Shown here piece by piece: positions 1 to 41,203 of a DNA stretch of 41,203 nucleotides. The position numbers and the translations under genes were made by a program. Every line of letters begins with the position of its first letter. Position 1 is the stretch's first letter. Below the pieces are notes generated by a model, which saw only the letters and a list, made by a program, of their open reading frames with translations, made no database searches and had not been told where the DNA came from. Source of the DNA: Acidobacteriota bacterium (GTDB lineage Bacteria; Actinomycetota; Acidimicrobiia; Acidimicrobiales; RAAP-2); NCBI GenBank assembly GCA_019352095.1, contig JABBNY010000002.1, positions 4,893-46,095 of the forward strand. The letters are read 5' to 3'.

Positions 1-59
1 GTTTTCATGACTGAAGTTGTGATGGGACTTCTTCGACACCGTGACGACGACGAATCTCA

Positions 60-656
60 TTGTCTCTGGCGGACTATCCCCACAGTGAAGGTTTGACCGT
101 GCGCGCTGACGCCCAACGAAACCACGACAAGATCCTCGAGGCGGCTGAGCAGGTCTTCGCCCTCGAAGGCGTGACGGTCCCTATCGACCTGGTCGCCGAA
201 CGTGCCGGCGTCGGAATCGGCACGCTCTACCGCCACTTCCCCACGAAGGAATCTCTCTTCGAAGCAATCGTCACGACTCGACTCTCGAGTCTCTTGGCGA
301 GTGCCGATGCGTTCACACGCGACCTCGATCCCGCCATCGCGCTCGATGCATTTCTGCGAGAGTTCGCCAAGCAAGCCGCGGAGAAGCAGGATCTCTTCGA
401 GGCACTCGGACAAGCCGGCATCGACGTCAAGTTGAAATACTCCGGCCTCGTTGACGAATTGACCGCGCGCGTCGATACACTTCGCCGACGTGCGGTCGTC
501 GCGGGAACGATTCGCAGTGACGTCGATACCAACGACATCATAAACCTGGTCATGGGTACCTGCCACGCCGCGGGACACACTGGCGCGGACGACGAGGGTC
601 TACAGCGTCTGGTCAGCATCGTGATTGCGGGCTTGCAACCCGTCACGCCACGTTGA
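60..656 (+). CDS. TetR/AcrR family transcriptional regulator
   Basis: N-terminal HTH 'ILEAAEQVFALEGVTVPIDLVAERAGVGIGTLYRHFPTKESLFEAIV' is a textbook TetR_N. Start may instead be GTG at 99. Confidence 0.9.
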   Translation: MSLADYPHSEGLTVRADAQRNHDKILEAAEQVFALEGVTVPIDLVAERAGVGIGTLYRHFPTKESLFEAIVTTRLSSLLASADAFTRDLDPAIALDAFLREFAKQAAEKQDLFEALGQAGIDVKLKYSGLVDELTARVDTLRRRAVVAGTIRSDVDTNDIINLVMGTCHAAGHTGADDEGLQRLVSIVIAGLQPVTPR

Positions 657-1234
657 GTGCCTCGAACACTCCGCACCCCGTTCAACCACGTCGTTGCTCG
701 TGGTGCGGTGATGACGAGTTGTACGTCGCGTATCACGACAACGAATGGGGTGTGCCTGTTCGCGACGACGCATCACTCTTCGAATTGCTCACCCTCGAAG
801 GGGCCCAGGCCGGTCTCAGTTGGTTGACCGTGCTGCGTCGCAGAGAAGGCTATCGGCGAGCGTTTGAGAACTTCGACGCCGACGTAGTCGCTCGCATGGA
901 TCGTGCGCGCATCGAAGCGATCCTGGGTGATCCCGGTGTCATCCGCCATCGTCAAAAGATCGATTCAGTCGTCACCAACGCACGCGCCATCCTCGCCCTG
1001 CACTCTCGTGACGACTGTACGAGTTTCGCCGACTACGTGTGGGCACTTGGGAGTTCCGACGTCGACGGCACCACCAGCGCAAAAATCATGAGTAAACAGC
1101 TTTCGCACGACGGTTTCAAATTCGTTGGTCCCATCATCTGTCTTTCATTCATGCAGGCAAGCGGCATGCGCAACGACCACGCCCCGGGCTGCTTTCGCTT
1201 TGACGAACTTGAGGCACTTCGACCATTCGCGTGA
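653..1234 (+). CDS. tag: DNA-3-methyladenine glycosylase I
   Basis: RCSWCGDDELYVAYHDNEWGVP...GLSWLTVLRRREGYRRAF...NDHAPGCFR; Cys/His zinc-site pattern of Tag. TTG start overlaps the TetR stop by 4 bp. Confidence 0.92.
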   Translation: MSASNTPHPVQPRRCSWCGDDELYVAYHDNEWGVPVRDDASLFELLTLEGAQAGLSWLTVLRRREGYRRAFENFDADVVARMDRARIEAILGDPGVIRHRQKIDSVVTNARAILALHSRDDCTSFADYVWALGSSDVDGTTSAKIMSKQLSHDGFKFVGPIICLSFMQASGMRNDHAPGCFRFDELEALRPFA

Positions 1235-1496
1235 ACAATGAATGGTCGCTCGGTCGCTGCGACCTTCGAGTAATGCTCCCCGCATTCTTGTAGCTTCAAC
1301 AGAATTCTTGACAATTTTCAGATTCTGAGAAAGGTCGCGACCGATGGGCACCATCGGGAGACTCCCGCGCAACGTACCAGCCAGTACTTCACCGCCGTGA
1401 TTGGTCGTTGCATCCATGTTGGGACCGAAAATTGCATCAAGACTTGAGCCCTTTTCAAGAAGTCCCGTATGCACCCAGTAACCAGGACAGATCAGA

Positions 1497-2372
1497 ATGA
1501 GTCACATCTCTCGGGGACGACATCGGGAGATCGCACGGCCGCTTGTCGCAGTCTCATTGCTCGCGATGGCACTGACAATGGCTTGGGTAACTACGGCGGG
1601 CGCGGGTGCCTCAGAGCAATCATCCAACGTCACGATGAACGAGGTCTTCTCCATTCCGGTCTCCAACGTCACCAATGGTGTCTCGCTACCTTCCAGTCTC
1701 CTCGTGACGGGCGCTCGTCTCGACACGTTGAACCCAGACGGGACCGGGGCCGTATCGTCGACGGGGAGGATCTATCTCTCAATCCTCATGAGTTCCGGAC
1801 CGCCCCAACTCTCGCAAGGCAACGTCAACGACGGCCACTTCTTCTCCGGGATGACTCCGTTGATGGGTTCTGCGATTGTCTTTTTGAGTTCCACCGGCAC
1901 ACGCGTCACTGCAACTCGCTCTGACCCCGTAGATCAAACTTACAATCCCAACGCGACCATTGATGATGGCCTTGTAGACGCCGTCTACTCATTTCTCGTT
2001 CCTATCGACACCAGATCGGGGTCTGTCATCATTGAACCTACATTCACCAACGGTGTTGAGTACACGGGCTTCTCGGGCACTCCGGTGGCCCGACTCAGAA
2101 TTGGCGGACCAACGACGTTCTCGATCACGTTTCCCAAGAAACTGACCGGCACAGCGCCTCACGCAATGTGGAGTGCGCAATCGCTCACTCCACTTGCGAT
2201 GGTGCATTCAACTTCAGTTATCGTCCAATGGGCGATTGTGATCATCATGCTCACCGCGGTACTTACACTGTGGGTTGTCACTCGCCGGCGCCGAGATGTC
2301 GCTCACGATTCTTCAGGCCACACGAATACCTCGAGTCCCAGCGCCCATCGCCACCAAGAGCGGTCCTCTTGA
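1497..2372 (+). CDS. Putative exported, membrane-anchored protein of unknown function
   Basis: N-terminal signal-like segment (RPLVAVSLLAMALTMAWVTTAGAGA), C-terminal TM helix (VIVQWAIVIIMLTAVLTLWVV) followed by RRRR. No family recognised. Confidence 0.65.
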   Translation: MSHISRGRHREIARPLVAVSLLAMALTMAWVTTAGAGASEQSSNVTMNEVFSIPVSNVTNGVSLPSSLLVTGARLDTLNPDGTGAVSSTGRIYLSILMSSGPPQLSQGNVNDGHFFSGMTPLMGSAIVFLSSTGTRVTATRSDPVDQTYNPNATIDDGLVDAVYSFLVPIDTRSGSVIIEPTFTNGVEYTGFSGTPVARLRIGGPTTFSITFPKKLTGTAPHAMWSAQSLTPLAMVHSTSVIVQWAIVIIMLTAVLTLWVVTRRRRDVAHDSSGHTNTSSPSAHRHQERSS

Positions 2373-2580
2373 ATCAAGGCGCGATCTGCGTCGCCACTCG
2401 TGGCACATTCAAAGCGCATCCAGATCGAAGAGAAGGACGCCTCACTACGTGGCTCAACGAAATCCGACTCGCGAATCGGATTTCACAGTTCACACAGACG
2501 CAACGAGCCGTTCCACGGCCGCGTATCGCTCAGATGCGAACGCGGTGGACTCATCAGTCTGAGAGTGCACGGTGAGTCTC

Positions 2581-2697
2581 TCAGTTGTCCATCAGACCCT
2601 TCTTCGACTCCTTCTTGGCGTGCTTCTCATTGCGTTTTTCCTTCAAGGTCTTGCCGACCTTCTTCGAGTTGTGTTGGTTCGGTGACTTTTCGGCCAT
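2581..2697 (-). CDS. 38-aa Lys-rich basic small protein
   Basis: The in-frame ATG at 2697 gives MAEKSPNQHNSKKVGKTLKEKRNEKHAKKESKKGLMDN, shorter than the listed ORF. Confidence 0.6.
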   Translation of the reverse strand: MAEKSPNQHNSKKVGKTLKEKRNEKHAKKESKKGLMDN

Positions 2698-2865
2698 GGT
2701 GACTCCTCTAGCGGGCGACGTCATTGTTGGCGGCGTCGAGATCAACGTTGTGAACTTCCAACCGAGCGGCTCGACCTCAGTGGAAACCCTCAGTCGAGGT
2801 CTCATCTCCGACCTTAACCACTGCGCTCACACATGGTGCTTTCGAAGCTGATCTCCCAATACCTT

Positions 2866-2899
2866 GGTGGTCGAAGCATTTGAGCACGCTTCGACCACC
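2866..2899. terminator. Hairpin, perfect 12-bp stem, 10-nt loop (terminator-like)
   Basis: GGTGGTCGAAGC-atttgagcac-GCTTCGACCACC, intergenic, downstream of the minus-strand permease. Confidence 0.5.
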
Positions 2900-2944
2900 G
2901 GAGTCTCTCAGTATCGAGATGAAGCCGTTTGCGCGTTCCCAGAG

Positions 2945-2986
2945 ACCACTCGACCCGCGATTCGAATGAATCGCGGGTCGAGTGGT
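2945..2986 (-). terminator. Hairpin, perfect 19-bp stem, 4-nt loop (terminator-like, no clear U tract)
   Basis: ACCACTCGACCCGCGATTC-gaat-GAATCGCGGGTCGAGTGGT, just after the permease stop at 3001. Confidence 0.6.
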
Positions 2987-3000
2987 GTGGTGCGCTCTTC

Positions 3001-4431
3001 TTACACGACGTCAAGGTCGTAAAGTTCTGCTCCTTCGAGTAACGCCGGAGCGTCGCGGATAATCTCAGGCTTTCGAGCAGCGAGCACCGATGTGTAGATG
3101 ACACCCGCGAGCAGAAGACCAATCGTCACGTAGGGCAGGTACTTGTAGGGCGGTTGCTGACCGGGCTGGAGGGCACCATAGACCGGCACCAGCAAGATGA
3201 GAAAGCCAACGATTGGAATTATGAAACGCATCAGGGCCTTCCTCGGGCCCGCCTGGCGATCGTTCTTGAACCAGTGCACGATCAACGAGAAGTTCGCCGC
3301 CAGATACATCGTGATGATGCCCAGGATTCCAAGTGTCGTCAAGAATCCCACCGCGAGGCCAGGGTTCGTGAACCACGTCGAGGCGACGCCGATGACGATG
3401 CTCGGTGCGACGAAGGCAATGGCTGCGCGCGACGGCGTCTTGTACTTCTCGGAGATCTTGGAGAGCTTGCGACTCCACAGACCACTTCGCGCACCTCCAA
3501 AGACGACGCGCGCGACCTGGGTGTTGGCCGCAACGTAGGACGACGTGACACTGGTCAGGAATATCCACACGATCAGCGGTGCGAACGCTGAGGCGTACTT
3601 GGCGGCGGCGGTGTGGAACGGATTGGGGTCCGCGATGATCGCAGCAACGTGCGAGGGACCAAAGGCCGTAATGAGTGCCCACGAGCCAAGCACGTAGATC
3701 GTGCCACTCACGAGAACCGTCAAGAGTAGAGCGCGCGGCACATTCTTCGTGGGGTCTCGGGTCTCTTCGGCGAGTGGCGCGGCCGCTTCGAATCCACCAA
3801 AGGACCAGATCGCCCACCCGAGGGCGAGCAGCGTGCTCTTAGAGCCGCCGGGCCACCTGAAGGGAGCCGACGTGATGCCCTGGGGACCACCGTGCGCGAG
3901 AAAGACAATGCTCATGACGATCAACAAGAGCGCCTCGAAGATATACAAGATATAAGAGAGCTTCACCCCGAACTTGAGTCCGACGACCACAGGCACCGTG
4001 ACGAGCACACCGTAGAGGATCGTCACGATCTGGGTTATCCCCCAGATGTGCGAGCTACCGAAGAGGTTCGAGACAATGTAGCTACCTACGAAGATATAGA
4101 TACCTCCGAACGAGATCACGTAACCCAAGATGGCAATCACGCCAATCGCGGTCGCTGTCTTGGCTCCAATGGTCTTCGCAATATAGGTAAGGAACGACCC
4201 CGAACTCGGATAGACCGCCGCAAACTGCGCGAGCGAACTGGCGGTCGCAGCGACTGCCACCATGGCGATGAGGAACATCAGCGGTACAGCCGCCCCCGCC
4301 AACGAAGCGATCAGCCCCGTCGAGAAGAAGAGGTTGAACGCTGGCGCAACCATAGCCAGGCCTGGGATGAGGACACCGGCCAGGCCGATTTGGCCTCGAC
4401 CGAGTGTCCCCGATGTTGTTTCACTGCTCAT
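3001..4431 (-). CDS. APC superfamily amino acid permease
   Basis: Start taken at MSSETTSGTLGRGQIG; multiple TM helices; 'ALGWAIWSFGGFEAAAPLAEETRDPTKNVPRALL' is an APC signature. Confidence 0.9.
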   Translation of the reverse strand: MSSETTSGTLGRGQIGLAGVLIPGLAMVAPAFNLFFSTGLIASLAGAAVPLMFLIAMVAVAATASSLAQFAAVYPSSGSFLTYIAKTIGAKTATAIGVIAILGYVISFGGIYIFVGSYIVSNLFGSSHIWGITQIVTILYGVLVTVPVVVGLKFGVKLSYILYIFEALLLIVMSIVFLAHGGPQGITSAPFRWPGGSKSTLLALGWAIWSFGGFEAAAPLAEETRDPTKNVPRALLLTVLVSGTIYVLGSWALITAFGPSHVAAIIADPNPFHTAAAKYASAFAPLIVWIFLTSVTSSYVAANTQVARVVFGGARSGLWSRKLSKISEKYKTPSRAAIAFVAPSIVIGVASTWFTNPGLAVGFLTTLGILGIITMYLAANFSLIVHWFKNDRQAGPRKALMRFIIPIVGFLILLVPVYGALQPGQQPPYKYLPYVTIGLLLAGVIYTSVLAARKPEIIRDAPALLEGAELYDLDVV

Positions 4432-5239
4432 TGATGTCTCCCCCTTTGGAAGTCTTGATGAAATTGATGAACTGCTCATTGAATGGATCAGGGTGTTCCC
4501 AGATGCACCCGTGCCCACCCTTGGTGGTCCTGAACTCGGAGCCCGGCACCAACTCGTGGAGCGTCTTTGACAGGTGCACCGGTATCAGGATGTCTTCCTC
4601 ACCAGCGAGCACCATGGTGCGTACCGAGATCTGGTTCAGTCGGTCGGTGGTGTCGTGGTGACGAATGGAGTGCAGTTGGGCCAGATAGGCGGGCGTTGGT
4701 TGGTTCATGTACGCCATCGCGGTCTCGAACTCGGCGAGTTCGTCTTCACGGGTCAAGAAGAACTCTTGGGTGAAAGCCCACAGTGACACGTCACGCATCA
4801 CCGCAGGTACGCCCATGACCGGTGCCATGTCGGCCCACAGAGAGAACATGCGAGAGCAGAATGGACCCGGTGCCGCATACGTGCACGCAAGCGTGAGACT
4901 TCGAAGGTCGTCGGGGTACGCGAGCGCGTACTCCTGGGCGATCATGCCACCCATCGAGACGCCCATCAGATGAAAGTCGGTCACGTTGAGGTGATCAACG
5001 AGCGCCTTGGCGTCCTGGGCGAAGAGCGCCGTCGTGTAAGGGCCCGCCGGTTTGGAACTCTCACCAATACCGCGATTGTCGAATCGCAGCACGCGGTATC
5101 CGGCAGCCAACAGCGCATCCACCTGGTACACCCAGGTGAGAAGGTCGTCGGCCAGACCGTTGATGAGCACGACGGTCTCTGGACCATCACCCTCCAAGAG
5201 GTAATTGATGTCAATGTCATTGACGTGGGCGTACGGCAT
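4421..5239 (-). CDS. Alpha/beta hydrolase
   Basis: VVLINGLADDLLTW...RVLRFDNRGIGESSKPAGPY...LMGVSMGGMIAQEYAL (nucleophile elbow GVSMGG)...GGHGCIWEHPD. Confidence 0.9.
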   Translation of the reverse strand: MPYAHVNDIDINYLLEGDGPETVVLINGLADDLLTWVYQVDALLAAGYRVLRFDNRGIGESSKPAGPYTTALFAQDAKALVDHLNVTDFHLMGVSMGGMIAQEYALAYPDDLRSLTLACTYAAPGPFCSRMFSLWADMAPVMGVPAVMRDVSLWAFTQEFFLTREDELAEFETAMAYMNQPTPAYLAQLHSIRHHDTTDRLNQISVRTMVLAGEEDILIPVHLSKTLHELVPGSEFRTTKGGHGCIWEHPDPFNEQFINFIKTSKGGDINEQ

Positions 5240-5247
5240 TGGTCCTC

Positions 5248-6072
5248 CTAGGCGGTCCTTGGTTGTTGACTCTTTCGAGTTCTCGGTGTTCGGCCGTTCG
5301 AGTCTCGCGCTGGGTCCTCGTCGACCGTGGAGATCAGGCGCTTCAGAATGGACTCTGAGAGGTGGAAGTGCTCGGCTGCGAGATTCGCCGCGAGGTCAGG
5401 GTCACCCGCAATGACCGCGGCCGCCAGCAACGGGTGCTGCTGCAATGCCCTCTTTCGAAGCATCGGCGAGTACGGTTCAACGCCAAAGCCCAGACTGACC
5501 TCGGCGCGGATGCGATAGGTCAACGCTTCAAGCAGTGGATTGTGAGTAGCGCGATTGATGGCGAGGTGAAGATCTCGATCCGCGATACCCGACGAGTGTC
5601 GATCATCACCCGCCGACGCATATGCGTCTACCGCACGTTGGATGTGCTTGATGTCACTGTTGTCACGTCGCTCCGCAGCAGCGCGGGCCACCATTGACTC
5701 CACCAGCGATCGAAGATCGAGCAGTTGATTGAGGCGTTCGCGCTCAGGTACGAGGACACGACGCACGATGGCCTTGGTGTCGTCCGACGAGTGGTCTTCG
5801 ATGAAAGTACCGCCACTGCGGCCCCGCTTGATCGAGACGTATCCCGAAGCAGCGAGACGCTGGAGCGCCTCGCGCACGACGCCGCGCCCAACGCTCAGCA
5901 TCGTCGCGAGTTCACGTTCTGGCGGAAGTCTCTGGCCGGGCACGAACTCACCAAGGGCAATCGCGGTCACGAGCCGATCTGCGAGACGTTCTCCCGCGTT
6001 TTGCATGGGCAGGGGCTCCAAGAGCCCCGAAACGACGTCGAGATGATCGTCAACACCATGGTGCTCCATCAC
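5248..6072 (-). CDS. FadR/GntR family transcriptional regulator (FCD domain)
   Basis: LADRLVTAIALGEFVPGQRLPPERELATMLSVGRGVVREALQRLAASGYVSIKRGRSGGTFI, followed by an all-helical C-terminal domain. Confidence 0.92.
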   Translation of the reverse strand: MMEHHGVDDHLDVVSGLLEPLPMQNAGERLADRLVTAIALGEFVPGQRLPPERELATMLSVGRGVVREALQRLAASGYVSIKRGRSGGTFIEDHSSDDTKAIVRRVLVPERERLNQLLDLRSLVESMVARAAAERRDNSDIKHIQRAVDAYASAGDDRHSSGIADRDLHLAINRATHNPLLEALTYRIRAEVSLGFGVEPYSPMLRKRALQQHPLLAAAVIAGDPDLAANLAAEHFHLSESILKRLISTVDEDPARDSNGRTPRTRKSQQPRTA

Positions 6073-7328
6073 GAGCCTCCTTCATTGAAGTAATTGAGCA
6101 GGAACCTCGCCAAGGTCAGGGCCCCGGCCTCGATCGACGCCAGCTCGACGCTCTCGTTCGAACCGTGCATATTTCTCACCACTGGTCCAAAGCAGAGCGC
6201 GGGTACGCCGAGTTGATTGACGTAGTAGCGCGCGTCCGTGGTGCTGCCGAGCAGTTCACTCGACGGTGCCTCGCCATGGACATCGACGTGCGCTCTGACC
6301 ACATCGTGAACCAGCGGATGATCGGCCACCAAGTGATAGGCCTGTGCCTTGAATCCGTGGAGGGCCACCTCGAACTCGGGACCGTCCGTGTCGCGCAGTG
6401 CGTCCGCAACGATGGCGTGCACCGTGGCGCGAACCTGCTCGTCATTCACGTCATCGGGGTGGCCGACGCGAATCTCCAGCTCGGCGACCGCCGCCACGCT
6501 TGAGGGCCATTCACCGAGTCGGATCACTCCGACATTCACGTTGTACGGCCGAGCAATGGCGTCAAAGGGAGGCTTCAACTCCTTGTTGTACTCCTCTTCG
6601 AGGTGCTCGAGGGCTCCAATCAATGTGGAGACCACCTGAGCTGGCGCCGCAATGCGATCCGAGCTTTCCGCGTGACCGCCACCAAAGCGGATGATGATCC
6701 TCACCCACGTGATGGCGACACCACCCAAGAGGATCTTGAGGTTCGTTGGCTCGGGCAGCACGACTGCGTCTGCGCTGACACCGGCGCGCACGGCGGCCAG
6801 CGTCCCGTTTCCGGTGTACTCCTCTTCGATGACGGATAAAAAGGAAAGATTACGTTGCCCGGCGTTGGCGCCAAGACGGCGAAGGGCCCTCAGAGCCAGC
6901 ACCGCCATCGAAAAGCCACCTTTCATGTCGCCAGCGCCTCGACCGTAGAGCCACCCGTCGCGAATGACCGGGACGAACGGATCACTTGACCACGTCGCTT
7001 CGTTCGCCGGCACGGCGTCGATGTGACCGTTCAACAACAGTGACCGACCTCCGTCGTGCGGCATCCTGCCCACCACATCAAAACGTCCCTCATAGGAGTA
7101 CGCGGGCACTCCAGCCAGGTCATCGTCTCCAATCGAATCGGGTATGGCGAGGCGCTCGACGTCAAAGCCGAGTTCGAGCATCGTCGACGCCATCAGTTCC
7201 TGGGCCGCACTCTCGCTACCTCGCAACGAAGGTCGTGCCACGAGCGCCGCCAAGAGCTCAAAGGCGCCCGGGGCCTCGGCCGCCACCGCCTCTCGCAACT
7301 CGGCGTTTGAGATCTGGATGTGCTGCAT
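6069..7328 (-). CDS. M20 family ArgE/DapE-type deacylase
   Basis: LLLNGHIDAVPANEATWSSDPF...GRGAGDMKGG...SVIEEEYTGNGTLAA...PEPTNLKI. 4-bp overlap with the GntR start. Confidence 0.9.
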   Translation of the reverse strand: MQHIQISNAELREAVAAEAPGAFELLAALVARPSLRGSESAAQELMASTMLELGFDVERLAIPDSIGDDDLAGVPAYSYEGRFDVVGRMPHDGGRSLLLNGHIDAVPANEATWSSDPFVPVIRDGWLYGRGAGDMKGGFSMAVLALRALRRLGANAGQRNLSFLSVIEEEYTGNGTLAAVRAGVSADAVVLPEPTNLKILLGGVAITWVRIIIRFGGGHAESSDRIAAPAQVVSTLIGALEHLEEEYNKELKPPFDAIARPYNVNVGVIRLGEWPSSVAAVAELEIRVGHPDDVNDEQVRATVHAIVADALRDTDGPEFEVALHGFKAQAYHLVADHPLVHDVVRAHVDVHGEAPSSELLGSTTDARYYVNQLGVPALCFGPVVRNMHGSNESVELASIEAGALTLARFLLNYFNEGGS

Positions 7329-7568
7329 GCTGCGTCCCTTTTAAAAGTCCTAAATCCGGACCATATCACCAAATGGGACGCCGGGCTGCGTTAATTTGCC
7401 ACGACGGAGATGCGCGCTCCCCTCAGAACTCGAGTTGCGGACCGGCCGATGACGTGTTGCGCAGGTACCGCGATGATGGTCCTCGTCACCAGGACCCAGC
7501 TCGCGATCAGGGGCTGACACCACGGGCCCACTCGTTGACACGGTTGGAAACCAGTTGGCGCCCGGTGA

Positions 7569-9686
7569 TCAGTCCGTCAATCGAAGCTGATAGTTCGAGC
7601 CCGCCCAGTGCCCACGATTTTCGTCGACGAGTTCCTTCAGATCATCAATCCTCATCGCTCGCGAGAAGAGATGGCCCTGACCCAGATCGCAGCCCATTTG
7701 GCGAAGGCGTTCGAGTTGAGACTCAGTCTCGATTCCTTCCGCGATCACGATCATGTTGAGGTTGCGACCGAGTGAAACAATCGCCTCCAACAGCGTGTGG
7801 TTGTGCACACTCTCGTGCGCAGGGCTCACGAAGGACTGGTCGATCTTGATGATTTTCGGTTGCAACAGTGTCAGGTAGGAGAGCGACGAGTAGCCCGTGC
7901 CGAAGTCGTCGAGTGCGATGGCGATCCCAAGCGCCTTCAGGCGTTCAATGACGTTGAGCGTCTCGCCGATCTCGAGCAGCGTCACACTTTCGGTGATTTC
8001 AAGAATGAGACGACTGGGTTCGAGACCACTCGTCGAGAGTGCGTTGGCGATCGTCGGCACAAGCTCCGAGTCATGAAACTGGCGTAACGAAAGATTCACC
8101 GTCACAAAGGGCCTGTGAGCGTGAGCACTCTTCGTGTCCCATCTCGTCAGGGCCTCGATCGACTCACGAAGCGCGAACAGGCCGATCTCCAGAATGAGTT
8201 CATTCTCCTCGGCCAGGGCGATGAACACGCTTGGCGGCACCCAACCACGCTCCGCGTGTTGCCAGCGCATGAGTGCCTCGAAGCCAACGACTTCAGATGT
8301 TCTCAGATCCATGATTGGTTGGTAGTGCATCTCCAGGTCTCCAGAGTGGAGTGCGTGACGTAGTTGTTGCGTGAGTGCGAACCTGCTCATGGCGTTGAGT
8401 TGCATGTTGGCCGTGAAAAAGACGGAGCGGGACTTGCCTTGGCGCTTTGCTTCGTACAGCGCGATATCCGCATTCTGAATGACTTCGGTCGTGCTCGTGC
8501 CGGGACCGTCCCACAACACGATGCCGATACTCACCCCGAGTTGGAGAAACGTGCCCGCGACCGCGAAGGGCTGGGCGAATGTGCGAAGTACACGCTGCGC
8601 CAGTTGATGCGCCTGATCCGGCGAGTCCAATGCTTCGGCCAAGTAGAGGAACTCGTCGCCGCCGAAGCGACACAGAGTGTCTGAGGTGCGCGTGATCTCC
8701 TCGAGTCGCTGCACTACCGAGCGCAGCAGCTGGTCACCGACGACGTGACCGTAGGTGTCGTTCACGCCCTTGAAATCGTCCAGGTCCAACAGCAGGACTG
8801 CACCCAGGTCGCCGAAACGAGCGGCTCGAGCGAGCGCCTGGGACAGTCGATCGTCGAAGAGTGCCCGGTTCGCGAGTCCCGTCAATGGGTCATGGAGGGC
8901 CTGGTGTGAAAGTTGCTCGGTGAGGGCCCGTTCCTCAGTGATGTCACGCTGGGAGAGGACGTAATAGAGGGTATTACCCACCGCGTCACGAGCTGGCGCC
9001 TTGAACACTTCTACCACCACGACTCGCCCGTCTTTGTGCAGATAGCGCTTGACGTAACGTGCTTGAGAAACTTCGCCAGACGTCAGCCGGTCATGAGTGG
9101 CCTCAGTGATACCCAAGTCCTCGGGGTGGGTGTACGCCGTTGAATCAAGCCCGACGAGTTCGTCTCTGGTGCGACCGATCATCAGGCAGAAGGCGTCATT
9201 GACCGCGATGACCCGGTTCTCGTGATCGTGAAACATCATCGGTGCCATATTGCTCTCGAAGGCCAGTCGAAAGCGCTGTTCGACGTCGTCGTGGGAGCGC
9301 TCCCGCACCCGTTGCGATCGGCCATCACGGATGGTCGCGGTCACCCACTTCTTGTCATCTATCTCAAAAGGTGAGAGTGCGATGTCTACGTCGATCTCGC
9401 TTCCATCGCGACATTGCAGCGTGAAGTTCCCCGAGGAGCCCATCTTTCGTGATTTGGAGTGTGCGACGTACGTTGACAGGTGCGCAACGTGAGGATCGCG
9501 GAATCTTCCCGGGATCAGAACGTCGATGTCCTGGTCGATCATCTCCTCGCGCGAATACCCCGTCAAGTTCGCAAGACGGCGATTCACGTGTCGAATCACA
9601 CCCGTCTCATCGACGATGACGATTCCGTCGGCGATCGCTTCGGACAAGTGGTGACCGAATTGAGGGTGTTCATCAATTCGATTCAC
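7569..9686 (-). CDS. PAS-PAS-GGDEF-EAL cyclic-di-GMP turnover protein
   Basis: Two PAS-like segments; intact RFGGDEFLYL and GFEALMRWQH motifs; C-terminal FGTGYSSLSYL...IKIDQSFV. Confidence 0.95.
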   Translation of the reverse strand: MNRIDEHPQFGHHLSEAIADGIVIVDETGVIRHVNRRLANLTGYSREEMIDQDIDVLIPGRFRDPHVAHLSTYVAHSKSRKMGSSGNFTLQCRDGSEIDVDIALSPFEIDDKKWVTATIRDGRSQRVRERSHDDVEQRFRLAFESNMAPMMFHDHENRVIAVNDAFCLMIGRTRDELVGLDSTAYTHPEDLGITEATHDRLTSGEVSQARYVKRYLHKDGRVVVVEVFKAPARDAVGNTLYYVLSQRDITEERALTEQLSHQALHDPLTGLANRALFDDRLSQALARAARFGDLGAVLLLDLDDFKGVNDTYGHVVGDQLLRSVVQRLEEITRTSDTLCRFGGDEFLYLAEALDSPDQAHQLAQRVLRTFAQPFAVAGTFLQLGVSIGIVLWDGPGTSTTEVIQNADIALYEAKRQGKSRSVFFTANMQLNAMSRFALTQQLRHALHSGDLEMHYQPIMDLRTSEVVGFEALMRWQHAERGWVPPSVFIALAEENELILEIGLFALRESIEALTRWDTKSAHAHRPFVTVNLSLRQFHDSELVPTIANALSTSGLEPSRLILEITESVTLLEIGETLNVIERLKALGIAIALDDFGTGYSSLSYLTLLQPKIIKIDQSFVSPAHESVHNHTLLEAIVSLGRNLNMIVIAEGIETESQLERLRQMGCDLGQGHLFSRAMRIDDLKELVDENRGHWAGSNYQLRLTD

Positions 9687-10042
9687 TCAGATCCTCTCCA
9701 AAAACACGAAATCGCTTCGACGCAACGGCATGTTCAATGTACCTTTACGATGGCACTCAAAACAGTTCATACTGCGAGGTATCTGCGTACATTCTCAGGG
9801 TTGCACGAACTGTCACATCTTGGTACCACACGGTCAGAAGGTTTGTGTCCTTACGGTTCACGAGCGCGAGCACATCGTGACCCACGACCACACGACACAA
9901 ACATGCTGGTGACGTGACACACCGAGTCCGAGTCCGCGTCCTTAATGTTGAACTCGTTCGTTCAGCCCCATACCGGACAACATTCAATGTCGGGCCGGCC
10001 CAACCCGCCGTCCCTCGTGGCGTCAGGAAGCGTATTTGACAC

Positions 10043-10631
10043 TCACGGCATCTTCGATGGTATTTCAATCGCTTCGCCGTCGAGAACGAAATGACCATAG
10101 CCGTGATGGTGAAGCGTGCGAGGGTGCGCTTTCACAGGGTCAAGCCACGCCTTCACGACCTGAACCACGAACACATTGTACGACGTCACCATGCTGGCGT
10201 CGACCAGTCTGCACTCGAGGTTGAAAACACTCAGCGATGAGTGGTGGTGCCACCAGGCGTGCGTGAACCGGTGTCAGTGCGAACTCCTCGAACTTGTCGG
10301 TCGTGCGCCCTGAACAATTTCCAATCTCCACGACTACAGACGCGATATCAGATGTCGGAACCGCAATGACACACTCTTGCTCGGCCATCAGCGCCGCGAA
10401 ACTGAAATCGTTCTCGCTCACGACACACGCAATCAGCGGGGGCTCGAAATCGACCACCATGTGCCACGACATGGTCATGACATTTTCTCGCCCCGCGCGT
10501 TTTGTCGTGACCAAGACCACAGGACCGGGTTCAATCAATTGGTAAACCTTGGAGAGCGCTAACTCCCTCACAACGCCACTTCGCCTAAGACTATGAAGGA
10601 CAACGCGCAGTTGACGTGAGCGATACGTCAC
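10043..10631 (-). pseudogene. Flavin reductase-like (FMN-binding) protein interrupted by a +1 frameshift
   Basis: ORF 10140-10631 is flavin reductase-like up to '..LTPVHARLVAPPLIAECF'. The adjacent frame then continues 'FNLECRLVDASMVTSYNVFVVQVVKAWLDPVKAHPRTLHHHGYGHFVLDGEAIEIPSKMP*'. Removing one base from A4 at 10224-10227 joins the frames. Start uncertain (GTG at 10571 possible). Confidence 0.8.
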
Positions 10632-10695
10632 TAACCGCGTCTCAACTGCCGCTGTGAGCGAACGCGACGCTCAATGACACCTGCGCGACGACGAC

Positions 10696-10914
10696 CTAAC
10701 TTGCTTTCTTGGTGGCAGTACGGATACGTTGCCCGGCCTTCTTCAAGTCTTTGCCGGCGCTCTTCAGATCCTGTCCCACGTTCCTCAAGTCAGACTCCAC
10801 CTGATCGGCGACACCCTTGGCTTGAATTGCCCTGCCGACGACTTTGCCGACCTTCACTTCAGCCTTACCCTTTAGTTCGAGGGCCTTGTTGGCCGCCCTA
10901 TCTCTCTTGGTCAT
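10696..10914 (-). CDS. Small CsbD-like stress-response protein
   Basis: MTKRDRAANKALELKGKAEVKVGKVVGRAIQAKGVADQVESDLRNVGQDLKSAGKDLKKAG: amphipathic helical, CsbD-like. Confidence 0.65.
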   Translation of the reverse strand: MTKRDRAANKALELKGKAEVKVGKVVGRAIQAKGVADQVESDLRNVGQDLKSAGKDLKKAGQRIRTATKKAS

Positions 10915-11184
10915 AGCGTGTCCTCTCACCAGCCGTCGAGGAGGAAAACTTCATGACAACTCGGTTGGCGAGCATGTCGAATCCTGCCTCAGCACTCACA
11001 GTACGAGTCGCTCGCCACGGGTCACAGTGCCAAAGGACCTTTCAACAGGCTCTCGAGAAACTGGTCATGCCTGACTGGAACGCTTCAGCGCTTGATCGCG
11101 GCGCCCTCTCGTACGCTGCTCACGCTGAAGCCCAAGACCTTCCAGTCACCAGCCACACAACGCAGAGGTGCGGCGGGCGACCGC

Positions 11185-11628
11185 TCAGACTCGTCGAGCG
11201 ACGAGTACGGGAATCTCCCGCGATGTACTGACCTGATACTGCGCGTACGGCGGAAACGCCCCCACGGCGCGCTCCCACCAGAGCGCACGTTCCTCTCCAC
11301 GCACCTCACGCACCTCGACATCGAACGGTTCAGGACCGTCTTGGATCGTGACGTCGTTGGGATGTGCAATGAGGTTGTAATACCAGACTGGATTCTCGGG
11401 GGCGCCACCTTTGGAGGCGACGAGCGCATACTCTCCATCATGTTCGACGCGCATCACGGGGGTCTTTCGAACCTTCCCGCTACGAGCACCGCGAGTGGTG
11501 AAGATGATGATCGGCAGACCCGTATCCAGCAGAGTGTTCGCGCGGGTGCCGCCAGATGCCTCAAACTCAGCGACCTGTTCGCGCACCCACTCAGAAGGGC
11601 TCGGCTCGTACTCGCCCTCAACCGGCAT
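11185..11628 (-). CDS. F420-dependent (Ddn-type) nitroreductase family protein
   Basis: IIIFTTRGARSGKVRKTPVMRVEHDGEYALVASKGGAPENPVWYYNLIAHPNDVTIQDG is the deazaflavin nitroreductase signature. Confidence 0.92.
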   Translation of the reverse strand: MPVEGEYEPSPSEWVREQVAEFEASGGTRANTLLDTGLPIIIFTTRGARSGKVRKTPVMRVEHDGEYALVASKGGAPENPVWYYNLIAHPNDVTIQDGPEPFDVEVREVRGEERALWWERAVGAFPPYAQYQVSTSREIPVLVARRV

Positions 11629-11772
11629 CGCACCACCTCTTCGTCAACGTCACATTTGTCATGACAACCTCCTTAGTCACTTCACAGTCGCCGTCTACTC
11701 TGATCGTAGGGCGACGTCGACCCATCGTGCTATCACTGGAGCGACCAGTGCAGCGCCGTGCGCCCGAAGCGG

Positions 11773-12693
11773 TCAGTGAAGCCGGCGCGCCAGGAATCTG
11801 AGCATCGGTGCTGGCACCACGCGCTTGATCGCGCCCACGCGAGAACGCAGATGCGAGAGTTCGCTCGACTGGGTCTCGTGGGCCTGTCGTAGTTGCTCGA
11901 TTTCGCCCTGAAGGGCAGCGTGTTGCTCGGCCAGGGCCACATAACGCCGCTGCTCGTCACGTAACCGGTCGGTGAGAGCCACCAGGTCAACGGTCAAGTT
12001 CTCGAGCGACCTCGACCCGTCATCCTTCGATGCCTTGATGACAAATTGATATGTCTCAGACTCGCGATCACGCACGACCGCATCGAGGACGTCATCACTC
12101 ATGTCACCTCGCTCGACACCGAGTTCTGTCGCAAACACCGGGACGGTGACCCTTTCTATATCCGTTGGGATGAGGCCTGCGCTCTTCACCAACTCCAATA
12201 CACTCTGCTTGGTGAAGAAGTGGATGTGCGTCTGGTCGAGCAGTCCGCTGTCTCGATAGGGAAAGGTACCGTTCAACAGTGCAATTTTCACGTCGGCGTG
12301 CGCAATATTAGGAACCGACAGTACGACGATCCCCGACGGCACCAGATGCTTCACCGCCGCGCGCAGGGTGCCGAGGGGATCCTTCAGGTGTTCGAGTACA
12401 TCGCCGAATATCACCGCTTCGAAGTGTTCCCCCTCCAACCCATCCCACACGGTCGGGTCGTCGAAGTCGCCTATCACCACCCGCTCAAGCCACGGACGCG
12501 CCAGATCGACGACGTTCGCATCCACTTCGACGCCGACGATGCTGCATCCCTGGGCGTGCAGCATCTTGCTCACGTGTCCAGACGCACAGCCCGCTTCCAG
12601 CACGCGCTTGTTGAAGCCCACCATGCGAAGAATGCTCGAGTGCGAGTTGTTCTCGAGTCCGGGATCGATGTCCGCGTCATAGTGGGAGCGCAT
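11773..12693 (-). CDS. Class I SAM-dependent methyltransferase with C-terminal coiled coil
   Basis: RVLEAGCASGHVSKMLHAQGCSIVGVEVD...FDAVIFGDVLEHLKDPLGTL-type pattern; Gln/Glu-rich coiled coil at the C-terminus. Confidence 0.9.
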   Translation of the reverse strand: MRSHYDADIDPGLENNSHSSILRMVGFNKRVLEAGCASGHVSKMLHAQGCSIVGVEVDANVVDLARPWLERVVIGDFDDPTVWDGLEGEHFEAVIFGDVLEHLKDPLGTLRAAVKHLVPSGIVVLSVPNIAHADVKIALLNGTFPYRDSGLLDQTHIHFFTKQSVLELVKSAGLIPTDIERVTVPVFATELGVERGDMSDDVLDAVVRDRESETYQFVIKASKDDGSRSLENLTVDLVALTDRLRDEQRRYVALAEQHAALQGEIEQLRQAHETQSSELSHLRSRVGAIKRVVPAPMLRFLARRLH

Positions 12694-12939
12694 GTCCTGA
12701 ATCTAGACCTACGTGGCAGTTATTCGTACCATTGACACCTCGCTCGAGTGCACGCGCCCGTGGATGTCCAGCGTGTCGCTTCATCGCGCCTCTCGTGCAG
12801 CAAACCTCTGACTTGATTTTCAGTGTTCACTGTGTTTCTCACGTGGGCATCGTCGCCCACGGGCACGATGAAAGTCCAGAAGTCCGTTAAAGACACTGTC
12901 GTCTCGAGGCACAGTACTGTCAGAAACGACGACCCAACG

Positions 12940-13845
12940 ATGGAGGTGACCGTGAGAAAACTGTGGGTGGTCGGAGCGATAGGTTCGTCGCTGGTTCTCG
13001 CGGCGTGCGGCGTGAGCGCCACCATCGATCAGGCGATCTCATCGGTCGGTGCATCCCCAAATCTTCAAGTCCAACTCACCGCGAGCGCCACGGGCACCGG
13101 CGCGAGCAAGGCCGAGAGCATTCTCAACGCGCTCACGGTGAATATGAACTACGCGAGCACGACCGGTGGCCCGATCGACCAGTCGACTGGTCACGTCAAC
13201 TCCGAGGTCACGATCAACAACAAGTCCCAAACGATGTTCGACGTGCGCCAGATCGACGCCAACGTGTATCTGCGCATTGACGTGAACGCCTACGCGAGCC
13301 TCCCCACGGTCACACTCTCAACGCAACAGCTCACTGATCTTCAACTAGCCATAGGTGACCGGTGGTTCGAATTCACTCCAGCATCGCTGGCGTCGGACGT
13401 GCCGACATCCACCATCAGTCCGGCCCAGACGTCCAAGGTGCGCATCGCCGAGCGAGCCGGGCTCGACGCCCTCAGCGCTCTCGTCGACTCGAGTCCCTAC
13501 ACGACGCTCCCCAATGGGGGCTATTCGCAGACAGGAACGTTGAACTCCGTCGTGAAGGCGGTGCAGCCCGCCATCGCGAGTTACCTCGGCAAGCCCTTCA
13601 CGCCGAGCAACGTGAAGGGGAACTACACCATTGGCATAACAATGTCAGGCGCGAGCGCCACGGGCGGTTCCATCGCAATCACCGTGCCCAACGGTATCAA
13701 TGGCAACGGGACAGTAGACGTGCACGCCGCGATCACTCACGACAACGAGCCCATCACTACGCCGAGTGGTGCGACCATCATCACCAAGGCAATGCTCTCT
13801 CAATTGATTGCCCAGGCGCAAGGAGCAACCTCATCTCTCGGTTGA
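12940..13845 (+). CDS. Putative lipoprotein (LppX/LprG-like architecture, tentative)
   Basis: Start MEVTVRKLWVVGAIGSSLVLAACGV with lipobox LAAC. Listed ORF 12823-13845 is probably over-extended. Confidence 0.7.
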   Translation: MEVTVRKLWVVGAIGSSLVLAACGVSATIDQAISSVGASPNLQVQLTASATGTGASKAESILNALTVNMNYASTTGGPIDQSTGHVNSEVTINNKSQTMFDVRQIDANVYLRIDVNAYASLPTVTLSTQQLTDLQLAIGDRWFEFTPASLASDVPTSTISPAQTSKVRIAERAGLDALSALVDSSPYTTLPNGGYSQTGTLNSVVKAVQPAIASYLGKPFTPSNVKGNYTIGITMSGASATGGSIAITVPNGINGNGTVDVHAAITHDNEPITTPSGATIITKAMLSQLIAQAQGATSSLG

Positions 13846-13866
13846 GTCCACGAGAGATGAGGTTGC
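13825..13866 (+). terminator. Hairpin, perfect 16-bp stem, 10-nt loop containing the lipoprotein stop codon
   Basis: GCAACCTCATCTCTCG-gttgagtcca-CGAGAGATGAGGTTGC; TGA at 13843-13845 lies in the loop. Confidence 0.6.
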
Positions 13867-13891
13867 GTTCACTCGACACGCACAGTTCGTC

Positions 13892-13916
13892 GACAGCGCC
13901 GTGCACCAGCGCTGTC
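13892..13916 (-). terminator. Hairpin, 8-bp GC-rich stem, downstream of aldehyde dehydrogenase
   Basis: GACAGCGC-cgtgcacca-GCGCTGTC, 8 nt past the minus-strand CDS end. Confidence 0.4.
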
Positions 13917-13923
13917 TCGAGCG

Positions 13924-15288
13924 CTACGCGATGTAGAAGGTCTTGACGTTGGTGAATTCGCGGATGCCTTGTGCGGACAACTCGCGGCCGTACCCCGACT
14001 TCTTGATCCCACCGAAAGGGAGTTCGGGCGTAGAAGCGACGAGGGCGTTGGCGAAGATCATTCCCGCCTCGACACCTGACACCACTCGTTCGATCTCGCT
14101 CGGGTCAGTCGCCCAGACGGATCCACCCAGTCCCCACGGTGTCGCGTTCGCCAGTGCAATCGCCTCGTCGAGGTCCTCGACCACTTCGACGACCGCAACG
14201 GGACCGAACAATTCCTCGCATCCCGCACGCGAGTCACGCGGAACGTTCGTCAAGACCGTCGCGGGGTAGTAGTAGCCCCGACCCTCGATCATGGTGCCAC
14301 CAGTACGGATGACCGCACCCTTGGCAACAGAGTCCTGGACTTGGGCGTGTAGCTCCTCGCGCTGTTCGGCGTTGACAAGCGGGCCGAGAGCGGTCGAGGG
14401 GTCCATCGGGTCGCCCACGACGACCTCGCTCATGGCCTTGGTGAATCCTTCGATGAATTCTTCGGCCCTCTGCTTGACGACGATAAATCGCTTCGCCGCG
14501 ATGCAGCTCTGCCCATTGTTCTGGATGCGACCGGTGACGGCCATGGGGATGGTCGCCGCCATGTCGGCAGAACTCGCGATGACGAAGGCGTCAGAACCGC
14601 CGAGTTCCAGCACGCACTTCTTCAGGTTCTCGCCAGCCTGTCGACCGACGATCTTGCCGGCTCCTTCTGAACCCGTGAGGGTCACCGCAGCGACGCGGTC
14701 GTCGGCGATCAACTCGGCCAACGCCTGGTGTCCGAGGAAGAGATTGATGAAGACGCCCGAGGGAAATCCCGCTCGAACGAACAGACTCTCCAGGTACTTC
14801 GCCGATCCCGGCACGTTGTGGGCGTGCTTCAAGATGCCAACGTTGCCCGCCATCATTGCCGGTGCCGCGAAACGCACCGCCTGCCACAGGGCGAAGTTCC
14901 ACGGCATCACGGCGAGAATCGTGCCGAGTGGTTCGTAGCGTATGCCACTGTGCGACGCTGGCGAGGCAATGACTTCCTCGCTGAGGAGTGATTCGGCGTG
15001 CTGCGCGTAGTACCGCATCGTCTTGGCGCACTTCAAGACCTCGCCCTTGGCTTGGACAAAGGTCTTACCCATTTCTGACGTGAGCAGCGCAGCGGTGGTT
15101 TCGAGTTCGTCCTCGAGCAATTGTGCAGCCCGGGTCATCAGTTCGCCACGATCCTTAAAAGGAGTATCGCGCCAACTCCTGGCGGTCTTCGCCGACAAGA
15201 CCATGGCTGCCTCAATCTCCTCTGGCGTGTTCAGTGGATACTCGGCAATGACTTCCTCGGTAGCTGGATTGATCGCGGTGAACGCCAT
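13924..15288 (-). CDS. NAD(P)-dependent succinate-semialdehyde dehydrogenase family protein
   Basis: ALDH signatures: MPWNFALWQAVRFAAPAMMAGN, LELGGSDAFV, NNGQSCIAAKRFIV, ELPFGGIKKSGYGRELS. Confidence 0.92.
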   Translation of the reverse strand: MAFTAINPATEEVIAEYPLNTPEEIEAAMVLSAKTARSWRDTPFKDRGELMTRAAQLLEDELETTAALLTSEMGKTFVQAKGEVLKCAKTMRYYAQHAESLLSEEVIASPASHSGIRYEPLGTILAVMPWNFALWQAVRFAAPAMMAGNVGILKHAHNVPGSAKYLESLFVRAGFPSGVFINLFLGHQALAELIADDRVAAVTLTGSEGAGKIVGRQAGENLKKCVLELGGSDAFVIASSADMAATIPMAVTGRIQNNGQSCIAAKRFIVVKQRAEEFIEGFTKAMSEVVVGDPMDPSTALGPLVNAEQREELHAQVQDSVAKGAVIRTGGTMIEGRGYYYPATVLTNVPRDSRAGCEELFGPVAVVEVVEDLDEAIALANATPWGLGGSVWATDPSEIERVVSGVEAGMIFANALVASTPELPFGGIKKSGYGRELSAQGIREFTNVKTFYIA

Positions 15289-15616
15289 GACAATTCCCTT
15301 CGTCGTCGCTCGAATACCTCGCGCGACGTGCTCTTCTCGTGTCTCGGGTCCAATCTGGACCCCTACCCGACCGATAGTAGTGGCGATACCAAGGGTCGAA
15401 GTTAGCCGGCGCAGGCAAACGCACGTGCTGGGAGTCGCCTAGGACCTAATTCTTTTCAGCCGTAAGCGGCATGATCGACCCACGGAGCCATCAGACGAAC
15501 CTCGCTCGTGACAGAGCGCCCCACGACTGTCAATCGAGTGGATCACCCGCCTCGTGACGTAAGAGCGAACGACCCATGAGCGCCCTTCGAGTCCCACCTC
15601 ACCTTTGCGACACTCC

Positions 15617-16162
15617 TCAGTGATCCACTCCCGCACGATCCAAGGTCTGATCTTTCAGATACGTCCCCCACTTTCGCGCCCTCTCGAGTTCACCAACAAT
15701 CAGATGATGCTGTCGATCGACGATGAAGCTCTCCGGCGGCGCGACCAGGCTCAACGAGTGGCGCTCCAGTCCAATGGCGATTGCTTTGGCGGCGCGACCG
15801 GTCATGAACGCCGGAGCTCGAAGGCGCGTATCGAACGCTGCACCAGAAGCGCCCAGTGAACCGACGGTCGACAACCATTCACGCACCCCTGGGAGCGCAT
15901 CGGCACCGGGCTCGAGTCTCAAGTCGCCACGCGACTTTCGAATGTACTCGAGTGAGCCCTTTCGGGTATTGGTGCGGGGCAGACCCCACGCGTGCGTCGG
16001 CGCACCCACGACCAGCAGGTCGATCGTGTGAGTCTTCAATTCCGTAGAGAGGTCAACTCGCATGACCTCAACATCCATGCGTTCACCGATTCCCTCAGCG
16101 ACGGCTTCGGCAATCTGACGTGTATTGCCAAACATCGATTCATAGACAACGACTGCGCGCAT
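15617..16162 (-). CDS. Flavodoxin-domain protein
   Basis: MRAVVVYESMFGNTRQIAEAVAEGI (FMN phosphate loop), LLVVGAPTHAWGLP. Confidence 0.88.
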   Translation of the reverse strand: MRAVVVYESMFGNTRQIAEAVAEGIGERMDVEVMRVDLSTELKTHTIDLLVVGAPTHAWGLPRTNTRKGSLEYIRKSRGDLRLEPGADALPGVREWLSTVGSLGASGAAFDTRLRAPAFMTGRAAKAIAIGLERHSLSLVAPPESFIVDRQHHLIVGELERARKWGTYLKDQTLDRAGVDH

Positions 16163-16213
16163 GGCAATCCCCTTTCAGCGTGCGTGAAGACCACGCTCGG
16201 TTGAGTGCAACCT

Positions 16214-17695
16214 TCAATGACTCGCGAGCACGTCGGTCGAACTCGATGGCGCGGGCGCATCGGGTCGAGGCGACAACTCGCTGGGCGGTACGGTTCCGGG
16301 GTCGGTCCCTCCCGCGTCGAAGCGAAATGGCGGGTACTCGTCTCGTAGCAAGAGGGCGTACGCCAGAACGCGGTAGCACCAGCGGTCCATCCCCATCACG
16401 AAATCGAACAGCGGCTCTGGGTAGCGACCCGTGAAGAGCAGTATGAGGGCGGCAACACCGACCAAGAGTCCGATCACCCCGCCGCCGGTGGTCACCATCC
16501 AAGAATGTGAGAAGAGGTTTGAAAAGCCCACGCCACCACCCGCGAAGACGCCCACGATGATGTATTGGGGCAGCGCGAGGAGCCACCACTTGACGAGTAC
16601 GAGCCCGCGAGAGAGATGTGATGGATAGTCAACGTCGAACGCCGCCGGGTAGGTGTCGTCCGGCTCGAGGGAGAACGGTGGATAGCGGTCCGTTCCGAGC
16701 GCGCTGAATGCATAGAAAGTGACCCGCCACGTCCAGCGCATCACGCCGACACTGAAGTGAAAGATGGGCTCTGGGTAGCGGCCCGTGAAGAGGATCGCGA
16801 GACCCGCAATGAACGTGAGCGGTATCGTCGCCAACCACAGGAAAGCGAGGACCACCAGGTGGGGCACGATGAGTAGCCATTTGATGATCCACCGCCAACG
16901 ACTCAGCGAGGGGTCGAGGTGACCATCGAGACGCACCGGGTAGGCACCCGCCACGACGTCACCCGGCGCCGACCCACGTGAGGTCGCACCCGCCGTGACA
17001 GACTCACGTTGGATGCGGCGTTGGCGCGTACGTTCGAGCGCCAAGACCCCGACACTCAATAACAGTGCGCCGATGACCAGTAGCAACGCGCCACCAATCA
17101 GTAGTCCTAGGCCAACGGGCAAGACCAAGCCGGTATTGGTACCTACGGCGACGTGCGCCACGATGCGCGCACCGGCGTCGGCACGCATCACGACAATTGA
17201 CCAGTTGCCATCAACGGGCTTCCACGTGATGCGTTGGGTCCCGCCCCCTGAGGCCGACGCCGCCCAAAAACTCTGCGTGATGGGTAACGCGGGCGTCGCA
17301 CTTCCCGCAACGAAGTCATAGTGGGCACGAAAGGGGAGCGCGCTCACCGACGTGACCTGGTCGAATGCGACACCCGCGAGGTAATTGTCCACCTGGGCGG
17401 TGGGCGCGATACCTATGAAGGTTCCGCCGTTCGCCACCGATGCCTTGATCCGCACCGTGCCGAGCGGATCATAGGAAATCCAACTGTTCGGCCCCGGGTG
17501 CATCGCAAAGTGCACTGACGAGACCAGCGCTGAACCCGTGGATTGAAACTGTTCTGTAGAAGTGTTGAAGTAGCCAGTGGCGTCACGCTGGGTTGCGTTC
17601 GCCCACACGAGACCTCCCCCAGCGCCCGCAATACCGAGACCAACAAGAAGTGTCGCCGCACCAGCCGCTACAAGCAGAACCTTGCCAATGCGCAT
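16214..17695 (-). CDS. Membrane protein with two DUF4389-like repeats
   Basis: Repeated 'GRYPEPxFxFxxGxxRWxxRVxxYA...YPPF' modules with TM helices; start taken at MRIGKVLLV. Confidence 0.8.
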   Translation of the reverse strand: MRIGKVLLVAAGAATLLVGLGIAGAGGGLVWANATQRDATGYFNTSTEQFQSTGSALVSSVHFAMHPGPNSWISYDPLGTVRIKASVANGGTFIGIAPTAQVDNYLAGVAFDQVTSVSALPFRAHYDFVAGSATPALPITQSFWAASASGGGTQRITWKPVDGNWSIVVMRADAGARIVAHVAVGTNTGLVLPVGLGLLIGGALLLVIGALLLSVGVLALERTRQRRIQRESVTAGATSRGSAPGDVVAGAYPVRLDGHLDPSLSRWRWIIKWLLIVPHLVVLAFLWLATIPLTFIAGLAILFTGRYPEPIFHFSVGVMRWTWRVTFYAFSALGTDRYPPFSLEPDDTYPAAFDVDYPSHLSRGLVLVKWWLLALPQYIIVGVFAGGGVGFSNLFSHSWMVTTGGGVIGLLVGVAALILLFTGRYPEPLFDFVMGMDRWCYRVLAYALLLRDEYPPFRFDAGGTDPGTVPPSELSPRPDAPAPSSSTDVLASH

Positions 17696-17710
17696 GACCT
17701 TCTCCCCTTC

Positions 17711-17730
17711 ACGCCCCGTCACCGGGGCGT
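17711..17730. terminator. 8-bp GC-rich hairpin between the CopD-like and DUF4389 genes
   Basis: ACGCCCCG-tcac-CGGGGCGT. Confidence 0.4.
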
Positions 17731-17903
17731 CTCGTGGATCTCATGTCAGTCTCCAACGCCACCTCAGGCGCTACAAGGGCACTTAGTCCCAACACGGCGA
17801 AGTCTCTCTGGGACTCGAGCTGACCAAAATTCAGGAATGGAACAATTCCCCACGGTGAGCAACATCGACCATTGCGTGCACGCCACGACGAGCCCACGCA
17901 AAT

Positions 17904-18350
17904 TCAGGGCGTCGGAAGAATCGCGAGTGCCGCCGCCAGTGCAACGATGAGCACCGACAAAGCCACAGTGAGCAGGGCCAACGTCCGCACACCACGTCGT
18001 GACAGGCGCTTCGCCGCCCCGCCGTGAGCCCCGGCCAGACCCAAAACGACCACCACGACGAAGACCTTCACCTCCAGAACGTGATCGAACGCACCAGTGA
18101 GATCGTGCAGACGCACGCCGTCGTGCCACGCGAGCAGCGGCCCCGTCACCAAGAGCGCCGGGAACAGACCAAAGTTGGAGATCGTGGCGAACCGGCGACC
18201 CGACATCCGCGCCATCTTTCCAATCACCTCCGGGGGCGCCGTGCGGCGAAGTAGTGGCATGACCACAAAGACCAGCATCAACTGTCCCCCGACCCAAAAG
18301 GTCGCGGCGCTCACGTGCACGAACAGCACTACGGTCCACACCAGAGACAT
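17904..18350 (-). CDS. CopD-like (copper resistance D domain) membrane protein
   Basis: MSLVWTVVLFVHVSAATFWVGGQLMLVFVVMPLLRRTAPPEVIGKMARMSGRRFATISNFGLFPALLVTG: CopD-type helices. Confidence 0.75.
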   Translation of the reverse strand: MSLVWTVVLFVHVSAATFWVGGQLMLVFVVMPLLRRTAPPEVIGKMARMSGRRFATISNFGLFPALLVTGPLLAWHDGVRLHDLTGAFDHVLEVKVFVVVVVLGLAGAHGGAAKRLSRRGVRTLALLTVALSVLIVALAAALAILPTP

Positions 18351-18361
18351 GACTGACTTCC

Positions 18362-18640
18362 TTAACCGCGCAGAACATTCGCTAAACCGCGACGCTCTAT
18401 TACTACTCGACCACTGTGAACCCGCCAGACTTCAGGCCCACTTTTGAACGAAGTCCGACGTGAATTCATCAACGTGCTCGGCTTCAAACTGGTACCAACG
18501 AGTCGTGGGGTCATGATCGAGCACCAACAGGAACGTACGCCCCGTTCAAGTTCACATGCGTCTCGAAGTGCTCCTCGTGACGCCGTACGGGGCATCGCAC
18601 GCACGAGGCGCACCATATGATCGACCCGCAGTGCTCGAAT
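18362..18640 (-). pseudogene. DUF2249-like protein disrupted by at least two frameshifts
   Basis: Pieces in different minus frames: 'RCPVRRHEEHFETHVNLNGAY', 'FLLVLDHDPTTRWYQFEAEHVDEFTSDFVQ', 'SGPEVWRVHSGR'. Together they match the DUF2249 pattern RHxxIF...DHDPxxxxYQFxAExxxxFT...GPEVWRVxxGR. Boundaries approximate. Confidence 0.65.
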
Positions 18641-18670
18641 GGCGAACGCGTCACCTCGCGCCGGCGGGTA

Positions 18671-19927
18671 CTAGACAATCAGTGACAGCGGATGTTCCAA
18701 GAGACCAGTGAGCGTCTGAAGGAACTGGGCCGCCAGCGCACCATCGATGATGCGATGGTCCGCTGAGAGCGTGTAACGCATGCGGTGGCGAAGAACGATT
18801 TCGTCACCGACGCCAACGGGTTCGCGTCGCGTCGTTCCCACGGCGAGAATCGCCCCCTCGGGGGGATTGATGATCGCCGTGAACTCCTCGACGCCGAACA
18901 TGCCCAGATTGCTGATCGTGAAGGTCCCGCCCGACATCTGGTCGAGCGACACACCCTTGCTGCCGGCAAGGGTCACGAGCTGACGTGCTTCAGTCCCCAG
19001 TTCGCTCACTGTCTTCTTGTCGGCGTCGGTGATCACCGGTACCACGAGACCGTTGGTCGACGCCACGGCAATACCTACGTTGATCCGTTCATGGACGAGC
19101 ATCGTGCTGCTCGCGTCGTTTACGTACGACGCATTGACCAGTGGGTGCTCACGAAGCGCCAAGGCGCACGCGCGGATCAACATGTCGTTGACGCTGACCT
19201 TCGCTCGTCCCGTCGCCACGAGCTGATCGTTAAGGTTGGAACGAAGTTGCACGAGGTCTTCCACGTCTGCGACCGCGGTCACGTAGAAGTGTGGAACCGT
19301 CCGAGCGCTCTCACCGAGACGACGCGCGATGACCCTACGAACATTGGTGAAGGGGATTTCCTGGGAACCTCGCTTGGCGTCAAGGAGCGGACCGCTCGCG
19401 AGTGGCATCGTCGGTCCTTTTGAACCCTCGACCTCAGCCGCCGCGAGCAGGTCGTCGAGGTCGGCGCGGATGATCCGGCCACCGGGGCCGCTGCCGCGAA
19501 CCTGGCGCAGATCGAGGTGATGCTCTCGTGCGAGCTTTCGAACGAGTGGCGAGGCGATGCGATGCTGGGCGTCCTCTTCTGTCTCCACCGGCAACGGACT
19601 TGCCATGGTGACGACCTCACTGCGCTCGAGCGGAGCGGAGGTCGCGGGCGATCCCTGAGAGGTGGCTGGCGCCGCCGGCGCGGGGGTGGCCTGTCCATTG
19701 TCCAAACGAGCAATGGGGGTTCCGATTGTGGCGACGCCACCTTCAGCGACGAGGATCTCGACGATGGTACCCGCCTCGTAGGCCTCGTACTCCATCATTG
19801 CCTTGTCGGTCTCGATGTCGACGAGGATCTCTCCGACGACAACCGGGTCACCAGCTTTCTTGTGCCACGCGACGATCGTCCCCTCCTCCATCGTGTCCGA
19901 AAGTCGGGGCATGGTGATATCAATCAT
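18671..19927 (-). CDS. pdhC: Dihydrolipoamide acyltransferase (E2) of 2-oxo acid dehydrogenase complex
   Basis: Lipoyl domain ...VDIETDKAMMEYEA; peripheral subunit-binding region ASPLVRKLAREHHLDL; catalytic LSADHRIIDGALAAQFL. Confidence 0.93.
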   Translation of the reverse strand: MIDITMPRLSDTMEEGTIVAWHKKAGDPVVVGEILVDIETDKAMMEYEAYEAGTIVEILVAEGGVATIGTPIARLDNGQATPAPAAPATSQGSPATSAPLERSEVVTMASPLPVETEEDAQHRIASPLVRKLAREHHLDLRQVRGSGPGGRIIRADLDDLLAAAEVEGSKGPTMPLASGPLLDAKRGSQEIPFTNVRRVIARRLGESARTVPHFYVTAVADVEDLVQLRSNLNDQLVATGRAKVSVNDMLIRACALALREHPLVNASYVNDASSTMLVHERINVGIAVASTNGLVVPVITDADKKTVSELGTEARQLVTLAGSKGVSLDQMSGGTFTISNLGMFGVEEFTAIINPPEGAILAVGTTRREPVGVGDEIVLRHRMRYTLSADHRIIDGALAAQFLQTLTGLLEHPLSLIV

Positions 19928-20936
19928 GTGGACCTGTCTTTATTCGGCGGTGACCAATGGCGTCGAGCGTCTGGTAGATGGCCTGGATGACGTCGTTCTC
20001 CGACGGCAGCGCAGCGCTCTCCAGACTCTTCGAATACGGCATCGGCACCTCGGCCATGGCCACTCTTCGCACCGGAGCGTCGAGGTAGTCAAATGCCCCG
20101 TCAGAAATCGACGCCGCAACTTCGGCACCGATGCCGTAGGTGAGCCAGTCGTCCTCCAAGATGACCGCGGCGTGGGTCTTCTTCACCGACTCGACGATCG
20201 TCTCGCGGTCCAATGGTCGAAGACTGCGCAGGTCGATGACTTCGATGTCGAGACCCTCGTGGTCCGCCAATTGGTCGGCGATCTTCTTCGCGACGTGCGC
20301 CATGCGCGAGTAGCCAATCAGGGTCAGATGGTGGCCCTCTCGTGTGACGGCGGCCTGGCCAATGACACCAGGGGTGTCGTGATTGGGCACTTCACCTTTG
20401 GTGTTGTACAGGGCCAGGTTCTCAAGAAAAATAACCGGGTCGTCATCACGGATGGCCGCGATCAATAGAGCCTTTGCGTCAGCCGGGGTACTCGGAGCTA
20501 CAACCTTGAGTCCCGGGACAAAGGCGTAGTAGAGCTCGATGTTCTGTGAGTGTGTCGCACCCAGTTGCTGACCGCCACCACCGGGCGTACGTATCACCAT
20601 CGGCACTTTGGCCTGGCCACCGAACATCCCGTAGATCTTGGCCGCATGGTTCACGATCTGGTCGATCGCGAGTAACGAGAAGTTGATCGTCATGATCTCA
20701 ACGACTGGGCGTAGCCCCAACATCGCCGCGCCGATCGCGGCGCCGGTGAAGCCCTCCTCCGCGATTGGCGTGTCACGTACGCGCTTCTCGCCGAACTCTT
20801 CGAGCAGACCGGCCGTGATCTTGTAGGAGCCTTCGAAGACGCCGATCTCTTCGCCGATGAGAAACACGTTCTCGTCGCGCAGCATCTCAGAGCGCAACGT
20901 GTCGTGCAGGGCCTGGCGGTAGGACATCAAAGTCAT
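19920..20936 (-). CDS. pdhB: 2-oxo acid (pyruvate) dehydrogenase E1 component beta subunit
   Basis: RQALHDTLRSEMLRDENVFLIGEEIGVFEGSYKITAGLLEEFGEKRVRDTPIAEEGFTGAAIGAAMLGLRPVVEIM. Confidence 0.94.
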   Translation of the reverse strand: MTLMSYRQALHDTLRSEMLRDENVFLIGEEIGVFEGSYKITAGLLEEFGEKRVRDTPIAEEGFTGAAIGAAMLGLRPVVEIMTINFSLLAIDQIVNHAAKIYGMFGGQAKVPMVIRTPGGGGQQLGATHSQNIELYYAFVPGLKVVAPSTPADAKALLIAAIRDDDPVIFLENLALYNTKGEVPNHDTPGVIGQAAVTREGHHLTLIGYSRMAHVAKKIADQLADHEGLDIEVIDLRSLRPLDRETIVESVKKTHAAVILEDDWLTYGIGAEVAASISDGAFDYLDAPVRRVAMAEVPMPYSKSLESAALPSENDVIQAIYQTLDAIGHRRIKTGPHD

Positions 20937-22039
20937 TGGTCTGCTCCACTGGTGAGGGTAGTGACGAAGAGGGGCTGGCCCGGCAAACGTCGCGAATCGT
21001 TGGGTACTTCTGAGGCGTAGTTGTAGTCGAAAAGCGTCTGCTCGTCAGGGAACGCGCTGGCTTCGGCGAACGTGCTGATCTCTTCGACGTTGGCGAGTAC
21101 CTCGTGGTCCAGTGTTAGTAGCGACTCTTCATCGGTAATGCCCTGGGCGATAAGGCGAGCCGCCAACGTGTGCACCGGGTCATGTTCCTTCAGACTCGCG
21201 ACCTCATCGGCGGAGCGGTACTTGGCCGGGTCGACGACCGAGTGGCCACGCAGTCGTTCACACACCACTTCGAGTAGATAGGGACGTCCACCTCGGGCCA
21301 CTTCAACGGCGTGCTTACCCGCCAGGGCGACGGCGACCGGGTCAAGCCCGTCGACGCGCGCCGATTCAATTTGGTAGGCGGCCCCTCGCTTATAGAGTTC
21401 GGGTTCAGCCGAGGACTTCTCGACGCTGGTACCCATGCCCAAACGGTTGTTGATGATCACGTAGACAATCGGCAGTCGCCAGAGGGACGCTATGTTGAGC
21501 GATTCGTGGAAGGCCCCGATGTTGGTGGTGCCGTCACCCATCGTGCACATGACGACCTCTTCGCCGGATCGATAGTCGATCGCGAGCGCCGCACCCGTGG
21601 CGAGCGGGATCTGCCCACCGACGATGCCGTAACCTCCGAGCATGCGGTGCGCGGTGTCGAACATGTGCATAGAACCGCCCCAACCCTTGGACACGCCGTC
21701 GACGCGACCGTAGAGTTCGGCCATAATGCGCCTGGGATCGATGCCACGCGCAATGGCGTAGCCGTGCTCGCGGTAGTTGGTGAAGAGGTAGTCGGTTGGC
21801 TGCAGGGCTGACATGAGACCGACGACGGTCGCTTCCTCACCCAGATTCAAGTGGCAGTAGCCTCCGATCAGGGCTTGGGTATAGCCGCGCGCGGCTCGCT
21901 CTTCGAAACGACGAATGAACAACATCTCGCGGTAGAAATCAAGCAAGCCCTGGGCATCCGGCTCAACCTGGACCGGCGCGGTCTTGGCTCGAGGCGTGCG
22001 CGCCGGGGGCTTTCGGGGGGTCCGCTTCCGGTCGGTCAT
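20933..22039 (-). CDS. pdhA: 2-oxo acid (pyruvate) dehydrogenase E1 component alpha subunit
   Basis: MLFIRRFEERAARGYTQALIGGYCHLNLGEEA...GDGTTNIGAFHESLNIASLWRLPIVYVIINN (ThDP motif). 4-bp overlap with pdhB. Confidence 0.94.
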   Translation of the reverse strand: MTDRKRTPRKPPARTPRAKTAPVQVEPDAQGLLDFYREMLFIRRFEERAARGYTQALIGGYCHLNLGEEATVVGLMSALQPTDYLFTNYREHGYAIARGIDPRRIMAELYGRVDGVSKGWGGSMHMFDTAHRMLGGYGIVGGQIPLATGAALAIDYRSGEEVVMCTMGDGTTNIGAFHESLNIASLWRLPIVYVIINNRLGMGTSVEKSSAEPELYKRGAAYQIESARVDGLDPVAVALAGKHAVEVARGGRPYLLEVVCERLRGHSVVDPAKYRSADEVASLKEHDPVHTLAARLIAQGITDEESLLTLDHEVLANVEEISTFAEASAFPDEQTLFDYNYASEVPNDSRRLPGQPLFVTTLTSGADQ

Positions 22040-22422
22040 GGAGAATTACCTTTCAGTTGCTTTCACAGGTCGAACGTGCCACGTCCCAGTGGTTGTGTCA
22101 TGTGCAGCAATTGACAGCCTATTTCATCAGCGCAATACTAAATCGTGCGGGCGATATGGGTTCCGAACGAAGCGATACAGGAGAACGTTCCACGCAAGAT
22201 ACTCGCGAGTACGCCTACGCAGTGCCGTGATTTGGGGAACACGAATGACCACTCAGGTCGCATCATTGTGCCTCGGTAGTCAGTTGGTCCGTCGTGTCAC
22301 CGTCTCGCTGCACTTCGTACGTGGTCGCATCATGGATATAGATGTCGAGTGAAAGGTAGAAGCGTGTCACTTCGCACAACGTGGCCCCAGGCCACACGCG
22401 GCCGAAGTGCGCGCGCACAGCA

Positions 22423-24123
22423 ATGACAACCCCCACTGAGACATTCCGTATCGCGCGCGATTTCCTGCTCGCGAATCGTACGGACTACAACACGGCCTAC
22501 GAGCAGTTCCAATGGCCCACCTTCGAGAACTTCAACTTCGCACTCGATTGGTTCGACGCCGTACTCGCGGTCGAACAAGCCGACCAGCCCGGACTACGGA
22601 TCATCGAGGATGATGGCACCGACCGGTCCTATACGTTCGCCGAGCTCTCGCGACGCTCGAATCAGGTGGCGAATTGGCTTCGCCAAGAAGGTGTGGTTCG
22701 TGGCACCCGCGTCTTGGTGGTCCTCGGCAACCAGGTGGAACTTTGGGAGACGACGCTCGCACTGATGAAACTTGGTGCGGTGTTGATTCCCGCAACGACC
22801 CTGTTGACCCCAACTGACATGGCGGACCGGGTGTCGAGAGCGAACGCCGGCGCCGTCATCATCCGACCCGAGCTCACCGAGCGCTTCGACGACGTGCCTG
22901 GTTCATATTTGCGCGTCGTAACTGGTCCCGCACAACCTGGTTGGCTCAGTTACAACGAAAGCCATTCGAGCAATGAGCATTTCGTGCCTGACGGACCCAC
23001 CAAGGCGGACGACCCCCTCCTCATCTACTTCACCTCGGGCACGACCGCACTGCCCAAACTGGTCGAACACACCCATACGAGCTATCCCGTCGGCCACCTC
23101 AGCACGATGTACTGGATTGGAATTCGTCCCGGTGACGTGCACCTCAACGTCTCGAGTCCCGGATGGGCGAAGCACGCCTGGTCGTGCGTGTTCGCACCTT
23201 GGATCGCTGGTGCGACGACGTGCCTCTTCAACTACGAACGCTTCGACGCACGTGCAATGTTAGACGTGCTTCGCGATGCACGGGTGACGACATTCTGTGC
23301 GCCGCCGACGGTGTGGCGCATGTTGATCCAACAAGACATGTCGGCTTGGTCAACATCACTTCGCGAACTCGTCGGTGCTGGCGAGCCGCTCAACGCCGAG
23401 GTCATCGACCGGGTGCACGATGCGTGGGGCCTCACCATCCGTGACGGCTTCGGTCAAACCGAGACAACGGTGCAGATCGGCAATTCACCGGGTCAGGAAG
23501 TCATTGCGGGGTCCATGGGGCGCCCGATCCCCGGGTACCGTATCGACCTCGTCGATCCGGGCAGCGACGAGACCGCCGAAGAAGGCGAAATCTGCGTTCG
23601 CTGCGAGCCAACGAAGCCGGTAGGTGTGATGGCGGGCTACCGCACCGCGCACGGACCTGACGCCGAACGCAACGAGGCGGCTTTCGCCGGCGGTCGATAC
23701 CACACGGGCGACCTGGCCCGCCGCGACGAACGTGGTTACATCACCTACGTCGGACGCACCGATGACGTCTTCAAATCAAGCGACTATCGCATCAGTCCCT
23801 TCGAGCTCGAGAGCGTGCTGATCGAACACCCTGCGGTCGCCGAAGCCGCCGTCGTGCCGGCGCCCGATGAGTTACGCCTCGCCGTACCCAAGGCCTACAT
23901 AGCTCTCGTCGCCGGACAGACGCCGTCCAGAGAGCTCGCGGACGACATCTTGCGTCATTGTCGCGAACGACTCGCTGGCTACAAGCGGGTTCGTCGTCTG
24001 GAATTCGCGGAGTTGCCAAAGACCATCAGCGGCAAGATCCGTCGAGTCCAACTTCGTGCGCTCGAGAACGACCACGTCGGATCACGTACTGCCGATGAAT
24101 ACCGTGAAGAGGATTTCGAGTGA
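22423..24123 (+). CDS. AMP-binding acyl-CoA synthetase (MACS-like)
   Basis: YFTSGTTALPKLVEHTHTSYPVGHLSTMYW...DGFGQTETT...YHTGDLARRDERGYITYVGRTDDVFKSSDYRISPFELES...PKTISGKIRR. Confidence 0.93.
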   Translation: MTTPTETFRIARDFLLANRTDYNTAYEQFQWPTFENFNFALDWFDAVLAVEQADQPGLRIIEDDGTDRSYTFAELSRRSNQVANWLRQEGVVRGTRVLVVLGNQVELWETTLALMKLGAVLIPATTLLTPTDMADRVSRANAGAVIIRPELTERFDDVPGSYLRVVTGPAQPGWLSYNESHSSNEHFVPDGPTKADDPLLIYFTSGTTALPKLVEHTHTSYPVGHLSTMYWIGIRPGDVHLNVSSPGWAKHAWSCVFAPWIAGATTCLFNYERFDARAMLDVLRDARVTTFCAPPTVWRMLIQQDMSAWSTSLRELVGAGEPLNAEVIDRVHDAWGLTIRDGFGQTETTVQIGNSPGQEVIAGSMGRPIPGYRIDLVDPGSDETAEEGEICVRCEPTKPVGVMAGYRTAHGPDAERNEAAFAGGRYHTGDLARRDERGYITYVGRTDDVFKSSDYRISPFELESVLIEHPAVAEAAVVPAPDELRLAVPKAYIALVAGQTPSRELADDILRHCRERLAGYKRVRRLEFAELPKTISGKIRRVQLRALENDHVGSRTADEYREEDFE

Positions 24124-25589
24124 AACTCACGTCGTCCAGTGCCGGGGTCGCGCTTCACTAACACCCTCGCGTAGATGTACGCAAGGATCACAACAACGGC
24201 CGCCATGTAGGGGTACCAACTGAACGGCGCCGGCTGACCGGGCTTGATCAAGTAGTAGATCGGCACCAGAATCCATAGGATGCCGAGCACCGGTAGGACC
24301 GCGTGGCGGAACGGGTTGTACATGTCCGCGTGGTACTTCTTGTAATAGAAGGGCAACGCCAGGTTGCTCAGTCCGTAGACGAGCAAGAGCAGGATCGTAC
24401 CGAAGGTCGAGGATTCGACGAACATCGTCAAGGCGCTCATGGAGCCTGACGTCGCGTGACCACCAATGATGTGACCGAGTCCCCAGATACCGATGATGGC
24501 GAGGCCGAGTCCCAAGAAGGTGAACAATGCGTTCATCGGCGTGCGGCGCGTCGAGTGGACCTTGCCGATCACCGAGGGAAGAAGTCCTTCGCGGCCTGCG
24601 TTGAAGATCAGTCGTGCCTGGGAGTTCGTTCCTGCGATCAGTGCGCCGAGCGTCGAGGTCATGCCCGCGAGGAACGCGAAGAAGAGCGCGACCGCGAAAA
24701 CTTCCTTCGCGACTGACAGGAACGGTATCGCGGCACTGCTGAGCGCGGCGTTGTCGCCCTTGAAGCCAACGACCGTGGAGTACGCGAAGAAGGTGTAGGC
24801 GACCAACATGATGATGATCGACGTGAACACCGCCTTGGGTACGTTCTTGCGGGGATTGTCAGTCTCTTCCGCGAGCGCCGCCGAATTCTCCCATCCAATG
24901 AAGAGGTAGATCGCGAGTGGGAAACCCGCAGCGAGACCCTTGAAGCCACCCGTGATGTTCTTCGGCTCAAAGGGCTGGAAGTTGATGTGGCTGTGGAACT
25001 TGATCAACGCGAGAACGCTGACGAGGACCATGATCACCATCTCGAACGCGAAGAAGAAGCCCGCGAGCTTCGTCGAGATCGAGATCCCTCGAATCATCAT
25101 GAATGCGGCGAACGCCAAGAAGATCAGTACCCAGATGATCCACGGCACACTCTGTAAGCCCGCAACGTTGTAGTTCTGCAGGATCATCTGAAAGAAACCG
25201 CCGACGATCGAAATCACCGACGCCATCGCCGCGATGTATCCGGCGCCCGTCAGGATCGCGGTGATGACCGCCGCTTTTCCTCCGAAGGTTTTGCCGATGA
25301 ATGAGATGAAGCCTCCCGTTGACGGCAACACCTTGGTGAATTCTGACAGCGTGTTACCGAGGAACAAGATCGCAATGCCCGCTGCGATAATGGTGAGCGG
25401 TGACGCGAGGCCCGCGGTAAACGCGAGGTAACCGAAACCGAAGTAAAAGCTCATCGCCGGACCGATGTTGGCCATCGTCGCCGCTGAAATATCCAACAAT
25501 CCGAGTACGCCTTGGCGTAGCCGCTGATGCTCGCCTGGCACTACCTCCAACTTCGCACCGAGTGATTCTGGTGTGAATCCATCGCTCAT
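23979..25589 (-). CDS. APC superfamily amino acid permease with antisense C-terminal extension
   Basis: APC helices and WENSAALAEETDNPRKNVPKAVF. C-terminal ~47 aa (SKSSSRYSSAVRD...) read antisense through the acyl-CoA synthetase 3' end. Confidence 0.88.
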   Translation of the reverse strand: MSDGFTPESLGAKLEVVPGEHQRLRQGVLGLLDISAATMANIGPAMSFYFGFGYLAFTAGLASPLTIIAAGIAILFLGNTLSEFTKVLPSTGGFISFIGKTFGGKAAVITAILTGAGYIAAMASVISIVGGFFQMILQNYNVAGLQSVPWIIWVLIFLAFAAFMMIRGISISTKLAGFFFAFEMVIMVLVSVLALIKFHSHINFQPFEPKNITGGFKGLAAGFPLAIYLFIGWENSAALAEETDNPRKNVPKAVFTSIIIMLVAYTFFAYSTVVGFKGDNAALSSAAIPFLSVAKEVFAVALFFAFLAGMTSTLGALIAGTNSQARLIFNAGREGLLPSVIGKVHSTRRTPMNALFTFLGLGLAIIGIWGLGHIIGGHATSGSMSALTMFVESSTFGTILLLLVYGLSNLALPFYYKKYHADMYNPFRHAVLPVLGILWILVPIYYLIKPGQPAPFSWYPYMAAVVVILAYIYARVLVKRDPGTGRREFHSKSSSRYSSAVRDPTWSFSSARSWTRRILPLMVFGNSANSRRRTRL

Positions 25590-25731
25590 TGCCCCTCCAT
25601 CTACTAGCGCGAACCAAATTCATGGTGTCACTTGCGCTCGCCGTTGAGCGCCTTTGAAGAAACGTAGTTGAGTCCGACCGCCACAATGGTCCGAAATTCC
25701 AATTATTTGCTGAAATATGCTCCTTCGGTGG

Positions 25732-25747
25732 TGGCGGGCGCCCGCCA
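25732..25747. repeat. 16-bp perfect palindrome
   Basis: TGGCGGGCGCCCGCCA, intergenic, upstream of the permease. Confidence 0.5.
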
Positions 25748-26061
25748 TTCACGTTCGCGGCTTCACGGTCACCCCCATGCGACAATTCTTCACACGTCGA
25801 CAGTCGCAATTGGGATCGCGAACGACCAGGTCAGCGCGCCACGCGCGTGGGCAACGGGTGTCGCCGCCCACGTGTTTCCTTCTTGAAGCGCTCACGCCAC
25901 GGGGGCTCTGAGTTGCGGCCCCGGACAACTTCACGATGCTGGCGGTGACCTCCGCGCACCTTCCTCGGTCCATCGCTGTTGTCACGCCTTTCGACGCGTT
26001 GAGTCCGGGCCTGACGACGCCTCGGACGAAACGGACTCGCCCCGTGGAAATTGGCAGTGGG

Positions 26062-26679
26062 CTAGTCCGGTGGGTTCATCCGCGCGGCGACGCCTCGTTG
26101 GACCAAAGTGCCCTGCTCAAAATTTGCACGAACATTGAGCCGATCAATTTCCTGACGGTTCTGGGACAACTTCGCCTTAGCCTCTATTGAAGTGACAGTG
26201 ATCTCAATGCCAACAATCGCTTGAAGTTGCCCGTCGCGATAACGCGCGTCCAGGTCGTCCACCAACCATTCTTCTTCACTTCCCTGCTCGAAGTGATGTG
26301 TGAGGGAACGGACCTGGTCGTGTTTCCACTGCAGGTCGGTATGCAGGGTCAAGGTCCCACGCACTTCGGCCGCGGCGTAGTTCCACGTCGGCACCGTGTT
26401 TGGATTCTCGAATCGACTGGGATAGTTACGTGGACTCACGTACGCGCTGGCGGCCACGAAGAGTGCGAGAACGTCGCTCCCGTCACTCGCCGACTTCCAC
26501 CACGGGTTGGCCTTGGCGACGTGCGCGGAGAGCGATCTGCGGTCTTCACTTACGAGCACGGGGACGAAGACACTCGCGAGTCCCTCACTCGCGGTTATCA
26601 CCAACATCCCCGCACCGGCGTCGGTGACGACCCGCCAGGCCTCGTCATCTGACACTGCGAAGTTCACCGGAACGTACAT
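26062..26679 (-). CDS. PaiB-like FMN-binding negative transcriptional regulator
   Basis: MYVPVNFAVSDDEAWRVV...LSAHVAKANPWWK...AYVSPRNYPSRFENPNTVPTWNYAAAEVRGTL. Confidence 0.92.
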   Translation of the reverse strand: MYVPVNFAVSDDEAWRVVTDAGAGMLVITASEGLASVFVPVLVSEDRRSLSAHVAKANPWWKSASDGSDVLALFVAASAYVSPRNYPSRFENPNTVPTWNYAAAEVRGTLTLHTDLQWKHDQVRSLTHHFEQGSEEEWLVDDLDARYRDGQLQAIVGIEITVTSIEAKAKLSQNRQEIDRLNVRANFEQGTLVQRGVAARMNPPD

Positions 26680-26720
26680 GATCCCATTGTTCCACGCACC
26701 GGCGTGCGCAGCATGATGAA

Positions 26721-28148
26721 CTAGGCGAGGTCCAACACAGCGTCGAGTCGCTCAAACCCCGGCGCCGTCACCGCCCAGGGATACGCCGATTCCATCAGTG
26801 TCGCGACGTCCACCAATCGATAGTCGTGATAGTGCGGGGCGGTGATCTGCAACCCGAACGGCAAGCCAGAGGGGAGATGGCCAAACGGGATGCTGATCGC
26901 AGGATTACCCGTCACGTTCTGCACCGCGGTCGAATAGACGTCGGGGGTCAGACCACGCACGTCGGTGTCGGCGCTCATGCGCCCGTCCGCGAGCCAGCCC
27001 GGCGCCGCCACGGTGGGCGTCACCAACAATCCATTGTCCTCGAGCAGTTCGTCAATTCTTCGCACATAGACATAGCGCCGTCGACGAGCACCTAGATACT
27101 CGTCAACAGTGACACCGAGCCCAGTCGTGAGGAACTCGCGGGTCGCAACATGGAACTCATCCATATGCTCGATCACCCACGCACGGCCGAGCGACGCCAC
27201 GTGCTCGGCCGTGGTCACCGTGAACCAGTCGAGGTCCGGATCTCCATCGGCGAAGAATCCGTCGGCTTCTATCCACGTCGCCTTCGTGCCGAGCCGATCT
27301 TCAATCGCCTCCACGCCCGAGCGAAGGAGTGACGACACCGCGGGAGAAAGCGGTCCGAGCGGTGAGGTACGCTCGGCGGCGAACAACGAAACCGGTCGAT
27401 CGTCGTGACGGGCCCAGTGGCTGGTGAGCGCGTTCGGTGGTGACGTCGGGTCGCCGGCGATCCGTCCGCGCATGACGTCGAGCAAAAGACGCAGGTCATC
27501 ACACGAAGTCGCAAAGGGACCGTCAGTCGAGTAATCGATCCAATCAGGTGCCGGCCAGCGTCCGATGACACCATTGGTCGGCTTCAATCCGACCAAGCCG
27601 CACAGTGACGCGGGAATTCGAATCGACCCGCCACCGTCGGTGGCGGTGGCCACACCCACCAAGCCGGCGGCGACCGCGGCGGCCGAACCACCGCTCGAAC
27701 CGCCGGGCGAGTAGTCGAGGTTCCAGGGGTTACGCGTCACACCGGTCAGGAGATTCGCCGTGTAACCCTCGATCGCGAACTCCGGGAGCGTCGACTTGCC
27801 GAGCACCACCGCGCCTTCTGCCAACAAGCGGCCGGGCACGACACCGTTCGCGGTCGCCGGCGCGGCATCGCGCAGAGCGAGTGAGCCCTTGCGGGTGGGA
27901 TGTCCGCGAAGGTCGTCAAGATCCTTCACCAACGTGGGGACACCGAGCAGCCTGCCCTGGGTTATCCGTTCATCATCGATTCGGGTTGCCTCGCGCAGTG
28001 CACTGTCATAGAAGGTCTCCGCAGTGACGTTGAGCGGGCCCGCACGCTCGAGGCGCTCGATCGACGCCGTGACCAGTGCAGTCGCGCTGATGCGTCGTTC
28101 GCGCACCGCCGCAGCCAACACGTGCAACGTACCGGGGCGAGCACTCAT
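26721..28148 (-). CDS. Amidase signature family protein
   Basis: GVPTLVKDL...[15 protein letters not shown]...[52 protein letters not shown]; start taken at [10 protein letters not shown]. Confidence 0.93.
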
Positions 28149-28694
28149 CGAGGACCAGCGCCATGGCGCGCGACAACGACACGTGCGCGACGGCGAGTAT
28201 CGAAGCCACCCACCTCGTCGTATCGAGCAGTCCGCCGGTTGCAATCAACGAAAGTGGCCACGTTCGGACTCTAATTTGTGCTGAGGTGTCAATCCGTCAA
28301 GTGACTCCCTAGACCCGCGCGCGGGTGGCCACTAGTGATCACCGACCGGCGTCCCCGGGTCGAGTGTTATCAACCGGAAGGCCGGCGCTGGGCTTGTGGC
28401 CCCCGTGAACGATTCGAGCGTCGCCGCGCCGTGCCCGAGAGTTGGTGGCATAGTGAACGGCGTCCTGGTCCCGCGTGAACGTGACAATCTTTAGAGAGGT
28501 GTCGTGACGAGTGAGGTGAGGCACGCATGTACGAACCAGCACTCGGTTACAACTTCGTGTCCAACCTCGTGCCGCGACACGTGTCGCTCCCATTTTCGCG
28601 ACAAAACGGCAGTCGCCACGACCACTGGCCACCGATTGAAGTGAACGATGAACTTTCTAAATAAAAAGAATAGTTTGAGTTTCAGTCCGCTAGA

Positions 28695-29177
28695 TTGGCC
28701 CGAATGGAATTGGTGAACGTCGAAATTCGAGAGGCGACGATTTCGGACATTCCGGAATGCGCAGCCATGATCGCCGCGCACGAAGCCGGTGACGTCAAGT
28801 ATTGGCAGGAACGCTTCGAGGCCGATCTCGGTAATCCTCGAAGGTCGTTCCTCGTAGCATCGTTCAACGATCAAGTCATTGGCTACGGCCACACCGTCCG
28901 CCACGACCAGGTAATCCTTGACGAAGAAGCCGGCCCCGACGGCTACTTTCTGAGCGGCCTACTCGTCACGCCCGACCTTCGTCGCGGGGGCGTGGGAAGC
29001 AAGTTGACGGGTGCACGCATCGATCGGTTGCGCGAACGGACCGACATGATCTATTACTACGCCGACCCCGAAAACGAGGCCACGATCTCCATGCACGCCC
29101 GCCTCGGTTTCAAGGAGTTTCGTTCGATGACCCGTTTTGGCAAGCCCTTCACGTTGTTCCGCCTCGATCTGCGCTAG
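28695..29177 (+). CDS. GNAT family N-acetyltransferase
   Basis: VEIREATISDIPECAAMIAAHE...GYFLSGLLVTPDLRRGGVGSKLTGARIDRLRE...NEATISMHARLGFKEF. Confidence 0.92.
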   Translation: MARMELVNVEIREATISDIPECAAMIAAHEAGDVKYWQERFEADLGNPRRSFLVASFNDQVIGYGHTVRHDQVILDEEAGPDGYFLSGLLVTPDLRRGGVGSKLTGARIDRLRERTDMIYYYADPENEATISMHARLGFKEFRSMTRFGKPFTLFRLDLR

Positions 29178-29288
29178 ACCACGCTTCTCGCACGAGCCTC
29201 TGTGATGTCTGCGACACTCGCGCGCCACATCAGCCAGCTCGACCCTCTCGTGAGCACCTGTCATCGCGAGTAGCGGTCGAGCATGTGA

Positions 29289-30641
29289 TTATTGCGTCTC
29301 GCCTCGACCCCAGGTCGTATTGAGGTTCGATTGTGATTCGCGAAGGCCGTTCATTGGACCACCGGCGGAGTAGTAACGCTTGCCCGCGACGAGCAGCTCT
29401 TCGGCGGGGAACTTCGTGATGACTTCACAGCCCGTCGCGGTCACCACAACCTCTTCTTCAATTCGAGCCGCCGACCAACCATCCTTCGCCGGCCAGTACG
29501 TCTCCAGTGCGAAGACCATTCCCTCTTCGAGGGTCTCGGGGCTGTCAAAAGAGACCATCCGGCTGAAGATCGGTCGCTCCCAGATCGACAAACCCAAGCC
29601 GTGACCGTATTGCAGGCCAAAGGCGGCCTCTTCACTTGGGAAGCCGAAATCCTGCGCCTTGGGCCAGACCGCGACCACGTCTGCGGTCGTCACGCCCGGC
29701 TTCACCATGGCAATGGCGGTATCGATGAGCTCGCGGCACTTCGTGTAGGCGTCACGCTGGGCGACCGAAGCGCTGCCCACCGCGAAGGTGCGGTAGTAGC
29801 ACGTTCGATAGCCGTTGAAACTGTGAAGGATGTCAAAGAATGCGGGGTCTCCAGGTCGAATCAGTCGGTCACTGTAGACGTGCGGGTGTGGCGAGCAGCG
29901 CTCACCCGAGATCGCATTCACGCCCTCGACGTGCTCGGACCCGAGGTCGTACAGGGTCTTGTTGACAACCCCCACGCACTCGTTCTCTCGCACGCCCGGT
30001 CGAAGGAAGGTGTAGAGCTCCTCGTACGCGGCGTCGACCATCGACGCGGCCTGGGTCAGGAGGGAGATCTCATCGGTTGTCTTGATGCGACGAGCCTCGA
30101 GGAAGACCTGTTGTCCATCTACCAGCGTGATGCCCTCTTTGGCGAAGGCTGAGAGCACCGGCATCTCGATGACGTCGACGCCGACGGGCTCATTTTGGAG
30201 CCCAAACTGCAGGAGGACCTCCTTCACTTTCTGGGCGACCGAACCCGCGCGGTCGGCGTTCGGCGAGATGGCGCCTCGCAAGGTCGAGATGCCTGCGCGC
30301 GCGCCTTCGTAAGGAACTGACGTGCCGTCGGGCAACACCTGGACGCCACTCAGCCAAGGGTTGTAGAGCTGGTGGTGTCGCGCCGCGGACCCGAAGTCCC
30401 ACACGATTGGCTTGCCACCACGCGGCAAGAGCGCGAAACGGATCAACTTGTCCATTGCCCACGTACCGATGTGAGTGCCGGTCATGTAACGAATGTTGTG
30501 GAAATCGAAGGTCAACAATGCGCCAAGATCCGAACGCTCGAGTTCCGTCTGCAATTTCGCGAGTCTCTCCTCGCGCAGCCGGGGCATGTCGACGCGGCTC
30601 TCCCAGTCGACAGCACTGTTCCCGTTTGTGTGGATACCCAT
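29289..30641 (-). CDS. M24 (pita-bread fold, Xaa-Pro peptidase/DddP-like) family protein
   Basis: Creatinase-like N-terminal domain (LLTFDFHNIRYMTGTHIGTWAMDK), then PAFFDILHSFNGYRTCYYRTF, YGHGLGLSIWERP, EEGMVFALETYWP, ARIEEEVVVT. Confidence 0.85.
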   Translation of the reverse strand: MGIHTNGNSAVDWESRVDMPRLREERLAKLQTELERSDLGALLTFDFHNIRYMTGTHIGTWAMDKLIRFALLPRGGKPIVWDFGSAARHHQLYNPWLSGVQVLPDGTSVPYEGARAGISTLRGAISPNADRAGSVAQKVKEVLLQFGLQNEPVGVDVIEMPVLSAFAKEGITLVDGQQVFLEARRIKTTDEISLLTQAASMVDAAYEELYTFLRPGVRENECVGVVNKTLYDLGSEHVEGVNAISGERCSPHPHVYSDRLIRPGDPAFFDILHSFNGYRTCYYRTFAVGSASVAQRDAYTKCRELIDTAIAMVKPGVTTADVVAVWPKAQDFGFPSEEAAFGLQYGHGLGLSIWERPIFSRMVSFDSPETLEEGMVFALETYWPAKDGWSAARIEEEVVVTATGCEVITKFPAEELLVAGKRYYSAGGPMNGLRESQSNLNTTWGRGETQ

Positions 30642-30679
30642 GACTACTCCAACCTTTCCTGATTAAGAGACTATTTTGC

Positions 30680-31699
30680 TTAGCGCTGGCGCTTTCGAGC
30701 CCACATGTCCAAACCGACTGCAATCAGCAAGATGACACCGAGCACGATCTGTTGATACAACGGGTCAAAGCCCAAGAGATCGAAACCATTACCAATCAAG
30801 GCAATGAAGAGCACACCGATGACGGTGCGCGGTACCGCACCTTCACCACCCGCGATTGAGGTCCCGCCAACCACGATGCCGGCGAGGACGGTGAAGGCCA
30901 AGGCGCTTCCACCCGATGATGCCTGGGCACTCAAAACCCGTGAGGTATCGATGATGCCACCAGCGGCGGCGGCTCCACCACTCAAGACGAACGTCACGAT
31001 GCGCACCATATTGACACGCACACCAGCGAGGCGGGCTGCTTCTGCGTTTCCGCCGGCGGCAACCACGAAGCGGCCGAACGTCGTCCTCGACAACAAGAGT
31101 GCCAGGGCAACGACGATGACGATCATGATCCACACGGCGCTCGGCATCCCCAAGAAATTGGTCCCCGCGACTTTCGCAAAACCCGGATCGGTGGTGAGGA
31201 CAATAAGGTTTCCGCCGGTGACCTTGGTGGCGATGCCCCCGATCACAAATGACATAGCCAACGTTGTGATCAGTGGATTGATCTTGAAGACGGTGACGAT
31301 TGTTCCATTGACGAGACCAATGAGGAGTCCGATACCCAACCCCGCGACGACCGCAATCCAGGGCGCATGGTGCTCAGCTATCTGGCCCGCAATGACACTG
31401 GTGAGTCCGTAGGTCGCGCCGACCGAGAGGTCGATGCCCCCGGCGACCAAGACCAAGGTACCCGCCGCCGCTATGACGAGCAGCGATGCCTGCTGGTCGA
31501 GGATGTTGATCAGATTCGTGCTCTGCAGGAACGGCTGACTCGATATCGAAAGGATGATGAACAGAATTAGGAAGGGTATGAAGATACCCGCCGTGCGCCA
31601 CGACCCGAGAAGCCGCGAGACGTTGAAGTGAGTGTCGCTGCTACTTTCGCTCGGCGTCTCTACGTCCTTCACGTCGCTAACTGGTGCGTTAGCCATCAC
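30680..31699 (-). CDS. RbsC-type ABC transporter permease
   Basis: NLINILDQQASLLVIAAAGTLVLVAGGIDLSVGATYGLTSVIAG...GGNAEAARLAGVRVNMVRI...GGTSIAGGEGAVPRTVIGVLFIALIGNGFDLLG. Confidence 0.94.
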   Translation of the reverse strand: MMANAPVSDVKDVETPSESSSDTHFNVSRLLGSWRTAGIFIPFLILFIILSISSQPFLQSTNLINILDQQASLLVIAAAGTLVLVAGGIDLSVGATYGLTSVIAGQIAEHHAPWIAVVAGLGIGLLIGLVNGTIVTVFKINPLITTLAMSFVIGGIATKVTGGNLIVLTTDPGFAKVAGTNFLGMPSAVWIMIVIVVALALLLSRTTFGRFVVAAGGNAEAARLAGVRVNMVRIVTFVLSGGAAAAGGIIDTSRVLSAQASSGGSALAFTVLAGIVVGGTSIAGGEGAVPRTVIGVLFIALIGNGFDLLGFDPLYQQIVLGVILLIAVGLDMWARKRQR

Positions 31700-33252
31700 A
31701 CTTCTCCTTCTATGACTGTGGGCTGTGAAAATGCTGCTTCGAGAACTGACTGTTGATTCATCTGCTCACCGCGAAGGTCGGCGACGATGCGCCCCAACCT
31801 CATGACCATGATCCGATGCGAGATTCCCAGGACCTCTTCAAGGTCAGAGGAAATGACAATGATGCCCATACCGGTCTGGGCGAGTTCGACCAGCATGTCG
31901 TAGATAGCGCGCTTGGAACCAACGTCTACGCCTCGCGTTGGTTCATCAGCGATCAAGATGGCGGGCTCGCACATCGCGATTCTCGCGAACAGCAACTTCT
32001 GCTGGTTACCGCCCGAGAGTGACGACGCGGGCACCTTCATGTTCGCGGCCTTCACTTTGACGCGCGTCATGAGTCCCGAGACGACGGCGCGTTCCCTTGA
32101 CTTAGAAATCCAACCGAAGCGGCTGACTTTGTCCAGTCGCGAGAGCGTGATGTTCTCCTTGACCGACCGGCCGACGAGCAGCCCCATCTCTTTTCGTGAC
32201 TCGGGGATGAATGACAGTCCACGTTGGATCGACGTGTGTGGGCTGTGTCCCTTCAATTCTTGACCTTCCAGCAGTACTACGCCCTTGGTCACCTTCGCGT
32301 CTCGAAAGATTGCCCGAGCCAACTCTGAACGTCCCGAACCGACCAGGCCCGCTATGCCGACGATCTCTCCCGCGTGAACCGTGAGCGACGCATCGCTCAC
32401 TTGTGGGGCGTACAGGTGATCAATGGACAACACGGTCGTCGCGTCTGGATCGGCCGGTTGCTTCTCTGGGAACGCTGCGCCGAGTGAGCGCCCCAACATA
32501 CCCTCGATGAGCGAACTCTCAGTGGCGTCCTTGGCGGCAACGGTACTGATCAATCGGCCATCACGCAACGTCGTAATCGTGTCCGAGAGCGCCAAGACCT
32601 CGGACAAGAAGTGTGAGATGAGCACGACACTCTGGCCGTTGCTCGCAAGGGATCGGATCACCTCGTAGAGCGCCTCGGCCTCGTCACCCGACAGCGCCCC
32701 GGTGGGTTCATCCATGATCAAGACCGCCGCGTTTCGCGACAACGCGCGCATGATCTCCACTTTTTGTTGATCAGCGGTGCGAAGGCTCCCGGCCATCGCC
32801 CCTGGCGTCAGTCGGAAACCGACTTGTTCGGCCAGCTCATTGAAACGTCGACGCGATTCGCGTCGACGTACGAAGCCCGCCCTATTCGCGGTGATGCCGA
32901 GAAAGACGTTCTCCTCGACGCTCAGCCCCGGAACGATGGCGAGCTCCTGGGCGATAGTGACGATGCCGTGAGCCAATCCTTCTCGAGGTGAGTGCAGCGC
33001 TACAGGCGCACCGTTCAGACGGACTTCGCCGTCGTCTGGTGTCAAGACTCCCGAGACGATCTTTCCCAGCGTCGACTTACCCGCTCCGTTCTCCCCCACC
33101 AACGCATGAACGGTGCCCGCCTTAAGCGTGACCGAGACATTGTCGAGGGCAAGTGCCCCACCGAACCGCTTCGATACACCGGCCACCTCGACATCGAGGC
33201 CAGTGTGTCGAACGGTTCGGTGGGTGTCGTTATCCGTTATACCTGCCGACAT
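31696..33252 (-). CDS. RbsA-type ABC transporter ATP-binding protein (two ABC domains)
   Basis: HALVGENGAGKSTLGKIVSG; VLIMDEPTGALSGDE; SLSGGNQQKLLFARIAMCEPAILIADEPTRGVDVGSK. Confidence 0.95.
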   Translation of the reverse strand: MSAGITDNDTHRTVRHTGLDVEVAGVSKRFGGALALDNVSVTLKAGTVHALVGENGAGKSTLGKIVSGVLTPDDGEVRLNGAPVALHSPREGLAHGIVTIAQELAIVPGLSVEENVFLGITANRAGFVRRRESRRRFNELAEQVGFRLTPGAMAGSLRTADQQKVEIMRALSRNAAVLIMDEPTGALSGDEAEALYEVIRSLASNGQSVVLISHFLSEVLALSDTITTLRDGRLISTVAAKDATESSLIEGMLGRSLGAAFPEKQPADPDATTVLSIDHLYAPQVSDASLTVHAGEIVGIAGLVGSGRSELARAIFRDAKVTKGVVLLEGQELKGHSPHTSIQRGLSFIPESRKEMGLLVGRSVKENITLSRLDKVSRFGWISKSRERAVVSGLMTRVKVKAANMKVPASSLSGGNQQKLLFARIAMCEPAILIADEPTRGVDVGSKRAIYDMLVELAQTGMGIIVISSDLEEVLGISHRIMVMRLGRIVADLRGEQMNQQSVLEAAFSQPTVIEGEV

Positions 33253-33316
33253 TTCAGTCCACGATTCCATTCACACGATTGACTTGGGGAGACTTACACC
33301 CAGCTCAGACTGAGGA

Positions 33317-34336
33317 TCAGCCTGGCCATTCTCCAGTCCACTTGCTGGCGTTGGCCTTGGTGACAAGACCGTGGCTCGGAAGCGACGCCACCGGGTCAAT
33401 GCGTCCCGAGTTGCGGCCGGTCTTGATTGCCTTGATAAGCGCCATCATGCCAAGCTGACCTTCGGAGGACGGCGCCTGAGCTACGTCGGAGTACCAGGCA
33501 CCCGACGCGACACCCGCGATGCCAGCCGAGCTTGCGCCGAAGCCCTCGAGCATCACCGACGTGTTGTTAGCGGCCTTCAGTGCCACCTGTGCACCTTCGA
33601 TGCTCTGGTCCGAACCAACGATGAGGTTGAGGTTTGGGTTGGCTTGGAGGATGTTGGCCACGGTGGTGTCTGCGGCCGCAATCGAGAAGTAGCCCGATCC
33701 GTCAGCAACCTGCTTCACGCTCGGTGTCGTCGCGATTTCCTTTGCGAAGGAGTTGTAGATTGCGGTGTCCAAAGTCGAACCCTTGTAGTTGTAGATGTAG
33801 GCGATGTTGCAAGGGTTCAGGTTCTTCGAGGCGCACGCCTGGATGACCTGCTGGCCCATGGTCTTCCCGATCTGGGTGGGAAGGAACACCACGTTCGCTG
33901 AAAGACCCTTCACCTGAGGGGCGTCAGTCGCGTAGCTGGTGCCCAAGATCTGGTCAATGTTCACGACCTTGATGCGACGCTTGATGGCTTGCTTCACGAG
34001 CGGGATCAGGTTGGTCGAGACGATGGGCTGGGTAATGATCCCTCGGTACTGCCCTGACGTGATCGCGTTTTGAAGTTGGGCGTACTGCGTCGCCGGGTTG
34101 TTGTTCGCGTCAAAGACGGTGATCTGCACGCCGTCTGCCGCAGCAACGGCCTTCGCCGCGGCCAACATCGGCGCGTCATAACTGTTCGAGACTGCGAAGG
34201 ACAGGTACGCAACCTTGATGGGCTTGGCCTTGGCCTTGGCTGCTTGGACCGACGTACCAGCACCAATCCACGTTGTCGCCATCAACGTAATTCCGAGTGC
34301 CGCACTCGAGGCACGGCCTAGTTTGCTTCTAAACAT
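33317..34336 (-). CDS. RbsB-type periplasmic substrate-binding protein
   Basis: Signal peptide, then KVAYLSFAVSNSYDAPMLAAAKAVAAADGVQITVFDANNNPATQYAQLQNAITSGQYRGIITQPI. Confidence 0.92.
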   Translation of the reverse strand: MFRSKLGRASSAALGITLMATTWIGAGTSVQAAKAKAKPIKVAYLSFAVSNSYDAPMLAAAKAVAAADGVQITVFDANNNPATQYAQLQNAITSGQYRGIITQPIVSTNLIPLVKQAIKRRIKVVNIDQILGTSYATDAPQVKGLSANVVFLPTQIGKTMGQQVIQACASKNLNPCNIAYIYNYKGSTLDTAIYNSFAKEIATTPSVKQVADGSGYFSIAAADTTVANILQANPNLNLIVGSDQSIEGAQVALKAANNTSVMLEGFGASSAGIAGVASGAWYSDVAQAPSSEGQLGMMALIKAIKTGRNSGRIDPVASLPSHGLVTKANASKWTGEWPG

Positions 34337-34486
34337 TGAATTTCCCCCAATACAATGTCGGACGCAACTTGCGCACGACCTTTGCTAGTGCAACGCGCAT
34401 TCACAGCACGCGGTCTGCTGATCCCGTAGGAATCGAGCGAAGCCCCCCCGCGCCGTTTGAACGTGCGCTACCCCCTCTGGTTCACG

Positions 34487-34515
34487 ACAATAACGATGTT
34501 TAATTAACATGTCAA
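34487..34515 (-). promoter_or_regulatory. Sigma70-type promoter for the ABC operon
   Basis: Minus strand TTGACA (34515-34510), 17-bp spacer, TATTGT (34492-34487). Confidence 0.6.
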
Positions 34516-34528
34516 GTAGCAGTGAACA
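34510..34528. promoter_or_regulatory. Operator-like site A (19 bp)
   Basis: Minus strand TGTTCACTGCTACTTGACA; 15/19 identical to site B in one orientation; overlaps the -35. Confidence 0.55.
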
Positions 34529-34613
34529 CATTGAACACCCTGAGAACACCACGCTCGAATCGCCGCCTCGTCGTCCACACGCGATGGTGTGACGACTCGC
34601 GCAACACGTAACG

Positions 34614-34660
34614 CGGTCCCAACGGTGACCCTCGAAATGCGAGCGTCACCGTTGGGACCG
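34614..34660 (-). terminator. Strong hairpin terminator candidate after the amidohydrolase
   Basis: CGGTCCCAACGGTGAC ... GTCACCGTTGGGACCG (16 bp), one C/C mismatch, then CTCG-aaatg-CGAG. Confidence 0.7.
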
Positions 34661-34676
34661 ACGTAGAGGACCAGAA

Positions 34677-36116
34677 CTACTTCGCGTACGTGTAGGGATT
34701 GTCCTGCTTGTAGCGCGTTGGTATCTCTGGGTTCATGCCCGCGTTCCACGCTTCCTCGCCAAGAGTGTCAGCGAGGAACGTGACGGTCTCCTCGGTCAAC
34801 GTCTTGGCGCGATCGAGGTCAATACCGATCAACTTGTGCTCGTGCTTCACGATGTTGCCGTTGATCACCACGGTGTGCACATCGGCCCGCTGGGCTTGCA
34901 TCGTCACGTGACCGTACGGATTGAGGATCGGGAACATCACCGGAGACGCGTCGTTCTTGATGAGCACGATGTCGGCCTTCTTGCCTACTTCGAGGCTGCC
35001 GATCTTGCTGTCCAGACCGAGAGCCCGGCTGCCGCCGCGAGTTGCCCAGTCAACGACTTCTTCGGAACGAAGATCCAAGTGCGTCACCGTCTCATCTTTC
35101 TGATGGGCTTCGAAATGCTGACGAGACCGGTCGGCACCGAGCGTCGTTCTCATGGCGCTAAACAGGTCCGCACTCCACCACACTGAGGTGTCGTGTGAGA
35201 GCGAGACCGGGATGTCGAATTGACGTAGTTTCCACGACGAGGGGTACCCCTGGCCGGCGCTCTGCTCGCTCTCGGTTGACACCGACGCCGAGCAACCGCA
35301 CGCCGCGATGCGACAGTAAGAATCGTCTGAAAGGGTGGACGCGTGAACGAAAATGGTGTCTGTTCCCATGAAGCCGTTCTCGTGCATCAAGCGCACGCTC
35401 TCGTCGCCGGTGGCGCCACGCACGCCAGCGTGGGTTGTGACACCCACCCCCAGATCACGCGCCACTTCGAACGCGGCGCGCTCAGGGAACTCTGGATCGC
35501 CCGTGACGTCAAAGGCGATCTGGAAGCCGAGCGTGTCGCCCTTGCCGTCGATGCGACGCTTGTAGAAGTCCTTGAACTCCTTCTCGGTCGTCCATTCCCA
35601 CGGCCCGCGCTGAATGTTGCCATAGGCCAAGATGAACCGACCCGGCACCGCTTCGAGTGCATCGACTGCAGCATCAGCGTGCTCTGTGGTCTGCAGCCCA
35701 TGTGACCAGTCGACCGATGTCGTGACGCCTGCATCGATAGCTTCGATGCCCGACAACAGGTTCCCCGCGTAGATGTCCTGCGGACGAAAGTTCCGACCGT
35801 GCTCCAGGTAGTACCACACGAAGTACTGCGAGAGTGTCCAGTCCGCACCGTATCCCCGCATAGCGGTTTGCCACATGTGACGGTGCGTGTCGATCATGCC
35901 AGGCATGACGATGCCGCCCTTCGCATCTATCACCAACGCGTCGTCGGGTGCCTTTATATCGGTACCGATTTCCTTGATCACTCCATCGGCCACGAGGACA
36001 TCGCAGTTCTTCAACACGCGATGCGTGTTGTCCATAGTGAGCACTAACCCATTTCTAAACACAATGGCTCGTCCGTGCTCGAGTGATTCCCCCGTCGAAC
36101 TAACAGCTTTATTCAT
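34677..36116 (-). CDS. TRZ/ATZ-type amidohydrolase (SsnA/AtzA-like superfamily)
   Basis: IVMPGMIDTHRHMWQTAMRGYGADWTLSQYFVW (HxH), GVGVTTHAG, VSLSHDTSVWW, SLEVGKKADIVLI; start taken at MNKAVSSTGE. Confidence 0.9.
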   Translation of the reverse strand: MNKAVSSTGESLEHGRAIVFRNGLVLTMDNTHRVLKNCDVLVADGVIKEIGTDIKAPDDALVIDAKGGIVMPGMIDTHRHMWQTAMRGYGADWTLSQYFVWYYLEHGRNFRPQDIYAGNLLSGIEAIDAGVTTSVDWSHGLQTTEHADAAVDALEAVPGRFILAYGNIQRGPWEWTTEKEFKDFYKRRIDGKGDTLGFQIAFDVTGDPEFPERAAFEVARDLGVGVTTHAGVRGATGDESVRLMHENGFMGTDTIFVHASTLSDDSYCRIAACGCSASVSTESEQSAGQGYPSSWKLRQFDIPVSLSHDTSVWWSADLFSAMRTTLGADRSRQHFEAHQKDETVTHLDLRSEEVVDWATRGGSRALGLDSKIGSLEVGKKADIVLIKNDASPVMFPILNPYGHVTMQAQRADVHTVVINGNIVKHEHKLIGIDLDRAKTLTEETVTFLADTLGEEAWNAGMNPEIPTRYKQDNPYTYAK

Positions 36117-36150
36117 GACACCCCCACGCATCATCTCTGATTGTCTCTGG

Positions 36151-36178
36151 AGCGTAGCACCGTGTTCACTATTGTCAA
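36151..36178 (-). promoter_or_regulatory. Sigma70-type promoter for the amidohydrolase
   Basis: Minus strand TTGACA (36178-36173), 16-bp spacer, TACGCT (36156-36151). Confidence 0.5.
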
Positions 36179-36191
36179 GAGCTACTTGACA
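36173..36191. promoter_or_regulatory. Operator-like site B: perfect inverted repeat
   Basis: TGTCAAG-agcta-CTTGACA (7-bp arms), overlapping the -35 of the amidohydrolase promoter. Confidence 0.6.
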
Positions 36192-36379
36192 CACACGCGC
36201 CACTCGGGACCGCTGCTTCGACGCTTCGCTGTCAGGTCATCCACCAACTTGGAGAGCGTTCCAACATCGAAGAGGGAGGATGCCACAAAATCATAGGCAT
36301 ACATTGAAGATGCGTCGTTGACGTGGTCCTCGGTCAGCTCGACGGCGCTCGACTCCTCGTCCGCGACAAAAGTAAGTTA

Positions 36380-36398
36380 TGTTTGACTGTACTGAACA
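36380..36398. promoter_or_regulatory. Operator-like site C upstream of the SDR gene
   Basis: TGTTTGACTGTACTGAACA; 11/19 identity to site A on the same (+) strand, keeps TGT-N13-ACA and TGAACA. Confidence 0.4.
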
Positions 36399-36420
36399 GA
36401 GACAGAGGGGGCTTGTGTCA

Positions 36421-37128
36421 ATGCAGCAATCAAACATGGAGGGGCGCACCGCTGTGGTGCTTGGCGGCACGTCTGGAATCGGTAAAGAGATCGTCAAGTC
36501 GCTGGCCGCCAAGGGCGCAACGGTCTACCTTTCTGGTCGCAGCGCTGAAAGCGCCGAGAACGCCGCGACCGAGATCGGCATGGGAACCATTGGACTGGCC
36601 GTCGATCTCAGTGAGCCAGAACACATCGCCGCCTCACTCTCGTCAATCGCGTCCGTTGACTACTTGGTGATTCCCGCAATCGAGCGCGACTCGAACACCA
36701 TCGCCGATTACAACATCGCCGGCGCAGTTCGATTGGTCACCCTCAAATTGGTGGGTTATGCGGAGTCGATTCACGCACTTCGCGACCGCTTCAGCACCAA
36801 CGCGTCGGTCGTGCTCTTTGGCGGCCTCGCGATGGAACGCCCCTACCCCGGCTCGACGACTGTCTCGACTGTTAACGGAGGTGTCGTGGGAATGATCCAC
36901 ACGCTTGCCTGCGAACTAGCCCCGGTGCGCATCAACGCCATCCACCCCGGCATCATCGGCGACAGTCCGTACTGGGAGAATAAAGACAACAGTCCGATCA
37001 TCTCGCGCACGCCCCTGGGGCGTCTCGTCACGATGCAAGAGATTGTGCACTCAGTCGAGTTTCTCCTTGAGAACACAGGGGTGAACGGCGTCAACTTGAA
37101 CATGGATGGTGGTTGGCTGTTCAAGTAA
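36421..37128 (+). CDS. Short-chain dehydrogenase/reductase (SDR)
   Basis: AVVLGGTSGIGKEIVKSLAAKGATVYLSGRS...YPGSTTVSTVNGGVVGMIHTLACELAPVRINAIHPGIIGD...GVNGVNLNMDGGWL; start taken at MQQSNMEGR. Confidence 0.9.
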   Translation: MQQSNMEGRTAVVLGGTSGIGKEIVKSLAAKGATVYLSGRSAESAENAATEIGMGTIGLAVDLSEPEHIAASLSSIASVDYLVIPAIERDSNTIADYNIAGAVRLVTLKLVGYAESIHALRDRFSTNASVVLFGGLAMERPYPGSTTVSTVNGGVVGMIHTLACELAPVRINAIHPGIIGDSPYWENKDNSPIISRTPLGRLVTMQEIVHSVEFLLENTGVNGVNLNMDGGWLFK

Positions 37129-37170
37129 TACGCCAACGACCGCTACCTGGAAGCCATTAGGAGAGACACT

Positions 37171-38082
37171 ATGCACCACGCAACAAAGATCGACGACACC
37201 GCGGCGTACACGCCATCGTCCTACGAGGGTCATTCGTCGGGCTTTCGACGACAAATCCTGGTGAACCGTGCTATCGGTTCGCCACACATGACACTGTCCG
37301 TAGGTCATCTCGCCACAGACGGCTACGTCGCAACTCAGTTGCACTCTTTTGAGGTCAGCATCTACGTCTTCTCGGGCAGCCTCGCGGTCACCACACTGGG
37401 CGCGACAACGTTGCTCGAGGAGAACAACGTCATCGTCCTTCCACTCGCCACTGCCTACGCGCTTCGAGCAATCAACGGACCAGTCAAGTGGCTACAGATG
37501 GCTTCTCCCGCGGAACTCGATGATGGACGACGACACGACACATTCTTCACCGGTGAGACACTCGCCGAAACCGTACCCGAAGCGCCGGACATGCGTGACC
37601 CACGTAATCGAAATGCTGCGCGATTCGACGCCGAATCAATGGATCTCAAGCGGCTCGCCGGCGGCTCTGACGTCAACGCACCCACGGTATCCCCGAGCAT
37701 GGCCACTGCCCTCTTGGCCTACAGCGGTATTGGTGTGAAGATGCTCGTCGACCAGCAGGTCGGTGCGCAACTGCACACCATGTTCATCGTTGACTACCAG
37801 CCCACCGCCATCGCCCACCCTCACGACCATCCCTTCGAAGAGGCCTACGTCTTCGTCGAGGGCGAGGTCCACGCTCTGGTCGATGGCGAATTAATGGTGT
37901 TCCATCCAGGCGACGTCCTCTGGGCAGGCGTCGGGGCGGACCATGGATTCGAAAATCGCGGTGATGGTCTCGTGCGCTGGATCGAAGTTCAAACTCCCCA
38001 GCCGCCCACTCGCCACTCGTACAGGTTCAGTCGCGAGTGGGAACACTTGTCGACAAAGTTGGAGCACGGTCACGAGCACTAG
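37171..38082 (+). CDS. Bicupin protein (ureidoglycine aminohydrolase-like fold)
   Basis: C-terminal cupin HPHDHPFEEAYVFVEGEVHALVDGELMVFHPGDVLWAGVGADHGFEN has the metal-binding pattern; N-terminal cupin is degenerate. Confidence 0.85.
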   Translation: MHHATKIDDTAAYTPSSYEGHSSGFRRQILVNRAIGSPHMTLSVGHLATDGYVATQLHSFEVSIYVFSGSLAVTTLGATTLLEENNVIVLPLATAYALRAINGPVKWLQMASPAELDDGRRHDTFFTGETLAETVPEAPDMRDPRNRNAARFDAESMDLKRLAGGSDVNAPTVSPSMATALLAYSGIGVKMLVDQQVGAQLHTMFIVDYQPTAIAHPHDHPFEEAYVFVEGEVHALVDGELMVFHPGDVLWAGVGADHGFENRGDGLVRWIEVQTPQPPTRHSYRFSREWEHLSTKLEHGHEH

Positions 38083-38184
38083 ACACCGAATCAGATGAAG
38101 TGCCGAGTCCGCTGCCATATGTGCGTGAAGTACCTAGAATTTGAGAAGTGAATTGTTACTGGACGGTCAAGGGAGAGTTGTTAG

Positions 38185-39000
38185 ATGGTGGTTTCTAAAG
38201 GTACGGCGTCGAATCCGGAGACCTTTGACCCCGCACACCCTGATTCGCCCACAAGCGAGCAGCCTTCGGTCGCTCCAGAAGTCGCGACAACGAGCACCAG
38301 TGAACGGACGAACTCAGGTCTGATCGGTACTCGACTGCGGGCGCGACGAGAAGCATCGGGAATCTCGCTTCGCCAATTTGCTCGCGATCTTGATGTCTCG
38401 CCGTCATTCATCTCGCAATTGGAAACCGGAAAAGCGCAACCCTCGGTGGCCACGTTGTTCGCAATCTGTGAAGCACTCGGCATTGCGACCGATGAGCTCT
38501 TCGACAACGAGACAACGCCCCCACGCTTCGCCGGCAACGCAGTCACGCGTGGTGGCACCGATGCCGTCAACAACTCGTGGCGATCCGTTACAAGTTTCGG
38601 CACACTCTCCAACCCCCAGCGCACTCCTCGTAGTTCTGATGAGGCGGGATCATCCTCACCCCTCGTGCACCCCAATGAGCGAAAAGTCTTGGTACTTGAC
38701 TCTGGGGTTACCTGGGAGTCGCTCACCGCGACTCGTAACGAGAAGGCCGATTTCATGTTCGTTCGCTACGAAGTTGGTGGGAGCTCCACCATGGAGGATC
38801 GCCTAATCCGCCACGTGGGCAGCGAGTACGGCTTCATTCTGAGCGGAACCCTCGAGATCACTTTGGGTTTCGAGAACTACCGGCTTACGGCGGGTGACTC
38901 AATATCATTTGATTCCAGTCGCCCCCATCGACTGGCCAATGTCGGCGACGTCCCCGTTGAAGCCATCTGGATGAATTTGGAATTCCTCCCGAACCACTGA
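38185..39000 (+). CDS. XRE family transcriptional regulator with C-terminal cupin sensor domain
   Basis: LRARREASGISLRQFARDLDVSPSFISQLETGKAQPSVATLFAICEALGIATDELF; cupin ...VGSEYGFILSGTLEITLGFENYRLTAGDSISFDSSRPHRLAN. Confidence 0.93.
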   Translation: MVVSKGTASNPETFDPAHPDSPTSEQPSVAPEVATTSTSERTNSGLIGTRLRARREASGISLRQFARDLDVSPSFISQLETGKAQPSVATLFAICEALGIATDELFDNETTPPRFAGNAVTRGGTDAVNNSWRSVTSFGTLSNPQRTPRSSDEAGSSSPLVHPNERKVLVLDSGVTWESLTATRNEKADFMFVRYEVGGSSTMEDRLIRHVGSEYGFILSGTLEITLGFENYRLTAGDSISFDSSRPHRLANVGDVPVEAIWMNLEFLPNH

Positions 39001-39031
39001 GTGGTCTCGACGAGGAGGACCTTCGACGAAG

Positions 39032-39745
39032 TCAGACCGTGGCGCCGAGCGCCAGACCAACGCCGTACGTGATCGCAAGCGCCAGACAACCGCCAATCCC
39101 CACTCTGAGCGCCCCTCGCAACGCTGAGGCCCCACCAAGTTGTGCACCGAATCCACCGAGCAGGCACATCGACACAATCGTCACGAACGCCAGCACCGGG
39201 ATGCGCATCGAGCTCGGTGTCAAACCGACCGCCAACAGCGGCAGGACAGACCCCACGGCGAAACTAACCGCCGACACGCTCGCCGCCTGGACGGGGCGCG
39301 CCCGGGTTCGCTCATCGTGACCGAGTTCATCGCGAAGATGGGCCGCCAATGCATCGTGCGCGTGCAGCGCGGTCGCCACCTGTGTCGCCAACGCGCGAGA
39401 GAGTCCGCGCGCTTCGTAGATTGCGACGAGCTCGGCGTGCTCCTGCTCGGGATCTTGCTCGAGTTCGCCGGCTTCCTTCTTGACGTCGGCTTTCTCCGCG
39501 TCGGACTGCGCGCTCACCGACACGTACTCACCAATAGCCATCGAGAGCGCCCCGGCGGTCAGCGCCGCTGCTCCCGCGGTCATCAGCGCCGTCTTCACGG
39601 CACCGGCGGCAACGAGTCCAACGAGAAGAGCCGCCGTGGAGACAAGTCCGTCATCGGCGCCGAGCACTGCCGCGCGCAACCAGCCCGCTCGACTCGAGCG
39701 ATGGACTTCACTATGGCTCACTGGTCGTCTCGTCTCGAATCGCAA
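39032..39745 (-). CDS. VIT1/CCC1 family (Fe/Mn transporter-like) membrane protein
   Basis: GWLRAAVLGADDGLVSTAALLVGLVAAGA...GALSMAIGEYVSVSAQSDAEKADVKKEAGELEQDPEQE. Confidence 0.93.
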   Translation of the reverse strand: MRFETRRPVSHSEVHRSSRAGWLRAAVLGADDGLVSTAALLVGLVAAGAVKTALMTAGAAALTAGALSMAIGEYVSVSAQSDAEKADVKKEAGELEQDPEQEHAELVAIYEARGLSRALATQVATALHAHDALAAHLRDELGHDERTRARPVQAASVSAVSFAVGSVLPLLAVGLTPSSMRIPVLAFVTIVSMCLLGGFGAQLGGASALRGALRVGIGGCLALAITYGVGLALGATV

Positions 39746-39909
39746 AGCACTCTCATCGAAGCGCGCGATATACGCTCAATGAACTCGATCACTTGACGGC
39801 CACTCACATTTGGCAGACTACCCTTCGCCATCTCGCAACGCGATTGACAAAGGTCACCTTCCGGGAGATTCAACGGGCGATCCAAGCGACGATGTCCGTC
39901 GCGCGCGAC

Positions 39910-40521
39910 TCACTTCGATTCGACGGTCCTCGCGGCCTTGATGAAAAACGCGCGAACCTGGGCGCCGGTGGGATTGAGATGGGTGGAACCATCGATGACC
40001 GCCTGTCCGATCGAGGCGGACCAGTACGTGCTTATCAGCACCTGGGAGTCCAGGTCCCTGATGATCCAGCCATGGTCCTTCGCCCGTTCAACCGCATTGA
40101 CCCAGCGTTGGAATTGGGTCTCCAATTTCTGGGTGAAGCGTTCTCGTGTTCCGGGATCGGCCCAGACGTCGAGCAGGAGCTTGACGACATCCCACTTACT
40201 ATCGCCTTGGCCCGCCGCCCACGCGAGTTCCAGATTCTCGCCAATGGCTGACCAGAACGCCGCCTCGTCATTCACCTCGGTCGCTTCTTCTGCACGAGTG
40301 AGACACTGGTGCAGATTTTCGGTTCGCCTGGCGTAACTGTAGAGCTGCGCCTCGGCGATCAGCTGCGTGCGCGACTCGAAGTAGTAGTAGATCGTCGGAA
40401 CCCCGACGTTCGATCGTTGCGCGACTTCAGAGATGCGAACATTGTGGCTCTCGTTCTCCGAGATCATCGTGAGAGTCATGTCGATGATGTGATCTCTTGT
40501 CCCAGAACCGCTGCGACCCAC
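39910..40521 (-). CDS. TetR/AcrR family transcriptional regulator
   Basis: GTRDHIIDMTLTMISENESHNVRISEVAQRSNVGVPTIYYYFESRTQLIAEAQLYSYARR. Listed ORF start (40857) is over-extended; GTG at 40521 plausible. Confidence 0.85.
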   Translation of the reverse strand: MGRSGSGTRDHIIDMTLTMISENESHNVRISEVAQRSNVGVPTIYYYFESRTQLIAEAQLYSYARRTENLHQCLTRAEEATEVNDEAAFWSAIGENLELAWAAGQGDSKWDVVKLLLDVWADPGTRERFTQKLETQFQRWVNAVERAKDHGWIIRDLDSQVLISTYWSASIGQAVIDGSTHLNPTGAQVRAFFIKAARTVESK

Positions 40522-40654
40522 TCGAATTCCCTCCCACCGAATTCCCAACCAGGGACTGGAGTCATGTATATCATCTGGTCTTTGACGATGTTGACCAATT
40601 GAGCCGGGCGGCACCGTGGCGTCGTTGAAGTCGTGCGTCCGCGATGCCTCGCGA

Positions 40655-41203
40655 CTATTCGTGATGATCGAGCAGGGCTCTGACGTGCACGCCGATGGAA
40701 TCGACGAGCGGCCACGGAGGATTATCCTCATCGACGAGAAGGCCGAACTCAGAACTGCAGAACCCAATGATGTCACCACCACGCGACCGGCAATCACCGA
40801 CGATCTCCGCGAGGCGACCGCGCGACTCATCGCTCGCGACGCCATGGGCCAATTCATCGTCGATCATCGCTTGGAGCTCATCCACCTGCGCGCTGTCGGG
40901 CTTCACGACGTAGACACCCGCCCGTTCGAGATGAGACGAGTAGAACGAATTCTCGATGAGATACCTAGTGCCGAGTAGGGTCATCGCCGACGAACCAAGC
41001 GACTTGACCGCTTTGACCATCGCGTCTCGCACGTCGACCACGGGGATCGACACGGCATTCGCAACGTCGTCATAATTGCGATGCATGGTGTTGGCCCCGA
41101 TGCCGAGCACGGTCGCGCCGCCCGCTTCGAGACGACGCGCCGAGTCGGCGAGCACTCGTCCAAGCGCGACCCAGTCGCCAGCGCGACGGAACCGAACGAT
41201 CTG
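40655..41203 (-). CDS. Aspartate/glutamate racemase family protein (5' end beyond window)
   Basis: RRLEAGGATVLGIGANTMHRNYDDVANAVSIPVVDVRDA...MTLLGTRYLIENSFYSSHLERAGVYVVKPD...FCSSEFGLLVDEDN. The frame stays open to the window edge. Confidence 0.87.
   Translation of the reverse strand, partial: QIVRFRRAGDWVALGRVLADSARRLEAGGATVLGIGANTMHRNYDDVANAVSIPVVDVRDAMVKAVKSLGSSAMTLLGTRYLIENSFYSSHLERAGVYVVKPDSAQVDELQAMIDDELAHGVASDESRGRLAEIVGDCRSRGGDIIGFCSSEFGLLVDEDNPPWPLVDSIGVHVRALLDHHE

Follow-up and report, generated by a model that had tools for sequence, protein, structure and literature searches.

A predicted operator for an XRE-cupin regulator in a conserved gene cluster of the Acidimicrobiales

The gene cluster and its three candidate operators

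A 19-bp element recurs at three promoters of a gene cluster encoding transport and metabolic proteins, and the question that this raises is whether its copies are operators and, if so, which protein recognises them. The window, by which we mean the whole stretch of 41,203 nucleotides that was analysed, carries the cluster in the order M24, permease, ATPase, binding protein and amidohydrolase followed, in the divergent direction, by SDR, bicupin and XRE-cupin. On the minus strand, domain and family searches identified genes for an ABC permease (BPD_transp_2; 30680..31699), an ABC ATPase of the sugar-import type with two ABC domains (31696..33270), an ABC substrate-binding protein (Peripla_BP_4; 33317..34336), which is the first gene behind operator A, and a PRK08204-like amidohydrolase behind operator B (34677..36116), while an M24-fold enzyme (29289..30641) was assigned from Pfam and alignment. 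The plus strand encodes an SDR oxidoreductase, the first gene behind operator C (36415..37128), a bicupin-like protein in which one Cupin_2 domain was detected (37171..38082) and, as the last gene of this operon, the XRE-cupin regulator of 271 amino acids (38185..39000). VIT1-family, TetR-family (39910-40857) and Asp/Glu racemase genes adjoin the cluster (39032-41203), in an order that is common only to the relatives L046 and L047.

Putative operator A (34510..34528, minus strand) is a 19-bp inverted repeat, TGTTCACTGCTACTTGACA as read on the minus strand, which would hold the -35 box of the ABC/M24 operon promoter. This predicted promoter (34487..34515, minus strand) has a -35 TTGACA (34515-34510), a 17-bp spacer and a -10 TATTGT (34492-34487), and it is the strongest sigma70-like match of the region. 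Putative operator B (36173..36191, minus strand) is a perfect inverted repeat, TGTCAAG-N5-CTTGACA with the spacer AGCTA, and appears to hold the -35 box of the predicted amidohydrolase promoter (36151..36178, minus strand), where TTGACA (36178-36173) is followed by a 16-bp spacer and an extended -10, TGC-TACGCT (36156-36151). Putative operator C (36380..36398, plus strand), TGTTTGACTGTACTGAACA, overlaps a predicted -10, TATGTT (36378-36383), of the SDR-bicupin-XRE operon. An earlier, sequence-only reading of this DNA had placed three elements here, with perfect arms in B, 15 of the 19 positions of A (read on the minus strand) identical to B, and right halves of A and B that form TTGACA -35 boxes with a sensible spacer and -10, and the sequences were found exactly as described.

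The promoter at C had no counterpart in that reading. Its conserved TATGTT was seen by alignment and is likely to be the -10 of the SDR gene, for which orthologs support a start at GTG 36415, the one adopted here, or at ATG 36421. The upstream ATG 36379 is probably wrong as the SDR start; if it were used, site C would fall inside the gene. Additional half-sites are conserved within the spacers of the other two promoters. That of the ABC promoter at A contains a second inverted repeat, TGTTAATTAAACA in the window and cGTTCAGTGAACA in relatives, and that of the amidohydrolase promoter at B contains an extra TGAACA. We read the extra half-sites (cGTTCAgTGAACA at A and TGAACA at B), superfluous in a plain promoter, as possible further contacts. 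The half-sites of the second repeat at A (region 34487-34528) lie closer together than those of the 19-mer.

Conservation and background frequency of the element

Ninety-nine genomes of the genus were searched for the XRE-cupin protein and the amidohydrolase, and the surroundings of the matches, up to 20 kb long, were compared. The amidohydrolase is present in 36 of the 99 genomes and the cluster is kept in about the same number (about 36/99). The named relatives are Acidimicrobiales or actinobacterial metagenome-assembled genomes, whose sequences may be misassembled, and several carry isolate names referring to bog, fen or palsa. A single gene order, that given above for the window, prevails among the relatives, except that in L064-L067, L069 and L073 the XRE-cupin gene lies downstream of M24 instead, as the last gene of the other operon. 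L070 and L071 each carry two XRE-cupin genes in tandem, separated by a stretch with an operator-like site (TGTTAAnATTCATTGCACA).

The 19-bp element is kept at all three promoters in the relatives, and three blocks stand out from flanks that are scrambled between clades. At A the block reads TGTTCrnTnynACTTGACA, a 17-bp spacer and TAnTGT in the direction of the operon; at B it reads TGTGAAGTnnnTCTTGACA, a 16-bp spacer and TGC-TACRCT in the direction of the gene; and at C it reads TATGTTyrnnnnnnACTGAACA (also as TATGTTYR..ACTGAACR) and lies about 15-25 bp before the SDR start. Nearly all relatives that have the XRE-cupin keep site A ahead of the binding-protein gene, and most relatives keep site B at 55-60 bp from the start of the amidohydrolase gene, on its upstream side. 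Some clades instead show TGTACAG...CTGTACA at B, a form that scores low on the matrix from the window's clade; such a symmetric change of both halves is as expected for a dimer site. The claim that one element is shared by the promoters of the ABC operon, the amidohydrolase and the SDR-bicupin unit is thereby upheld, and the conservation before orthologous genes that had been proposed as its test is present in clusters with an XRE-cupin and readable promoters.

An NmrA-like gene adjoins the cluster in seven relatives and a fourth site precedes it in five of these, 47-90 bp upstream (L046-L048, L050 and L052, with two sites in L046), while the gene has no upstream site in L053 and L143. In the window's genome the NmrA-like gene is seemingly absent, judging from one search with no positive control in that genome.

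Background frequencies were assessed at several scales. Within the window, TGT-N13-ACA is at background, with eight matches against 8.7 expected, and palindromes with up to three mismatches number three against 1.7 expected; genome-wide, the mismatch-tolerant palindrome is not enriched (74 against 83 in the control, and 23 against 28). The refined pattern TGTYMAN7TKRACA has exactly two matches in the 2.87-Mb genome, A and B, which are only suggestive because the chance expectation is of the same order. A check against the genome-wide background, as had been proposed earlier, thus gave a divided answer: TGT-N13-ACA by itself does not rise above background, but in the window's own genome the refined motif occurs nowhere except in the cluster. 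The evidence from the window's genome alone is weak and it is the comparison with relatives that decides.

Across 95 genomes of the genus, the strict pattern gave 59 matches, with about 19 inside the cluster and about 40 outside by hand count, against about 38 in the control. The matches outside equal the control and give no sign of further targets of the regulon in these 95 genomes. A matrix trained without the window's clade scored A at 22.1, B at 19.2 and C at 15.7, and these are the best three sites of the 41-kb window. A symmetrised matrix from the window's own clade gave its leading matches at the corresponding places in other clades; a score of at least 15 arises by chance at one position with a probability of about 2e-6 at 58% GC. 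Another operator-like match in the window (9731-9749; 15.5 with the other-clade matrix) lies 45 bp before a PAS/GGDEF/EAL-like gene (7569-9686, minus strand) and may be due to chance.

The XRE-cupin protein as candidate regulator

The regulator combines an HTH_3 domain (residues 51-105) and a Cupin_2 domain (192-263) in one chain, both above the Pfam cutoff. In its structure model (mean pLDDT 65.7) both domains are well scored and the linker and N-terminus are unreliable, and the best fold match in the PDB is 1Y9Q, an HTH_3 transcriptional regulator. It thus shows features of XRE-cupin repressors, with the HTH_3 domain N-terminal, the cupin C-terminal and the gene adjoining metabolic and transport genes in a conserved cluster; a palindromic operator over the target promoter can be added on the grounds of sequence and conservation only. 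The best NCBIfam match is PuuR of Escherichia coli (NF007408), which shares the HTH plus cupin architecture, but identity with PuuR was rejected (58.0 bits against a cutoff of 211) and, unlike for PuuR, no putrescine-pathway genes were recognised in the cluster. Immediately ahead of the XRE-cupin gene the window has no strong site, but just a weak match at 38147 (9.7-10.3).

Two relatives keep the cluster without the XRE-cupin gene, L141 (genome G054) and L142 (G081), and both genomes are 96% complete. Searches for the XRE-cupin gave nothing better in G054 than a weak match (E 1.8e-4), no match in G081 and none in the L141 and L142 stretches themselves. All three operators are missing from both, with best scores at the operator places of 6.2 and 0.1; where an XRE-cupin is present, the best site of a cluster never scores below 14. 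Five fragments lacking the gene (L143, L145, L148, L150 and L151) were left out of this count of losses because their contigs end before its expected place. The amidohydrolase tree joins L142 to L074 as its sister (100/98) and L141 to L065/L066 (84/89). Since L074 and L065/L066 all possess both the regulator and the sites, L141 and L142, which are placed apart, look like two separate losses. The amidohydrolase promoter of L141 retains an intact core (TTGACA, 16 bp, TACGCT) beside a decayed outer operator half, showing that the constraints on promoter and operator are separable.

The element was also followed beyond the genus. Outside the Acidimicrobiales, the contig scan gave a single close XRE-cupin ortholog, that of Pseudonocardia alaniniphila (44% overall and 53% within the matched part), and two sites (20.9 and 18.2) lie there between the XRE-cupin gene and a divergent NAD-binding reductase-like gene. 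A sample of 397 Actinomycetota genomes added clusters of distant Actinomycetota with the same enzymes (L202-L207 and L211), whose best sites score from 12.0 to 25.7 and are intergenic, near genes of the module. Three XRE-cupins in other settings (L208-L210, with an M24 gene at a distance of 5 kb in L210) have a best site of at most 10.7. The two joint absences, together with the motif following orthologs into other Actinomycetota, lend support to the earlier choice of the XRE-cupin protein at 38185-39000 as the likeliest regulator. In L072 and L077-L079 a different XRE-cupin, about 40% identical to that of the window, occupies the same place and has a similar recognition helix, with operators partly conserved, so that the pairing is not strictly one of one protein to one motif.

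We consider it very likely that the XRE-cupin encoded in the cluster has its operators in A, B and C, where it would act as a local repressor released by a ligand. It is improbable that the sites belong to some other DNA-binding protein, either the nearby TetR-family regulator or a global one, with the XRE-cupin gene as a passenger. The TetR-family gene does lie close to the cluster, but together with the racemase gene it adjoins the cluster only in L046 and L047, yet the sites occur in all clades, and the nearby TetR was rejected as regulator because its gene is not conserved with the cluster. Moreover, the refined motif has no genome-wide excess and the sites are both missing where the XRE-cupin is missing and present where it occurs in other Actinomycetota.

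Still less credible, and in our view close to negligible, is the idea that the conserved bases are ordinary promoter elements and no operators at all. The sites do contain promoter-like bases, TTGACA in A and B and TATGTT in C, but the promoter boxes do not include the conserved outer half-sites, and the right half of C lies downstream of its -10; the loss of the outer half beside an intact amidohydrolase promoter core in L141, and the symmetric change of both halves of B in some clades, also speak against it. There is, finally, a slight chance that the XRE-cupin acts from these sites as an activator of transcription, or as activator and repressor alike. Against this, -35, -10 and start all fall under the sites, the core promoters seem usable as they are, and the regulator-less L141 keeps its amidohydrolase promoter without the operator, as expected for lost repression; the Pseudomonas XRE-cupins that have been studied are inhibitors (PMC7901475).

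The proposed switch and its metabolic context

The switch that we infer for the XRE-cupin as repressor comprises direct binding, repression, ligand release and autoregulation. A dimer would bind the 19-bp inverted repeat, with a consensus of about TGTTCAGT-N3-ACTGAACA and TGTCAAG as a common half-site variant, and would cover the -35 at A and B and the -10/start region at C, thereby keeping RNA polymerase off all three promoters. Binding of a pathway-linked small molecule to the cupin domain would release the repressor, and the transporter, amidohydrolase, SDR, bicupin and M24 genes would then be turned on together. The regulator gene, at the operon end behind C or, in one clade, behind A, would be subject to negative autoregulation. 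Judging from analogy and from the placement of the sites, repression of all three promoters and release by a pathway metabolite are most likely. The sequence-only reading had one repressor blocking the -35 of the transporter and catabolic genes; this agrees with A and B, where the -35 lies inside the site, but not with C, which sits at the -10/start region, and the repression itself belongs to the inferred switch.

Such a switch is of a well-known type. Pseudomonas XRE-cupins, including PsdR, PauR, ErfA and PA0535 among others, are local inhibitors with palindromic sites for which promoter occlusion has been proposed (Trouillon et al. 2021, PMC7901475). The present system resembles them in combining HTH_3 and cupin domains, in the gene lying beside metabolic targets, in having few targets and palindromic sites and in the proposed occlusion, but it differs in being actinobacterial, in having three or more operators in one cluster and in being predicted here from sequence. 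DbuR of Pseudomonas putida is an XRE-cupin repressor that protects a 20-bp palindrome over a -10 (PMC12724383), and it shares the palindrome over a promoter element beside a transport/catabolic operon; its palindrome, unlike ours, is AATTCTCATATATTAGAATT and its targets are D-amino-acid catabolism genes (PMC12724383). The motif TGTTCAGT-N3-ACTGAACA was not met in the literature compared on XRE-cupins, a search for the motif together with cupin gave nothing relevant, and no paper was found on an actinobacterial reconstruction.

As regards the pathway, the amidohydrolase resembles triazine/guanine-type hydrolases and the importer is a sugar-type ABC system. In the M24 enzyme, the position of the second metal-ligand Asp of related peptidases (GYcsDitRT) is taken by a Cys (GYRTCYYRT), and this Cys is kept in all 14 aligned homologs, across distant Actinomycetota; the enzyme possibly represents a distinct subfamily. 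Assignment of the M24 gene as DddP was rejected (NCBIfam, 118.6 bits against a cutoff of 600). L202-L207 and L211 hold M24, bicupin, SDR and XRE-cupin genes, and most of them also an amidohydrolase gene, in a shuffled order, and their enzyme set is apparently an undescribed catabolic module. A broader proposition, on which we are evenly divided, is that the operator-regulator pair marks such a module throughout the Actinomycetota, consisting of the Cys-site M24 enzyme, amidohydrolase, bicupin, SDR and sugar-type ABC importer, and that the motif can serve to draw its regulon and point to the inducing substrate.

With these results, an actinobacterial XRE-cupin gains a predicted operator that is backed by two natural regulator-less cases. 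They define which genes would be under joint control in a conserved uptake-and-breakdown cluster of uncultured Acidimicrobiales, from peatland and elsewhere, and the range of substrates to be considered becomes narrower. With the motif as a guide, the same pathway could also be sought in Pseudonocardia and other culturable Actinomycetota.
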